Shown: positions 1 through 64,000, counted from the stretch's first letter. The stretch: DNA of 64,000 nucleotides from Mesoterricola silvestris (GCF_030295405.1 NZ_AP027080.1:1364001-1428000), one strand, 5' to 3'. Numbers and translations are program-made. Notes: a model not told the origin generated them from the letters alone.

Positions 1-429
1 ACGGAGGTGACCTTTCCGAACCTGGACCACATCCTCCACAACGTCTTCAGCGTCACGCCGGGAAACCGCTTCGACACGGGCCACTACCGGCCCGGCGAGG
101 CGCCCCGGGTGAAGGTCGCGAACCCCGGGCTGGTGAAGCTCTACTGCAACATCCACCACCAGATGAACGCCTACCTCTGGGTGGTGGACACGCCCTTCGC
201 CCAGCTCCTGGAGGGGCGCGCGGGGGTGCAGTTCGACGGCGTCCCCCCCGGACGGTACCGCCTCCGGCTCTGGCATCCCGAGACCGGGGAACGCCAGTGG
301 GAGGTGGCCGTGGGCCCGGGCATCACCCGGGGCGGGTGGCAGCTGGAGGTCTCCCTGCCCTCCGTGGAGCCCCACAAGAACAAATTCGGCCGCGACTACC
401 CCCCGCCCGAGGACGAGCGCAGCTACTAG
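1..429 (+). CDS. Cupredoxin-like (methylamine-utilisation type) periplasmic protein, 5' end missing
   Basis: This is the C-terminal part of a protein whose start lies before the window; the frame is open from base 1, so the GTG at 7 need not be the start. A type-1 copper pattern is visible: His in HILHN near the beginning, then CNIHHQM, which supplies Cys, His and Met. A carboxypeptidase-regulatory-like beta-sandwich tail follows (FDGVPPGRYRLRLWHPETGE). Proteins with this arrangement are usually annotated as methylamine-utilisation or plastocyanin-like and act outside the cytoplasmic membrane in electron transfer or copper binding. The stop overlaps by a few bases the stop of the convergent barrel gene. 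The copper assignment rests on motif only. Confidence 0.65.
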   Translation, partial: TEVTFPNLDHILHNVFSVTPGNRFDTGHYRPGEAPRVKVANPGLVKLYCNIHHQMNAYLWVVDTPFAQLLEGRAGVQFDGVPPGRYRLRLWHPETGERQWEVAVGPGITRGGWQLEVSLPSVEPHKNKFGRDYPPPEDERSY

Positions 430-1472
430 AACCTCCGCGTCAGCGTGACCATGCGGCGGGTGACCGCGTAGCCCTCGCCGTCGGCGGTCTGGCGCACGAT
501 GGACAGGGCGGCCACCCACCGGCCCGGGAGCGTCAGGGCGGCCTCCACCCGGGGGCCGCGGGCGGCGCGGTAGAACCACCAGGCGTCGCCGTTCACCGGG
601 TAGAGGGTGCCCGTGGACGAGAGGCGCTGCCACGTCCAGGAGAGCTGGGGCCACCAGGCCCGCTCCCGGCTGCCGGCGCTGAGGCGCAGTTCCTCGCTGT
701 CTTCGCGGGTGGCGCGGTTCCGGCACGCGAACCACTGGGCCTCCAGGGGCAGCGGGCCGTTCCAGACGCCCGCGGCGCCCGCGGCGTCCAGGGTGAGGCG
801 CTGCCGTCCGCCTTGCGACCCGGGCAGGGCGTGGCGCCGGAATCCGCCGGGGTCCCAGGCGAGGGTCCACCGGCCGGCATGGGCCGTCCAGGAGAAAGCG
901 CCGGTGTCGAATTTCAGGACCCCCTGGGCCGCGGCCAGCTCCGTGCGCCCGCCCAGGACGGTGCGCACCCGGCCCACGGCCACGCGCACTCCCGCCTCCT
1001 GGAGGACGTCCCCGTGCAACCCGGCGGTGGCCCCGGCCCCGGTGAAGCGGAGATCGCGATCCCACATGGCCTGGGAAACCAGCAGGCCGTTCCCCTGAAG
1101 CCCCAGGCGCAGGGTCCCGAAGATCCGCTCCCCCGCCCTCGAAAGGGTGGCCTGGAGCACGTCGGCCTGGGTGCCGTTGGAGGGCTGCTGGTCCCACCGG
1201 GGCGCGTTGAGTCGGTTGCCATCGGAACCCACGGCGGAACGGGTTCCCGCCTCCACGCGCATGGGCCCCCAGTCCGCGCCCCAGCGGAGCCGCAGCTGGA
1301 CGCCGCCGCGCCGGAACCCGCCGGGGCCCTCCGGCTCCTTCAGCTCGTCGGCCCCCAGCCGGAGTTCCCACGCGGGCCGCCAGGGATCGGGCTTCTCCTC
1401 CGCAAAGGGCTGCGCGTCCTGTGCCAGCAGGGCGGCGGTGGCCAGCATGGGGGTCCAGCGGCGGATGGGCAT
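426..1472 (-). CDS. Predicted outer-membrane beta-barrel protein
   Basis: The 348-residue protein is not recognised by family. It begins with a probable signal peptide (MPIRRWTPMLATAALLAQDA) and consists of alternating, aromatic-rich strands typical of porin-like barrels. It ends in LTLTRRF, and a terminal Phe is the usual BAM recognition signal. The frame stays open upstream to 1622, but the Met at 1472 is the only start that gives a sensible signal sequence. Its start faces the MocR-type regulator across about 100 bp, so the two may share a regulatory region. The gene converges with the cupredoxin-like gene. Substrate is unknown; an electron-transfer-related porin is possible given the neighbours. 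Confidence 0.55.
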   Translation of the reverse strand: MPIRRWTPMLATAALLAQDAQPFAEEKPDPWRPAWELRLGADELKEPEGPGGFRRGGVQLRLRWGADWGPMRVEAGTRSAVGSDGNRLNAPRWDQQPSNGTQADVLQATLSRAGERIFGTLRLGLQGNGLLVSQAMWDRDLRFTGAGATAGLHGDVLQEAGVRVAVGRVRTVLGGRTELAAAQGVLKFDTGAFSWTAHAGRWTLAWDPGGFRRHALPGSQGGRQRLTLDAAGAAGVWNGPLPLEAQWFACRNRATREDSEELRLSAGSRERAWWPQLSWTWQRLSSTGTLYPVNGDAWWFYRAARGPRVEAALTLPGRWVAALSIVRQTADGEGYAVTRRMVTLTRRF

Positions 1473-1578
1473 CCCTCTCCCGGGCGAAGGGCAGGGTAAG
1501 GGTAGCATCGCCGGCCCCGCAAGGCGCCCTTGACGGCGGCGGGGCCGCCGCCGGATGCTGGGGCACCCCGGAGGGCGC

Positions 1579-3057
1579 ATGGACGGCTGGGATCTCGCGA
1601 TCAGTCTGGACCGGACCCACAAGGATCCTCTCTACCTCCAGATCGTGAAGGCCCTGGAGGCGGGCATCCGCAGGGGGCGCTTCAAGCCCGGGGACGCCCT
1701 GCCCGGCACCCGGGGGCTGGCGGAACTGCTGGGCGTGAACCGCACCACCGCGCTGGCCGCATACAAGGAACTGGAGGCCGAGGGCTGGATCCGGGTCGCG
1801 CCGGACAGCGGCACCTTCGTGGCCGACACCTTCCCCTTCTCCGTGGAGGGGGACGCGGGGATCGCCGCCCAGGACTCGGCCTCCTGGAAGCGCGCCTCCC
1901 GCAGGAACGAGCCCTTCTACCAGCCGCCGGCGGCGGCCCTGGACACCTTCCGCCTCATACCCGACCTGCCCGACCTGCGACTGGCGCCCACCGCGGCCAT
2001 CCACCGCGCCTACGGGCGCATCCTGAAGCTGCACCCGGAGCGCCTCCTCCAGCCCGCCTGGGACCCGCGGGGACTCCTGGAGCTGCGCGCCTCCCTGTGC
2101 CAGATGCTGCGGGACCTCCGCGGCCTGGCGGTGGACGCGGGCAACCTCGTCCTCACCCGGGGCCTCATGAGCACCCTGAACCTCGTGTGCCGGGTGCTCT
2201 TCGCTCCGGGGGACGCGGTGGCGGTGGAGGACCCGGGCTTCTTCCGGGTGGCGGAGGCCTTCCGGGCCGCGGGGGCCCGGGTCTTCCCCGTGCCGGTGGA
2301 CGCCCGCGGCCTGGATGTGGAGGCGCTGGAGGCCCTGCTGGTGAGGGAGGACCTGAGGCTCCTGCACCTCACCGCCAGCCCCCAGCATCCCACCCAGGTG
2401 ATCCTGGACCCCCAGCGCCGCCGGCGCCTCCTGGAGCTGTCCCGGGTCCACGGCTTCCGCATCCTGGAGGGGGATCCCTCCCTGGGCTTCCACCGGGAGA
2501 AGAATCCGAGCCTGCCTCTGGCCAGCGACGATCCCCATGGCCGGGTGCTGTACTTCGGCGGTCTGGAGCAGATCCTGGCCCCGGGGCTGCAGGTGGGGTT
2601 CCTCGCGGGCCCGGCGGACCTCATCAAGGTCCTCGCCCAGCAGCGGCAACTGGTGGACTGGCCCGGAAACCAGGTGCAGGAGGCGGCCATCGAGGAGATC
2701 CTGCGGGACGGCGAGGTGGTGCGCCACCTGAGGCGGACGCGCAAGATCACCGAGGAGCGCCGGGAGACCATGGTGGACCGGCTCCTGCTGCACCTGGACC
2801 CCGCCATCCAGGTGCGGAATCCCCGGGAAGGCCTCTCGCTGTGGGTCAAGGTGGCCGAGGACGTGCCCCTGGCCCTCTGGACCGAGCGGTGCCTCGCCCG
2901 GGGCGTGATCTTCTATCCGGGGCACCTGTACGACTTCCACCGTCGCGAGATCCCCTACTTCTGCCTCGGCTTCGCGGGGCACACCCTGGACGAGCAGAAC
3001 GAGGCGTGCACCCGCATGGCCGCGGCCCTGAAGGAGGCCAGGAGCCTGGCCCCCTGA
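1579..3057 (+). CDS. MocR/GntR-type regulator with degenerate aminotransferase domain
   Basis: The N-terminal winged helix is GntR-like (about residues 10-75; DPLYLQIVKALEAGIRRG, then PGTRGLAELLGVNRTT). It is fused to a fold-type-I aminotransferase-like domain running to residue 492, the normal MocR layout. Family members usually bind PLP through Lys in an SK(T/S)L-x-P-x-L-R-x-G motif. Here the aligned stretch reads GGLEQILAPGLQVGF, so Gln (about residue 331) stands where Lys is expected. The EDDYDSEFRY-type motif is also altered (EGDPSLGFH). The protein therefore probably does not form the PLP aldimine, although it may bind another ligand. The start at 1579 was chosen because GGAGGG lies just upstream; an alternative Met lies at 1555. 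Confidence 0.8.
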   Translation: MDGWDLAISLDRTHKDPLYLQIVKALEAGIRRGRFKPGDALPGTRGLAELLGVNRTTALAAYKELEAEGWIRVAPDSGTFVADTFPFSVEGDAGIAAQDSASWKRASRRNEPFYQPPAAALDTFRLIPDLPDLRLAPTAAIHRAYGRILKLHPERLLQPAWDPRGLLELRASLCQMLRDLRGLAVDAGNLVLTRGLMSTLNLVCRVLFAPGDAVAVEDPGFFRVAEAFRAAGARVFPVPVDARGLDVEALEALLVREDLRLLHLTASPQHPTQVILDPQRRRRLLELSRVHGFRILEGDPSLGFHREKNPSLPLASDDPHGRVLYFGGLEQILAPGLQVGFLAGPADLIKVLAQQRQLVDWPGNQVQEAAIEEILRDGEVVRHLRRTRKITEERRETMVDRLLLHLDPAIQVRNPREGLSLWVKVAEDVPLALWTERCLARGVIFYPGHLYDFHRREIPYFCLGFAGHTLDEQNEACTRMAAALKEARSLAP

Positions 3058-3060
3058 AGG

Positions 3061-3537
3061 TCAGATGCGCACCGAAGCCGCGACGGTCTTGAGGGTGTTC
3101 ACGACGAGGAGGCCCCCCGGCGTGGCCTCCGTCACCTCCAGGTGGACCAGGGGCGACACCGCGGGACCCTGCAGGTTCCCGCCGCCGAGGTCGTAGACGC
3201 TGCCGTGGCAGGGGCAGGTGATCTGGGAACCCGCGGGCAGGCCCACGGTGCAGCCCATGTGGGTGCAGATGGCCGTCATGGCGTAGATGCCGCCGGAGTC
3301 CCGGATCAGCAGGAAGTTGCCAAGGTTCCGGTAGTCGCGGGTGGTGGGGACGGGCTCGGCCAGGAGGCCGCTGCGGGTGTCCGTCGTCTGCAGCGCGCCG
3401 GAGGGCGGTGGCGGCGGGGGCGGGGCCGCGGTCATTCCGCCCCCTCCGCCGCCGCACCCGAGGGTGGCCGCGGCGGCCAGGGCTCCCAGGCAGAAGGTCC
3501 TGCGTTGCATGGGCGTGGAGAAGGAATTCTGGGACAT
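3061..3537 (-). CDS. Exported Rieske [2Fe-2S] protein
   Basis: The 158-residue protein starts with a Tat-like or lipoprotein leader (QRRTFCLGALAAAATLGC, Cys28 a possible lipidation site), followed by a Gly6 and poly-Pro tether. The Rieske domain has both cluster-binding motifs, C91-T-H93 and C108-P-C-H111, with the disulphide Cys residues C96 and C110 also present. It should be a soluble or membrane-tethered periplasmic electron carrier rather than a bc1 subunit, because no cytochrome b gene is adjacent. It is the last gene of the leftward operon that starts with the cytochrome c at 6504. The Met at 3537 has a GGAGG just upstream. Redox partners are unknown. Confidence 0.85.
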   Translation of the reverse strand: MSQNSFSTPMQRRTFCLGALAAAATLGCGGGGGGMTAAPPPPPPPSGALQTTDTRSGLLAEPVPTTRDYRNLGNFLLIRDSGGIYAMTAICTHMGCTVGLPAGSQITCPCHGSVYDLGGGNLQGPAVSPLVHLEVTEATPGGLLVVNTLKTVAASVRI

Positions 3538-3562
3538 GGGGCCTCCAGGGGGGGAAGGGGTA

Positions 3563-4822
3563 TCAGTAGCCGCCGCCGGTTCCGCCGCCGCCACCGGTCC
3601 CGCCACCGCCGGCGGGGGAGCCGGAGTCGCCGGGGATCTGGCCGCGGATCTCGCCGTTTGGGAAGGCTGCGCTGTGCACGTTCACATAGAGGCCGCCGTT
3701 GCGCAGGCTGGCGAACTGGTCGGAGGTGAGGAAGGTCCCCGCGGGCGTCACCCAGGCCCCATCGGCGTCCTGGATGAGCGGGATGATGACCGCGCCGGCG
3801 ACTCCGGACGCGCCGATGTGGATGTGCGCGGCCACCCCGGTCACGCCGGACGTGACGACTCCGGCCCTGAGCTCGAGGGTCCTGGGGTCGAGGGCGAAGG
3901 TCCCCGTGCCGGTGGCCGTGGAGGCGTTCGCCGGGACTTCGGATGCGCCGCTGAGCGTGGTGCTCCGCACCAGGGGGCTGGCCAGGTTGAACTGACCGCG
4001 GATCTCGCCGTTGGGAAAGGCCACGCTGTGCACGTTGCCGTAGAGGCCCCCCGCCAGGAAGGTCGTCACCTGGGCCGCGGTGAGCGTGGAACCGGAGGGC
4101 AGGGCCCAGGTGCCCCCGCCGGCGTCCTGGAGCGGCAGGATCACGGGGCCGGCGGCGCCCAGGGCGCCGTCGTGCACGTGGGAGGCCACCCCCGTGAGGC
4201 CCTGGGTGAGGATGGAGCCGTAGGATACGCCCGTGGCGGCGTTCACCGACAGCACGCCGATGCCGGTGGCCGCGCTCCCGGTGGCCGGCGTCTCCTGGGT
4301 GCCGTCCAGGGAGGCGAAGCGGGTCGTCAGGGCGATCTGCCCGCGGATCTCCCCACCCGGATTGCTGGCGCTGTGGATGTTGAAATAGTAGTTGCCGGCC
4401 TGGAGGCTGGCGTACTGGGCGCTGGTGAGAACCGTGTTCGCGGCGATGGTCCAGACCCCGCCGGCGCCGCCGCTCAGGGGGATGACCACGGGCCCCGATA
4501 CCCCGGCCGCGCCGTCATGGATGTGGGCCTGGGTGCCTGCGATGCCCGTGGAGACGACGCCGCCCGTGATGATCATCGTGGCGGGGTCGACCCGGACGGA
4601 ACCGCTGGCCGTGGCCGTGGAGGAGACGGGGGGCACCTCGGAGGCGCCGTCCAGCGAGGCGCCGCTGAGGAAGGGAGCCGGGGGCGGAGGCGGGGGAGGA
4701 GGGGGGGGCGCGGAAGAGCCGCCGCCTCCGCCGCCGCAGGCCAGGGCCGCCGCGAGGGTCAGCCCGCCCAGGGCCACGGCCCAGGGCCGCCGGGAAAAGG
4801 GATTCGGGTGCGTCTGGAACAT
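3563..4822 (-). CDS. Lipoprotein with three tandem CHRD domains
   Basis: The 419-residue protein has a lipoprotein-like signal (LTLAAALAC, Cys29), a Gly6 run and a ten-proline tether. Three CHRD repeats of about 115 residues follow, near residues 47-160, 163-280 and 285-400. Each repeat carries the hallmarks: a GxxExPP or equivalent opening, an (A/S)H(I/V)H(D/I)G centre and a closing N(I/V)HS-x(5-7)-GEIRGQ. A Gly-rich tail ends the protein. CHRD domains are known in bacteria as secreted domains of unsettled function (named after chordin). It lies 25 bp upstream of the Rieske gene and 70 bp downstream of the DUF5777 gene on the same strand, so co-transcription is likely. Confidence 0.85.
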   Translation of the reverse strand: MFQTHPNPFSRRPWAVALGGLTLAAALACGGGGGGSSAPPPPPPPPPPAPFLSGASLDGASEVPPVSSTATASGSVRVDPATMIITGGVVSTGIAGTQAHIHDGAAGVSGPVVIPLSGGAGGVWTIAANTVLTSAQYASLQAGNYYFNIHSASNPGGEIRGQIALTTRFASLDGTQETPATGSAATGIGVLSVNAATGVSYGSILTQGLTGVASHVHDGALGAAGPVILPLQDAGGGTWALPSGSTLTAAQVTTFLAGGLYGNVHSVAFPNGEIRGQFNLASPLVRSTTLSGASEVPANASTATGTGTFALDPRTLELRAGVVTSGVTGVAAHIHIGASGVAGAVIIPLIQDADGAWVTPAGTFLTSDQFASLRNGGLYVNVHSAAFPNGEIRGQIPGDSGSPAGGGGTGGGGGTGGGY

Positions 4823-4892
4823 AGGACCTCCTGAATGCGAACGTGGTCCGGCACCGGGTGCCGGGGTTGATGCCGCCGGAGCGGCGGGTGGA

Positions 4893-5669
4893 CTAGAAGA
4901 TCCGGACGATGTTGAAGCCCAGGGTCCAGTGGTTGACGCTGCGGGGGCCGCCGCCGTAGTCGCCGCCCAGGACCTGGTGGGCGGTGGTGCCGGTGGCGCT
5001 GGTGGCCAGGAGCGTGAACCGGTGGCCCCGGGTGGCGAAGCGGTAGCCCAGGGAGGAACCGGCCTGGTAGTGCTCCGGATCCAGGCGCGAGGGCCGGGGG
5101 TAGTACTCCGCCAGCAGGGCGTGCCGGGGCGCCATCTGCCAGCGGAGGCCCCCCGCCAGGGTGAAGAGCCCGGAATCCACGGTGCTGGTGCGGGACAGCC
5201 AGGTGGGCACCAGGAGGACCGTGACCCGGGAACCGGCCTGCACTTCCGTGGGGGCCTGGAAGGCGGCGCCGGAAATGCCCACGGTGCCCAGGGGCAGGGG
5301 GGTCCGCTTGACGGTCTCGTCGAAGCGCTCCGCCCGCAGGGCCATGCGGATCCACGGCGTGCCCAGGAGGTGCTGCTGCAGGGCCAGCACCAGGGTCTTG
5401 CCGTCGGAGGTCCGGTAGACCTGGGCGTTGAGGCCGGGCACCGCGCCGATGCCGGCATCGAGGCCCAGGCCCGCCACGTTGGCCCCGTCCAGGCCGTAGA
5501 AGTCCTTGCTGGCGCCCCGGGCGGGTTCCAGGAACCGGTGGGTGAACCGCACGGCCAGATCCCAGTTCTCCAGGCGGTCCGCCGTGGGCAGGTTCAGGCC
5601 CAGGGGCACATCGGACGCCCGGGAAGGCAGGCCTAGCAGGCAGGCGAGAAACAGGGGGCGAAGGGTCAT
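4893..5669 (-). CDS. DUF5777-like outer-membrane beta-barrel protein
   Basis: The 258-residue protein has a short signal peptide (MTLRPLFLACLLGLPSRASD), then LPTADRLENWDLAVRFTHRF and many amphipathic strands, ending in GFNIVRIF with the terminal Phe expected of BAM substrates. The N-terminal pattern (LPT..R.E......F.HRF) and the length match the DUF5777 barrel family, which is often found beside cytochromes and YceI proteins. The start overlaps the stop of the upstream DUF2231 gene in an ATGA arrangement, indicating translational coupling. The function of the family is not established. The family assignment comes from pattern recognition. Confidence 0.7.
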   Translation of the reverse strand: MTLRPLFLACLLGLPSRASDVPLGLNLPTADRLENWDLAVRFTHRFLEPARGASKDFYGLDGANVAGLGLDAGIGAVPGLNAQVYRTSDGKTLVLALQQHLLGTPWIRMALRAERFDETVKRTPLPLGTVGISGAAFQAPTEVQAGSRVTVLLVPTWLSRTSTVDSGLFTLAGGLRWQMAPRHALLAEYYPRPSRLDPEHYQAGSSLGYRFATRGHRFTLLATSATGTTAHQVLGGDYGGGPRSVNHWTLGFNIVRIF

Positions 5670-6136
5670 GGCGACTCCGGGGTGGCGTGGAGGCCCAACA
5701 GGTGGACCATGCGTCCGCCCAAATGGGCGGCTAGGGTGAGCTGCAGCACGCCCAGGGCCGACAGACCGAGCCAAAGGGCGCAGAGGGCCATGGCCCCGCG
5801 GGGTGCCCGGGTCCACCAGGGGCCCAGGTGGAGCGCCCCGAAGGAGGCGGTCAGGAGCGCGAAGGCCAAGGCGGCGCCCTGGGCCATCTGCTCGTGCCGG
5901 GCAACGGCGGCCCGCAGGGCCGGTGTCCGCTGGGCCAGGGCCGCGCCGGCCTCCCCGGTCACCAGGGCCGCCCCCGCGGTGAGGGTGCCCAGGACGAGCA
6001 GGGCCAGGGCGGTGGCGTGGATGCCCGGGCGCTGGGCGGGCCAGAGCAGCCCGAACAGGACCACGGCGGGGGCCGTGGTAAGCAGGGCGATGGGGAAGTG
6101 GACGATCAGGGGATGGAGGTGGTTCCAGGGCAGCAT
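5666..6136 (-). CDS. DUF2231-type membrane protein
   Basis: The 156-residue integral membrane protein has four predicted hydrophobic segments. It opens with MLPWNHLHPLIVHFPIALL, the HPxxVHFPI motif typical of DUF2231 (YwaF/YozB-like) membrane proteins. The conserved His residues near the N-terminus, together with HEQMAQGAALAF and LGGRMVHLLG, could be haem or metal ligands. It is flanked by a c-type cytochrome gene (ending at 6142) and the barrel gene, which it overlaps, so a role in an extracytoplasmic redox system is plausible but unproven. Confidence 0.7.
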   Translation of the reverse strand: MLPWNHLHPLIVHFPIALLTTAPAVVLFGLLWPAQRPGIHATALALLVLGTLTAGAALVTGEAGAALAQRTPALRAAVARHEQMAQGAALAFALLTASFGALHLGPWWTRAPRGAMALCALWLGLSALGVLQLTLAAHLGGRMVHLLGLHATPESP

Positions 6137-6141
6137 GGCGC

Positions 6142-6504
6142 TCACCGTTCCGCGGGTTCGTCCAGGGGACGCCCCCTGCGGGCCTTGCGAAGGACCTCCC
6201 GGATCAGGGTCCTGATCTCGGTTTCGGAGAACGTGGAACGGAACGCGGGCATCCGGAGGCCGAAAAACAGCCCGGAGGCGATGGCCTGGGCCATCTCCTG
6301 GTCCGTCCTGCCCTCCATGTCCCGGGCGGAGGTGAAATCCAGCCCCTTCAACCGGGTTCCTTCCGGCGACCGGGCGGAACCATCCAGGCCGTGGCAGCGG
6401 GCGCAGTTCTCCGCATACAGGTGCCGCAGAACCGGAAGGGGCCGGTCGGGGGGCGCGGTCTGGACCACGGCCGCGCACAGGGCGAGGCCCAACAGGCTGG
6501 TCAC
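6142..6504 (-). CDS. Mono-haem c-type cytochrome
   Basis: The 120-residue secreted cytochrome has a signal peptide to about residue 17, the haem site C34-A-R-C-H38 and a plausible Met ligand in GLRMPAFR. The body resembles small class-I cytochromes (cytochrome c6/CcoP-like fold). The start is GTG at 6504, chosen because GGAGG lies seven bases upstream and because it gives the signal sequence. It is the first gene of the leftward cluster (cytochrome, DUF2231, DUF5777, CHRD, Rieske) and is divergent from the peptidase gene across about 190 bp, where the promoter of the operon must lie. Confidence 0.8.
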   Translation of the reverse strand: MTSLLGLALCAAVVQTAPPDRPLPVLRHLYAENCARCHGLDGSARSPEGTRLKGLDFTSARDMEGRTDQEMAQAIASGLFFGLRMPAFRSTFSETEIRTLIREVLRKARRGRPLDEPAER

Positions 6505-6691
6505 GGTAACCTCCTGGGATTCGGGGGCTTGTCCTCCCCCGCACCCCCAGGTTCCGGTTTCCGGCGGGGGCCACCAGATCCGGTTTTCAATTTCCGGACC
6601 CTCCGGTTGTGACGGAGGTCCGGCGCGGACCTGCCGATCAAGGGAAGTGCCGGTACCCAGGCGGGGCCGGGAATCCGTTCCCCGAGGCCCC

Positions 6692-8248
6692 ATGACCTGG
6701 ATCCTGAAGGCCAGCCTAGTCGCCCTGCTCCTCCTGGCGGGCTGCGCCGGCCCCGGTCGGGAGGACCCGGCGGCCAACCTTCCTGCCTCCGCGCTGGCCT
6801 CCCAGGTGGAGGACCTGCAACGGAGCGGGGACCCCGCGAACCGTATCCATGTGGTGCTGCTGGGGGATGGCTACCGCGCTGAGGACCAGGCGAAGTTGTC
6901 CCGGGACGCCCGGAACTGGCTGGCCACCTTCGTGGGGACGCCGCCCTTCGCCAACTACGCCTCCTATTTCAACGTCAAGGTTGTGCACGTGGTTTCCCCC
7001 CAGGACGGCGCCTCCAACGGCAGCCACGGCTTGGGCGTGACCCGGGATACCGTCCTGGGGGCCACCTTCCGGAACGCCAGCCCCGAGGGTGTTGCGCCGG
7101 ACTATCGCCTGCTGGTGGTGGATAATGCCCGGGTCCTGGCCCTGGCCATGGCCCTGGCACCCGAGTGCACGGTCGCCCTCGTGCTGGTGAATGATTCCAA
7201 GTACGGCGGGTCCGGCGGAGCGGTGCCCGTCTTCTCCGCCAACCCGGCCTCCGGGCTCATCGCCCTGCACGAACTCGGACACGCCTTCGGCGGGCTGGCC
7301 GACGAGTACCAGTGTGGCGACACCAGCGCCCTGCCCGCCACCCTCGAAGCCTTCCCCAATGTGACGGCCCGCCGGGATCCGGACCAGATCAAGTGGCGGA
7401 GCTGGATCGCCCCTGGAGTGCCCCTGCCCACCCCGGCCGGCGTGCCCGGGCTGGGCCTCTTCGAGGGGGCCTACTTCCACGACACCGGCGTCTTCAGGCC
7501 CCGCCAGGCCTGCCGCATGCGGTCCCTGGGCGACGGTTTCTGCGAAGTGTGCAGCGAGGCCATCGTGCGCCGGATCTACGACCGGGTCCGCCCCCTGGAT
7601 CCTCCCATCACCCCCCTTGCCGCCAACCCCCTTCGCCTTTCCGTGGCGCGACCGGTGCCTGTGCCGGACACGGTCCGGGTGGCCTGGGCGGTGGATGGCG
7701 CGGCGGTGGCGGGGGACGGCGACACCCTGGTCCTCCCGGCCCCGCTCCAGGGCAACCACACGGTCACCGCCACCGTGACCGACACCACGCCCCTGGTGCG
7801 GGAGGGCTTGGAGCGTTTGACGGCCGTCCAGACCTGGACCTTCGGGTCCCCGCAGGCCGCGAGGGTGGAACCTGCCCGGCATCTGGTGCTGCGCCTCGTC
7901 CGCACGCCCAGGGGCTTCCAGGTGGCGGAGCGCCGGGTCGTAGACCTGCCGTTGCCGCCGGACGCGGGGCGGGGGGCATGGCAGGCCGAAGTCGTCGGTC
8001 CCGGGGGCGACGTGCAGTTCCGCACGGGATTGGAGGACCCCTCCCCCCTGCGCGGCGAATTCCAGCACCCCGGGGAATCCGGCCGGATCCAGGGCCGCTG
8101 GATGGAGGACGGCCGGCCGGTTTCCTTCCTGGTTCGAATTCCCTGGGTGGAGGACGGGGAACTGGCCCTCTTCCGGAAGGTGGAGGGGGCGCCGCGGGTC
8201 CGGTTGGGAACGGTGCCCTTGGGGGAAGGCGTGCGACCCGCTTATTGA
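6692..8248 (+). CDS. M64-family (IgA-peptidase-like) zinc metallopeptidase lipoprotein
   Basis: The 518-residue protein has a lipoprotein signal ending LLLLAGC (Cys18). An M64-type catalytic domain covers about residues 45-310, with the conserved opening NRIHVVLLGDGYRAED, the zinc motif H193-E-L-G-H197, then AFGGLADEY. A Cys-rich end CRMRSLGDGFCEVCSE closes the domain. The rest (residues 310-518) is beta-rich, probably an Ig-like or binding extension. M64 enzymes are secreted endopeptidases, so this one is expected on the cell surface or in the periplasm. It is a single gene, divergent from the cytochrome operon, and is followed by a large inverted repeat. Confidence 0.85.
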   Translation: MTWILKASLVALLLLAGCAGPGREDPAANLPASALASQVEDLQRSGDPANRIHVVLLGDGYRAEDQAKLSRDARNWLATFVGTPPFANYASYFNVKVVHVVSPQDGASNGSHGLGVTRDTVLGATFRNASPEGVAPDYRLLVVDNARVLALAMALAPECTVALVLVNDSKYGGSGGAVPVFSANPASGLIALHELGHAFGGLADEYQCGDTSALPATLEAFPNVTARRDPDQIKWRSWIAPGVPLPTPAGVPGLGLFEGAYFHDTGVFRPRQACRMRSLGDGFCEVCSEAIVRRIYDRVRPLDPPITPLAANPLRLSVARPVPVPDTVRVAWAVDGAAVAGDGDTLVLPAPLQGNHTVTATVTDTTPLVREGLERLTAVQTWTFGSPQAARVEPARHLVLRLVRTPRGFQVAERRVVDLPLPPDAGRGAWQAEVVGPGGDVQFRTGLEDPSPLRGEFQHPGESGRIQGRWMEDGRPVSFLVRIPWVEDGELALFRKVEGAPRVRLGTVPLGEGVRPAY

Positions 8249-8301
8249 AAATGGGGGCGGGGTGAAGATCGGAACGGAGGGTCCGGGGCGGGTCGGAGGA
8301 T

Positions 8302-8420
8302 CCAAGGAAAAAATCAAACGCTGGGGCGCAGAGGTCTCGCTGGGGCGCTGGGGTGATTTGCCTTTTTTTACCCAACGCCCCAGCGAGACCTCTGCGCCCC
8401 AGCGTTTATATTTTTCTTGG
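8302..8420. repeat. Large hairpin element, copy 1 (short loop)
   Basis: The two arms are near-perfect reverse complements. Bases 8316-8347 pair with 8376-8407 over 32 perfect base pairs, the pairing continues outward with a one-base bulge to about 8303/8420, and inward (one mismatch) to 8352/8371. The loop is 18 bases and contains a run of T. The same arm sequence recurs at 30701-30906. The element sits between the convergent peptidase and etfA genes, so it could act as a bidirectional terminator as well as being a dispersed palindromic repeat. Confidence 0.85.
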
Positions 8421-8524
8421 CATTCGCAGCGCGACGGGTTTGTGCGTAGACGCGAAGCCTTACCTCACTACACCATGCGCCGAGCCGATGGGTTCGTGCC
8501 AATCCGGTTCTGCTATTTCGATCC

Positions 8525-9493
8525 CTAGCCTTTCCGGATGCGTTCCGTCAGTTCGGGCACCAGCTCCAGCAGGTCGGCCACGATCCCCACGCTGGCGGCC
8601 TGGAAGATGGGGGCCTTGGGGTTCTTGTTCACGGCCACCAGGAAGGGGTTGCCCTTGATGCCGCCCAGGTGCTGGAAGGAGCCGCTGATGCCCAGGGCCA
8701 GGTAGACCTTGGGCTTCACCGTCTGGCCCGAGGTGCCCACCTGCCGGGGCTTCTCCAGCCACTTGGCGTCCACGATGGGGCGGGAGCAGCAGAGCGCGGC
8801 GCCCATGGCCTCGGCCAGTTCCTCCACCAGGGCGATGTTCTCCTTGTCGCCGATGCCCCGGCCCACGGACACCAGCACCTCCTCCCGGGTGATGTCGATG
8901 TCCCCGGCCTCGGCCTGGACCCGTTCGAGGAAGCGCCGCCGCGCGGTGAGGCCCGCGGCCTCTGCGGAGCGGTCCACGACCCTGCCCGCCGCCGACCGGG
9001 ACGCGTCGGCCTTGAAGGCCCCGGAGCGCAGGGTGACCACGGCGCCCGCGGACAGGTCGCAGGCCACGTGGGACGAGACCTGGCCGCCGAATTCCTGGCG
9101 CACGGCCTCGAGGGTGGTGCCCGCGGCGGCGGCGCCGTCCACCACGTCGGGGAGGTAGGCCGCGCCCAGCTTCACGGAGAGCCCGGGGCCCAGGTCCATG
9201 CCCAGGGTGCTGTGGGGCAGGAGCACGATGGCGCCGGGGGGCAGGACGCGGGCCAGGAGGGGCCGGAGGAGTTCGGCGTTGGGGTAGGCCAGGGCCTCCT
9301 GGTCGAATTTCCACACCTCGGCGAAGGAGGCGGCGGCCTCCTGGCAGGCGGCGTCCAGGGAGGCTCCGGAGCCCGCCGCCAGGGCGATGGGGGCGGCGCC
9401 GGGGAAGAGGGCCCGGGCGGCGCCGAGGAGCTCCAGGGCGGAGTCGTCCAGCCTGCCGCCGGCGTGGGCGAGGAATGCGAAGACGTTGTCCAT
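8525..9493 (-). CDS. etfA: Electron transfer flavoprotein alpha subunit
   Basis: The 322-residue EtfA carries the N-terminal alpha/beta domain and the C-terminal FAD-binding domain, with VSVGRGIGDKENI, then QVGTSGQTVKPKVYLALGISG and the closing GNPFLVAVNKNPKAPIFQAASVGIVAD split across the FAD site. Together with EtfB it accepts electrons from acyl-CoA dehydrogenases and passes them to a quinone oxidoreductase. The start codon overlaps the etfB stop (ATGA). It is the last gene of the beta-oxidation operon. Confidence 0.95.
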   Translation of the reverse strand: MDNVFAFLAHAGGRLDDSALELLGAARALFPGAAPIALAAGSGASLDAACQEAAASFAEVWKFDQEALAYPNAELLRPLLARVLPPGAIVLLPHSTLGMDLGPGLSVKLGAAYLPDVVDGAAAAGTTLEAVRQEFGGQVSSHVACDLSAGAVVTLRSGAFKADASRSAAGRVVDRSAEAAGLTARRRFLERVQAEAGDIDITREEVLVSVGRGIGDKENIALVEELAEAMGAALCCSRPIVDAKWLEKPRQVGTSGQTVKPKVYLALGISGSFQHLGGIKGNPFLVAVNKNPKAPIFQAASVGIVADLLELVPELTERIRKG

Positions 9494-10260
9494 CACTTGA
9501 GCCCTCCCTTGGCCTTCAGGAGCCCCACCAGCTGCCCGGCCAGTTCGGCCGTGGTCCCGGTGAGCATGTCCGCCCCGGCCCCCGCCGGCGGCACGAAGTA
9601 GTCGACGCGGCGGACCCTGGCGGGCGGCGGCGCCACGCCCAGGGCCGCGGCGTCCAGGACGGGCAGCTCCACGGAGGCCACCTTGCGGATGCCCCGGAGG
9701 CCCACGTACCGGGGCTCGTTGATGCCGGTCTGGATGGAGAGGACGCAGGGCAGGTCGATCTCGCTCACCTCCTGGGTGCCCCCTTCGATCTCGCGGCCCA
9801 CCCGCAGGAGGCCCCCCTTCACCTCGATGCTGTTCACGAGGGACGCGAAGGGCCAGTCCAGGAGCGCCGCCAGCATCCCGCCCACCTGGGCGGCGCCGTC
9901 GTCGGCCAGGGCCCCGGTGAGGACCAGGTCGTAGGTTCCCTTGCGCACCGCGGCGGCCAGGATGGTGGCCAGGCCCAGGCCGTCGGCGCCGGCGAAGGCC
10001 GGATCGCTGAGCAGCAGGCCCTGGTTGGCGCCCATGGCCATCTCGCGGCGCAGCACCTCCTCGGAATCCCCGTCGCCCACGGTGACGACGGTGACGCTGC
10101 CGCCCTCCCTTTCGACGATCTGGATCGCCTCCTCCACCGCGTAGTTGTCCCATTCGTTCACGGAGTACACGAGGTCGTCGGCGCGGAGGGCGCCGCCCTC
10201 CACGACGATCTCGTTCTCCGCGGCGTCGGGAACGCGTTTCACGCAAACCAGGATCTCCAT
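9493..10260 (-). CDS. etfB: Electron transfer flavoprotein beta subunit
   Basis: The 255-residue EtfB begins MEILVCVKRVPDA, the standard start of the family, and contains the AMP/FAD region with VLTGALADDGAAQVGGMLA and the signature VKGGLLRVGREIEGG. It pairs with EtfA to form the FAD-containing heterodimer that shuttles electrons from the acyl-CoA dehydrogenase encoded three genes upstream. Its stop overlaps the etfA start, and it lies 15 bp after the membrane FeS oxidoreductase gene, so it belongs to the same transcript. Confidence 0.95.
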   Translation of the reverse strand: MEILVCVKRVPDAAENEIVVEGGALRADDLVYSVNEWDNYAVEEAIQIVEREGGSVTVVTVGDGDSEEVLRREMAMGANQGLLLSDPAFAGADGLGLATILAAAVRKGTYDLVLTGALADDGAAQVGGMLAALLDWPFASLVNSIEVKGGLLRVGREIEGGTQEVSEIDLPCVLSIQTGINEPRYVGLRGIRKVASVELPVLDAAALGVAPPPARVRRVDYFVPPAGAGADMLTGTTAELAGQLVGLLKAKGGLK

Positions 10261-10275
10261 TCGGCTCCTCCGGGG

Positions 10276-12300
10276 TCAGTCGTTCTGAAGGTGGCCGTCG
10301 ACCAGCTCGCACAGGTCGATGGCTTCCATCTTGCCTTCGAGGCCGGCCACCTTGATGGCGTCCTCGATGTTGGTGAGGCAGTAGGGGCAGGCGGTGACGA
10401 TCACGTCGGCCCCGGCCTTGCGGGCCATCTCCACCCGCACCACGCCCATGCGCTTTTCCTCCTGGGGCTCGTAGAAGAGCATGAGGCCGCCTCCGCCGCA
10501 GCAGAAGGACCGGTCCCGGCAGTTCCCCTCCATCTCCACGCGCTTGAGGCCGGGAATGGCGTCCAGGGCGTTGCGGGGCGGGTCGTAGACGCCGTTGTGG
10601 CGCCCCAGGTAGCAGGGGTCGTGGTAGGTGTAGGTGCGGCCGTCGGCGGGGGCCTTCATGCGCAGCTTGCCGCTTTCCAGGCCCGCGGCGATGAGCTCGC
10701 TCATGTGCTGCACGGGCGGGATCCCGGAGTAGTCGTTCCTGAGGGCGTTGAGGGCGTGGGGGTCGTTGGTGACGATGCGGGTGGCCTGGGAGGCGCGGAT
10801 GCCTTCGGTGTTGTGGTCCTTCAGGCTCTGGAAGAGCATCTCCTCCCCGAAGCGCCGCACGTCGTGGCCGCTGTCCTTCTCCTCCTTGCCCAGCACCACG
10901 AAGTCCACCTCCGCCTTGGCCAGGATGCGGGCCGAGGCCTGGGCGATCTTCTGCATGCGGTCGTCGTAGCTGCTGATGCTGTCCACGAAGTAGAGGGTCG
11001 GGGCGGTGTCGCCTGCGTCCACCTGCTTGACGGGCACCCCCGCGTCCGCGGTCCAGTCGGCGCGCTTCTTCTCCAGCTTGCCCCAGGGGTTGCCGCGCTT
11101 CTCCAGGGCGCTCAGGGGCTTCTGCATGGACTGGGGCACCAGGCCCTCGTCCACCATGCCCCGGCGGAGGTCCACGATCTTGTCCACGTACTCGATGCCC
11201 AGGGGGCATTCCTCCTCGCAGGCGCCGCAGGTGGTGCAGCTCCAGATCTCGTCCTCGCTGAAGATGCTGCCCACCAGGGGCTTGCCGGCCACGGCCTCGC
11301 CCAGGAGCGGGTAGTGGGAGAAGGCGTAGTCCCGGGCCTTGATGCTGATGAAGCGGGGGGAGAGGGGGCGCTTGACGAAATTGGCCGGGCACCGGTCGGA
11401 GCAGCGCCCGCAGTCCGCGCAGCTGTAGAAGTCCAGCATGTGCTTCCAGGTGAAGTCCTCGAAGGTCTTGACCCCGAAGGACTTGATCTCGTCGAGGTGG
11501 GCCTCGTCCACCCCGTGGCGCACGGGCTTGACGTTGCCGGTGCCCACCCGCATCCAGAACACGTTGAACAGCGACGTGATGACGTGGAAATGCTTGCCCA
11601 GGGGCAGGAAGCACAGGAAGAGGAAGAAGGTGAGGTCGTGGATGACGTACCCGGCCAGGTTCAGGTGGCCCAGGACGGGCAGGGGGGCCGCGGCCAGGGC
11701 GTGGCGGAAGGCCCAGGCCAGGGTCAGGGGCGAGGCGGCGCCGCCCGTGGCCGCCAGGAGGCTGCCCTCGAAGAGGCTCTCGGACAGGAGCAGGGTGAGG
11801 ATGAGGCCCAGGATGAGGAGGGCCTCGGGGGTGTGGTCCTTGCCCATGGACTCCGGCACCGCGTAGCGCTCCGGCCTGAAGGCGGCGCGGCGCACCGCCA
11901 GGGTGGCCACTGCCAGGAAGGTGGCGGTGGAGGCGTAGTCCTTGAGCACGTCGTAGGCGTGGCCGAAGCCCGGCAGGGTGAATCCGTCGAAGATGCCCAG
12001 GAACACCAGCTGGAAGGACCGGGCCCCCAGGACCAGGAACCCGAAGAAGAGGATGATGTGCAGGACGCCGGCCAGGAGGTAGCGGGGGTGCCGCCACTGG
12101 GCGAGCCAGATCTTGAGGACCAGGAAGAGCCGGGCCCCGGTCTGGCCGCGCCGGGGATCCGGGGCGGCCCGGAGCAGGGGCTCCAGGCGCTTGCGGATGA
12201 TCCAGGCGAAGACGGAAAGGCCCGCGAGGGGGATGAGGATGAAGAGGAGCCAGGCGGGAAGGCCCGCCAGGGTCGAGGTGGCCGGGGAGAATGGGGTCAT
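10276..12300 (-). CDS. Membrane-bound FeS oxidoreductase (ETF:menaquinone oxidoreductase, EMO-like)
   Basis: The 674-residue protein combines an N-terminal membrane domain (about residues 10-270, several hydrophobic helices with His residues suited to b-haem binding) with a ferredoxin-like domain holding two clusters (CADCGRCSDRCP and CTTCGACEEECP). The C-terminal half is of heterodisulphide-reductase B type, with CCG motifs (HDPCYLGRHN, CCGGGG, CPYC). Proteins of this layout (DUF224/FadF-like) have been described as ETF:(methyl)menaquinone oxidoreductases in bacteria that oxidise fatty acids. Here the gene sits between an acyl-CoA dehydrogenase and etfBA, which strongly supports that role. 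It takes the place of the classical flavoprotein ETF-QO. Confidence 0.88.
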   Translation of the reverse strand: MTPFSPATSTLAGLPAWLLFILIPLAGLSVFAWIIRKRLEPLLRAAPDPRRGQTGARLFLVLKIWLAQWRHPRYLLAGVLHIILFFGFLVLGARSFQLVFLGIFDGFTLPGFGHAYDVLKDYASTATFLAVATLAVRRAAFRPERYAVPESMGKDHTPEALLILGLILTLLLSESLFEGSLLAATGGAASPLTLAWAFRHALAAAPLPVLGHLNLAGYVIHDLTFFLFLCFLPLGKHFHVITSLFNVFWMRVGTGNVKPVRHGVDEAHLDEIKSFGVKTFEDFTWKHMLDFYSCADCGRCSDRCPANFVKRPLSPRFISIKARDYAFSHYPLLGEAVAGKPLVGSIFSEDEIWSCTTCGACEEECPLGIEYVDKIVDLRRGMVDEGLVPQSMQKPLSALEKRGNPWGKLEKKRADWTADAGVPVKQVDAGDTAPTLYFVDSISSYDDRMQKIAQASARILAKAEVDFVVLGKEEKDSGHDVRRFGEEMLFQSLKDHNTEGIRASQATRIVTNDPHALNALRNDYSGIPPVQHMSELIAAGLESGKLRMKAPADGRTYTYHDPCYLGRHNGVYDPPRNALDAIPGLKRVEMEGNCRDRSFCCGGGGLMLFYEPQEEKRMGVVRVEMARKAGADVIVTACPYCLTNIEDAIKVAGLEGKMEAIDLCELVDGHLQND

Positions 12301-12302
12301 GT

Positions 12303-14120
12303 TCACTTCGCGCCGAAGGCGTCCTCGGGCATCTCCACCGCGATGGCGCAGCCGGAGAGGATCGCGTCCATGCGGCCCAGGGCGACGGGGAGGAGGACCG
12401 CGTTGAAGAACTGGGCGCTCCGGATCTGGCCTTCGTAGAAGGCGGCGTCCTTCTCCTTGGCGCCCGCGGCCAGGGCCTCGGCGGCGACCTTGGCCCGCCA
12501 CAGGAGCTGCCACCCCACCACCACGTCCCCGCACACCTCCATGAAGGGGTGGGCGTGGGCGGAGGCCGTGAGGAGGTCGCCGTAGAGGGCGGTGGTGCCC
12601 ATGTGCCGGGCCACCTCCTCCAGGCGGATCAGGGCGGGTTCCAGGGCCTCGGCCATGGGGGCCGCGCGCTCCACGTCCCGGGCCGCGGCCAGGGTCCCGC
12701 GCATCTCCTCGAACAGGTCCATGACGGGCCGGCCCTGGTTCTGGCCCAGCTTGCGGCCCAGGAGGTCCATGGCCTGGATGCCGTTGGTGCCCTCGTAGAT
12801 GGCGGTGATGCGGCAGTCCCGGAGGAGCTGCTCCATGGGGTACTCGCGGATGTAGCCGTAGCCGCCGTAGACCTGCACGCCCAGGCTGCACACGTCGAAG
12901 CAGCGCTCGGTGACGTAGCCCTTGGCGATGGGGATGAGGAAATCGATGATGCCCTGGATGCGGAGCTTCTCGTCGGCGTCGTCCGAGACGGCGATGCGGT
13001 CCGAGTTGTGGGCGAGGTAGTAGAAAAGGCTGCGGAAGCCCTCCACGTAGACCTTCATGAGCATGAGCATGCGGCGCACGTCGGGGTGCTGGATGATGGG
13101 CACGGCCGGGGCGCTCTTGTCCATCATCTTGAGCAGGTGACGGCCCTGGTGGCGGGTTCGGGCATAGTTCACGGCATACAGGTACGAGGGGCTGGCGCAG
13201 CTGAGGCCCTGGTTGCCCACCATGAGCCGGGCGTCGTTCATCATCATGAACATGGCCCGCATGCCCTTGTTGGCCTCCCCCAGGAGCGTGCCCCGGCACC
13301 CGCCCTTGCCGCCCAGGGCGATGGAGCAGGTGGCGTTGCCGTGGATGCCCATCTTCTCCTCGATGCCGGTGCACACCACGTCGTTGGGCTCCCCGAGGCT
13401 GCCGTCGTCGTTCACGCGGATCTTGGGCACCACGAAGAGCGAGATCCCGGCGGTGCCCGCCGGGGCCCCCTCGATGCGGGCCAGCACCGGATGGATGATG
13501 TTGGGGGTGAGGTCGTGCTCGCCGCCGGAGATGAAGATCTTGTTCCCGGTGATGGTGTAGGTGCCGTCGGGGTTGGGGGTGGCGGTGGTGGTGAGGGCGC
13601 CCACGTCCGAGCCCGCCTCGGGCTCGGTGAGGAGCATGGTGCCGGCCCACTCCCCGGTGAACAGCTTCTTGAGATAGAGGCGCTTCTGGGTGTCGGTGCC
13701 GAAGGTCTCGATGAGCTTGCCGGCCCCGTGGGTGAGCCCGCCGTGCATCATGAAGGCGAAGTTGGCCCCCATGAGGTAGTCGGAGGCCGCCGTGGCCACC
13801 ACCCGGGGCATGCCCTGGCCCCCCCATTCCGGGTCCTCGGTCATGGCCAGCCAGTCCCCGGCCCGCAGGGCCTTCCAGGCCTTGTGGAAGGATTCGGGAA
13901 CCCGGACCTTGCCCCCTTCGAACCGGGCGCCGACGCGGTCCCCGTCCACCTGGGTGGGCAGGATCTCCTTCACGGCCAGGTTCCTGGCTTCGTTGATGAT
14001 CAGGTCGATGGACTTGCGGGAGAAGTCCGCGAAGCGTTCGTGTCCGCTGAGGGATTCCACCTTCAGCTGCTCGTGAAGGACGAAATCGATATCCCTGCGG
14101 TCCGCGAGAATCTGGGCCAT
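12303..14120 (-). CDS. Acyl-CoA dehydrogenase (large, 605-residue type)
   Basis: The three acyl-CoA dehydrogenase domains occupy about residues 40-470, followed by a C-terminal extension (AcdC-like). FAD/substrate motifs include MLLTEPEAGSDVGALTTTA and ITGNKIFISGGEHD. The catalytic base is Glu443 in IYEGTNGIQAMDLLGRK. It oxidises acyl-CoA to trans-2-enoyl-CoA, passing electrons to EtfAB. This length class is common for long- and medium-chain enzymes of proteobacteria and acidobacteria and differs from E. coli FadE. It lies 37 bp after fadA and two bases before the next start, in the same operon. Confidence 0.93.
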   Translation of the reverse strand: MAQILADRRDIDFVLHEQLKVESLSGHERFADFSRKSIDLIINEARNLAVKEILPTQVDGDRVGARFEGGKVRVPESFHKAWKALRAGDWLAMTEDPEWGGQGMPRVVATAASDYLMGANFAFMMHGGLTHGAGKLIETFGTDTQKRLYLKKLFTGEWAGTMLLTEPEAGSDVGALTTTATPNPDGTYTITGNKIFISGGEHDLTPNIIHPVLARIEGAPAGTAGISLFVVPKIRVNDDGSLGEPNDVVCTGIEEKMGIHGNATCSIALGGKGGCRGTLLGEANKGMRAMFMMMNDARLMVGNQGLSCASPSYLYAVNYARTRHQGRHLLKMMDKSAPAVPIIQHPDVRRMLMLMKVYVEGFRSLFYYLAHNSDRIAVSDDADEKLRIQGIIDFLIPIAKGYVTERCFDVCSLGVQVYGGYGYIREYPMEQLLRDCRITAIYEGTNGIQAMDLLGRKLGQNQGRPVMDLFEEMRGTLAAARDVERAAPMAEALEPALIRLEEVARHMGTTALYGDLLTASAHAHPFMEVCGDVVVGWQLLWRAKVAAEALAAGAKEKDAAFYEGQIRSAQFFNAVLLPVALGRMDAILSGCAIAVEMPEDAFGAK

Positions 14121-14157
14121 AGTGCCTCCGTATGGGTGAGGAAACCTGCTGGAATGT

Positions 14158-17480
<3,323 letters not shown>

Positions 17481-17543
17481 GGGTCGGGCGCTCCTATAAG
17501 TTGCGAGGTTGTCCTAGGGTGCCGGGAGGGGGATAACGGTGAG

Positions 17544-17565
17544 AATCGATTTATTAATATCGAAT
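17544..17565. promoter_or_regulatory. Candidate operator between fadB and the acyl-CoA ligase
   Basis: An AT-rich imperfect palindrome in GC-rich surroundings: TCGAT at 17546-17550 and ATCGA at 17559-17563 flank an eight-base AT spacer. It is 64-85 bp upstream of fadB and about 180 bp upstream of the divergent acyl-CoA ligase. Fatty-acid regulators of several families bind such sites, but none is encoded nearby, so the binding protein is unknown. Confidence 0.35.
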
Positions 17566-17746
17566 AGCCGGTTTCGGTTTCCGGGGGTCAGGGCCGTCCA
17601 GAAACCCGCCAGGATCCATCAGAACCGCGACGGCGCTGGATAAGATGGAGCATTCTGCCGCCTCATCCCCCCGGGTGCAAGAACTGATTATTTCTTTTTT
17701 CCCCGCGAATTGGATATAGGATGACCCAACCTCGGAGGAGAACCCG

Positions 17747-19555
17747 TTGATCAAGACCATCGCGGAGCTTTTTTACGAAGCCCTGGGGCACGACCTGCCC
17801 GATGCCATGGCCTACAAGGCCGGGGGAACCTATGTGCCGCTTTCCCACGGAGATATCCAAACCCTGGTGGAGCGCCTGGCCCTTGCCCTCCACCACGAGG
17901 GGATCCAGGAGGGCGACCGGGTGGCCATCCTGTCGGAGAACCGGCCGGAGTGGGCCCTGGCCGACTACGCCTGCGCCATCCTGGGCATCGTCTCCGCGCC
18001 GGTGTACCCCACCCTCAATCCCAATTCCACCGAGTTCATCATCCGCCACAGCGGGGCCCGGATGATCTTCTGCTCCACCCGCGCCCAACTGGACAAGGTC
18101 CTGGCCGCCTGGCCCCGGCTGCCGGAACTGCAGACGGCGGTGCTCATGGACGGCGACGCCCCGGAGGCCGCCGGCCGGCGCATCCTCACCTGGAAGGGCC
18201 TGCAGGCCGCCGGGAAGCTCCAGGAGGACCAGCGCCCCCAGGTGCGGGCCTGGGCCGCCCAGCGGGACCCGGGCCAGCTGCTCACCCTCATCTACACGTC
18301 CGGCACCACGGGCGAGCCCAAGGGGGCCATGCTCACCCACGGCAACCTGGTCTCCAACATCCTGGCGGCCCTGAAGGTGCTGGAGATCCGCCGGGGCCAG
18401 CGGTGCATGAGCTTCCTGCCCCTGTCCCACATCTTCGAGCGCATGGGGGGGCACTACACGATGTTCCACGCCGGGGTGGCCATCTACTACGTCACCGACC
18501 TGGAGAACCTCCCCGCGGCCTTCCAGGAGGTGCGGCCCCAGGTGCTCCTGGCGGTGCCCCGGGTCTACGAGAAGGTCTACGCCCGGATCCGGGAGGCGGT
18601 GGCGGCGGCGGGCCCGGCGAAACGCTTCATCTTCCACTGGGCCATGTGGGTGGGGCGCCGCATGGCGGCCCTGCGCTACGTGGGCCGGGCGCCGGGGTTC
18701 CTCCTGCGGGTGCTGTACGCGGCGGCGGACAGGGCCGTCTTCTCCAAGGTGCGGGAGCGCCTCGGGGGGCGCCTGGAGATCTCCGCCTCGGGCGGCGCGG
18801 CCCTGGGCGCGCCCGTCATGGAATTCTTCTGGGCCGCGGGGGTGCCCGTCTACGAGGGGTACGGCCTCTCGGAAACCAGCCCGATCCTCACCATCAACCG
18901 GGTCAACCAGGTCAGGCCCGGCTTCGTGGGCAGGCCCATCCTGGACGAATGGCAGGGCAAGCCCTTCCTCAAGCTCAGCGAGGACGGGGAGATCCTCTGC
19001 CAGGGGCCCAACGTCACCCTGGGCTACTGGAACGATCCCTTCGCCACGGGGCAGGCCTTCGACGAGGAGGGGTACTTCCGCACCGGGGACATCGGGGCCC
19101 TGGACGAGCTGGGGCGCCTGCGCATCACCGACCGCAAGAAGGAGCTCCTCGTCACCTCCGGGGGCAAGAACGTGGCCCCCCAGCCCCTGGAGCGCCTCCT
19201 GACCCAGGACAAGTACATCGCCCAGGCCGTGGTCATCGGGGACCACCGCAATTTCCTCAGCGCCATCGTGGTGGCCAACATGGCCAGCCTCCACCGCTGG
19301 GCGGAGCGCGCCGGGATCGGCTACGAATCCGACGCCGACCTGGTGGCCCGGCCCGAGGCCAAGGAGAAGGTCCTGTCCCGCATCGGGCGCATCAACGAGC
19401 ACCTCTCCAACTTCGAGCGCATCCGGAAGATCGTCCTGTCCTCGGAGGAGATGACCCTGGAATCGGGGATGCTCACGCCCAGCCTCAAGATCAAGCGGAA
19501 GGCGGTGTGCGAACGGTACGCCGAGGCCATCGAAAGCCTTTATGAAGGCTCCTGA
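17747..19555 (+). CDS. Long-chain acyl-CoA synthetase (AMP-forming)
   Basis: The 602-residue adenylate-forming enzyme has the P-loop motif YTSGTTGEPKGAMLTHGN, YEGYGLSETSP, the hinge region YFRTGDIGALDELGRLRITDRKKEL and a C-terminal long-chain-ligase subdomain (FAA1-like). It activates fatty acids with ATP and CoA, feeding the divergent beta-oxidation operon. The start is TTG at 17747, chosen because GGAGGAG lies six bases before it and because the conserved N-terminus (IKTIAELFYEAL) begins there. A nine-codon ORF (17721-17750) ends at this start and overlaps it, but has no other support. Confidence 0.9.
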   Translation: MIKTIAELFYEALGHDLPDAMAYKAGGTYVPLSHGDIQTLVERLALALHHEGIQEGDRVAILSENRPEWALADYACAILGIVSAPVYPTLNPNSTEFIIRHSGARMIFCSTRAQLDKVLAAWPRLPELQTAVLMDGDAPEAAGRRILTWKGLQAAGKLQEDQRPQVRAWAAQRDPGQLLTLIYTSGTTGEPKGAMLTHGNLVSNILAALKVLEIRRGQRCMSFLPLSHIFERMGGHYTMFHAGVAIYYVTDLENLPAAFQEVRPQVLLAVPRVYEKVYARIREAVAAAGPAKRFIFHWAMWVGRRMAALRYVGRAPGFLLRVLYAAADRAVFSKVRERLGGRLEISASGGAALGAPVMEFFWAAGVPVYEGYGLSETSPILTINRVNQVRPGFVGRPILDEWQGKPFLKLSEDGEILCQGPNVTLGYWNDPFATGQAFDEEGYFRTGDIGALDELGRLRITDRKKELLVTSGGKNVAPQPLERLLTQDKYIAQAVVIGDHRNFLSAIVVANMASLHRWAERAGIGYESDADLVARPEAKEKVLSRIGRINEHLSNFERIRKIVLSSEEMTLESGMLTPSLKIKRKAVCERYAEAIESLYEGS

Positions 19556-19629
19556 CCCGTTTTGACACCTCGGCCCGCCCGGTGGGATGCTTGTCAAGTT
19601 TCCCCACCCCACCGGATCCGGAGTCCCGC

Positions 19630-21714
19630 ATGGAATCGAGATGGCTGCCCCTCCTCCTAGGAATCACGCTCATGGCCTCAGGCAAGACCCCCGCCGCACC
19701 CGCCCCTGAGGACGCCTACCTCTGGCTGGAGGACATCACCGGATCCAAGTCCCTGGACTGGGTGCGCGCGGCCAACGCCGTCACCGCCAAGGAACTGGAA
19801 GGCACCAAGGAATACAAGGCCCTCGAGGACGACCTCCTGGCCATCCTGGACTCCAAGGCCAAGATCCCCTACATCACCAGGTCCGGCGCCCACTACTACA
19901 ACTTCTGGAAGGACGCGGCCCATCCCCGGGGCCTCTGGCGGCGCACGACCCTGGAGGAGTACCGCAAGGCCGAACCCGCCTGGGAGACCGTGCTGGACAT
20001 CGACGCCCTGGGCAAGGCGGAGAACCAGGGCTGGGTGTTCCACGGCGCGCAGTTCCTGCACCCCGGGTTCAGGCGGTGCCTGGTGTCCCTTTCCCCGGGC
20101 GGCTCCGACGCGGCGGTGGTCCGGGAGTTCGACGTGGAGACCCGGACCTTCGTGGAGGGCGGGTTCTCCCTGCCCCTGGCCAAGTCCCAGGTGAGCTGGA
20201 TCGACCAGGACACCCTGTTCGTGGGCACGGACTTCGGGAAGGGCTCCATGACCACCTCGGGCTACCCCCGGGTGGCCAAGGTCTGGAAGCGCGGCACGCC
20301 CCTGGCCCAGGCCAAGGTGGTCTTCGAGGGGCTGGACACCGACATGGAGGCCGTGGCCTACCATGACCCCACCCCCGGGTTCGAGCGGGACTTCCTGTAC
20401 CGCAAACCTTCCTTCTTCACCGGCGAGTATTACCTGCTGGCCACGGACGGCACGCGGCGCAAGGTCGAGCTGCCCCTGGACGCCGAGCCCTCGCTCCACC
20501 GGGAGTGGCTCACGGTCAAGCTGCGCACCGCCTGGGCCGTGGGCGGCAGGACGTACGCGGGCGGTTCCCTCCTGGCCGTGAAGTTCGACGAATTCATGGC
20601 CGGCAAGCGGGACTTCGCCGTGCTCTTCGAACCCAGCGCCACCACCTCCCTGGAGGACGCCACCTGGACGAAGAACCTGCTGATCCTCAACGTCATGGAC
20701 GACGTCAAGAACCGCCTGACGGTGCTGACCCCCGGGACCTGGAAGGCCGTGCCCCTGCAGGGCGCGCCCGCCATGGGCGCCACCTCCGTCTACGCGGTGG
20801 ACGACGAGGCCTCGGACGACTACTTCATGACCACCCGGGACTTCCTCACTCCCGATTCCTTCTTCCTGGGGACCCCGGGCGCCGCGCCGGCCCTCCTGAA
20901 GTCCCTCCCCGCCTTCTTCGACGCCTCCGGCCTTGAGGTGACCCAGCACTTCACCCCCTCCAAGGACGGCACCCGCATCCCCTACTTCCAGGTGTCCCGG
21001 AAGGGCCTGAAGCTGGACGGCGCGAACCCCACGCTGCTGGACGGCTACGGCGGCTTCGAGGTCTCCTCCCTGCCTTACTACAGCGGAGCCCTGGGCCGCG
21101 CGTGGCTCGACCGGGGCGGCGTTTTCGTGCTGGCCAATATCCGGGGCGGCGGCGAGTACGGCCCCCGGTGGCACCAGGCCGCCCTCAAGGCCAACCGCCC
21201 CCGGGCCTACGAGGACTTCGCCGCGGTGGCCCGGGACCTGGCGGCCCGGAAGGTGACGTCCCCGAAGCGCCTGGGCATCATGGGCGGCAGCAACGGCGGG
21301 CTCCTGGTGGGCAACATGCTGGTGATGTACCCCGAGCTCCTGGGCGCCGTGGTGTGCCAGGTGCCCCTGCTGGACATGAAGCGGTACTCCCACCTGCTGG
21401 CCGGCGCCTCCTGGATGGAGGAGTACGGCGACCCCGACAAGCCCGGGGAGTGGGCCTACCTGAAGACCTTCTCCCCCTACCAGAACGTGAAGGCGGGCCG
21501 GAGGTACCCCCCGACCTTCTTCATGACCACCACCCGCGACGACCGGGTGCACCCCGCCCACGCCCGCAAGATGTTCGCGAAGATGCGCGACATGGGGTAC
21601 GACGTGCGCTACTTCGAGAACATCGAGGGCGGCCACGGCGCTGGCGCCGACAACCGCCAGACCGCGCACTTCTGGGCGCTCACCTACACGTTCCTCGAAC
21701 GGACGCTCCGCTAG
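19630..21714 (+). CDS. Prolyl-oligopeptidase family (S9A-like) serine peptidase, secreted
   Basis: The 694-residue protein has a signal peptide (to about residue 23), an N-terminal propeller domain opening DAYLWLEDITGSKSLDWVRA, and a C-terminal alpha/beta-hydrolase domain. Catalytic residues are Ser554 in GIMGGSNGGLL, Asp in DDRVHPAHARKM (D637/D638) and His669 in GGHGAGADNR. It cleaves short peptides after proline or a related residue and is predicted periplasmic. The start has GGAG seven bases upstream. It lies 74 bp after the acyl-CoA ligase on the same strand, without obvious functional linkage, and is followed by a candidate terminator. Confidence 0.92.
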   Translation: MESRWLPLLLGITLMASGKTPAAPAPEDAYLWLEDITGSKSLDWVRAANAVTAKELEGTKEYKALEDDLLAILDSKAKIPYITRSGAHYYNFWKDAAHPRGLWRRTTLEEYRKAEPAWETVLDIDALGKAENQGWVFHGAQFLHPGFRRCLVSLSPGGSDAAVVREFDVETRTFVEGGFSLPLAKSQVSWIDQDTLFVGTDFGKGSMTTSGYPRVAKVWKRGTPLAQAKVVFEGLDTDMEAVAYHDPTPGFERDFLYRKPSFFTGEYYLLATDGTRRKVELPLDAEPSLHREWLTVKLRTAWAVGGRTYAGGSLLAVKFDEFMAGKRDFAVLFEPSATTSLEDATWTKNLLILNVMDDVKNRLTVLTPGTWKAVPLQGAPAMGATSVYAVDDEASDDYFMTTRDFLTPDSFFLGTPGAAPALLKSLPAFFDASGLEVTQHFTPSKDGTRIPYFQVSRKGLKLDGANPTLLDGYGGFEVSSLPYYSGALGRAWLDRGGVFVLANIRGGGEYGPRWHQAALKANRPRAYEDFAAVARDLAARKVTSPKRLGIMGGSNGGLLVGNMLVMYPELLGAVVCQVPLLDMKRYSHLLAGASWMEEYGDPDKPGEWAYLKTFSPYQNVKAGRRYPPTFFMTTTRDDRVHPAHARKMFAKMRDMGYDVRYFENIEGGHGAGADNRQTAHFWALTYTFLERTLR

Positions 21715-21756
21715 AACCGAGGTCATGAGTCGATAGGTTGTTCTCGGTGATCTGGC

Positions 21757-21780
21757 TCCAGCCTAGGCCTGAGGCTTTTT
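21757..21780 (+). terminator. Candidate rho-independent terminator after S9 peptidase
   Basis: A short stem AGCCT (21760-21764) / AGGCT (21772-21776) with a seven-base loop runs into T residues at 21776-21780. The stem is only five base pairs, so strength is uncertain. Its position 45 bp after the peptidase stop fits. Confidence 0.4.
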
Positions 21781-22077
21781 ATCCTGCTTCTTCCCCTGGA
21801 TCCCCTTCATCCCCGTTCTGATTTCGCTGGGAGTTGTCGCTACCTTTGGGTAAAGGACCCCGAGTACCATGCGCTCCGACCCACCTCAGCGTCAGCCCTG
21901 CGGAAACCGGGATGAACGCCGATGGATGGGATGAACCGGGATCCGCTCAATCTGGAACAGCCCCTTCATCACGGATTCAGGGCACCTGGGGTTTTCCGAC
22001 ACAGCCTGAACGAGTGGAAAAAATCAATATTTCGACATCATGTCGACGAAATTGTGCATCTTGCCATCATTGTTTAC

Positions 22078-22105
22078 TTGAATCTTCCAGGCGAAGGTCT
22101 ACAAT
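22078..22105 (+). promoter_or_regulatory. Candidate sigma-70-like promoter of the collar-protein block
   Basis: A TTGAAT -35 box (22078-22083) is followed after 16 bases by TACAAT (22100-22105), a five-of-six match to the -10 consensus. The 5' leader to the gene at 22207 would be about 95 bases. A 15-base palindrome at 22032-22046 lies just upstream and could bind a regulator. Confidence 0.45.
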
Positions 22106-22206
22106 GGGGAAAACTACCATTAACCACCCATTGAGAGCCGCCGGTTCCATCGGCTGATCCAGGTCGAGGTGGTTGATCCTCGCGGCACCTGGTTGGGAGC
22201 ATAGGG

Positions 22207-22581
22207 ATGGACAGGTCGGGCTTTCTGAAAACCTTCGGGATGTTGGCGGCGGGCACGGTCCTGGCCCGGGGCGAGTCCCTGAAATCCCTGGCCCGCCGGT
22301 CCCTGGACGAGGGGGGGGCGGCCTCGCGGCCGGTCCAGGTCCCCGCGGCCACCCTGGAGCCGGGGACCCACCCGCCCCGGTACCGGGGGGAGACGGGGGG
22401 GCGCATCCTGGTGACCACCGACGCGGGCGCCACCTGGCAGACCCACGCCAATCTGGGACCCGACATCGTCGTGATCGATGTCCTCCCCACCGCCAAGGGC
22501 ACCTTCGCCCACCTGGACTACCGGGGCCTCCCCTTCCGCCTCAAGCTGAGCGCGGACGGCCGATCCTGGATCTCGGAGTGA
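22207..22581 (+). CDS. Small exported protein of unknown function, first gene of collar block
   Basis: The 124-residue protein has a Tat-like hydrophobic leader (SGFLKTFGMLAAGTVLARGE) that lacks the twin arginine. The rest is a short beta-rich domain with GRILVTTDAGATWQTHANLG, reminiscent of one BNR/sialidase-type repeat (S/T-x-D-x-G-x-T-W). No family is recognised with confidence. The stop overlaps the GTG start of the acetyltransferase gene (GTGA), so it is translationally coupled to the following block. Confidence 0.6.
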   Translation: MDRSGFLKTFGMLAAGTVLARGESLKSLARRSLDEGGAASRPVQVPAATLEPGTHPPRYRGETGGRILVTTDAGATWQTHANLGPDIVVIDVLPTAKGTFAHLDYRGLPFRLKLSADGRSWISE

Positions 22582-23078
22582 CGGGCTCCAGCCGGGTCGG
22601 CCTCCGGCCCTGTGGACCCGCGGACGCCGAATTCCTGTTCCAGGTGTTCTACCACACCCGGGCGGAGGAGTTCGCCCCGGCCGGGTGGGACGAGGCCCGG
22701 CTGACCGGCTTCCTCCGGGACCAGTCGCAACTCCAGGAGCGGCACTACCATGCCGCCCATCCGGAGGCGGCGTTCGAGGTGGTGGAGGTGGATGGGGTCC
22801 CGGCGGGGCGGCAGTACCTGGACCGCACCGGGCCGGTCTTCCAGCTCATCGATATCGCCCTGCTGCCGGCCCACCGGGGCCAGGGGATCGGCGGCGAGCT
22901 TCTGGAACGGATCCTGCGGGAAGCCGATGGCCTGGGACGGACCGTGGCCCTGCATGTGGAGCCGGACAACCCGGCCCGCCTCTGGTACCGCCGCCTGGGA
23001 TTCCGGGAAGGCGGCCAGGTGGGGATCCACGTGTCCATGCGCCGGGAACCGGTGCCGGGGGGAACGGGCCATGCATGA
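22578..23078 (+). CDS. GNAT-family N-acetyltransferase
   Basis: The 166-residue protein has the GNAT fold, with acetyl-CoA motif A as IALLPAHRGQGIGGELLERIL and a C-terminal motif ARLWYRRLGFREGG. The start is GTG at 22578, overlapping the previous stop. It is cytoplasmic by sequence (no signal peptide). It overlaps the next gene by eight bases. The acceptor substrate is unknown; modification of one of the encoded collar proteins is a possibility suggested only by context. Confidence 0.85.
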   Translation: MTGSSRVGLRPCGPADAEFLFQVFYHTRAEEFAPAGWDEARLTGFLRDQSQLQERHYHAAHPEAAFEVVEVDGVPAGRQYLDRTGPVFQLIDIALLPAHRGQGIGGELLERILREADGLGRTVALHVEPDNPARLWYRRLGFREGGQVGIHVSMRREPVPGGTGHA

Positions 23079-23391
23079 ACTGGATCTGGAGGAAGCGCAG
23101 GCCGGAACCTTCCGGCCCTGGGTGGGGACGTCCTTCGCGTTCGGCCCCGAGGAGGGGCCGGTGCTGGACCTGGTGCTCACGGACGTCGTTCCCCATGCCA
23201 CGGCCCACACGTCGGGGTTCACCCTGGTGTTCCAGGGCCCTCCCGGGTCGCCGCTGCCCCAGGGCACCCACCGGGTCCGCCACCGGGACCTGGGGGCGGC
23301 CTGGATCTTCGTGGTGCCCGTGGGGCCCGGGACCCATGAAGCCGTGTTCAACCGGCTGGCGACGGCCAGCCCTCTGCCTGGGAGGCCGTGA
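23071..23391 (+). CDS. DUF6916-like small protein
   Basis: The 106-residue protein opens MHELDLEEAQAGTFRPWVGT and has the pattern LDLVLTDVVPH, FTLVFQGPPG, LPQGTHRVRHRDLG and a closing IFVVPVGPG, which I recognise as the DUF6916 type seen next to tail-collar genes. It is probably cytoplasmic or virion-like, with no signal peptide. It overlaps the acetyltransferase gene by eight bases and shares one base with the next start (TGATG), so the genes form one tightly packed translational unit. Confidence 0.65.
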   Translation: MHELDLEEAQAGTFRPWVGTSFAFGPEEGPVLDLVLTDVVPHATAHTSGFTLVFQGPPGSPLPQGTHRVRHRDLGAAWIFVVPVGPGTHEAVFNRLATASPLPGRP

Positions 23392-23897
23392 TGGCATCGC
23401 CCTATATCGGAGAGATCCGCATGTTCGCGGGCACGTTCGCGCCCGTGGGGTGGGCGTTCTGCGACGGCGCGGAGCTCCCCATTTCGGGAAATGACGCGTT
23501 GTTCAACCTCATCGGCACCACGTACGGCGGGGATGGGGTGAACGTCTTCGCCCTGCCCGATCTCCGGGGCCGACTGCCCCTGCACGCCGGGCCCGGCTAC
23601 GTGCTGGGTCAAACCGGCGGCCAGGAATCCGTGGCCCTCACCGCCAGCCACATGCCTCCGCACAGCCACGGCCTGCTGGCAGTCGCCGCGCCGGGCGCCG
23701 CGGCGGTGCCGGCCCCGGAAGGCAACCTCATCGCCGGGGGCCGGAGCCGGATGTTCGTTCCCGCCGGCGCCGCGACCCCCCTGGGCGTTGCCGCCCTGAC
23801 CCCCGTGGGCCAGGGCCTGGCCCACGACAACCTGATGCCCTGCCTGGCGGTGAATTTCATCATCAGCCTGTTCGGCGTCTACCCGACGCCGACCTGA
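23391..23897 (+). CDS. Phage tail collar-domain protein 1 (MdpB-like)
   Basis: The 168-residue protein has a tail-collar domain: the N-terminal SPYIGEIRMFAGTFAPVGWA, then CDGAELPIS and LFNLIGTTYGGDG, then FALPDLRGRLPLHAG. Its second half is a variable, Gly/Ala-rich beta region with HMPPHSHG and a C-terminal LAVNFIISLFGVYP. Proteins of this type are known as microcystin-dependent protein B-like and are related to phage tail-fibre collars. GGAGG lies six bases before the ATG at 23391; a GTG three bases earlier is an alternative. It is the first of three tandem paralogues. Confidence 0.9.
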   Translation: MASPYIGEIRMFAGTFAPVGWAFCDGAELPISGNDALFNLIGTTYGGDGVNVFALPDLRGRLPLHAGPGYVLGQTGGQESVALTASHMPPHSHGLLAVAAPGAAAVPAPEGNLIAGGRSRMFVPAGAATPLGVAALTPVGQGLAHDNLMPCLAVNFIISLFGVYPTPT

Positions 23898-23908
23898 GGA
23901 GCGAACCC

Positions 23909-24427
23909 ATGAGTGATCCTTTTCTTGGCGAGATCCGCCCGGTCAGTTTCCCCTACGCCCCCAAGAACTGGGCCCTGTGCAACGGCCAGTTCCTGCCCAT
24001 CAACCAGAACCAGGCCCTGTTCTCCCTGCTGGGCACCACCTACGGCGGCAACGGGGTGACCACGTTCGCGCTGCCGGATCTGCGGGGGCGGGTGCCCATG
24101 CATCTGGGGCCCACCCATACGCAGGGGGAGCGGGGGGGCGAGGAGTTCCACCCGCTGACGACCGCGGAGCTTCCCAGCCACAGCCACCAGGTGCAGGTTC
24201 ACCGCGGCGCGGCCGACAGCCTTGCCCCCACCGGGAACTACCTGGCCGACACGGGTGCGGCGGAACCCAGCTACGCCGCGGGCGACCCGAACGTGGCCCT
24301 GCACCCGAACAGCGTCGGTGCGGCCGGGGGCTCCGGCGGGGCCGCCCAGCCCCACGAGAACCGCCAGCCCTTCCTCGTGCTGAATTTCTGCATGGCGCTG
24401 GCGGGCGTCTTCCCCAGCCGCAATTAA
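23909..24427 (+). CDS. Phage tail collar-domain protein 2 (MdpB-like)
   Basis: This 172-residue paralogue shows SDPFLGEIRPVSFPYAPKNWA, LCNGQFLPINQNQALFSLLG, TTYGGNGVTTFALPDLRGR, ELPSHSHQVQVHRG and a closing VLNFCMALAGVFPSRN. It has no signal peptide. It starts 11 bp after the first collar gene. The N-terminal third is strongly conserved among the three paralogues, whereas the region after the HSH motif differs, which suggests a common assembly module carrying divergent outer parts. Confidence 0.9.
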   Translation: MSDPFLGEIRPVSFPYAPKNWALCNGQFLPINQNQALFSLLGTTYGGNGVTTFALPDLRGRVPMHLGPTHTQGERGGEEFHPLTTAELPSHSHQVQVHRGAADSLAPTGNYLADTGAAEPSYAAGDPNVALHPNSVGAAGGSGGAAQPHENRQPFLVLNFCMALAGVFPSRN

Positions 24428-24454
24428 CCGGTTCCAGAACGCCAGGAGCACCCG

Positions 24455-24985
24455 ATGTCCGACCCCTTCGTCGCCGAAATCCGCATGGTGGGCTTCACCT
24501 TCGCCCCCACGGGCTGGGCCCAGTGCAACGGACAGATCCTGCCCATCGCCCAGAACACCGCCCTGTTCTCCCTGGTGGGTACCCTCTACGGGGGGGACGG
24601 GAGGAGCACCTTCGCCCTGCCGGACCTCCAGGGGAGGGTACCCCTGGCCGCGGACACAGGGTCGTACCCGGTGGGTTCGGCCCTGGGCAGCGAGCAGACC
24701 CACCTGATCACCCAGGAACTGCCTTCCCATGCCCACACCCTGAACGCCGTGGCCGCCGCGGGCACCACCACCGCGCCGGACGCGGCCTTCCTGGCCCAGG
24801 CCAATCGGCAGGCGGGTCCCGTGAAGCGCAACATCAAACTGTACGGCGCCGGGAGCCCCGATGCCCAGATGTCGGCCCAGGAGGTGGTGCCGGCCGGAAA
24901 CTCGGCTGGGCACAACAATCTGCAGCCGTACCTGACGCTGCAGTTCGTCATCGCCCTGCAGGGCGTCTTTCCCCCCCGCTCCTGA
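24455..24985 (+). CDS. Phage tail collar-domain protein 3 (MdpB-like)
   Basis: This 176-residue third paralogue contains SDPFVAEIRMVGFTFAPTGWA, CNGQILPIAQNTALFSLVG, TLYGGDGRSTFALPDLQGR, ELPSHAHTLNAVA and LTLQFVIALQGVFPPRS. It starts 27 bp after the second. There are no genes for tail tubes, sheaths, baseplates or capsids on either side, so this trio is not part of a recognisable prophage. It precedes the giant surface protein by 24 bp on the same strand. Confidence 0.9.
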   Translation: MSDPFVAEIRMVGFTFAPTGWAQCNGQILPIAQNTALFSLVGTLYGGDGRSTFALPDLQGRVPLAADTGSYPVGSALGSEQTHLITQELPSHAHTLNAVAAAGTTTAPDAAFLAQANRQAGPVKRNIKLYGAGSPDAQMSAQEVVPAGNSAGHNNLQPYLTLQFVIALQGVFPPRS

Positions 24986-25009
24986 ACCCACGCCGCCCCG
25001 GATCGCCCC

Positions 25010-28000
25010 ATGCCCAGCCGATTTATGCACTTTTTTCGCTCCGGGGCGCTTGCCCTGGCCTGCGGCGCCCTCGGGGCGGCGACCCTGACCGTCACGTCCA
25101 TCGCCGACAGCGGCCCCGGTTCCCTGCGGGCGGTCATCGCCTCCGCCGCCCCGGGGGACCTGGTCCGGTTCGATCTGCCGACCCCGGCCACCATCCACCT
25201 GATCTCCCCCATCACCATCAGCCGGAACATCACCCTCCAGGGCCTGGGGGCCCGGGCCCTGACCCTGGACGGGGGCTACACCGGCACCGCCCCGGCCGGG
25301 CCCGATCACCGCCTGCTGGACATCGACGCCACCCCCACCGCGGTTTCCATCTCGGGCCTTCGGTTCGCCCACGGCTACGAGACCGGGCCCGGGTTGTCCG
25401 GCACCCCCGGCGGGGCCAACGGGGCCGCCATCCGCATCGCGGGCGGCGGCGCGGTGCTCATCGACGCCTGCAGTTTCGAGGGCAACTTCGACGACACCGT
25501 TCCGGCGGATCTCACCGGGGGCGGCGCCATCTACTGCGCCGCCGGCACCCTGACCGTCACCAACAGCTCCTTCTCCGGCAACACCGCCGGCATGGGCAGC
25601 GCCGTCTACAACGCCGGCGCGGCCGCCACGCTCACCAACTGCACCTTCAACGCCAACACCGCGGTCTTCGGCGGCCCCGTGCTGCAGGCCGAGGCCGGCG
25701 GCACCACCCGGCTCGTGCACTGCACCGTCACCGACAACGTCTCCCTGGATCCCGCCAGTTCAGGCGGCGTGGGGGTGATCAACGGGACCTTGACCCTGGG
25801 CAACTCGCTCCTGTCCGGCAACAGCCCGGACGGCACCGGCGCCTTCGCGGACCTGGACGGCAGCTGGATCACGCCGGACGTGGGCGGCACCGGCACCTTC
25901 CTTTCGGAAGGCGGCAACGTGGCCTCCAGCCAGGGAACGATGGCGGTCCTGGGCGCCTCCCAGGACCTGGTCGTCGCGGCCACCGGCCTGGATGCCTTCG
26001 ACGCCACCCTGGCCCAGGGCGGCATGACCCCCACCCGGCCCCTGCTGGCCTCCAGTCCCGCCCTGAACAATGGCCTGCCGGCCATCGCCCCTCCCCTGGA
26101 CCAGCGCTGGTACGGCCGGGTCGGGAACCCCGATTCCGGCGCCTTCGAATTCGGCGGCACCGCCACGCTGTTGACGGTGAGCGGCGGCCTCGGCGCCGGC
26201 GCCCCCGGGAACATGTCCTTCTACGACGGGGCCGCCCGCCTTGTCTCCACCCCGGCCGGGGGCGCCTTCTCCTTCCAGGTTCCCTACCGGTGGTCCGGGC
26301 AGGTGGTGCCCCTGAGCGCCGGATACACCTTCACCCCGGACCACGTGACCCTCTACGATCTGACCGCCGACGCCTCCGGCCTGGCCTTCGCCAGGACCCT
26401 GGCACCGGTGGTGGCCCAGGCCGCATCGGATCCGACCCCCTCGGGTTTCACGGCCCACTGGTCCTCCAACCCCGCGGCCACCGGCTACCTGCTGGACGTG
26501 GCCACCGATGCGGGGTTCCTCTCCCTCGTCGTCTCCGGCCGCAGCGTGGGCGCCGTCACCTCCTCCCCCGTCAACGGCCTGGCTCCCGGCACCACGTACT
26601 GGTACCGGGTCACCGCCGGGGACGGCACCCGGTCCAGCGCCGTTTCGGGGACCATCGCCGCCACGACCCTCGACCGGTCCGCCTCCGTCCTGGCGCTGGG
26701 GACCACCCCCAATCCGTCCACCCGGATCCAGTCCGTGACCTTCACGGCCACCGTCACCCCCGCGGGCACGGGCGCCGTCACCTTCTACGACAACGGCAGC
26801 GCCCTGGGCGCGCCGGCGCCGCTGGTCGGGGGCGTCGCGACCCTCACCCTCCCGGCCCTGAGCTCGGCCATCCACACGATCACCGCCACCTACCCGGGCG
26901 ACGCCAACCTGCTGGGATCCACCGCGGGTCCCTACCTCCATTCGGTCAACCTGGCCTCCTCCTCCATCACCTTGGCCAACGCGGCCTCCATTCCATACGG
27001 GTCCGGCCTTGGGCTGACCGCGACCGTGACCACGCAGGGCCCCGCGGCCACCGGCACCGTGGCCTTCTGGGACGGGACCACCCACCTGGGCGACGGCGTC
27101 CTGGCCAGTGGCCAGGCCACCTTCACGGCCCTGGGCCTGGCGGTCGGCTCCCACAGCGCGCTCACCGCCACCTATGCGGGGGACACCCTCTACGCCGCCT
27201 CCACCTCCGGGGCCAGCGCGGTCACGGTGGGCCAGGGCGCCACTTCCACCCAGGTGACCTCCTCCGCCGGATCCGCCGGGTTCGGCCAGCCGCTGACCTT
27301 CACGGCGACCCTCGCCTACGCCGGTTCCGGCGCCCCCCCCACCGGGACCATGACCTTCGCGGACGGCGCCACGGTCCTGGGCACGGGCGCCCTCAGCGGC
27401 GCCGGGGCCGGCACCCTGGCCGCGACCTTCACCACCTCGAGCCTGGCCGTGGGCAGCCATACCCTCATCGCCACCTACTCCGGCGACGCCAACTACCAGG
27501 CTTCGCACAACCCCGCGGGGCTGATCCAGACCGTGACCCCCGCCCCCTCCGCCACGGCCGTCACCAGCTCCATGACCCCTTCCGTCTTCGGGCAGGGCGT
27601 GACCTTCACAGCCACCGTGACCCCTGCGGGCACCGGCACGGTGACCTTCCTGGACGGGACCTCCCCCCTGGGGGGCGCCACCCTGGCCGGGGGCGCCGGA
27701 ACCTTCACCACCGCGGCCCTCGGGGTGGGCACCCATGCCATCACCGCGGTGTACTCGGGCGACGGCAACCAGCAGGCTTCCACCTCGCCGGTCCTCACCC
27801 AGCGGGTGGTCCAGGCCTCGGCCCCGCCGATCCTGACCTCCAGCGCCAGCCCCTCGACCTACGGCCAGGCGGTGACCTTCACCGCGGCACTCCCCGCCGG
27901 GGCCACGGGCCAGGTGACCTTCAAGGACGGGGGGGCCGTCCTGGGCAGCGCAGGCCTCAGCGGCGGCCAGGCCGTATTCGCCACCTCCGCCCTGGGCGGG

Positions 28001-30070
28001 GGGACCCACGCCATCACGGCGGACTACGGGGGCGACGCCAACTTCGCGCCCGCCACGTCCCTGGCCCTGGCCTTCTCGGTGACCCGGGGCGCCAGCACCC
28101 TCACCCTCACGGCCACCCCGAACCCCTCCAGCTTCGGCCAGGCGGTGACCCTCACCGCCACCCTCGCCGGCGGCGCCGGGGGCACCGTCACCTTCCTGGA
28201 CGGGGCCAACACCCTGGGCAGCGCCGCGGTGAACGCCTCCCGGGTGGCCACCCTCGCCACCAGCGCCCTGGGCAGCGGGCCCCATACCCTCACCGCCGTC
28301 TATTCCGGCGACGCCAATTTCGCGGGGGCCACCTCGCCGGGCCTCCCCCTCACCACCGCCAAGGGGACCGCCCTGGTCACGCTGAGCGGCCTCGGGGGCA
28401 CCTACGACGGCGCCCCCAAGACCGCCACCGCCGCGACCCTGCCCCCGGGGCTCGCGGTGACCCTCACCTACGGCGGATCGGCCACCGCGCCCACCGCCGC
28501 CGGCAGCTACCCGGTCACCGCCACCGTCACGGATCCCAATTATTCAGGCACCGCCAGCGGCACCCTGGTCATCGCCAAGGCGGACCCGGGCCTGGCCTGG
28601 GCCCCCCCGGCGCCCATCACCCTGGGAACGCCGCTGGGCGCCGCCCAGCTGAACGCCACGGCGAAGGCGGCGGGCACCTTCACCTACACGCCGCCCCTGG
28701 GCACGGTGCTCGGCGCCGGGCTCGCCCAGACCCTGTCGGTGGCCTTCGAACCGGACGACGCCACGAACTACAAGGCCGCGAACGCCACCGTCACCCTGGA
28801 CGTGGGCAACGGGGCCCAGACCATCAGCTTCGCGGCCCTCGCGCCCATGGCCCTGGGGGATGAGCCCCTGGTCCTGGCCGCCACCGCCTCCAGCGGCCTG
28901 CCCGTGGACTTCGCCAGCTCCGACCCGAAGGTGGCCACCGTGGTTGGCCAGGTGCTGACCCCTGTGGCCCCGGGCACGGTCACCATCACGGCGAGCCAGC
29001 CCGGCAATTCGGTCTACGCCCCCGCCGCCAGCGTGAGCCGGACCCTGGTGGTGACCGCCAGCACCCGGCCGCCCACGCTCCAGGTTTCGGCCCTTTCCGA
29101 GGGGTCGGTGACGCCGTCCATGGTCCTGAACGTCGCGGGGCGGGTGGTTTCGGTCAATCCCCTGCAGAGCCTCACCGTCAACGGGATCGAGGTCCCCTTC
29201 GATCCCTCCGGCGCCTTCGGCTGGGCGGTGCGGGCCCGGGAGGGCGCCAACACCCTCACCGTGGTCGCCACCGATGCCGCGGGCCTGGCGGCCCAGGAAA
29301 CCCGCAAGGTGACCCTGGATGTGGCCGCGCCGGCCCTGGTGCTCTCGGAGCCGGCCGACGACATGAGCACCGCGGTCCCCACCCTGGCGTTCGCGGGGAA
29401 GGTGGAACAGGGCGTCGCCCCCGACACCGTGGTCACCGTGACCTACACCGTCAACGGCGGGGCGCCGCTGCAGGCGCATCTCGCCGGGGCCCAGTTCGAT
29501 TTCACGGCGAACCTGGCCGCGGGACTCAACACCGTCGAGCTCACCGCCACCACCACCGCCGGCCGCATCGTCCGGGAAAAGCGCACCATCGCCCTGGCGC
29601 CGGGCTTCACCCTGGCCCTCACGGACCCGATGGAGGACCTGCTCAGCGACAAGACCAGTCTGACCCTGCATGGCCAGGTGACCGGCAATCTCCTGCCGGT
29701 GACCCTGTCCATCGCCGTGGATGGGCAGGTGTTCACGCCTTCCCTGGACGGCCCGGCCTTCCAGCAGGAGGTGCCGCTTGCGGAAATCCAGCCGCACCAG
29801 GTGGTCATCACCGCCACGGACCAGGACGGGGTCGCCGTGACCATCCGCCGCAACATCCTCAGGGTCAAGGCCGTCGCCCCGGCGGCCTACACCATGGCGG
29901 ACGCCCTGCGGCTGCTGCGCATCGTCAACGGCCTGATCGCGCCCACCGCCGACGACCAGGCCCGCTTCGACCTGGCCCCCGTCTTCGAAGGCCTTTCCGC
30001 CGGCGAAGGCCGGCTGGACATCGAGGACGCCATGATCATCCTGAACCTGGCCGCGGGGCTGGGGCTGTAG
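25010..30070 (+). CDS. Giant secreted beta-helix/Ig-repeat protein with C-terminal dockerin-like module
   Basis: The 1,686-residue protein has a signal peptide (about residues 1-24), then a parallel beta-helix of choice-of-anchor-Q type (about 25-385; DSGPGSLRAVIASAAPGD). A fibronectin-III-like domain (about 465-550) is followed by six Ig-like repeats of about 90 residues, each with a T-(F/L)-T-A core and most ending Y-x-GD-x-(N/L). An MBG-like repeat and further Ig-like domains come next. The last 60 residues (about 1,625-1,686) have two helical halves, YTMADALRLLRIVNGL and GEGRLDIEDAMIILNLAAGL, which resemble the degenerate dockerin modules of Deltaproteobacteria and Acidobacteria. It is probably an extracellular adhesive or structural protein. 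The next gene encodes a possible cohesin partner. Confidence 0.85.
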   Translation: MPSRFMHFFRSGALALACGALGAATLTVTSIADSGPGSLRAVIASAAPGDLVRFDLPTPATIHLISPITISRNITLQGLGARALTLDGGYTGTAPAGPDHRLLDIDATPTAVSISGLRFAHGYETGPGLSGTPGGANGAAIRIAGGGAVLIDACSFEGNFDDTVPADLTGGGAIYCAAGTLTVTNSSFSGNTAGMGSAVYNAGAAATLTNCTFNANTAVFGGPVLQAEAGGTTRLVHCTVTDNVSLDPASSGGVGVINGTLTLGNSLLSGNSPDGTGAFADLDGSWITPDVGGTGTFLSEGGNVASSQGTMAVLGASQDLVVAATGLDAFDATLAQGGMTPTRPLLASSPALNNGLPAIAPPLDQRWYGRVGNPDSGAFEFGGTATLLTVSGGLGAGAPGNMSFYDGAARLVSTPAGGAFSFQVPYRWSGQVVPLSAGYTFTPDHVTLYDLTADASGLAFARTLAPVVAQAASDPTPSGFTAHWSSNPAATGYLLDVATDAGFLSLVVSGRSVGAVTSSPVNGLAPGTTYWYRVTAGDGTRSSAVSGTIAATTLDRSASVLALGTTPNPSTRIQSVTFTATVTPAGTGAVTFYDNGSALGAPAPLVGGVATLTLPALSSAIHTITATYPGDANLLGSTAGPYLHSVNLASSSITLANAASIPYGSGLGLTATVTTQGPAATGTVAFWDGTTHLGDGVLASGQATFTALGLAVGSHSALTATYAGDTLYAASTSGASAVTVGQGATSTQVTSSAGSAGFGQPLTFTATLAYAGSGAPPTGTMTFADGATVLGTGALSGAGAGTLAATFTTSSLAVGSHTLIATYSGDANYQASHNPAGLIQTVTPAPSATAVTSSMTPSVFGQGVTFTATVTPAGTGTVTFLDGTSPLGGATLAGGAGTFTTAALGVGTHAITAVYSGDGNQQASTSPVLTQRVVQASAPPILTSSASPSTYGQAVTFTAALPAGATGQVTFKDGGAVLGSAGLSGGQAVFATSALGGGTHAITADYGGDANFAPATSLALAFSVTRGASTLTLTATPNPSSFGQAVTLTATLAGGAGGTVTFLDGANTLGSAAVNASRVATLATSALGSGPHTLTAVYSGDANFAGATSPGLPLTTAKGTALVTLSGLGGTYDGAPKTATAATLPPGLAVTLTYGGSATAPTAAGSYPVTATVTDPNYSGTASGTLVIAKADPGLAWAPPAPITLGTPLGAAQLNATAKAAGTFTYTPPLGTVLGAGLAQTLSVAFEPDDATNYKAANATVTLDVGNGAQTISFAALAPMALGDEPLVLAATASSGLPVDFASSDPKVATVVGQVLTPVAPGTVTITASQPGNSVYAPAASVSRTLVVTASTRPPTLQVSALSEGSVTPSMVLNVAGRVVSVNPLQSLTVNGIEVPFDPSGAFGWAVRAREGANTLTVVATDAAGLAAQETRKVTLDVAAPALVLSEPADDMSTAVPTLAFAGKVEQGVAPDTVVTVTYTVNGGAPLQAHLAGAQFDFTANLAAGLNTVELTATTTAGRIVREKRTIALAPGFTLALTDPMEDLLSDKTSLTLHGQVTGNLLPVTLSIAVDGQVFTPSLDGPAFQQEVPLAEIQPHQVVITATDQDGVAVTIRRNILRVKAVAPAAYTMADALRLLRIVNGLIAPTADDQARFDLAPVFEGLSAGEGRLDIEDAMIILNLAAGLGL

Positions 30071-30087
30071 CCCCCTGGAGGAGCGCC

Positions 30088-30621
30088 ATGAAAACCCGAA
30101 GAAACCTCCTGATCGCCGCCGCCCTGGCGCTCCTGGCCGGGTGCAGCAGCGGCACCGAATCCTCCGCCTCCCCCGACGACCCGTTGAGGCCCGGCCTGTA
30201 TTCGCTGGTCCTGGCCACCTCCGGGGCGGAAGGTTCTTCCGTGCCCGTGGGGGGCTGGACGGGGACCCTGCTCCTGCCGCCCGGGGTCCAGGTGGAGGCC
30301 TCCGCGGACGGGAAGGTCCCGGACAGCGCCCTGCACCTGGCGGTCCCCGGCGGGGCCCCGGCCATGGTCAGCGGCCATCTCCTCAAGAACCCCGCCGGGG
30401 TGGAGCTGTCCGTGGTGGCTGCGCCCAAGTCCCCCTGGAAGGGCAGCTTCCTGCGCCTGGACTTCCTCGTGACCAACGACCTTCCCGCGGTCACGGAGAA
30501 GAGCTTCAAGGCGCTGAACGCGACCCTGGGCGGGTACCGGGTGGTGGGCCTGGATCCCGCCACCCACACCTCCGTGGACCTGACGGGGGTGGTGGCGACG
30601 ACCTTTTCCGTGACGCGTTAG
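30088..30621 (+). CDS. Lipoprotein with cohesin-like domain
   Basis: The 177-residue lipoprotein has a signal ending ALALLAGC (Cys19). The mature part has the strand order and motifs of a bacterial cohesin-like domain: GTLLLPPGVQVEA, an inner VELSVVAAPKSPWKGSFLRLDFLV and a last strand with VDLTGVVATTFSV. It starts 17 bp after the giant dockerin-like protein with GGAGG upstream, so the two are likely co-transcribed. A simple hypothesis is that it anchors its neighbour to a membrane. The cohesin call comes from pattern recognition and needs a profile search. Confidence 0.55.
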   Translation: MKTRRNLLIAAALALLAGCSSGTESSASPDDPLRPGLYSLVLATSGAEGSSVPVGGWTGTLLLPPGVQVEASADGKVPDSALHLAVPGGAPAMVSGHLLKNPAGVELSVVAAPKSPWKGSFLRLDFLVTNDLPAVTEKSFKALNATLGGYRVVGLDPATHTSVDLTGVVATTFSVTR

Positions 30622-31024
30622 CGAGGAAGGCTTCGTCATCAGCCTGCGTCATTGTGTGGTGGAAGCTCTGAACGGCTTGTCCGGATCAGATCGGAAGACC
30701 CGGCGAAAAGATCAAACGCTGGGGCGCTGAGGTCTCGCTGGGGCGCTGGGAATTCAACCCCGGGAGTGAACGACGCGGCGGATCCCGTCATCGTGGCGCG
30801 CCATAGGACCCTCCAGGAGGTTCTGCCGTGAAGCCCCCCAAGGTTCTCCTTCTTTTCCCAGCGCCCCAGCGAGACCTCAGCGCCCCAGCGTTTGATCTTT
30901 TCACCGAGGTTCAGCGGCGCACCAGATTCCTGCCATGCCAGGACACCCGCCTTGCCTCCGTCACGCTCGATGTGCCGATAACATCGGGTATAACCCGTCC
31001 CTGTCCAGATATCACGAAAACACC
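30622..31024. other. 403-bp intergenic region containing hairpin element copy 2
   Basis: The region lies between the convergent lipoprotein and MerR regulator genes. Its core is the inverted repeat described separately (30701-30906). To the right of it, two small palindromes lie side by side at about 30970-30997: CGATGT/ACATCG with a seven-base loop, and CGGGT-ATA-ACCCG. Either could serve as a terminator structure for the leftward merR-type gene. No protein-coding gene is supported. Confidence 0.5.
30701..30906. repeat. Large hairpin element, copy 2 (102-base loop)
   Basis: Bases 30705-30752 are the perfect reverse complement of 30855-30902 (48 base pairs), with pairing extended outward to 30701/30906 after one mismatch. 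The loop is 102 bases (30753-30854). The arm sequence is the same as in copy 1 at 8302-8420, apart from an A-T pair changed to T-A (30728 with 30879, against 8330 with 8393). Like copy 1 it lies between convergent genes. Confidence 0.85.
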
Positions 31025-31456
31025 CTACCCCAGGTGGGTAGGCCTCGAGTTCCGGCCCTCGGCCTCCATTTCCGCCAGCCCCTGTAGGATGCCGCAGTCC
31101 TCCACCGTGCGCTCCGTGCGGCACCGGTCCCGCAGGCTCTTCAGCTGGGCCTCCAGCTGCACCAGCTGGTCGATGCGCACGCGCACGTGGTCGATGTGCT
31201 CGTCCAGGATGACGTTCACCGCGCCGCAGTCCATCTGCGGCTGGTCCAGCAGCCCCGTGAGGGCGCGGATCTCGGCGTGGGCCATGTCCAGGGCCCGGCA
31301 GTGGCGCACGAAGCGCAGGCGTTCCAGGTGGGCGGCGGCGTAGCGCCGGTAGTTGCCCCCGGTGCGGCCGGGGGCCGGCAGAAGGCCCTCCTTCTCGTAG
31401 TAGCGGATGGTCTCCACGGAGCACTGGGCCGCGAGGGCCAATTCACCGATGGTCAT
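31025..31456 (-). CDS. cadR: MerR-family Cd(II)/Pb(II)-type metal-responsive regulator
   Basis: The 143-residue protein has the MerR helix-turn-helix (MTIGELALAAQCSVETIRYY, then GNYRRY), a dimerisation coiled coil (about 80-112) and metal-binding cysteines at 77, 112 and 121, the CadR/PbrR pattern. It should bend the divergent promoter and activate transcription of the adjacent P-type ATPase when Cd, Pb or Zn binds. The His-rich C-terminal tail of some CadR proteins is absent. It is divergent from the ATPase gene with 58 bp between start codons. Confidence 0.88.
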   Translation of the reverse strand: MTIGELALAAQCSVETIRYYEKEGLLPAPGRTGGNYRRYAAAHLERLRFVRHCRALDMAHAEIRALTGLLDQPQMDCGAVNVILDEHIDHVRVRIDQLVQLEAQLKSLRDRCRTERTVEDCGILQGLAEMEAEGRNSRPTHLG

Positions 31457-31478
31457 GGGCGCCCTCCCCGGAAATCCC

Positions 31479-31509
31479 TTGACCCTAAAGTAGCTTCAGG
31501 GTTTGAAAT
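31479..31509 (+). promoter_or_regulatory. MerR-type promoter/operator of the metal ATPase
   Basis: The -35 box TTGACC (31479-31484) and the -10 box TGAAAT (31504-31509) are separated by 19 bases, the long spacer expected of MerR-activated promoters. A palindrome (ACCCT at 31482-31486 and AGGGT at 31498-31502) lies between them. The predicted transcription start would be near 31516, almost on the ATG at 31515. Confidence 0.75.
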
Positions 31510-31514
31510 GGGCC

Positions 31515-33656
31515 ATGGCTTTCGATCACGAACATCCCACCTGCTCCCATTGCCACGGTGAAACCCCCGTGGCGGACGCCCCCGGCGAGGTCCCCGACGG
31601 CGCCCTGCGCACCCGCCTCCGCATCGTCCAGATGGACTGCCCCACGGAGGAAGCCCTCCTCCGGAAGAAGCTGGGGGGCCGCCCGGGCATCCACGCCCTG
31701 GAATTCAACCTCATGGAGCGGGTGCTGGCCGTGGTGCACGAACCCGGGCTCCAGCCGGGCATCGAGGCCGCCATCCGGAGCCTGGGCATGACCCCCGAAG
31801 CCCTGGAGGCCCCCGGGGCGCCCCCGGAGCGGAAATGGCCCTGGTCCCTGGCCCTGGGCGCCCTGGCCGCCCTGGCCTCCGAGGGCGCCGCCCTTGCCCG
31901 GTTGCCGGGCTGGGCCGCCCCGGCCCTGGCCCTGGGGGCGGTGGCCGCCTGCGGCCTGGGCACCTACCGCAAGGGCTGGATCAGCCTGCGCAACGGGGAA
32001 ATGAACATCAACGCCCTCATGAGCATCGCCGTCACCGGCGCCATGGCCCTGCGGGAGTGGCCCGAGGCGGCCATGGTGATGGTGCTCTTCGCCCTGGCCG
32101 AACGCATCGAGGCCCTCTCCCTGGACCGGGCCCGCAACGCCATCCACGGCCTCCTGCGGCTCTCACCGGCCACCGCCACGGTGCTGGGCCCCGGCGGCTG
32201 GACCGAGACCGAGGCCCGGGCGGTCCGGGTGGGGGACCGGGTGCGGGTGGGGCCCGGCGAGGCCATCCCCCTGGACGGGACCGTCGTCTCCGGGCGCTCC
32301 TCCGTGAACCAGGCCCCCATCACCGGCGAAAGCCTGCCCGTGGACAAGGGGGAAGGGGACCCGGTCTTCGCCGGCACCCTCAACCTCACGGGCTCCTTCG
32401 AGTTCACCGTCACCGCCGGGGCCGGCGGGACCACCCTGGCCCGCATCATCCACGCCGTGGAGGAGGCCCAGGAATCCCGGTCCCCCACCCACCGGTTCGT
32501 GGACCGGTTCGCCAAGGTCTACACGCCCGCGGTGCTGGCCGTGGCCCTGGCGGTGGCCCTGGCGCCGCCGCTCCTGATGGGGGGAGCCTGGTCCCTGTGG
32601 GTGTACCGGGCCCTGGTGCTGCTGGTGATCGCGTGCCCCTGCGCCCTGGTGATCTCCACCCCGGTGACCATCGTCAGCGGCCTCGCCGCCGCCACCCGCC
32701 ACGGGATCCTCGTCAAGGGCGGGCGCTGGCTGGAGGAGGGGCGGAACCTCGAATGGATCGCCTTCGACAAGACCGGCACCCTCACCTGGGGCCGGCCCGT
32801 GCTCACGGATTTCGAACCCCTGGCCATGGACGGGGACGGGGCCTGGCGCGTGGCCACGAGCCTGGCCTCGAGGTCGGACCACCCCGTGTCCCGGGCCCTG
32901 GTGCGGCCCGGCGCGCCCCGCGCCGAGGTGGAGGACTTCCGGGCCCTGCCCGGCCAGGGGGTGCAGGGGACCCTCGACGGCACCGTCTACAGCCTGGGCA
33001 ACCACCACCTCATCGAGGAGCTGGGCGTGTGCTCGCCGGAACTGGAGGCGCGCCTGGAGGCCCTGGAGCGGCAGGGCAAGACCACCCTCCTGCTCACCGA
33101 CGGCCGGACCGTCCTGGCCCTCTTCGCCCTGGCCGACGAGGTGCGCCCCGGCAGCCGCGACGCGGTGGCCGCGCTGCACGCCCTGGGGGTCCGCACCCTC
33201 ATGCTCACGGGGGACAACACCCACACCGCGAAATCCATCGCCGCCCAGGTGGGCATCCTGGAGGCCCTGGGCGACCAGCTGCCCCAGGACAAGGCCCGGG
33301 CCATCCGCTCCAAGGGGGGGAAGGTGGGCATGGTGGGCGACGGCATCAACGACGGCCCCGCCCTGGCGGCGGCCCACATCGGCTTCGCCATGGGCGCCGC
33401 GGGATCCGACACCGCCATCGAGACCGCCGACGTGGCGCTCATGGACGACGACCTGGGGAAGATCGCCCGGTTCATCCGGCTTTCCCGGGACACCCGCGCG
33501 GTCCTGGCCCAGAACATCGTCCTGGCCATCGGCATCAAGACGGTGTTCCTGGGCCTGACCATCGCGGGGCGGGGCACCATGTGGATGGCGGTCTTCGCGG
33601 ACATGGGCGCCAGCCTGCTGGTGGTGTTCAACGGGCTGAGGCTGCTCAGGCGCTGA
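31515..33656 (+). CDS. cadA: Cd2+/Zn2+/Pb2+-exporting P1B-type ATPase
   Basis: The 713-residue heavy-metal ATPase has a His/Cys-rich N-terminus (HEHPTCSHCH), one HMA-like domain whose metal loop is MDCPTEE rather than CxxC, eight predicted membrane helices, the metal-transport motif C374-P-C376, the phosphorylation site Asp418 in DKTGTLT, and the nucleotide/hinge motifs DHPVSRAL and GDGINDGPAL. It exports divalent soft metals from the cytoplasm. The divergent CadR-type regulator and MerR promoter support this. The ATG at 31515 was chosen; a TTG at 31503 lies inside the promoter and is excluded. The predicted transcript start almost coincides with the ATG. Confidence 0.94.
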   Translation: MAFDHEHPTCSHCHGETPVADAPGEVPDGALRTRLRIVQMDCPTEEALLRKKLGGRPGIHALEFNLMERVLAVVHEPGLQPGIEAAIRSLGMTPEALEAPGAPPERKWPWSLALGALAALASEGAALARLPGWAAPALALGAVAACGLGTYRKGWISLRNGEMNINALMSIAVTGAMALREWPEAAMVMVLFALAERIEALSLDRARNAIHGLLRLSPATATVLGPGGWTETEARAVRVGDRVRVGPGEAIPLDGTVVSGRSSVNQAPITGESLPVDKGEGDPVFAGTLNLTGSFEFTVTAGAGGTTLARIIHAVEEAQESRSPTHRFVDRFAKVYTPAVLAVALAVALAPPLLMGGAWSLWVYRALVLLVIACPCALVISTPVTIVSGLAAATRHGILVKGGRWLEEGRNLEWIAFDKTGTLTWGRPVLTDFEPLAMDGDGAWRVATSLASRSDHPVSRALVRPGAPRAEVEDFRALPGQGVQGTLDGTVYSLGNHHLIEELGVCSPELEARLEALERQGKTTLLLTDGRTVLALFALADEVRPGSRDAVAALHALGVRTLMLTGDNTHTAKSIAAQVGILEALGDQLPQDKARAIRSKGGKVGMVGDGINDGPALAAAHIGFAMGAAGSDTAIETADVALMDDDLGKIARFIRLSRDTRAVLAQNIVLAIGIKTVFLGLTIAGRGTMWMAVFADMGASLLVVFNGLRLLRR

Positions 33657-34256
33657 TCAGTTGGCCTTCTTGGCTTCGATGTTCAGGTCGATGTCCACGT
33701 CGTCGCCCACCAGGCCCGCGCCGTAGGAGACGCCGTAGTCCATGCGGTTCAGCCGGGTGGCGCCCTCGAAGGCGGCGACCACGTTCTTCCAGGGATCCAC
33801 GGCCGTGCCCAGGTTGGTGATGGGGAGCACGATGGTCTTGGACACGCCCTTCATGGTGAAGGTGCCGGTGACCTCCAGCTTGCCCTTGGACACTTCCTTC
33901 ACGGCGGTGCTCTTGAAGGTGATGGTGGGGAACTTGGCGGCGTCGAAGAAATCGGGGCCCTTGAGGTGGGCGTCGCGCTTCTCCTCGTTGGTGGAGATGC
34001 TGGCGACGTCGATGGTCACGTCCACCTTGGACTTCGTGATGTCCTTGGTGTCGATCTGGACGGTGCCTTCGGCCTTGCCGAAGCGGCCCTGGACCTTGGA
34101 GAGGAGGTGGCGCACCCGGAAGCCGACGCTGGAGTGGACGCCGTCGATCTTGTAGGTGTCCACGGAGGAGGGGGTGGCGGCCAGGAGACTCGCCGAGGGG
34201 ACGGAGAGCAGCAGGACCAGGGCGGGGAGGGCGAAGCGGGTGAGGGGGTTGCGCAT
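33657..34256 (-). CDS. YceI-family periplasmic lipid-binding protein
   Basis: The 199-residue protein has a signal peptide (to about residue 26) and a YceI-type lipocalin fold, with YKIDGVHSSVGFRVRHLLSKVQGRF at the N-terminus (seen in two parts) and FTMKGVSKTIVLPI and MDYGVSYGAGLVGDDVDIDL at the end. YceI proteins bind isoprenoid quinone-like lipids and are often induced by stress or pH. GGAG nine bases before the ATG at 34256 decides the start. It is divergent from the MarR gene and one of two matching palindromes lies 16 bp before the start. Confidence 0.93.
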   Translation of the reverse strand: MRNPLTRFALPALVLLLSVPSASLLAATPSSVDTYKIDGVHSSVGFRVRHLLSKVQGRFGKAEGTVQIDTKDITKSKVDVTIDVASISTNEEKRDAHLKGPDFFDAAKFPTITFKSTAVKEVSKGKLEVTGTFTMKGVSKTIVLPITNLGTAVDPWKNVVAAFEGATRLNRMDYGVSYGAGLVGDDVDIDLNIEAKKAN

Positions 34257-34271
34257 GGGTGACTCCAATTA

Positions 34272-34285
34272 GGTGTTCAAACACC
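34272..34285. promoter_or_regulatory. MarR-type operator, yceI-proximal
   Basis: A perfect 14-base palindrome, GGTGTT-CA-AACACC, lies 16 bp before the yceI start. A near-identical site, GGTGTT-GC-AACATC, lies at 34312-34325 with a 40-bp centre-to-centre spacing. Both probably bind the MarR regulator encoded next door. Confidence 0.65.
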
Positions 34286-34311
34286 ATACAGCGATGGTAG
34301 ACTCCTTTTTG

Positions 34312-34325
34312 GGTGTTGCAACATC
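34312..34325. promoter_or_regulatory. MarR-type operator, marR-proximal
   Basis: The second palindrome, GGTGTTGCAACATC, has ten central bases that are perfectly symmetrical (TGTTGCAACA). It is 49 bp upstream of the MarR start at 34374 and shares the half-site GGTGTT with the other operator, indicating autoregulation. Confidence 0.6.
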
Positions 34326-34373
34326 TTTTTTTGAAGAAAAGCCCCCTGGCCCCACTCCCCGAGGACGCGCCCC

Positions 34374-34856
34374 ATGCCGGTACGAGACGAACTTCTGATT
34401 ACAAAGGATATACACCCAGGCCAGGAACTCCTTCTCTCCATCCTGCTCACCCGGGAACTGGTGTCCAGGTGGTCCGACGAGCGCCTTTTCAAGCCCGCCG
34501 GCATCACCGACCAGCAGTTCAACGTGATGCGGATCCTCAAGGGCGGGCCCCCGGAGGGCTCCCTGATCCGGGAGATCCGGCGGCGCATCCTCACCTGCCG
34601 TGCCGATGTGCCGCGGCTGGTGGACCGCATGGTGCGCGGCGGGCTGGTCACCCGCCGGGAGGACCCGGCGGACCGGCGGGGATGCCGGGTGAGCCTCACG
34701 CCCCGGGGGGCGGAACTGGAGGCGCGGCTGGCCCCGGTGCACGACGCGCTGTGCCGGGAGGTGGAGGAGCTGCTTTCCCGGGAGGACCGCGAGGCGCTGC
34801 AGGGCCTCCTGGACGCCTTCCGGGCCGGGATCCAGCGGAAGCTGCGGCAGGCCTGA
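34374..34856 (+). CDS. MarR-family transcriptional regulator
   Basis: The 160-residue winged-helix protein has the MarR wing motif REDPADRRGCRVSLTPRG, and its recognition helix region is RILTCRADVPRLVDRMVRGG. It probably binds both palindromes in the yceI-marR intergenic region and so controls YceI and itself. The effector is not evident; one Cys in the recognition region (LTCRAD) and one in the wing might be redox-sensitive. The ATG at 34374 is the first in frame after the operators. Confidence 0.88.
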   Translation: MPVRDELLITKDIHPGQELLLSILLTRELVSRWSDERLFKPAGITDQQFNVMRILKGGPPEGSLIREIRRRILTCRADVPRLVDRMVRGGLVTRREDPADRRGCRVSLTPRGAELEARLAPVHDALCREVEELLSREDREALQGLLDAFRAGIQRKLRQA

Positions 34857-34917
34857 ATCCATTTCCGCCGGGCCGGCGTATCCATCCGTGAAGCGGTGGA
34901 TCCGCCCGGAGGCGCAC

Positions 34918-35013
34918 ATGGACGATGGCATGGGCAGGGACCCGTTCCTGAAATGGGCGGGCGCGGCGGGCCTTGGGTTCGCCACGGGGCCGCGCTCCGG
35001 TGAAGGCGATTGA
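34918..35013 (+). CDS. Possible small ORF (31 residues) or remnant of a Tat-exported protein
   Basis: A 31-codon ORF starts at 34918 with GGAGG six bases upstream. The peptide reads MDDGMGRDPFLKWAGAAGLG and continues to a stop at 35011-35013. The stretch RDPFLKWAGAAGLGFA resembles a twin-arginine signal in which the second arginine is replaced, so this may be the decayed 5' end of a lost exported enzyme. No downstream reading frame continues it. Coding status is uncertain. Confidence 0.25.
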   Translation: MDDGMGRDPFLKWAGAAGLGFATGPRSGEGD

Positions 35014-35038
35014 TTCCTGCAGATATGTAACATATAGT
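35010..35038 (+). promoter_or_regulatory. Candidate promoter with palindrome before histidine kinase
   Basis: The boxes TTGATT (35010-35015) and TATAGT (35033-35038) are separated by 17 bases. A perfect palindrome, ATATGT-A-ACATAT (35023-35035), sits in the spacer and overlaps the -10 box, a good place for a repressor. The transcript would start about 20 bp before the kinase ATG. Confidence 0.5.
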
Positions 35039-35063
35039 TCAGTGTTTCACTTCCGGACAGTCC

Positions 35064-37487
35064 ATGCGTCCTCGAGGCCCCAGCGCGCGAAGGCAGGACC
35101 CACGGGACCGCATCGGCGGCTACCTGGGCGGATTCCGGGGCTATGCCTTCGCCTTCCTGGCCACGGCGGGCACCCTGGGCCTGAGGCTGGCCTGCGCCCC
35201 CGGATTCGGGCAGCGCCCCCTGATGGTCCTGTTCATGCTGCCCATCATCATCAGCGCCTTCCTGGGGGGCCTGGGCCCCGGCCTCCTGGCCACGGGTCTA
35301 TCGGCCCTGTTCCTGGACCTGGCGCTCGTGCCCCCCCGGGGTTCCCTGGCCGTCTCCGGCCCCTTCGACCTGGTCCAGCTCTGCTTCCTGGTGGCCAGCG
35401 GCGTCCTCGTGAGCTTCCTCGCGGGCGCCCTCCTCCGATCCCGGGCCAAGGAGGCCGCCGCCGCCCACCGGCTCCAGGCCGCATTGGAGCAGGAACGGGC
35501 CTCCCACCACGCCCTGGGGATCAGCGAGAATTCCCGCCAGGTGCTCGACGCGCTGTACCGCGGGCTCATGGAGACCACCCCCGCGGGATGCTTCGTCACC
35601 GACGGCCACTGGCGGATCATCCTGGTGAACCAGGCCTACGTCCAGCGTTCCGGCTATTCCCGGGAGGAGCTCCTGGCCATGCGCGTCCCCGACCTGAGCG
35701 GGGAGGACTCCGACGAGGCCTACCGCCGGATGCCCGCCGAGGGGCAGGTGCGTTTCGAGACCCGGCACACCACCCGCTCCGGCGAGGTCTGGCCCGTGGA
35801 GATCGTCGCTTCCTACTCGCCCATGGAGGGCGGGCGCCTTTTCGTGTTCTGCCAGGACATCACCGAGCGGGTCCAGGCCCTGGACGCCATGCGGTCCATG
35901 GAGCACCTGAACACCGTGCGCAGTCGCATGGAGATGGCCCTGGTGGAGAGCGAGAAGCGCTTCCAGGACATCGCCAGCGCCTCCTCCGACTGGTTCTGGG
36001 AGGTGGACCGGGAGGGCCGCTACACCTACGCCTCGGAGAGCGTCGCCAAGGTCCTGGGCTTCCGGCCCGAGGAGATGGTCGGGCGGTCCATGCTGGACGG
36101 CTATCCCCCCGACGAGCGCCAGGGCATGGAGAACCGCCACCGGCGCCTGTTCGCGGAGGCCCAGGCCTTCCGCAACATCCCCGCCACCCAGGTGCGCAAG
36201 GACGGCGGCATCGTCCACGTGCTCACGTCGGGCACCCCGCTCCTGGACGGCGAGGGGGCCCTCAAGGGGTTCCGGGGCCTGGACCTGGACGTTACCGACG
36301 TCCGGTTCGCGGAGGAACAGCAGCGCAAGCTCGAGGGCGAACTGGTCCAGGCGCAGAAGCTCGAATCCATCGGCCGGCTCGCGGGGGGCGTGGCCCACGA
36401 CTTCAACAACATGCTGGGCGTCATCCTGGGCCAGGCGGAAGTGGCCATGATGCTCCCCGGCTCCAAGCCCTTCCAGCCCTTCCTGGGGGAGATCATCAAG
36501 GCCGCGCGGCGCTCGGGGGACCTCACCCGCCAGCTGCTGGCCTTCGCCCGCAAGCAGGTCATCGCCCCCCGGGTGCTGGACCTGAACGAGACCATCCAGG
36601 GCATGCTGAAGATGCTGGGGAGGCTCATCGGCGAGGACATCACCCTGGCCTGGGTGCGCAAGGAAGGCCTGTGGCCGATCCGCATGGATCCCTCCCAGAT
36701 CGACCAGATCCTGGCCAATCTCGCCGTCAACGCCCGGGACGCCATCCTGGGGGTGGGCCGGATCACCATCGGCCTGGAGAACGTCACCGTCGACGGGTCC
36801 TTCCTGCGCGACCATCCGGAGGCGGTGGCCGGCGACTTCGTGGCGCTCTCGGTGGCCGATTCGGGCTGCGGGATGGACCCGGAGGTCCTCTCCCACATCT
36901 TCGAACCCTTCTTCACCACCAAGGCCATGGGCAAGGGCACGGGCCTGGGCCTGGCCACGGTGTTCGGCATCGTCAAGCAGAACGACGGCTTCATCCTGGT
37001 GGAAAGCCAGCCCGGGAAGGGCACCCGGTTCCGGATCTACCTGCCCCGCCATGCGGGTTCCCGGCCCGAGGCCGAGGGGGCCGCGCCCCCGGCCATCCCC
37101 ACCGGCCACGGGGAGACGATCCTCCTGGTGGAGGACGAGGAGGCGGTCCTCGTGGCCACGCGGATGCTCCTGGAGCAGCTGGGCTACGTGGTGCTGTCCG
37201 CCCAGGGCGCCGCCAGGGCCCTGGAGATCGAGGGCAGCTTCGCGGGCACCCTGGACCTGCTCCTCACGGACGTGGTGATGCCCGAGATGAACGGCCGCGA
37301 GCTTTCCGAATGGATCCGCAACCGCAGGCCGGGCCTGCCCGTGCTGTTCATGAGCGGATACACCGCCGATATCCTGGACCCCCACGGCGTGCTGGAGGAG
37401 GGCGTGCACTTCATCCAGAAGCCGGCCACGGTCCTGGAGCTGGCCCGGGGCGTGGAAGGCGTCCTGGGGCCGCGTCCCAGGTTATGA
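35064..37487 (+). CDS. Membrane hybrid sensor histidine kinase (DUF4118-PAS-PAS-HisKA-HATPase-REC)
   Basis: The 807-residue kinase has an N-terminal membrane module of DUF4118/KdpD type (about 25-125), two PAS domains (about 165-275 and 300-420), an NtrB-like HisKA domain with the phospho-His445 in GGVAHDFNNMLGVI, an HATPase domain (DSGCGMDPEVLSHIFEPFFTTK, read in two parts with KGTGLGLATVFGIVKQ), and a C-terminal receiver domain with phospho-acceptor Asp736 in LLTDVVMPEMNG. No DNA-binding response regulator is adjacent, so the output partner is unlinked. It is followed 25 bp later by a protease gene. Confidence 0.92.
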   Translation: MRPRGPSARRQDPRDRIGGYLGGFRGYAFAFLATAGTLGLRLACAPGFGQRPLMVLFMLPIIISAFLGGLGPGLLATGLSALFLDLALVPPRGSLAVSGPFDLVQLCFLVASGVLVSFLAGALLRSRAKEAAAAHRLQAALEQERASHHALGISENSRQVLDALYRGLMETTPAGCFVTDGHWRIILVNQAYVQRSGYSREELLAMRVPDLSGEDSDEAYRRMPAEGQVRFETRHTTRSGEVWPVEIVASYSPMEGGRLFVFCQDITERVQALDAMRSMEHLNTVRSRMEMALVESEKRFQDIASASSDWFWEVDREGRYTYASESVAKVLGFRPEEMVGRSMLDGYPPDERQGMENRHRRLFAEAQAFRNIPATQVRKDGGIVHVLTSGTPLLDGEGALKGFRGLDLDVTDVRFAEEQQRKLEGELVQAQKLESIGRLAGGVAHDFNNMLGVILGQAEVAMMLPGSKPFQPFLGEIIKAARRSGDLTRQLLAFARKQVIAPRVLDLNETIQGMLKMLGRLIGEDITLAWVRKEGLWPIRMDPSQIDQILANLAVNARDAILGVGRITIGLENVTVDGSFLRDHPEAVAGDFVALSVADSGCGMDPEVLSHIFEPFFTTKAMGKGTGLGLATVFGIVKQNDGFILVESQPGKGTRFRIYLPRHAGSRPEAEGAAPPAIPTGHGETILLVEDEEAVLVATRMLLEQLGYVVLSAQGAARALEIEGSFAGTLDLLLTDVVMPEMNGRELSEWIRNRRPGLPVLFMSGYTADILDPHGVLEEGVHFIQKPATVLELARGVEGVLGPRPRL

Positions 37488-37512
37488 TGGGGGCCTGCGA
37501 GGTGGACAGCCC

Positions 37513-38607
<1,095 letters not shown>

Positions 38608-38693
38608 GTGCCGGCGGGCCCCGCCGGGCATTGACGGAAAGACTCATTCGCCGCATATTTCGGGCAGCTTCGAAACCCGGAGAGGGTGGTGCC

Positions 38694-39866
38694 ATGGCCG
38701 AACTGACGCGGGACGATGTCATCGAGCACGTGAAGAACAAGGTTTCGCTCGAGTTCGCGAACCTTTCCGGCCTGGATCTGCGGGGGATCGACTTCCGCAG
38801 GACGAACCTGAGCGGGGCGGACCTGACCTCCTGCCGGCTCCAGGGCTCCCATTTCCTGGAGACCAACCTCACCCGGGCGATCCTCTACGAAGCCGACCTC
38901 TCCGGCACGAACCTTTCCGGTTCGGACCTCTCCCGGGCCAATCTCCAGAAGGCGATCCTGGTGGAGGCCAACATGACCAACGCGAAGATGGTGGAGGCCA
39001 GCCTGCGCCAGGCGGATCTCTCCCAGGCGGACTTCACCCAGTCCGACCTGGCCAAGGCCGATCTCCATTTCGCCAAGTGCAGCGGCACGGATTTCCGCCG
39101 GGCGGTGCTGTCCGACGCCAACTTCGGCCGGGCCTTCCTTCGGGGGGCCATGTTCCGGGGCGCCAACATCATGGGCGCCACCTTCGAGGGCGCCCTCGGG
39201 GTGGATCCCGCGGTGCTCCAGGGGGACATCGCCGGGGGCATCGAGCTGGACGAGCCGGAATCCGGAAGGTCGCTGCTGGACGTCTTCAGGGTCACCACCA
39301 CCGTGGACTACAACGCCCTCCGCCCCATGGGCGATTCCACGAAGGGCGCCCCGGCGCGCAAGACCAAGTACCATCCCCCCCTTCGGGGCATCGCCTCGGT
39401 CATCTACACCACCGGCGGCTGGATCCGGGGCACCTTCCACGTGCCCACCATGCACGGGTTCCTGGAGTACCTGAACCTTTCCGGCGACATGCTGAAGCTC
39501 ACCGGCGTCATCCTGCCCTACCTTGAGATGGAGCTGCGCTTTTTCGCCCTGCGGAGGGGCAAGGCCCTGCTGGTGATGCCCGACTGCGACCTGGCGCTGC
39601 TGCAGCTGCCGGAACCCACGGCCCAGTACCACGTCCACCGGGTCTCGTTCCTCCTGGAAGGGGGCACCGTCACCGGGAGCCTCGCCATCGAGGAGGACAT
39701 CCGCGTATCGGACTACCTGGCCAACCATGACGGGTTCCTGGTGCTGCGCAACTGCCGCTTCGGCGCCCACGACGCGCCGGTGGAGGAGGAGAGCCACTTC
39801 CCGCTGCTGCTGGTGAACAGCGCCACGGTGGTGGGGGCCTCGGACGAGAGGCTCAGGGACGGGTAG
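38694..39866 (+). CDS. Pentapeptide-repeat protein with two DUF6812-like C-terminal units
   Basis: The 390-residue protein has about 25 pentapeptide repeats (A(D/N)LXX pattern; residues about 20-170, for example SGADLTSCRLQGSHF), which form a right-handed quadrilateral helix. The C-terminal half (about 220-380) has two similar beta units, GWIRGTFHVPTMHGFLEYLN and TVTGSLAIEEDIRVSDYLAN, each followed by a short L(K/V)L segment; they resemble DUF6812. No signal peptide is seen, so it is probably cytoplasmic. Function is unknown. An SD-like GGAGAGG precedes the ATG. It lies 86 bp after the protease gene. Confidence 0.75.
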   Translation: MAELTRDDVIEHVKNKVSLEFANLSGLDLRGIDFRRTNLSGADLTSCRLQGSHFLETNLTRAILYEADLSGTNLSGSDLSRANLQKAILVEANMTNAKMVEASLRQADLSQADFTQSDLAKADLHFAKCSGTDFRRAVLSDANFGRAFLRGAMFRGANIMGATFEGALGVDPAVLQGDIAGGIELDEPESGRSLLDVFRVTTTVDYNALRPMGDSTKGAPARKTKYHPPLRGIASVIYTTGGWIRGTFHVPTMHGFLEYLNLSGDMLKLTGVILPYLEMELRFFALRRGKALLVMPDCDLALLQLPEPTAQYHVHRVSFLLEGGTVTGSLAIEEDIRVSDYLANHDGFLVLRNCRFGAHDAPVEEESHFPLLLVNSATVVGASDERLRDG

Positions 39867-39876
39867 CGGCGCGCCC

Positions 39877-40701
39877 CTACCCCCGGGTGATCACCAGCAG
39901 CACGACCGTGACCAGCACCGTCCCCACCACCACCAGGTAGGTTCCGCTGAGCGCGATCCCCCGGAGATGCCGCTTCCAGGCCTTCCCGCCGTGCACGCGC
40001 TTCAGGGCGAGGCAAAGGTGCACGGGCAGGGCGAGGAACAGGAGTCCCCCGGCCACGCGCACCAGCCCCCAGGGCGCCTTGGCCAGGATTTCCTGGACGA
40101 TGAAGACGCTGAATGCGTAGGCGTGGAAGTGGAGGGAGAAGATGACGTGCTCCACGAAGTAGGTTCCGCTCCCGGCGTGGAAGAGGAGCAGGAGCGCGGC
40201 GAAGGCGGGCAGCAGCAGGAACATGACCCTGGAGATCCACAGGAGGAGCACGGCCTTGAAGGCCTCGGGGTTCTCCTTGGCCTTGAGGATGCCCCGCTTG
40301 ATCCGGCCCGGCTTCTTCGCGGGCGCGGCTTCGGGGAGCGGGGCCTCGTCGTCCACCTGGACGATCACGTTGGCGCGCCCCTTCCCCGGGGCGCGGGTGG
40401 AGGTGCCCGCAGAACCCAGCAGCATGAACAGGAGGATGCTCACGAACACGTAGAGCCGGAAGGGCGGCAGGAACCGCGCCCGGTGCCCGGCGAAGTAGGC
40501 GAGGGTGAGCTCCCCGGGCCGCAGGAAGAGAAGGCGCAGCGTCGCCACCAGCCTCGAATCCAGGTTGAAGAACTCCAGGACCGCCTCCTTCAGGACGTGC
40601 CCGAGGCGCAGGTCCCGGTCCTGGCGGTGCTGGCCGCACTGGGAGCAGAAGGGGCCGTGGAGCGGCGTGCCGCAATCGAGGCAGGATCCGGTGGAGGTCA
40701 T
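39877..40701 (-). CDS. DUF3667-like zinc-ribbon membrane protein
   Basis: The 274-residue protein has an N-terminal zinc ribbon (CLDCGTPLHGPFCSQCG), then VLKEAVLEFFNLDSRLVATLRLLFLRPG, which I recognise (in parts) as the DUF3667/YppF-like opening, and four to five hydrophobic helices. The charged segment around residues 110-160 (PAKKPGRIKRGILKAK) lies between helices 1 and 2. Function is unknown. It could be the last gene of the kinase operon (66 bp downstream of it). A GTG at 40710 is an alternative start. Confidence 0.75.
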   Translation of the reverse strand: MTSTGSCLDCGTPLHGPFCSQCGQHRQDRDLRLGHVLKEAVLEFFNLDSRLVATLRLLFLRPGELTLAYFAGHRARFLPPFRLYVFVSILLFMLLGSAGTSTRAPGKGRANVIVQVDDEAPLPEAAPAKKPGRIKRGILKAKENPEAFKAVLLLWISRVMFLLLPAFAALLLLFHAGSGTYFVEHVIFSLHFHAYAFSVFIVQEILAKAPWGLVRVAGGLLFLALPVHLCLALKRVHGGKAWKRHLRGIALSGTYLVVVGTVLVTVVLLVITRG

Positions 40702-40767
40702 GGGGCTCACTGAGGTCGTGGAAATTCAACCATAGCATCCGCCAGGACGGTCCATCCCCCCGGGTCC

Positions 40768-42381
40768 CTACTTCCCATCCTTTCGCAGGACGATGGGCAT
40801 CGGCGGGCGGTCCCCCGGTCCCAGCCTGCCCTCCCACCGCCTGAAGCCCCGCAGGGTCACCACCAGCACCGCGGGCCGGTCGGGCACGGGGACTCCGGAG
40901 CAGGGCGTCGTGCCCACGGGGCGCCCGTCCAGGGTCACGGCGGCTCCGGAGGGCGTGCTGTGGATGTCGGCCCAGGCGGTGGCGGGCTGGAGCACCAGGT
41001 CCAGGGGGCCCTGGCCCGGGCTGATTTCCTGGACGACGGTGTCGTAGCCGTTCAGGCTGACTTCCAGGAGATGCCTGCCGAAGGTGACCGAACCCCGGAA
41101 GGGCGTCTGGCCCACGGGCTTGCCGTCCAGCACGACCTGGGCCTGGGGCGGCGTGGTCTGCACCTTGATGGTCCGGGGGTACAGGAAGAAGAGGGCCACG
41201 GCGGCCGCGGCGGCCACGAGCCACAGCACCGCGCCGCCGCGGCGGGTGGGGGCGGGGGTGAGGATCGGCGTCCAGCCCTTGGGGTGAGACGTGGCGGCAC
41301 GGCCCGCCAGGGGAATGCCATGGGGGGGCGAGGACCGGGGCGCGCCGGATGAAGGGCCGGACTCCCCCTTGAAGAGGCCCGGGGGGGGGCCCGTGAGGGG
41401 GGCCACCGGCTTGGGGGGGGCCGGGACGGAGCGGGACCTGGGTGGCCCCGTGGCCGCCGGGACGGGCAGGGCGAAGGCCTCGGTCTCCTCGGGCTTTTGC
41501 AGCCGGGGCGAGGAGGGGTGGGAGGCGGCGGCCCCGCCCTCGGCGCCGAGGCCCTTGGTCACGAGCTTGTCCTTCAGGCCCAGGGCCTCCGCCAGGGCCG
41601 TCAGGAAGGCCAGGATGGATTCGTAGCGCCGGGTGGGGTCCTTGTGGAGGGCCTTGATGAAGACCCTGGCCAGCGGCGCGGGGGTGCGGGGGGGAATGGC
41701 GGGGGCGTCGTGGGCGATGGCGCTCAGCACGGAGGACAGGGTCTCCCCGGGGAAGGGGAGGGTGCCCAGGACCATCTGGAAGGCCATGACGGTGAAGGCC
41801 CACCGGTCCGTGGCGGGCGTGGCGCGGTCGCCCCCGAGGAGCTCCGGCGCCGTGTGGGTGGGGGTGCCCATCATGGTCCCGGTGTGGGTGAGACTGCTGT
41901 CGTCGTCCCGGGCGAGACCGAAGTCCGTGAGCTTGAGCTGGGAATCCCGGCTCACCAGGATGTTCTCGGGCTTGATGTCCCGGTGGACGACCCCGGCGCG
42001 CTCCGCCGCCACCAGGGCCTGGCCCAGCTGGGTGAGCCAGTCAAGGGCGGTCTCGGGGTCCAGGACCTCCTGGGAAAGGATCCTGGAGAGCGAGCTCCCG
42101 TCCACGAACTCCATGGTGAGGAAGGGGCCCGCCTCGGGATCGTCTCCCACATCGAAGACGGTGATGATGTTGGGATGGTTGAGCTGGGCGCTGATCTCGG
42201 ACTCCCGCTGGAACCGCGCGATCATGGTCTCGGAATCCGAACGGGTCTTCTGCACGATCTTCACGGCCACCCGCCGCTTCAGGAGCGGGTCCTGGGCCAG
42301 GTACACGACCCCCATGGCCCCGGCGCCCAGCCGTTGCAGGACCGTGTACCGACCGATGGCCGCGGGGTCTACGAAGTCCAT
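40768..42381 (-). CDS. Membrane-anchored Ser/Thr protein kinase with PEGA domains
   Basis: The 537-residue kinase has an N-terminal Hanks-type domain (residues about 12-270): glycine loop LGAGAMGVVYLAQD, catalytic Lys in VAVKIV, catalytic loop HRDIKPENILVS, magnesium site DFGLAR and activation segment GTPTHTAPELL. A Pro-rich linker follows (about 290-400). One transmembrane helix (VLWLVAAAAAVALFFLY) and two PEGA-type beta domains (VQTTPPQAQVVLDGKPVG and IHSTPSGAAVTLDGRPVG) close the protein. It overlaps the upstream phosphatase gene by 13 bases, so kinase and phosphatase are coupled. It should phosphorylate cytoplasmic targets, including perhaps the FHA protein's partners. Confidence 0.92.
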   Translation of the reverse strand: MDFVDPAAIGRYTVLQRLGAGAMGVVYLAQDPLLKRRVAVKIVQKTRSDSETMIARFQRESEISAQLNHPNIITVFDVGDDPEAGPFLTMEFVDGSSLSRILSQEVLDPETALDWLTQLGQALVAAERAGVVHRDIKPENILVSRDSQLKLTDFGLARDDDSSLTHTGTMMGTPTHTAPELLGGDRATPATDRWAFTVMAFQMVLGTLPFPGETLSSVLSAIAHDAPAIPPRTPAPLARVFIKALHKDPTRRYESILAFLTALAEALGLKDKLVTKGLGAEGGAAASHPSSPRLQKPEETEAFALPVPAATGPPRSRSVPAPPKPVAPLTGPPPGLFKGESGPSSGAPRSSPPHGIPLAGRAATSHPKGWTPILTPAPTRRGGAVLWLVAAAAAVALFFLYPRTIKVQTTPPQAQVVLDGKPVGQTPFRGSVTFGRHLLEVSLNGYDTVVQEISPGQGPLDLVLQPATAWADIHSTPSGAAVTLDGRPVGTTPCSGVPVPDRPAVLVVTLRGFRRWEGRLGPGDRPPMPIVLRKDGK

Positions 42382-44012
42382 GTCCCCTCCTGGACGCACC
42401 GCACCATGACGATGGTCCGGTCGTCGGTGGCCGGCGCGCCCCGGGTGTGCTCCTGGAGGGCGGCGACCAGGCCCGCGTTGAGGTCGGGCAGGGGCAGGGG
42501 GCCCAGATCCCGCAGGGTCCGGCACACCCTGGCCAGGTCGAATTCCACCCCCTCCGGATCGGCGGCCTCGGTGATGCCGTCCGTGTACAGGAAGAGCAGG
42601 TCCCCCGGTCCGAGCCGGACCGTGCCCTGGCCGTACTCCCGGCCCGGGAACATCGCCAGGGGGAAGCCCTGGGAGGGGAGCTCCTCCACGGTCCCGTCCG
42701 CCTTCAGCAGGGGGATGGGATTGTGCCCGGCGTTGGTGAAGGTCAGGGTCCGGGCCGCGGGATCCAGGAGCGCCAGGAAGGCGGTGATGAAGCGATTGGT
42801 GGTGGTGCGCTTGCTGAGGGCCAGGCTGATCTTGGCGGCGAGGATCGCGGGGCTCTCGGCGCCCTCGGTCCAGGCCTGCATGAGGGCCTGGAACGTGGCC
42901 ATGAGGAGGCCGGGCCCGATGCCCTTGCCGGAGACGTCCGCGATGGCCAGCCAGGTCCTGCCTCCGGGCCCGGGCCAGAACCCGTAGAGGTCCCCCGAGA
43001 CGTTCCAGCAGGCCACGTTGATCCCGAAGAGCTCGAAGCCCTCCAGGGCCGGGCACCGGTCGGGAAGCAGCCGCTCCTGGATCCTCCGGGCCACCTCCAG
43101 CTCCTTCTCCATGGTCCGCTTGACGACCAGCTCCTCCAGGAGGCGGGTGGTGCGGATCTTGGCGGCGGCCATGTGGCTCACCACCGCCACCAGCCGGAGG
43201 TCCTCCTCCGTGAAGGCCCCGCGCATGGGTCCGGCGTCCATGTAGATGATGCCCACCACCTCGCCGCCGTGCTCCAGGGGCACGGTCATGATAGAGGTCA
43301 CGCCGCTGGTCACGATGGACTGGGCCTGGGCCAGCCGGGAATCCAGCAGGGGGTTGTTGATGAGCAGGGCCTCCCTGCGCTCCACGGCGGCCTCGAGCAT
43401 CGTCCTGGACAGCTCCACCTGGAAGTCCTGGCCCCTGGAGCGGGAACGCGCCGCCACCTGGGCCATGGCCCCCTTGGCGTCCCGCAGGAGCACCGCGCCC
43501 CGCCCGGGCTTCAGGAACGTGAAGAGCCGCTCCAGCAGGTCCCACAGCATCATCTCGGTGGTGACGTCGCCCAGCATGTCCAGGCTGAGGGCGTGGACGA
43601 GGTCCAGGGCCTCCTTCCACCGCTGGGCGGACGCGGTGTCCCGGGTCCCCGGGGAGGAGGAACGCAGCCGGTCCACCTCCATGAGGAAGGAGACGCTGGA
43701 GTCCGGGTCCTGCGGGGCGTCCGGGCCCTCTTCCAGGCGGATGCTGAGCCTCCCGAAGACGATCTCGTCCCCCCCCTTCACCCGCCGGGGTTCCAGGAGG
43801 CGGTCGCCGTTCACCAGGGTGCCGTTGCGGGAGCCCAGGTCCTCCAGCATGGCCGTCCCTTCCCGCCAGGTGAGCCGGGCGTGGTTCCGGGACAGGCTGG
43901 AATCCTCCAGGACCAGGTCGTTGCCGGGATCCCGGCCGATGGTGAGCGCCGCGCGTTCCCGCCCGAGTTTTACGGGGGCCCGGTCGGGTAGGCGGATCCA
44001 GAGTTCGGCCAT
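42369..44012 (-). CDS. FHA-GAF-SpoIIE (PP2C-type) phosphatase
   Basis: The 547-residue protein has an FHA domain (about 20-95; TIGRDPGNDLVLEDSSLSRNH and GSRNGTLVNGDRL), a GAF domain (about 150-300), a short coiled linker and a C-terminal SpoIIE/RsbU-type phosphatase domain with SGDLYGF, IADVSGKGIGPGLLMA, YTDGITEA and a final DDRTIVMV, so all metal-binding Asp motifs are present. The third residue after GDLY is Gly rather than the usual Asp. It presumably dephosphorylates Ser/Thr phosphoproteins and its FHA domain reads phospho-Thr. It starts 49 bp after the NrfD gene. Confidence 0.9.
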   Translation of the reverse strand: MAELWIRLPDRAPVKLGRERAALTIGRDPGNDLVLEDSSLSRNHARLTWREGTAMLEDLGSRNGTLVNGDRLLEPRRVKGGDEIVFGRLSIRLEEGPDAPQDPDSSVSFLMEVDRLRSSSPGTRDTASAQRWKEALDLVHALSLDMLGDVTTEMMLWDLLERLFTFLKPGRGAVLLRDAKGAMAQVAARSRSRGQDFQVELSRTMLEAAVERREALLINNPLLDSRLAQAQSIVTSGVTSIMTVPLEHGGEVVGIIYMDAGPMRGAFTEEDLRLVAVVSHMAAAKIRTTRLLEELVVKRTMEKELEVARRIQERLLPDRCPALEGFELFGINVACWNVSGDLYGFWPGPGGRTWLAIADVSGKGIGPGLLMATFQALMQAWTEGAESPAILAAKISLALSKRTTTNRFITAFLALLDPAARTLTFTNAGHNPIPLLKADGTVEELPSQGFPLAMFPGREYGQGTVRLGPGDLLFLYTDGITEAADPEGVEFDLARVCRTLRDLGPLPLPDLNAGLVAALQEHTRGAPATDDRTIVMVRCVQEGTWTS

Positions 44013-44061
44013 GGAATTGCCTTTGGTGTGGCCATCTTTGTCGGATTTCTTGACTTGTCAA

Positions 44062-45321
44062 CTATGAAATATAAGCGGCTGGTTTCCGGAGGGGTTGGCC
44101 CTTGGAAGCCGGGCCGGGGAACTCCCCCAGCATGAGGGGCACCGCGATCTTCAGCATGAGGGTGAAGACCAGGAAGCCCATGGCGAAGATCCCCGCAGCC
44201 ACCAGCAGCTCCGTCAGGGAGGGGCGGTAGACGTAGATGTCGCCCAGCACGTCCGGCGTCAGGCCCGGGATGATCAGGGCCATGCCCTTCTCGATGTAGA
44301 CCGACGCGTAGATGAGCACGCACCCGATGTTGAGGGTCACCCAGTTGGTGCGGGTCCTGGGAACGAGGAAGAGGAGGAAGGCGACGGCCCCCGTGAGGAT
44401 GGAGGCCCAGGCGAAGGGCACGAGGCCGGTGTGGCCCTTGAGGCCGAAGAAGAGGTACCGGATGAACACCAGGTGCTCGGTGTTGGAGTAGAACTCCTTG
44501 AACACCTCGGCGGCCGTGAGCAGGAGGTTGAAGCCCATGGTGTAGGCCATGAGCTCGGCCACCTTGAAGATGGCCTCGTCCTGGACCTTCAGCCGCGTGG
44601 TCCTCCGGAGGATCTGGAGGAGGATGAGCAGGATGGCCGGGCCCGAGCAGAACGCGGACGCCAGGAAGCGGGGCGCGAGGATGGCGGAATTCCAGAAGGG
44701 ACGCGCAGCGAGGCCGTTGTACAGGAAGGCGGTGACCGTGTGGATGCTCACGGCCATGGGGATCGAGCTCAGCACCAGGGGGATGACGATGGACCTGTTG
44801 TAGGCCTTCCCGGTGTAGCTGCAGTAGAGGAGATAGGTCACCACCGTCCAGTTGAGGAGCAGGTAGCCGTTGAGGGCCAGCACGTCCCAGGCCAGGAGGG
44901 AGCTGGGCAGGTTGAGGCGCCCCACGAAGGGGATGATGTGCCAGAACCGGTCCACCCTGCCGATGTCCACCAGGACGAAGCCCAGGCACATGACCAGGGC
45001 GCTCACCGCCAGGAGTTCGCCCAGGAGGGTTATCTCCTTGATGGGGCCCCAGTGGTAGACGTAGGCGGGGATCACCAGCATGATGGCCGCGGCCGCGACG
45101 CCCACCAGGAAGGTGAAATTGCCGATGTAGAAGCCCCACGACACCTGGTCGCGCATGTGGGTGACGATGAGCCCCTCGCGCACCTGGGCCGCGTAGGCGA
45201 ATCCCCCCAGGGCCATGAGCAGCAGGAGGAAGGCGATCCAGCCGTAGTAGTAGCGGTCTCCCCTGACGAGGAGCGCGAGGCTGTCGCGCGTGAAATGACC
45301 GAAGGTCCGCAGCGTCTCCAT
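44062..45321 (-). CDS. NrfD/PsrC-type quinone-interacting membrane subunit
   Basis: The 419-residue membrane protein has about ten hydrophobic helices and the NrfD/HmcC/DsrP pattern, starting METLRTFGHFTRDSLALLV and including GFYIGNFTFLVGVAAAAIML. Members bind quinones and move protons or electrons between quinone pool and periplasmic FeS/cytochrome subunits. Here it is encoded 4 bp after a ferredoxin-like subunit and downstream of a tetrahaem cytochrome, forming a Dsr/Hme-like respiratory complex. Direction (quinol oxidation or quinone reduction) cannot be told from the sequence. Confidence 0.9.
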   Translation of the reverse strand: METLRTFGHFTRDSLALLVRGDRYYYGWIAFLLLLMALGGFAYAAQVREGLIVTHMRDQVSWGFYIGNFTFLVGVAAAAIMLVIPAYVYHWGPIKEITLLGELLAVSALVMCLGFVLVDIGRVDRFWHIIPFVGRLNLPSSLLAWDVLALNGYLLLNWTVVTYLLYCSYTGKAYNRSIVIPLVLSSIPMAVSIHTVTAFLYNGLAARPFWNSAILAPRFLASAFCSGPAILLILLQILRRTTRLKVQDEAIFKVAELMAYTMGFNLLLTAAEVFKEFYSNTEHLVFIRYLFFGLKGHTGLVPFAWASILTGAVAFLLFLVPRTRTNWVTLNIGCVLIYASVYIEKGMALIIPGLTPDVLGDIYVYRPSLTELLVAAGIFAMGFLVFTLMLKIAVPLMLGEFPGPASKGQPLRKPAAYIS

Positions 45322-45325
45322 GGCC

Positions 45326-46243
45326 TCACACCCCGTAGAAGTAGAAGAACCGCGGTTGGGTATTGAGCTCGCCCTTGAAGAGGAAGACCCGCTTGTTCTC
45401 GAGGATGTAGCGGATCTCGCTCTTCGGGTCGGCCAGGTTGCCGAACTTCCGGGAGCCGGTGGGGCAGATCTCCACGCAGGCCGGGTAGAGCCCCTTCCGG
45501 GTTCGCTGGATGCAGAAGGTGCACTTCTCCACCACGCCCTTGGGCCGCGGGCGGTTGCCCAGGTAGTGGGTAACGGGATTGAGGTCGGCGGAGGGGATTC
45601 CGGGTTCGGCCCAGTTGAAGTGCCGGGCCCCGTAGGGGCAGGCCGCCATGCAGTAGCGGCACCCGATGCACCAGTTGTAGTCCACCACCACGATCCCGTC
45701 CTTCTCCTTCCAGGTGGCGCCCACGGGGCACACCTTCACGCAGGGAGGGTTCCTGCACTGCTGGCACTGGACGGGCATGTAGAAGTGGCCCTCCCTGGGC
45801 ACCTCGGCCGGATCGTAGTAGGCGTCGGCGGCCTCCAGGTCGACGCCCTTCTCCTTTTCCATCTCCAGGACCCGGATCCACTGGATCTCCGGATCCCGGG
45901 ACGGGTTGTTCTCCTTCACGCAGGCGTGGACGCAGCGGCGGCACCCCACGCACCGGGACAGGTCCAGGGCGTACCCGAAGACGACCCCCTGCATCGCCGG
46001 TTCGGCGCCGATGCGGATCCTCCTCCCGTACTTGCGCTGGGCCTCGCCTTCCAGGCGCCGGATGATCCGGTCCAGGTCGTCCCTGGAGAGTTCCCGGAAA
46101 TTGCGCTGGAGGAAGGCCTCCATGCCCTCCTTCCCGCAGCCCGTGGCCAGGGCGCCGGCCGCGGCGGCCAGGGCCCCGCCCAGGAACGCGCGCCGGGAGT
46201 TCCTGCGGGTCATGCGGAGGTGCCGGCTGGAATCGTCGCTCAT
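45326..46243 (-). CDS. Tat-exported [4Fe-4S] ferredoxin-like subunit (DsrO/HmeA type)
   Basis: The 305-residue protein has a Tat signal (RRNSRRAFLGGALAAAAGAL). Four [4Fe-4S] cysteine motifs are visible (CVGCRRCVHAC, CQQCRNPPCVKVC, CIGCRYCMAAC and CTFCIQRTRKGLYPACVEIC), as in DsrO, PsrB and NrfC proteins. It passes electrons between the cytochrome and the NrfD membrane subunit on the periplasmic side. The stop is 4 bp before the NrfD start and the start is 22 bp after the cytochrome gene. Confidence 0.93.
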   Translation of the reverse strand: MSDDSSRHLRMTRRNSRRAFLGGALAAAAGALATGCGKEGMEAFLQRNFRELSRDDLDRIIRRLEGEAQRKYGRRIRIGAEPAMQGVVFGYALDLSRCVGCRRCVHACVKENNPSRDPEIQWIRVLEMEKEKGVDLEAADAYYDPAEVPREGHFYMPVQCQQCRNPPCVKVCPVGATWKEKDGIVVVDYNWCIGCRYCMAACPYGARHFNWAEPGIPSADLNPVTHYLGNRPRPKGVVEKCTFCIQRTRKGLYPACVEICPTGSRKFGNLADPKSEIRYILENKRVFLFKGELNTQPRFFYFYGV

Positions 46244-46265
46244 GGTGTGCTCCGGCTCGATGGGT

Positions 46266-46805
46266 TCATTTGCGGGCCCTGATCCGGTCCGGCGGCACCG
46301 GCGGCGGCAGGGGCTTGAGGGGCCGGAAGCGCGGCGAATGGGGGTTGTGGCAATGCACGCACAGGAAGTACTGCTTCGGCCCGTTCCAGCTCCCGGTGCG
46401 CTTGCCGTGCACCCCCACGCGCCAGTCCCGGAGCTTGTCGCCGTGGCACTGCCCGCAGAGGAGGTACGAGGCGGTGAATTCCACCTTCTCGCCGCCCACC
46501 AGGTGGAGGCGGTCCCGGTTCAGGAGATCGTGGCAATCCAGGCACCACCGGCTTTCGGGCCCGTGGTGGAGCTCGATGTCCGCATGCATGCCCTCCAGGG
46601 GCCGGCGCCGGGGGTTGGGCGGCATCGTCTTGGGGTCATGGCAGGAGGAACAGGGGAAGATGCCGTCCGTGAAGGGCGGGGGCGGGGCCTGGATGTCCAT
46701 GGGGTCCACCCCCGGCGGGGCCGGGGGCGTGGCCAGGGCGAGGCGGCCCAGGGCCAGGAGTCCAGGCAGGAGCGTCCGCAGGAGGCGCGGGGTGGATGGG
46801 GCCAT
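46266..46805 (-). CDS. Tetrahaem c-type cytochrome of the NrfD complex
   Basis: The 179-residue exported protein has four CxxCH haem sites: CSSCH, CLDCH, CGQCH and CVHCH, plus further His residues that could serve as distal ligands. A signal peptide covers about residues 1-25. It heads the operon cytochrome-ferredoxin-NrfD and is probably the external electron acceptor or donor of the complex. The classical DsrJ has three haems and Hmc cytochromes many more, so this is a distinct variant. GGAG precedes the ATG at 46805. Confidence 0.9.
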   Translation of the reverse strand: MAPSTPRLLRTLLPGLLALGRLALATPPAPPGVDPMDIQAPPPPFTDGIFPCSSCHDPKTMPPNPRRRPLEGMHADIELHHGPESRWCLDCHDLLNRDRLHLVGGEKVEFTASYLLCGQCHGDKLRDWRVGVHGKRTGSWNGPKQYFLCVHCHNPHSPRFRPLKPLPPPVPPDRIRARK

Positions 46806-46997
46806 TTCAACTCCTCGGCCCGGTTCCGGGCAGGAAGTCTGGGGTGGGATTGGGTGGGTGCACTATCCCACGGGCGCCGCGGTTGTCAATTGCGGAATAT
46901 CGGATCCTTTTTCCCGAGTGGGGGGCCCGCACTGTTTAAATATCCGATTCGATGGTAGTTTGTGCCCACTCTTCCCAATCCGGTCCGGAGGCTCGCG

Positions 46998-48587
46998 ATG
47001 GCAGCCAGTTCCCTGAGGTCCTATTTCCAGTCCCTGGCGGGCAAGGTCTTCGGCACCGCCATGATCCCCGTGGCCTGCTTCCTGGTCCTCATCGCGGCCT
47101 ACATGCTGCCTACGGTGCACGCCCTCCTCCTGGGCGCCAAGAAGGAAGGGCTGCGGAATGTGGTGGAGAGCGCCCAGGCGCAGGTGGCGGGTCTCGCCGC
47201 GGAGGCCAAGGCGGGGCGCATGACCCAGGAGGAGGCCCAGAGGCGGGCCAAGGAACTCGTGAACGCCATCCGGTTCGCCGACAAGAACTACGTGTTCATC
47301 CACGGGCCCGGCCACACGATCCTGGTGCTGCCCCTGGCCAAGCAGTTGGAGAACAAGCCCTCCAGCGAACTTCCCCCCGCCACCCTGGCCATCGTCAAGG
47401 CCCTGCGGGAGGCTTCCAGCGTGCCCGAGGGCGGATTCTACGACTATCCCTACGGCAAGCCCGGCAAGGAGGGCCTCTTCCCGAAATCGGCCTTCGCCAA
47501 GCGCGTGCCGGACTGGGACTGGGTGGTGGGGGCCGGCATCTACGTGGACGACATCAACGCGGAGATGTGGCGGATCTCCTTCGCGCTCCTGGGGGGCGCC
47601 CTGGCGGTGGCCGCCATCGTGGCCTACATCTCCCGCAACCGCTCCCGGGCCATGGTCAGGCCCCTCCTGCAGCTGGTCCAGGGCCTGCGGGAAAGCGACC
47701 TGCCCAAGCGCATCGATGTGGCCGCGCGGGACGAGATCGGCGAGGCCGCGGAGGCCTTCAACGGCTACAACGGCAAGATGAGGGCCACGGTGCGGGACAT
47801 CTCCAGCTACGCCGAGCGCGTGGCCTCCGGCAGCGCGGAGCTGGCCGCCACCTCCCAGGAGATGGCCCGGGCCGTCCACGACATCGCCAGGGTGAGCGAG
47901 GAGCTCAAGGGCGCCGGGGAACAGGTCTCCCAGGCCATGCGCAGCCTCAGCGGGAACGTGGAGACCATGCGGGAGCGCACGGCCCAGACCGGGGCCCAGT
48001 CCGACAAGGCCGTGGAGGACACGGCCCGGGGCGCCGAGGCGGGGCAGGGGGCCGCCCAGGGCATGGAGGAGATCCGGGAGGCCACGGGCCGGGTGGTCAA
48101 GGCCGTGCAGGTGATCCAGGACATCGCGCGCCAGACCAACCTGCTCAGCCTGAACGCCGCCATCGAGGCCGCCAAGGCCGGCAGCGCGGGCAAGGGCTTC
48201 GCGGTGGTGGCCGAGGAGGTGCGCAAGCTCGCCGAAAGGTCCCGCACCGCGGCCCTGGAGATCGCCGAGCTCAACCAGCGCACCCAGGACGCGGTGGCCG
48301 GCGGCGTGGAGGGGGTGAAGGTGAGCCTGGACAACCTGCGGACCATCGGCGAGCGCATCACCGGCATCGCCGCCAGCATCCAGGAGATCGGCTCCCTCAG
48401 CCGGGCCCAGGAGGAGACCAGCCGGGACGTGGCCCAGCGCATGGCCCACACCGCCCAGGGCCTCGCCCAGAACGCCTCGGCCACCCAGGAACTGTCCGCG
48501 ACGGTATCGGAAATCACCAAGACCTCCGACGACCTGGCCGGGGTTGCCGAGGGCCTCCGGCACGTGGTGGACGGATTCAAGGTCTAG
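46998..48587 (+). CDS. Methyl-accepting chemotaxis protein with periplasmic Cache-type sensor
   Basis: The 529-residue receptor has one N-terminal transmembrane helix (VFGTAMIPVACFLVLIAAYM), a periplasmic Cache-like sensor (about 45-190; ADKNYVFIHGPG and DWDWVVGAGIYVDDI), a second membrane helix, a HAMP domain and the methyl-accepting signalling domain with the conserved tip IARQTNLLSLNAAIEAAKAG. It relays a ligand signal to CheA/CheW. No che genes are nearby. GGAGG six bases before the ATG at 46998 decides the start over the GTG at 46962. Confidence 0.93.
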   Translation: MAASSLRSYFQSLAGKVFGTAMIPVACFLVLIAAYMLPTVHALLLGAKKEGLRNVVESAQAQVAGLAAEAKAGRMTQEEAQRRAKELVNAIRFADKNYVFIHGPGHTILVLPLAKQLENKPSSELPPATLAIVKALREASSVPEGGFYDYPYGKPGKEGLFPKSAFAKRVPDWDWVVGAGIYVDDINAEMWRISFALLGGALAVAAIVAYISRNRSRAMVRPLLQLVQGLRESDLPKRIDVAARDEIGEAAEAFNGYNGKMRATVRDISSYAERVASGSAELAATSQEMARAVHDIARVSEELKGAGEQVSQAMRSLSGNVETMRERTAQTGAQSDKAVEDTARGAEAGQGAAQGMEEIREATGRVVKAVQVIQDIARQTNLLSLNAAIEAAKAGSAGKGFAVVAEEVRKLAERSRTAALEIAELNQRTQDAVAGGVEGVKVSLDNLRTIGERITGIAASIQEIGSLSRAQEETSRDVAQRMAHTAQGLAQNASATQELSATVSEITKTSDDLAGVAEGLRHVVDGFKV

Positions 48588-48606
48588 GAGCCTGTCCAAG
48601 TAATAT

Positions 48607-48987
48607 CTAGGTCTTGCGGCGGATCCCCGCGTGGGCCTGGAGTTCCTCCTCGACCTTCTCCACGTCGGGGGAGTTGAAGATGACCAGGTTCCTCAGGTGG
48701 ATGTAGCTTTCCAGGCCGTCGATGGTGGCGAACTCCATGCCGAAGCCCCGGGGATTGGTGGCGGCGACGGTGCCGGAGGTGCGGATCTCCACCTCCCCCT
48801 GGACCAGGGAGATGACCGCCTGGCAAGGCGTGCCCACCGCGAAGCGCTCGTCCGTGAGGACGAGCATGCCCTTCATGCTGAGGTCCTTGACCTGGGCGCC
48901 TTCGATGGGCCGGCCGTCCACGGTGAGCCGCACGTCGAAGGTGATGGGGACCCTTGTGAATTCGCGCTTTTCAGAATCGGGGGTCAT
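48607..48987 (-). CDS. PilZ-domain c-di-GMP-binding protein
   Basis: The 126-residue protein is one PilZ domain with both c-di-GMP motifs: RxxxR as R8-E-F-T-R12 and (D/N)xSxxG as DLSMKG. A short C-terminal extension (DVEKVEEELQAHAG) may interact with a partner. It converges with the chemoreceptor gene and lies directly after (on the opposite strand) with 19 bp between stops. It may tune motility or exopolysaccharide production. Confidence 0.88.
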   Translation of the reverse strand: MTPDSEKREFTRVPITFDVRLTVDGRPIEGAQVKDLSMKGMLVLTDERFAVGTPCQAVISLVQGEVEIRTSGTVAATNPRGFGMEFATIDGLESYIHLRNLVIFNSPDVEKVEEELQAHAGIRRKT

Positions 48988-49006
48988 GGCGGCGTCCTCG
49001 GTCCCT

Positions 49007-49975
49007 CTAGGATACCTTCGGAGCGGGTCCCAGGGTGGTTCCTTCGATGAGGGCCACGGGAACGATGGTCTGGTGAACCGTGTCCTTGCCGATGGCGGCC
49101 AGGGCCAGGGACACCGCCTGGTGGGCGATGGCCGGGATATCCTGGGCCACCGAGGCCAGTCCGGGGTGCAGTTCCACCAGTCCGTCGAAGCCCAGCACCG
49201 AAACCTGGCCGGGCACCTGGACCCCGAGATCGGCCAGGGCCCCCAGGGCCCCCACGGCGATCTCGTCCGTGGCGCAGAACACCCCGGTGGGGCGGTGCCC
49301 CTGGAGCCAGGCGTTCCGCATGAGGCGGTACCCGCCCAGGACGGAGCCCTCCCCCTTCACGGTCACCGACCGGATCCCCGGAAGGCTGGAGGCCGCCAGG
49401 ACCGAGGTGAACCCGTTGGCGCGGTCGGAGGCCCATTGGACCTCGCAGCCCACGGTGAGGTGCAGCAGGTCCCGGTGGCCCAGGGACAGGAGGCTGTGGG
49501 CCGCCAGGCGTCCGCCGCCCTTGTCGTCCGGGGCCACGCAGGAGATCCCGGGATGGTGGCCGATGAGCACCGCGGGGACGCCCCGCTCCCGGAGCAGGTC
49601 CAGGCGCGCGTCCACCCCGTCGCTGTGGAAGACCAGCACCGCGTCGAAGCGGGTGCGCACGCCGCCGATGTCCTCGGGCAGTTCCACCACCTGGGTGGCC
49701 CGCACCTGCATCTCCCGCAGGAGGGCCCGCCAGATGAGGTTGAAGTAGGGGGAGAGCCGGTTCTCCCCGGCGCCCACCCAGATGCCCAGGGTGTGCTTGG
49801 TGCGCATGGAGAGCTCCCGGGCGACGGGGTCGGGCTCGTAGCCCAGGCGCTTCATCACGGCCAGGACGTTCTTGCGGGTGGTCTCGGCCACCGTGGACTT
49901 GCCGTTGATGACCCGGCTGACGGTGCCCTTGGACACGTTGGCCTGGCGGGCGATTTCGCCGATGGTGATCTTCAT
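49007..49975 (-). CDS. LacI-family regulator of the maltodextrin cluster
   Basis: The 322-residue protein has a LacI helix-turn-helix (MKITIGEIARQANVSKGTVS, then RVINGK), the hinge region (RELSMRTKHTLGIW) and a periplasmic-binding-like effector domain. It starts within the stop of glucokinase (ATGA overlap), so the two genes are coupled. Two perfect LacI-type operators lie in the divergent glk/amylase intergenic region, so it probably represses both transcription units, with glucose or maltodextrin as inducer or co-effector. Confidence 0.92.
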   Translation of the reverse strand: MKITIGEIARQANVSKGTVSRVINGKSTVAETTRKNVLAVMKRLGYEPDPVARELSMRTKHTLGIWVGAGENRLSPYFNLIWRALLREMQVRATQVVELPEDIGGVRTRFDAVLVFHSDGVDARLDLLRERGVPAVLIGHHPGISCVAPDDKGGGRLAAHSLLSLGHRDLLHLTVGCEVQWASDRANGFTSVLAASSLPGIRSVTVKGEGSVLGGYRLMRNAWLQGHRPTGVFCATDEIAVGALGALADLGVQVPGQVSVLGFDGLVELHPGLASVAQDIPAIAHQAVSLALAAIGKDTVHQTIVPVALIEGTTLGPAPKVS

Positions 49976-51015
49976 GGCCGCCCCAGCCGGAGGGCGGCGT
50001 CCGCGGCGCCGTAGAGGCTCACGTCGTAGTCCCGGACGATGTGGACCGGCGTGGCCCGGGTGATGTGGTCGATGTGCTCGCGGTAGTTGCGGTCGAAGGT
50101 GGACGTGAAGCGCCGTCCCTCCAGGAAGAGCGCGGCGTTCTTGGAGGCGATGCCCCCGGCCAGGAAGAGCCCTCCCGTGGGGATGAACACCGCGCTCAGT
50201 TCGGCGCAGACCCGGGCGTAGAGCTCCACGAACAGCTCCATGGCCCTGCGGCAGGCGGGGTCCCCGGCCTCCCCCGCGATGGCCCCGGGGCGCCGGGCCT
50301 CGGGCAGGGCGAGGATCGCCGCGGAGGCCGGGGTGGGGGCGAAGCGCCCGGATTCCAGCAGGAACCGGTGGAGGGTGGCGATGCCGGGGCCCGACACGGC
50401 GGTCTCGGCGCCGGGAGGCCCCGGGTACTTTCGGCCGAGGTGCTCCCACAGCTCCAGCGTCTCGGGTCCGGTGACGGGAAGGCCGATGTGCCCGCCTTCG
50501 CTGGGGTGCACCCGGGGGCTCCCGGGGCCGCGGGTGATGAAGCCCACCCCCAGGCCCGTGCCGGCGCCCACCACCAGCACCGTGCCCTCGGGGTCCGGCC
50601 GGGGTCCGGGGCCTTCGCCGTGGGGCAGGGCCAGGAGCTGTTCGCCGTCGTCGGGGTCCAGGAGCAGGACCCCCTGGGCCACGGCGGTGAAGTCGTTGAC
50701 CAGGGCCACCGGGATGCCCAGCTGGGCCTCCAGGGCCGGGCCGTGGATGTCCAGGCCGGCGTTGGTGAGCCGGATCCGGCCCTCCCGCACCTGCCCGGCG
50801 CCGGAGACGCAGAAGGCCGTGGGCGGACCCAGGTCCGCGCAGTCCCGGAGGAACCGCGCCACCGGCGCCCCCAGGTCGGACTCCGACGCGGTGGCGAAGG
50901 GCGCCTTGCGCAGCATGCGGACCCGGCCTGGGGTTCCCGCCAGGAGCGCCAGGGTCAAATTGGTCCCCCCCACGTCCGCGGCGAGGACGATCCGTTCCGG
51001 GCTTCCCGTGGTCAT
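49972..51015 (-). CDS. glk: Glucokinase
   Basis: The 347-residue ROK/Glk-type kinase has the phosphate motif LAADVGGTNLTLALLAG, the sugar-binding VALVNDFTAVAQG and the signature HPSEGGHIGLP, as in E. coli Glk (PF02685 type). It phosphorylates glucose released inside the cell by the glucosidase and phosphorylase of the cluster. GGAG lies nine bases before the ATG at 51015. It is divergent from the GH13 gene at 51271 and forms an operon with the LacI-type gene. Confidence 0.92.
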   Translation of the reverse strand: MTTGSPERIVLAADVGGTNLTLALLAGTPGRVRMLRKAPFATASESDLGAPVARFLRDCADLGPPTAFCVSGAGQVREGRIRLTNAGLDIHGPALEAQLGIPVALVNDFTAVAQGVLLLDPDDGEQLLALPHGEGPGPRPDPEGTVLVVGAGTGLGVGFITRGPGSPRVHPSEGGHIGLPVTGPETLELWEHLGRKYPGPPGAETAVSGPGIATLHRFLLESGRFAPTPASAAILALPEARRPGAIAGEAGDPACRRAMELFVELYARVCAELSAVFIPTGGLFLAGGIASKNAALFLEGRRFTSTFDRNYREHIDHITRATPVHIVRDYDVSLYGAADAALRLGRP

Positions 51016-51096
51016 GGCAGGCTCCTGAAATTCACAGCGCGAAATTTTTCTTGTTGACAACACTACCTTGATTAGCCAAACATTGCGTGACTTCTT

Positions 51097-51110
51097 TGTA
51101 ACCGGTTTCA
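51097..51110. promoter_or_regulatory. LacI-family operator O1 (glk side)
   Basis: TGTAACCGGTTTCA matches the LacI/GalR consensus TGnAAnCGnTTnCA exactly. It lies 82-95 bp upstream of glk. A second copy with the same consensus lies 87 bp away (centre to centre) on the other side of the region, so DNA looping is possible. Confidence 0.8.
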
Positions 51111-51183
51111 ATCCCTGGGCGCCAGGGTGTTTTCACAATCCCTTAAGCAGACGGCCAATGGGCCCCCTTTTTCGCCTGCGTTT

Positions 51184-51197
51184 TGTAACCGGTTGCA
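51184..51197. promoter_or_regulatory. LacI-family operator O2 (amylase side)
   Basis: TGTAACCGGTTGCA also matches TGnAAnCGnTTnCA exactly and lies 74-87 bp upstream of the glucosidase gene at 51271. It is a mirror-like counterpart to O1 at 51097, each operator being at about the same distance from its own gene. Confidence 0.8.
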
Positions 51198-51270
51198 GCC
51201 ATTTCTTTCGACTAGAGTTGTTGAGCAAATCAGTAGGACACCTTCGGGCGAGCCCAAAAGGAATCGAATC

Positions 51271-52935
51271 ATGACTTCGCAGTTCAAGGAAGACCAGGGC
51301 ACCCGCCGGGCCGAATGGTGGCGGGGGGCCTCGATCTACCAGATCTACCCCCGGAGCTTCCAGGACACCAACGGGGACGGCGTGGGGGACCTGCCGGGAA
51401 TCACCGCCCACCTGCCCTACATCGCCGACCTGGGCATCGAGGCCATCTGGATCTCCCCCTTCTTCACCTCGCCCATGCGGGATTTCGGCTATGACGTGTC
51501 GGACTACCGGAACGTGGATCCCATCTTCGGGAGCCTGGCCGACTTCGACGAGCTGGTGGAAAAGGCCCACAAGCTGGGCCTGAAGGTGCTCATCGACCAG
51601 GTGCTCTCCCATTCCTCTGACCAGCACCCCTGGTTCAAGGAGAGCCGCTCGAACCGCACCAACGCCCGCAGCGACTGGTACGTGTGGGCGGATCCCAGGC
51701 CGGACGGGACCCCGCCCTCCAACTGGCAGTCGGTGTTCGGGGGGGCCGCCTGGGCCTGGGAGCCCCGCCGGCGCCAGTACTACCTGCACAATTTCCTGGA
51801 ATCCCAGCCCGACCTGAATTTCCACTGCCAGGCGGTGCAGGACCAGATGCTCGAGGAGTGCCGGTTCTGGCTGGAGCGCGGGGTGGACGGCTTCCGGTTC
51901 GACGCCTGCAACTTCCACTTCCACGATCCGGCCCTGCGCAACAATCCCCCGGCCCGGGGCAAGGCCCTGGAAGTCTCCTCCGTGCGCCCCGGCAACCCGT
52001 ACGGCATGCAGGTGCACCGCTTCGACAAGACCCGGCCCGAGAACCTGCCCTTCCTGCGCCGGGTCCGGGCCCTGCTGGACGCCTACGGCGCCGTGAGCGT
52101 GGGCGAGGTGGGCGACGAGGATTCCCTGGCGACCATGGCCGAATACACCGGCGGCGGCGACAAGCTCCACATGGCCTACGGCATGCACCTCCTCACGGAC
52201 GAGTTCAGCGTGGCGCGCATCCGCGGGGCGGTGGAGGCCTTCGAGAAGCGGGTGAAGGCCGGCAGCGGCTGGGCCTGCTGGTCCCTTTCCAACCACGACT
52301 GCGCGCGGGTGGTGAGCCGCTGGGGCAACGGCACCCAGGACCCGGCCTTCCCCAAGGTGCTCCTGGCCATGCTGGGCTCCCTGCGGGGGACCTTCTGCGT
52401 CTACCAGGGGGAGGAACTGGGCCTCACCGAGGCCGTGGTGCCCAAGAACCGCCTCACGGATCCCTACGGCATCGCCTTCTGGCCGGACTTCAAGGGCCGG
52501 GACGGGTGCCGCACCCCCATCCCCTGGACCCCCGAGGCCCCCTTCGGAGGCTTTTCCGGCGTGGACTCCTGGCTGCCCATGCCCGCCGAGCACCTGGCGC
52601 GGGCCGTGTCCGTGCAGGCCGGGACGCCGGGCTCCGTCCTGGACTTCTACCGCACCTTCCTGGCCTGGCGCCGCCTGCAGCCCGCCCTGCGCAAGGGTTC
52701 CATCACCTTCCTCCGGGCCGCCGATCCCCTCCTGGTCCTCCGGCGGGAGAGCCCGGAGCAGTCCATCCTCGCCGTCTTCAACCTCGGGCCCCTTCCGGCC
52801 GAGTACACCCTTCCGCCTCACATCGATCCGCTCCTTGGCCATGGCCTGGAACCCGCCCCCCTCAAGGGACGGCGACTCAGCCTGGCTCCCTGGGGCGGGT
52901 TCTTCGGGCAATCCCGCCCTTCAACCCAGCAGTAA
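51271..52935 (+). CDS. Cytoplasmic GH13 alpha-glucosidase (oligo-1,6/maltodextrin type)
   Basis: The 554-residue enzyme has no signal peptide, and its N-terminus (EWWRGASIYQIYPRSFQDTNG) is that of oligo-1,6-glucosidase/trehalose-6-phosphate hydrolase-like GH13 proteins. The catalytic triad is Asp211 (GFRFDACNF), Glu279 (VSVGEVGDE) and Asp343 (LSNHDCARV). It should release glucose from imported maltodextrins in the cytoplasm, feeding glucokinase. It is the first gene of the rightward operon behind O2. The predicted product is followed 44 bp later by lamB. Confidence 0.92.
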   Translation: MTSQFKEDQGTRRAEWWRGASIYQIYPRSFQDTNGDGVGDLPGITAHLPYIADLGIEAIWISPFFTSPMRDFGYDVSDYRNVDPIFGSLADFDELVEKAHKLGLKVLIDQVLSHSSDQHPWFKESRSNRTNARSDWYVWADPRPDGTPPSNWQSVFGGAAWAWEPRRRQYYLHNFLESQPDLNFHCQAVQDQMLEECRFWLERGVDGFRFDACNFHFHDPALRNNPPARGKALEVSSVRPGNPYGMQVHRFDKTRPENLPFLRRVRALLDAYGAVSVGEVGDEDSLATMAEYTGGGDKLHMAYGMHLLTDEFSVARIRGAVEAFEKRVKAGSGWACWSLSNHDCARVVSRWGNGTQDPAFPKVLLAMLGSLRGTFCVYQGEELGLTEAVVPKNRLTDPYGIAFWPDFKGRDGCRTPIPWTPEAPFGGFSGVDSWLPMPAEHLARAVSVQAGTPGSVLDFYRTFLAWRRLQPALRKGSITFLRAADPLLVLRRESPEQSILAVFNLGPLPAEYTLPPHIDPLLGHGLEPAPLKGRRLSLAPWGGFFGQSRPSTQQ

Positions 52936-52979
52936 CCCCACCAACCGCCGCGATGCGGCATCTTCAAGGAGCCAATCCC

Positions 52980-54335
52980 ATGAAGAACAAACTTTTCCTG
53001 GCTGCGCTGCCGCTGGCGATCGCCTGCGGAACCCTGTCCGCCCAGGACACCTTCGACCTCCACGGCTACATGCGCTCCGGCGTCGGCCGCTCCTCCAACG
53101 GCGGCGAGCAGGTCTCCTTCTTCCTCGCCAACACCGGCGGCTCCCCCACCGGCGGCCCCGGCTACCGCCTCGGCAACGAGACCGACAACTACCTGGAACT
53201 GGCCTTCGACGTGCGCGCCTACGACAAGGGCGAGGAATCCTTCAAGCTGCACTTCCGCCCCTCCTTCCGCGGCTACTACCAGGTGCGCGACGCCTCGGCC
53301 GACGCCGGCGGCGATGTGGACAACAGCAAGGCCGGAAACCAGACCCAGCAGGTGTGGGTGCGTGAAGCCTGGGGCGAGGCCTCCGGCATCTTCGGCAAGG
53401 GCCAGCTCTTCAAGGACGCCACCCTGTGGGCCGGGCGCCGCTTCTACATGCGCCAGGACCTCCACATGCGCGACCAGTGGTACTGGAACGACAGCGGCGA
53501 CGGCGTCGGCGTCGAGGGCATGAACCTGGGCTTCGCCAAGTTCCACTACGCCTTCATCCAGCACGATTCCGGCAACATCGTCAGCGACTGGAACAACGGC
53601 GCCATCCGCGGCCAGCTGGCCCCCTACAGCCAGTGGGTGGGCGGCAGCGGACACTTCGTGATCGGTTCCCACGACCTCCGCTTCAGCGACATCAAGCTCT
53701 GGCAGGGCGGCAGCCTGACTCTGGGCTACCAGTACAACGACGCCCACGGCGACGCCAAGGCCGACGCCGCCGGCATGAACAACAAGGGCACCCAGTACAG
53801 CCTGATCTACAACCAGTCCAACGTCCTCGGCGGCGACAACCGCGTCTACGCCACCTACGGCAACGGCAACACCTTCTGGAACTGGTACAACCCCGAGGTG
53901 AAGACGGAGAACACCTGGTGGATGCTCATGGACTCCCTGTACTTCAAGCCCATGCAGAACCTTGAAGTCGGCGCCACCGCCATCTACCGGAAGCAGAACG
54001 GCAAGAACGCCTTCGCCGGCAACACCAACAGCTGGCAGTCCTTCGGCGTCCGGCCCATGTATTTCTTCACCAAGCACTTCAGCATCGCGGCCGAACTGGG
54101 CTTCGACAAGCTGAAGTTCGACAACGAGTCCGAGGACCGGCACCTCTTCAAGGAGACCCTGGCCCTGCAGTGGAGCCCCCAGGCCTCCTTCTGGAGCCGT
54201 CCCTCCATCCGCATCTTCGTGACCCGCGGCCAGTGGAACGATAACGCCAACAGGTGGAACAAGGTGGGCGAGGGCCACTTCGGCGCCGACACCCAGGGCG
54301 TGACCTTCGGCGCCCAGATCGAAGCCTGGTGGTAG
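52980..54335 (+). CDS. lamB: Maltoporin-like outer-membrane channel
   Basis: The 451-residue outer-membrane protein has a signal peptide (MKNKLFLAALPLAIACGTLSA) and a LamB-type barrel: DTFDLHGYMRSGVGRSS at the start, YRLGNETDNYLELAF, the plug-like WAGRRFYMRQDLHMRDQWYW and the aromatic C-terminus FGAQIEAWW. Length and motifs match enterobacterial LamB closely. It admits maltodextrins through the outer membrane. Neighbouring genes (GH13 enzymes, MalK-E-F-G) agree. Its codon use looks slightly less extreme in G+C choices than flanking genes, perhaps reflecting high expression. Confidence 0.92.
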   Translation: MKNKLFLAALPLAIACGTLSAQDTFDLHGYMRSGVGRSSNGGEQVSFFLANTGGSPTGGPGYRLGNETDNYLELAFDVRAYDKGEESFKLHFRPSFRGYYQVRDASADAGGDVDNSKAGNQTQQVWVREAWGEASGIFGKGQLFKDATLWAGRRFYMRQDLHMRDQWYWNDSGDGVGVEGMNLGFAKFHYAFIQHDSGNIVSDWNNGAIRGQLAPYSQWVGGSGHFVIGSHDLRFSDIKLWQGGSLTLGYQYNDAHGDAKADAAGMNNKGTQYSLIYNQSNVLGGDNRVYATYGNGNTFWNWYNPEVKTENTWWMLMDSLYFKPMQNLEVGATAIYRKQNGKNAFAGNTNSWQSFGVRPMYFFTKHFSIAAELGFDKLKFDNESEDRHLFKETLALQWSPQASFWSRPSIRIFVTRGQWNDNANRWNKVGEGHFGADTQGVTFGAQIEAWW

Positions 54336-54427
54336 GAAGGACCTGACGGATGGAACGCCTCCCCTTCGGCCATGACGCAAGCCGTCCCCGGCGCGGGAAC
54401 TCCCGCCGGGGGCCGAGGGGGGGCTCC

Positions 54428-56101
54428 ATGCGCCTGACCTGGCTCCTCGCGACGACCCTGGGTCTCGTGGGGCCGCTGGGATGCGCGGGGGGTGGGGGGG
54501 GAACTCCGTCTCCCGCGTACCCGGCGGACACTTCCGTCATCGCCGCCGGCCAGCAGATGGAGAACCCTGCCCGCTGGTACGACGACGCCATCATCTACCA
54601 GGTCTGGGTCAAGAGCTTCGCCGACGGCATCTACAACGACGGCATCGGCGACCTGCCCGGGCTCCAGGGCAAGCTGGACTACCTCCAGTCCCTGGGGGTG
54701 AACACCCTGTGGCTGTCCCCCATCTTCGAGTGCACCAACAAGGGCGCGAACATGCATGGGTACGACACCACGGACTACTACGCGGTCAACAACCGGTTCG
54801 GCCTGAAGTCGGACCTGAAGAACCTCATCGACGCGACCCACGCCCGGGGCATGCGGATCATCTTCGATTTCGTCCCCAACCACACATCGGCCTCCCATCC
54901 CTGGATGGACGATCCCGCCAAGCGGAACTTCTACGTTTGGCAGTCCACGCTGCCCTCGGGCTGGGGCTTTCCCTGGGGGGGCGGCACGTCCTCCGATGTG
55001 TGGAAGGAATACGAAGGCGCGTTCTACTACTCGGCCTTCTCCGGGGACGCGGACCTGAACTACTACAATCCCGAAGTGCGCTCCACCATGCAGACCGTGG
55101 AGAGCTACTGGCTGGACCGGGGTTTCGACGGCATGCGGGTGGATGCCGTGCGCTACCTCTGCGAATCGGGCCCCGGCAAGGCCGCGGACACCCCCGACAC
55201 CCACGCGCGGCTCCAGGAGTTCCGGTCGGTGATCGACGGCTACCTGGCCCCCGGCAACGCCCATCCCCGCCCCGGCGGGGACGCGGCCAAGTACAGCGGC
55301 AAGATGATGATGGCCGAAGCCTGGACCAACGACGCCGCGGGCGTCGCGCCCTACTACGGCAGCGGCGCCAACGAATTCCACCTCTGCCTGGACTTCAGCG
55401 CCCCCTGGGCCATCTTCAACGCCATCAACGGTTCGGATGCCACGCAGCTCACCTCCCTGTGGGAGTACGAGCGGGACACCTACCCCGCGGGGTACCGGTC
55501 CGCCACCTTCGATTCCAACCACGACAACGTGATCTCCCGGCCCGGAACCCAGTACGCGGCGAACCGCCCCCGGATCATCCTGGCCGAGGCCCTGAACCTC
55601 CTCTCCCCGGGCACCCCCATCATCTATTACGGCAACGAAGTGGGCATGACCGGCGCCTCGGGCTCCGACCTGAACCTGCGCGGGGCCATGGACTGGGCGG
55701 CGGTGACCGCCCAGGCCTCGCAGCCTGATTCCATCCTTAGCTGGGTCAAGTATTTGAATAAGGCCCGCAGCGCCTACCCGGCCCTGAGGGGGGGCTACGC
55801 GACCCTGGCCACCGACCTGGGGCCGGGCAAGATCCTGGCCTGCATCCGGTCCGCGGGGGCGGAGCGCGTGGTGGTGGTGGCCAACCTCACGGCCACGGCC
55901 CAGACGGCGGTGCTCACGGACCTCACGGCCAACGGCGTGGCGCCGGATGCCGCCGTGAACGCAATTATTGGCGACACGAAAACCTACAATTCCCTGGCCG
56001 GAACCCGGTACACCGTGGCCGCCCTGCCGCCCTACGGCGTGCGGGTCCTCCACGCCGGCGGCGGCACCTTCAAGGGCAACCTCCATGGCGATATCCAGTA
56101 A
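54428..56101 (+). CDS. GH13 alpha-amylase lipoprotein
   Basis: The 557-residue protein has a lipoprotein signal ending GLVGPLGC (Cys19), a Gly5 linker and a GH13 domain with catalytic Asp239 (GMRVDAVRY), Glu297 (MMMAEAWTND) and Asp366 (DSNHDNVIS). A C-terminal beta domain completes the fold. It should sit at the outer membrane and hydrolyse alpha-glucans into dextrins for LamB. The ATG at 54428 was chosen because it gives the lipoprotein signal; an in-frame ATG at 54350 would add a Pro/Arg-rich 26 residues before it. Confidence 0.9.
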   Translation: MRLTWLLATTLGLVGPLGCAGGGGGTPSPAYPADTSVIAAGQQMENPARWYDDAIIYQVWVKSFADGIYNDGIGDLPGLQGKLDYLQSLGVNTLWLSPIFECTNKGANMHGYDTTDYYAVNNRFGLKSDLKNLIDATHARGMRIIFDFVPNHTSASHPWMDDPAKRNFYVWQSTLPSGWGFPWGGGTSSDVWKEYEGAFYYSAFSGDADLNYYNPEVRSTMQTVESYWLDRGFDGMRVDAVRYLCESGPGKAADTPDTHARLQEFRSVIDGYLAPGNAHPRPGGDAAKYSGKMMMAEAWTNDAAGVAPYYGSGANEFHLCLDFSAPWAIFNAINGSDATQLTSLWEYERDTYPAGYRSATFDSNHDNVISRPGTQYAANRPRIILAEALNLLSPGTPIIYYGNEVGMTGASGSDLNLRGAMDWAAVTAQASQPDSILSWVKYLNKARSAYPALRGGYATLATDLGPGKILACIRSAGAERVVVVANLTATAQTAVLTDLTANGVAPDAAVNAIIGDTKTYNSLAGTRYTVAALPPYGVRVLHAGGGTFKGNLHGDIQ

Positions 56102-56157
56102 CCGGTCCTAGACTCGTATCCGCATTCCCACCTCTCCATCCTCCTGGAAGCAATCTC

Positions 56158-57252
<1,095 letters not shown>

Positions 57253-57291
57253 GGCCTCCCCATCCACGCCCCATCATCAAGGAGAAAACCC

Positions 57292-58494
<1,203 letters not shown>

Positions 58495-58552
58495 GCCCAT
58501 CCAAGGGCGGGGGGCCCCAGGGCCTCCCGCCCGTTTCCGCGGAAGCGACGAA

Positions 58553-60088
58553 ATGACCATTCCACCCGCCATCCGACGCAATCTGGGCCGAGCCTTCCTG
58601 GCCCTGCTGGTCGTCGCCGCGCTGTTCCTCGTCACCGTCATCTACGCGACGGGCGAGGTGCTCCTGGCCGGCACCTTCCTGGTCATCATCGCCCTCGCCG
58701 CCTGGCTCTACCTCTCCCAGAAGACCTACGCGTACCGCTACCTGTTCCCGGGCATCGCCGCGGCCATCATCTTCGTGGTCTTCCCGGTGATCTACACGAT
58801 CTTCATCAGCTTCTCGAACTACAGTTCCAGGAACCTCCTGGAATTCCCCCGGGCCACCCAGTACCTGCTGGACCAGACCTACCCCGGCGAGAGCAACACC
58901 TTCGGCTTCTCCCTCTTCCCCGACGGCGGGAAGTTCCGGGCGCGGCTGGAGGACTCCGAAGGGGGCGCGGTCTTCTTCACCCCGGCCTTCGCCATGCCCG
59001 GCGAGGCGCCGGTGGCGGTCACGGCGGTCCCCGAGGCCGCCGCGGGCTTCACCCCGGGCGACCCGGTGGAGCTGGGCGACATCATCGCCAACGAGGAGAA
59101 CCTCAAGAAGCTCGCCATCACCATGCCCAACGGCGCCAGGCTCGGCATGACGGGCCTCAGCGAATTCGCGGCCCTGAAGCGCCTCTACACGCCCCGGCCC
59201 GACGGCAGCCTCCTGAACAACCAGGACGGCACCGTCATCAAGCCCAACGTGCGGACCGGCTTCTACGAGACGCCCTCCGGGGAGAAGGTGCTCCCCGGCT
59301 TCCAGGTGAAGATCGGCCTGGACAACTACGTACGCATCTTCACCGATCCCAAGTACCGGGAGCCCTTCACGCGGATCTTCATCTGGACCGTGGTCTTCGC
59401 CGGACTCTCGGTGCTCTTCTCCTTCTCGCTGGGCCTGGTGCTGGCGGTGCTCCTGAACTGGGAGGCCCTGCGGTTCCGCAGCGTCTACCGCCTCCTGCTG
59501 TTCCTGCCCTACGCGGTGCCCGGCTTCATCTCCATCCTGGTGTTCAAGGGGCTGTTCAACAACAACATGGGCGAGATCAACCTGATCCTGGACGCCGTGT
59601 TCGGCATCCGTCCTCCCTGGTTCTCGGATCCCTTCCTGGCCAAGGTGATGCTCCTCATCGTCAACACCTGGCTGGGTTTCCCCTACATGATGGTGGTGTC
59701 CATGGGCCTGATCAAGGCCATCCCCATGGACCTCTACGAGGCCTCCGCGGTGGCCGGGGCCGGGCCCCTCACCAATTTCTTCAAGATCACGCTGCCGCTG
59801 ATCAAGCGCCCCATGCTGCCCCTGCTGATCTCCTCCTTCGCCTTCAACTTCAACAATTTCGTCCTCGTCATGCTGTTGACCGGAGGCCGCCCGGACTTCC
59901 TGGACACCACCATCCAGGCCGGCACCACCGACATCCTGATCTCCTACGTGTACCGGAACGCCTTCGTGGATTCCGGGCAGCAGTTCGGCCTCGGGGCCGC
60001 CATCTCCACGGTGATCTTCCTGCTGGTCGCCGGCATCACCCTCGTCCAGATCCGCTACACGAAGATCGCCGACGACGAGAAGCGCTGA
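58553..60088 (+). CDS. malF: Maltodextrin ABC permease subunit (E. coli-type with P2-like periplasmic domain)
   Basis: The 511-residue permease has eight predicted membrane helices and a large extracytoplasmic insert (about residues 90-265) between helices 3 and 4, corresponding to the P2 domain of E. coli MalF. The EAA loop reads YEASAVAGAGPLTNFFKITLP. Its length is nearly that of E. coli MalF (514). The P2 domain in E. coli contacts MalE, so the same docking is expected here. It is followed nine bases later by malG. Confidence 0.95.
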   Translation: MTIPPAIRRNLGRAFLALLVVAALFLVTVIYATGEVLLAGTFLVIIALAAWLYLSQKTYAYRYLFPGIAAAIIFVVFPVIYTIFISFSNYSSRNLLEFPRATQYLLDQTYPGESNTFGFSLFPDGGKFRARLEDSEGGAVFFTPAFAMPGEAPVAVTAVPEAAAGFTPGDPVELGDIIANEENLKKLAITMPNGARLGMTGLSEFAALKRLYTPRPDGSLLNNQDGTVIKPNVRTGFYETPSGEKVLPGFQVKIGLDNYVRIFTDPKYREPFTRIFIWTVVFAGLSVLFSFSLGLVLAVLLNWEALRFRSVYRLLLFLPYAVPGFISILVFKGLFNNNMGEINLILDAVFGIRPPWFSDPFLAKVMLLIVNTWLGFPYMMVVSMGLIKAIPMDLYEASAVAGAGPLTNFFKITLPLIKRPMLPLLISSFAFNFNNFVLVMLLTGGRPDFLDTTIQAGTTDILISYVYRNAFVDSGQQFGLGAAISTVIFLLVAGITLVQIRYTKIADDEKR

Positions 60089-60097
60089 GGGGGAACC

Positions 60098-60988
60098 ATG
60101 GCCATCGTAACCAACAAGTCCCAGCGCTGGCGCGTGCTCGCCGCCCACGTCTTCCTCGTGTGCCTGTGCGCGCTGGTGATCTTCCCCTTCCTGCTGACCA
60201 TCTCCATTTCGCTGCGCCCCGGCAACTTCGCCACGGGACGGCTCATCCCCGCCGAGATCAGCTTCGAGCACTGGCGCTTCGCCCTGGGGCTGCCCACCGT
60301 GGGCCCCGACGGGACCAAGGTCTACCCCGACCTGCCCGTGCTGCGCTGGCTCTGGAACTCCATCCGGGTGGCCCTGGTGTCGGCCTGCATCGGCCTGCTC
60401 CTGAGCACCACCGCCGCCTACGCCTTCGCGCGCATGCGGTTCGCCGGGAAGAAGGCCGCCCTCACGGGCCTCATGCTCATGCAGATGTTCCCGTCGGTCC
60501 TGGCCCTGGTGGCCATCCACTCCATCTTCACCCGCATCGGCAACGCCTTCCCGGTGTTCGGCATGGACAGCCTCTGGTCCCTGGTGCTGGCCTACTCGGG
60601 GGGCATCGCGCTCCACGTGTGGACCATCAAGGGCTTCTACGAGACCATCCCCGCCGAGATCGAGGAGGCCGCCACCGTGGACGGCGCCACGCCCTGGCAG
60701 GCCTTCTGGCGCGTGCTGCTGCCCATGGCCCTGCCCATCCTGATGGTGGTGTTCCTGCTGGCCTTCATCGGGGCCATCATCGAGTACCCCGTGGCCTCGA
60801 TCCTGCTCCACTCCCAGAAGAACCTCACCCTGGCCGTGGGCGCCAATTCCTTCCTCTACCCCCAGAAGTACATGTGGGGGGATTTCGCCGCGGCGGCCAT
60901 CCTCTCCGGGCTGCCCATCACCATCGTCTTCATGCTGGCCCAGAAAGGCCTGATCGCCGGGCTCACCTCCGGCGGGACCAAGGGCTGA
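60098..60988 (+). CDS. malG: Maltodextrin ABC permease subunit
   Basis: The 296-residue permease has six predicted helices, the MalG-type opening VLAAHVFLVCLCALVIFPFL and the EAA motif IEEAATVDGATPWQAFWRVLLP, with VGANSFLYPQKYMWGDFAAA near the end. It dimerises with MalF to form the channel. Its gene starts nine bases after malF and is followed by the small CBM41-like protein gene after 63 bp, all on one strand. Confidence 0.95.
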   Translation: MAIVTNKSQRWRVLAAHVFLVCLCALVIFPFLLTISISLRPGNFATGRLIPAEISFEHWRFALGLPTVGPDGTKVYPDLPVLRWLWNSIRVALVSACIGLLLSTTAAYAFARMRFAGKKAALTGLMLMQMFPSVLALVAIHSIFTRIGNAFPVFGMDSLWSLVLAYSGGIALHVWTIKGFYETIPAEIEEAATVDGATPWQAFWRVLLPMALPILMVVFLLAFIGAIIEYPVASILLHSQKNLTLAVGANSFLYPQKYMWGDFAAAAILSGLPITIVFMLAQKGLIAGLTSGGTKG

Positions 60989-61051
60989 GCCGGCCCCACC
61001 CTTCACCCCTTCCGAGGGCCGTGCCCTCGACCTTTCCACCAGGAGCCCGAC

Positions 61052-61498
61052 ATGAGCCTCCGTTCCGTCCTCGTCAAGGTCCTCGCCGCGGTCGCGATGG
61101 CCTTCGCCACCCTCTCCCCGGCCCAGGCCCAGGCCCCCGCCGCCGGCCCCAACATCACCATCCACTACCACCGCGTGGACGGCAACTACGAGAAGTGGGG
61201 CATCCACCTCTGGAAGAGCCCCAACATGCCCCTGGAAGGCGTGGAATGGCCCACCCCCATGGTCCCCACCGGCAAGGACGCCTACGGCGTCTACTGGACC
61301 CGGGAAGCCGCCGAGTTCAAGACCCGCACCCGGATGGTCGTGAACTACATCATCCACAAGGGCGACATCAAGGAGCAGGGCGGCAAGGACATGAACTTCG
61401 ACGGCAACACCAACAAGGAAGCCTGGATCTGGGAGAACGACAGCAAGATCTACTTCTCCCTGGACGAGGTCAAGGCCGGCCACCCCGAGTACAAGTAG
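61052..61498 (+). CDS. Stand-alone secreted CBM41/pullulanase-associated (PUD) domain protein
   Basis: The 148-residue protein has a signal peptide (ending FATLSPAQA) and one PUD/CBM41-like domain: ITIHYHRVDGNYEKWGIHLW, DAYGVYW and NYIIHKGDIKEQGGKDMNFD, with the closing EAWIWENDSKIYFSLDEV. Such domains normally form the N-terminal starch/pullulan-binding modules of pullulanases; here no catalytic domain is attached. It is most likely a periplasmic alpha-glucan-binding helper (capture or delivery), consistent with its position inside the maltodextrin operon. Confidence 0.85.
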   Translation: MSLRSVLVKVLAAVAMAFATLSPAQAQAPAAGPNITIHYHRVDGNYEKWGIHLWKSPNMPLEGVEWPTPMVPTGKDAYGVYWTREAAEFKTRTRMVVNYIIHKGDIKEQGGKDMNFDGNTNKEAWIWENDSKIYFSLDEVKAGHPEYK

Positions 61499-61579
61499 CC
61501 TGAACCCAAGGAACCAGGGCCGGTGGTGACCGGATGGCCATCACCGGCCCGGCCCCTTTTCACGACCAGCGAGCTTCCC

Positions 61580-63244
61580 ATGACCCTGCGACCCTCCTCC
61601 CACGCGTTCTGGCTGTCCCTGGCCCTCTCCGGCGCCGGCCTCCTGGCCCAGGGGGCCCCCGCCGCCGTGCCCGGGTCCTTCGCGGACAACCCCATCGTCT
61701 ACTTCCTCATGACGGACCGCTTCGTGAACGGGGATCCGTCCAACGACGGCAGCTACGGCCGCAAGCGGGAGGCCCTGCCCAAGGACGACGTGGCCACCTT
61801 CCACGGCGGCGACCTCAAGGGCGTCACCCAGAAGCTCAAGGAGGGCTGGTTCAAGCAACTCGGCGTGAACGCCATCTGGATCACGGCCCCCTACGAGCAG
61901 ATCCACGGGTGGGTGCAGGGGGGCAAGGCCGAGTTCAAGCACTACGCCTACCACGGCTACTACGCCCTGGACTACACGGTGCTGGACAAGAACATGGGCA
62001 CCCCGGCGGACCTGAAGGAGATGATCGACACGGCCCACGCCCAGGGCATCCGCGTGCTCTTCGACATCGTCATGAACCACCCCGGCTACCTGGATCTGCA
62101 GACCGCCCAGGACCTGAAGGTGGACGTGCTCTTCTCCGGGGTGGAGAAGGCCACCCTGAGGAGCTACCACAACTACATCGACTACAACAGCTTCAAGTTC
62201 GCCGACTGGTGGGGCAGGGACTGGGTGCGGGCGGGGCTGCCCGGGTACATCGACGGCGGCCGGGACGACCTCACCATGCAGCTGGCCTACCTCCCCGACT
62301 TCCGCACCGAGAGCAAGGAAGCCGTGAAACTGCCGAAATTCCTCAAGGAAAAGGCCGACACCCGGGCCGTGGACCTGCCCGGCACCACGGTGCGCGGCTA
62401 CCTGATCCACTGGCTCACGGACTGGGTGCGCACCTACGGCGTGGACGGCTTCCGGTGCGACACCGTCAAGCACGTGGAGCCGGAGGCCTGGGCCCAGCTA
62501 AAGGCCGAGGGGGTCAAGGCCCTGGCCGAATGGAAGGCCGCGAACCCCGCCTCCAAGATCGACGACGCCCCCTTCTGGATGGTGGGGGAGTACTGGGGCG
62601 TGGGCCCCGCCCTGCACAAGATGCATTCCTTCGGCTTCGACGCGATGATCAACTTCGATTTCCAGAACGACGAAGGGGAGTTCGCGAAGCCCGAGAAGCT
62701 CTTCGCGTCGTACGCGAAGCTGCAGGCCGGGATGCCCGTGCACATGCTGAACTACCTCTCCTCCCACGACACGAAGCTCTTCGACCGCGCCAGGCTGGTG
62801 GAAGGCGGCGCGGCCCTGCTGCTGGCCCCGGGGGGGGTGCAGATCTTCTACGGCGACGAGACCGCGCGCCCCGTGGGCTACGAGCCCCGCACCGACTACC
62901 AGCAGGGGACCCGCTCCGACATGAACTGGAGCGCCCCCGACGCCAAGGTGCTGGCCCACTGGCGCAAGCTCGGCACCTTCCGCAGCCGCCACCTGGCCCT
63001 GGCCAAGGGCGTGCACAAGCAGCTCGGTTCCTCCCCCTACACCTTCAGCCGCACCGACGCCGCCACCGGCGACAGCGTGGTGGTGGCCATGGGCGCCAAG
63101 GGGGAGGCGACCATCCCCGTGACCGGCGTCTTCAAGGACGGCGAAAGCCTCCGGGACGCCTACACGGGCCGCACCGCCACGGTGGCGGGAGGGGCCGTCA
63201 AGCTCCAGGCCGAAACCTATGTCCTGCTCGAGCGGGCCAACTAG
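61580..63244 (+). CDS. Secreted GH13 alpha-amylase (MalS/cyclomaltodextrinase-like)
   Basis: The 554-residue protein has a signal peptide (MTLRPSSHAFWLSLALSGAG, cleaved near AQG) and a GH13 domain opening NPIVYFLMTDRFVNGDPSND, which is typical of periplasmic/secreted alpha-amylases. Catalytic residues are Asp294 (GFRCDTVKH), Glu337 (WMVGEYWGVG) and Asp397 (LSSHDTKLF). It should shorten dextrins in the periplasm before MalE binds them. A lipobox is absent, so it is probably soluble there. It lies between the CBM41-like protein and the phosphorylase gene. Confidence 0.92.
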   Translation: MTLRPSSHAFWLSLALSGAGLLAQGAPAAVPGSFADNPIVYFLMTDRFVNGDPSNDGSYGRKREALPKDDVATFHGGDLKGVTQKLKEGWFKQLGVNAIWITAPYEQIHGWVQGGKAEFKHYAYHGYYALDYTVLDKNMGTPADLKEMIDTAHAQGIRVLFDIVMNHPGYLDLQTAQDLKVDVLFSGVEKATLRSYHNYIDYNSFKFADWWGRDWVRAGLPGYIDGGRDDLTMQLAYLPDFRTESKEAVKLPKFLKEKADTRAVDLPGTTVRGYLIHWLTDWVRTYGVDGFRCDTVKHVEPEAWAQLKAEGVKALAEWKAANPASKIDDAPFWMVGEYWGVGPALHKMHSFGFDAMINFDFQNDEGEFAKPEKLFASYAKLQAGMPVHMLNYLSSHDTKLFDRARLVEGGAALLLAPGGVQIFYGDETARPVGYEPRTDYQQGTRSDMNWSAPDAKVLAHWRKLGTFRSRHLALAKGVHKQLGSSPYTFSRTDAATGDSVVVAMGAKGEATIPVTGVFKDGESLRDAYTGRTATVAGGAVKLQAETYVLLERAN

Positions 63245-63258
63245 CAAGGAACCCCACG

Positions 63259-64000
63259 ATGGCATCAAAACTACCTCAGGTCGCCTATTTCTGCATGGAA
63301 TACGCCCTGGATAGCACCTTCAAGATCTACTCCGGGGGCCTCGGCATCCTCGCCGGCGACTATTTCAAGGGCGTCAAGGACCACGGCTTTCCCATGGTGG
63401 GCATCGGCATCCGGTGGAAGCAGGGTTACGGCGAGCAGCACGTGGATCCGGCCACCGGCAAGGTCTTCGACGCGTACCGCACCGGCGACCACGGCTTCCT
63501 GGAGGACACCGGGGTCACCGTCAAGGTGGAGATCAAGGGCCGCCCCGTGCATATCAAGGTGTGGAAGGTCGCGTCCTTCGGCGTGGACAGCCTCTACCTG
63601 CTGGACACGGACCTGGAGGCCAACGACGGCGAGGCCCGGTGGATCACGGGCCAGCTCTACGGATGGTTCGGCGAGGAGCGGGTGGCCCAGGAGATGGTGC
63701 TGGGCATCGGCGGCGTGCGGGCCCTGCAGGCCCTTAAGATCAAGCCCGACGTCTACCACTTCAACGAGGGCCACGCCCTCTTCGCCGGCTTCGAGCTCAT
63801 CCGGAGGCGCATGGCGCGGGGCGCCACCTTCCAGGACGCCCTGGCCCGCACCCGGGAGGAGGTGGTGTTCACCACCCACACCCCCATCGTGCAGGGCAAC
63901 GAATCCCACCCCATCGAGCGCTTCATGTACCTGGGCGCCAACCTGGGCCTGACCCGGGCCCAGCTCAAGCAGCTGGGGGGCTCCCCCTTCAACATGACGG
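63259..64000 (+). CDS. glgP: Alpha-glucan (glycogen) phosphorylase, 3' end missing
   Basis: The visible 247 residues start MASKLPQVAYFCMEYALDST and continue FKIYSGGLGILAGDYFKG, the hallmark of the short GT35 phosphorylases that lack the long N-terminal regulatory extension. Further matches are YHFNEGHALFAGFELI and VVFTTHTPIVQGNE. It releases glucose-1-phosphate from dextrins by phosphorolysis in the cytoplasm, complementing the glucosidase/glucokinase route. An SD-like AAGGA is 9 bases before the ATG. The frame remains open at the end of the window, where the PLP-binding region is not yet reached. Confidence 0.92.
   Translation, partial: MASKLPQVAYFCMEYALDSTFKIYSGGLGILAGDYFKGVKDHGFPMVGIGIRWKQGYGEQHVDPATGKVFDAYRTGDHGFLEDTGVTVKVEIKGRPVHIKVWKVASFGVDSLYLLDTDLEANDGEARWITGQLYGWFGEERVAQEMVLGIGGVRALQALKIKPDVYHFNEGHALFAGFELIRRRMARGATFQDALARTREEVVFTTHTPIVQGNESHPIERFMYLGANLGLTRAQLKQLGGSPFNMT

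What the first reader, a model, noticed from the sequence alone, without database searches (positions are those of the whole stretch)
29883..30621. Dockerin-like tail on a giant protein next to a cohesin-like lipoprotein
The 1,686-residue Ig-repeat protein ends in a two-helix module similar to degenerate dockerins, and the next gene, 17 bp on, encodes a lipoprotein whose mature domain resembles a cohesin. Dockerin-cohesin pairs are known from cellulosomes and from some anaerobes; here they would tether a non-enzymatic, adhesion-like protein to the membrane, adjacent to the collar genes. This could be a surface-display pair outside polysaccharide degradation.
Basis: inference. Interest (0 to 1): 0.65.

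Follow-up and report, generated by a model that had tools for sequence, protein, structure and literature searches.

The report
Dockerin-tailed surface protein with lipoprotein anchor
A very large secreted soil-bacterium protein ends in a small clip-like module, and the gene right behind it encodes a lipid-anchored protein that probably grips that module; the same two-gene design, with other cargo (mostly secreted proteases), recurs across the whole bacterial family, so this looks like an undescribed way of holding secreted proteins on the cell.

Summary
In detail: a 1,686-aa Ig-repeat protein (25010-30070) ends in a dockerin-like tail, and 17 bp on lies a lipoprotein gene (30088-30621). No Pfam or NCBIfam dockerin/cohesin model matches either, but other evidence supports the pairing. 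In 93 same-class genomes the tail occurs at exactly five places, each directly before a homologous lipoprotein; the partners differ completely (S8 peptidase with a Pfam cohesin, MauG haem enzyme, DUF4347 giant, Ig proteins). AlphaFold models are low to moderate confidence; PDB comparison of the best one (L038) returns cohesins for nearly all the top 50. A second lipoprotein family, also absent from Pfam and NCBIfam, occurs in 37 of 39 sampled genomes of the family. In 26 of 30 loci it directly follows a gene ending in a canonical dockerin motif, and it co-diverges with the dockerin (r 0.83), not with the rest of the cargo (r 0.41). The window's own genome has two more such pairs, behind a C10 and an M4 peptidase. 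Best reading: bicistronic dockerin/lipo-cohesin cassettes that retain secreted proteins on the cell. Binding is untested and no interface could be modelled; the collar genes are probably incidental. New variant of a known kind.

The parts
25010..30070 (+). giant secreted cargo protein, 1,686 aa: signal peptide, beta-helix (aa 137-271), choice-of-anchor Q domain, six Big_3_5 Ig repeats, MBG_3, two Glucodextran_B-type Ig domains, dockerin-like tail
29882..30067 (+). C-terminal dockerin-like tail (AYTMADAL...NLAAGLGL)
   Evidence: five-member alignment A4, 38-54% identity to the window; one tail at each of five lipoprotein loci and no other strong match in 93 genomes
29888..29935 (+). first half of the tail: helix with the position-12 Asp kept, calcium loop lost
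   Evidence: alignment; direct reading
29969..30043 (+). second half: D-L-A-P-x(8)-E-G-R-L-D-I-E-D-A-M-I-I-L, the dockerin-type loop and helix
   Evidence: invariant D38, P41, D57 in A4 and A13; hhalign against canonical dockerins aligns this loop, weak
30077..30082 (+). GGAGGA ribosome-binding site in the 17-bp spacer
   Evidence: direct reading
30088..30621 (+). cohesin-like lipoprotein, 177 aa
   Evidence: homologues in G001 (two), G056, G434
30088..30144 (+). lipoprotein signal peptide and lipobox LLAGC, lipidated Cys19
   Evidence: direct reading; LPAM_1 13.1 bits, below the cut-off
30181..30618 (+). mature beta-sandwich domain (aa 32-177), cohesin-like fold
   Evidence: AF2 pLDDT 58, pTM 0.52; best PDB match C. 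perfringens cohesin-like module 2jh2, Z 8.0

Best explanation
A dockerin / lipo-cohesin cassette. The giant Ig-repeat protein is exported by Sec and ends in a degenerate dockerin. The adjacent, probably translationally coupled gene makes a lipoprotein whose mature domain is a divergent cohesin, private to this dockerin. The lipoprotein is acylated and captures the tail non-covalently, so the cargo is retained on the cell instead of being released. SHOWN: gene order, lipobox, conserved pairing at five loci, diverse cargo, many canonical-dockerin versions of the same layout in the family, co-divergence of dockerin and lipoprotein in those versions. SUPPORTED BY MODELS: cohesin fold of the lipoprotein. 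INFERRED: binding, one-to-one specificity, outer-membrane or surface location, an adhesive role for the giant protein.
For: Tail and lipoprotein found at the same five loci of 93 class genomes; the fifth lipoprotein (G434) was found first and its tail recognised afterwards. Cargo is unrelated between loci: S8 peptidase with Pfam Cohesin (E 2.4e-11) and Dockerin_1 20.3 bits, di-haem CCP_MauG, DUF4347, Ig proteins. Fold: P0002 model, most of the top 20 are cohesins; better L038 model (mature domain pLDDT mostly about 70-84), nearly all of the top 50 PDB entries are cohesins, led by 2vo8 Z 8.3, 2jh2 8.1 and 2xdh 8.0. A second lipoprotein family in 37 of 39 sampled family genomes sits directly behind a canonical dockerin C-terminus in 26 of 30 loci (control 0 of 470 ORF ends); four of the eight partners scanned pass Pfam's Dockerin_1 cut-off, and in those eight no glycoside-hydrolase match appeared. 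Distance matrices of dockerin and lipoprotein correlate 0.83 (best of 2,000 permutations 0.49) against 0.41 for the ~190 aa just before the dockerin. Own genome: two further pairs.
Against: No curated dockerin or cohesin model recognises either window protein. Both AF2 models rest on shallow alignments; P0002 has pLDDT 58 and no Foldseek hit at E <= 0.001, and Z about 8 is in the range that common folds can reach. The tail part of the fused model is low confidence (pLDDT about 28-47) and no interface can be claimed. Profile links to Pfam cohesins and canonical dockerins are weak. One of the five lipoprotein homologues (L003) lacks a lipobox Cys. The tail lacks the first calcium loop.
Confidence: 0.78

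Rival explanations
1. The lipoprotein is an inhibitor or immunity-type partner of the secreted protein (as Spi is encoded next to the C10 peptidase SpeB), and the tail is an unrelated C-terminal module.
For: Many partners of the second lipoprotein family are peptidases: C10, M4, papain-like C1, S53-like/S8; S8 in L005.
Against: The window's cargo, the MauG protein, the DUF4347 giant, the short Ig protein and the BNR/Vps10 proteins are not peptidases. The C10 partners already carry an Inhibitor_I69 match. The lipoprotein co-varies with the dockerin, not with the ~190 aa before it; the catalytic domains themselves were not compared.
Confidence: 0.08
2. The lipoprotein is a CBM2-like carbohydrate-binding lipoprotein acting on its own; the fold is shared by CBMs and cohesins.
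For: The A3 profile matches the C. fimi CBM2 in PDB (6qfs E 0.0015, 1exg 0.0048), though only over ~38 residues; 6qfs is also in the structural list, Z 6.1.
Against: No Pfam CBM match for any of the five members. Cohesins rank above CBMs in the structural lists and fill nearly all of the list for L038. Does not explain the strict coupling to the tail.
Confidence: 0.07
3. The tail is a structural cap or a secretion/sorting signal for another machinery, and the lipoprotein is a dedicated chaperone or secretion partner rather than a permanent anchor.
For: C-terminal position and conservation; small downstream lipoproteins can serve as secretion partners (own knowledge). No interface was modelled.
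Against: In four of the parallel pairs the C-terminus is a curated Dockerin_1 domain (38.7, 26.5, 28.7, 30.5 bits), whose known function is cohesin binding; the partner has a cohesin-like fold in the best model of the window-type family.
Confidence: 0.07

Closest known systems
Non-cellulosomal cohesin and dockerin modules (Peer et al. 2009, FEMS Microbiol Lett 291:1-16, cited in PMC9012536; not itself held in the library); Archaeoglobus fulgidus cohesin 2xdh
   Same: Cohesin/dockerin-like modules in organisms without cellulosomes; the lipoprotein models align to 2xdh (Z 7.5 and 8.0)
   Different: Here a single cohesin-like domain is a lipoprotein encoded directly behind its dockerin-tailed partner; both lipoprotein families are outside the Pfam Cohesin model
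Clostridium perfringens cohesin-like modules (2jh2, 2vo8)
   Same: Best structural matches (Z 8.0-8.3); non-cellulosomal
   Different: Those are modules inside multidomain glycoside hydrolases, not lipid-anchored single-domain partners
Cohesin/dockerin proteins of ANME archaea and their syntrophic sulfate-reducing bacteria (PMC9012536, PMC10553843)
   Same: Cohesin/dockerin used with adhesin-like domains outside cellulose degradation; adjacent cohesin/dockerin domains with an Ig-domain adhesin reported
   Different: The passages read describe annotated cohesin/dockerin domains and scaffoldin-like multi-cohesin proteins in ANME; no lipoprotein cassette is described in them, and no acidobacteria
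Cellulosome cell-surface anchoring scaffoldins and cohesins (e.g. ScaE 2zf9, OlpA 3ul4)
   Same: Cohesin on the cell, dockerin on the secreted protein
   Different: Anchored by SLH domains or sortase in Gram-positives (own knowledge and PMC9012536); one scaffold for many enzymes; here a lipoprotein anchor and an apparently private pair

Membership tests
Dockerin type I (PF00404) | match to the curated model over its cut-off | tested here: not met
   No match in G000 even at E <= 10; none for any of the five tails
Dockerin type I (PF00404) | two F-hand calcium loops of 12 positions, each followed by a helix | tested here: not met
   Only the second loop is recognisable and it carries an insertion (D-x-A-P-x(n)-[DE]-G/H); the strict pattern matches none of the five tails
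Dockerin type I (PF00404) | homology to recognised dockerins | tested here: inconclusive
   The tail profile (4 rows) weakly finds domains in G135 that overlap weak Dockerin_1 matches; hhalign against canonical dockerins 17.3, beaten by 1 of 200 column shuffles
Dockerin type I (PF00404) | binds a cohesin | not testable with these tools
   No binding assay; the fused AF2 model gives no confident interface
Cohesin (PF00963) | match to the curated model over its cut-off | tested here: not met
   None in G000, none for the five lipoproteins or for 23 of the second family
Cohesin (PF00963) | nine-stranded cohesin jelly-roll fold | tested here: inconclusive
   Low/moderate-confidence models; cohesins lead both lists (2jh2 Z 8.0 at 2.7 A over 106 residues for P0002; 2vo8 Z 8.3 at 2.9 A over 111 residues for L038)
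Cohesin (PF00963) | sequence-profile homology to recognised cohesins | tested here: inconclusive
   hhalign score 17.4 for A3 and 25.5 for A17 against 12 Pfam-type cohesins; each above all 200 column shuffles, but low hhalign probability
Cohesin-dockerin pair (genomic) | co-occurrence of the two genes in relatives | tested here: met
   5 of 5 loci for the window's type; 26 of 30 for the second type

The most novel reading that the evidence does not exclude
Holophagaceae carry a family-wide cell-retention system made of repeated two-gene cassettes, each a secreted protein with a C-terminal dockerin plus its own private lipid-anchored cohesin, comprising two lipo-cohesin families absent from Pfam and NCBIfam; the system holds mainly proteases, haem enzymes and adhesin-like proteins, not polysaccharide-degrading enzymes.
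Probability: 0.65. Interest if true: 0.72.

Novelty: new variant of a known kind. Interest (0 to 1): 0.64.

Why it matters
Gram-negative soil bacteria need to keep secreted proteases and adhesins on the cell, and how acidobacteria do this is largely unknown. If the cassettes work as inferred, one simple design (dockerin on the cargo, cohesin on a lipoprotein, genes adjacent) would explain the surface retention of many Holophagaceae proteins whose partners have no curated family. It would extend cohesin-dockerin biology to a one-to-one, lipid-anchored form outside cellulosomes, supply many naturally matched, possibly orthogonal binding pairs, and give two lipoprotein families without a name a testable function.

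Tried and rejected
Pfam, NCBIfam and PDB sequence searches with the window proteins: no usable hit. Phylum-wide weak hits of the lipoprotein profiles (L014-L020 and most) are serine hydrolases, DUF11-like repeats and lipoprotein signal peptides, rejected on inspection; L053 turned out to be a real pair of the second family. Viral contigs and plasmids: nothing; the one genome-contig scan returned only the G056 locus, which names that relative an uncultured Holophagaceae bacterium. Several fused alignments misplaced the modules; A10 was used, in which ~12 signal-peptide residues of four rows still fall in the tail columns. The fusion is an artificial read-through (TGA=W) of the L038 pair, not a natural protein; it gave a usable cohesin-like domain but no interface. 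NCBIfam 'lipo-invert' hits cover only the lipoprotein signal region where inspected (also listed in 119). A link with the collar genes was rejected. hhalign between the two lipoprotein families is driven by the signal peptide; mature domains alone give no significant match, so their common ancestry is not shown. A loop-pattern shuffle test was set aside as circular, because the pattern was read from the same tails.

Full report
WHAT IS THERE. The window is G000:C1:1364001-1428000 of a 4.99-Mb single-contig genome. A relative in the same family is titled 'uncultured Holophagaceae bacterium', so the family is taken as Holophagaceae (Acidobacteriota). The 1,686-aa ORF 25010-30070 carries a beta-helix, a choice-of-anchor Q domain, six Big_3_5 repeats, an MBG_3 domain and two Glucodextran_B-type Ig domains. 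Its last ~62 residues form the tail. After a 17-bp spacer with GGAGGA comes a 177-aa lipoprotein with lipobox LLAGC.

CURATED MODELS SAY NOTHING. No Pfam or NCBIfam dockerin/cohesin match for either protein.

CO-OCCURRENCE. Searching 100 relatives with the lipoprotein alone gave three distant homologues in two genomes (26-32% identity over the alignment); every one lies directly behind a gene that ends in the same tail. A tail profile built from these four finds the same four loci and no other at E <= 0.01 in those genomes. A class-wide search with the lipoprotein profile then found a fifth locus, in G434 (E 5.8e-14), whose upstream gene, not used to find it, ends in a tail of the same kind. 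The five-member tail profile gives five strong matches in 93 class genomes, all at these loci; the next match is E 0.007.

CARGO IS UNRELATED. The five tails sit on the window's beta-helix/Ig protein, a 2,400-aa DUF4347/Ig protein, a 472-aa Ig protein, an S8 peptidase that also contains a Pfam Cohesin (E 2.4e-11) and a near-threshold Dockerin_1 (20.3 of 22.9 bits), and a di-haem MauG-type enzyme. A shared tail and partner on unrelated cargo is the signature of an attachment module.

FOLD. AF2 of the window lipoprotein (4 rows) gives a beta-sandwich with pLDDT 58 and pTM 0.52. Among Foldseek's best 1,000 chains the realigned list is led by the C. perfringens cohesin-like module 2jh2 (Z 8.0), with cohesins as most of the top 20 and other Ig/CBM/pilin folds below. 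The G434 lipoprotein, modelled in an artificial read-through fusion with its own tail, has a better mature domain (pLDDT mostly about 70-84); there nearly all of the 50 best entries are cohesins, led by 2vo8 Z 8.3, 2jh2 8.1 and 2xdh 8.0. The tail part is a low-confidence helix-loop-helix; no interface can be claimed.

THE SAME DESIGN WITH CANONICAL DOCKERINS. Pfam Dockerin_1 searches of relatives led to proteins with canonical C-terminal dockerins, and the next gene was again a small lipoprotein of a second family. A profile of five of these (one of them, L053, from another family of the phylum) finds 70 matches in 42 of 396 phylum genomes, including 37 of the 39 sampled genomes of the window's family. 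In 26 of 30 inspected loci the upstream gene ends in a dockerin motif, mostly a few to ~50 bp from the lipoprotein; two more end in degenerate versions, one is at a contig edge, one is unexplained. The two loci with gaps near 340 bp (L113, L117) are ones whose lipoprotein match starts late in the reading frame. The same motif ends 0 of 470 ORFs in four control stretches. Four of eight partners scanned pass Pfam's Dockerin_1 cut-off; cargo includes C10, M4, C1-like and S53/S8 peptidases and BNR/Vps10 proteins, and no glycoside hydrolase in these eight. Across 26 loci dockerin and lipoprotein distances correlate at 0.83 (best of 2,000 permutations 0.49), while the ~190 aa just before the dockerin correlate with the lipoprotein at 0.41. 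So dockerin and lipoprotein behave as one evolutionary unit. Shared species history contributes and is only partly controlled. The window's own genome has two such pairs, behind a C10 peptidase and an M4 peptidase.

LIMITS. Sequence-profile links of these lipoproteins to Pfam cohesins are weak (A17 25.5 and A3 17.4, each above all 200 column shuffles but with low hhalign probability), and the window-type tail links only weakly to canonical dockerins and to acidobacterial dockerin-like domains. Column shuffling is a lenient control because it destroys the strand pattern. The two lipoprotein families are not shown to be homologous to each other, and no structure of the second family was predicted, so its cohesin nature rests on its place behind canonical dockerins and a weak profile match. 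One window-type homologue lacks a lipobox. Binding, orientation and membrane are inferred.

COMPARISON WITH WHAT IS KNOWN. Non-cellulosomal cohesins and dockerins are known in bacteria and archaea (Peer et al. 2009, as cited in PMC9012536) and are discussed as adhesion modules in ANME and their sulfate-reducing partners (PMC9012536, PMC10553843). In the held open-access library the searches made brought up no paper on such a system in acidobacteria; the one Geothrix paper that names dockerins does so only in a dbCAN tally. Papers outside that library were not searchable. The pair works like a cohesin-dockerin pair; formal membership in PF00404 or PF00963 fails by the curated models. Hence 'new variant of a known kind'.

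Noticed in passing
window 30701-30752 and 30855-30906; 8312-8353: 52-nt inverted repeat (98% complementary, 102-nt spacer) just downstream of the lipoprotein gene; a 42-nt core recurs at 8312 with 3 mismatches. Looks like a dispersed REP/BIME-type element.
   Followed up: partly
window 23388-23897, 23909-24427, 24455-24985: Three tandem single Collar-domain proteins (PF07484, E about 1e-27) directly upstream of the giant gene; not found at the 14 other pair loci tested.
   Followed up: partly
G000:C1:926628-927182 (L140) and G000:C1:750652-751002 (L141): Two more dockerin/lipoprotein pairs in the window's own genome, behind a C10 peptidase and a thermolysin-type M4 peptidase.
   Followed up: yes
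L024, L033-L037 (genome G135, another family of the phylum): A genome with many C-terminal dockerin-like domains (WGDVxRDGxFxTNDVALARAFL...) and 27 weak or strong Dockerin_1 matches: possibly another large non-cellulosomal dockerin system.
   Followed up: partly
G072, G070, G074, G066 (10-12 Mb genomes of the same class): Very large reading frames (about 3,800-5,300 aa), some with several Pfam cohesins each; scaffold-like, not examined.
   Followed up: no
L003 1450-1956: Homologue of the window lipoprotein without a lipobox Cys (signal peptide only), overlapping the stop codon of its dockerin-tailed partner.
   Followed up: no
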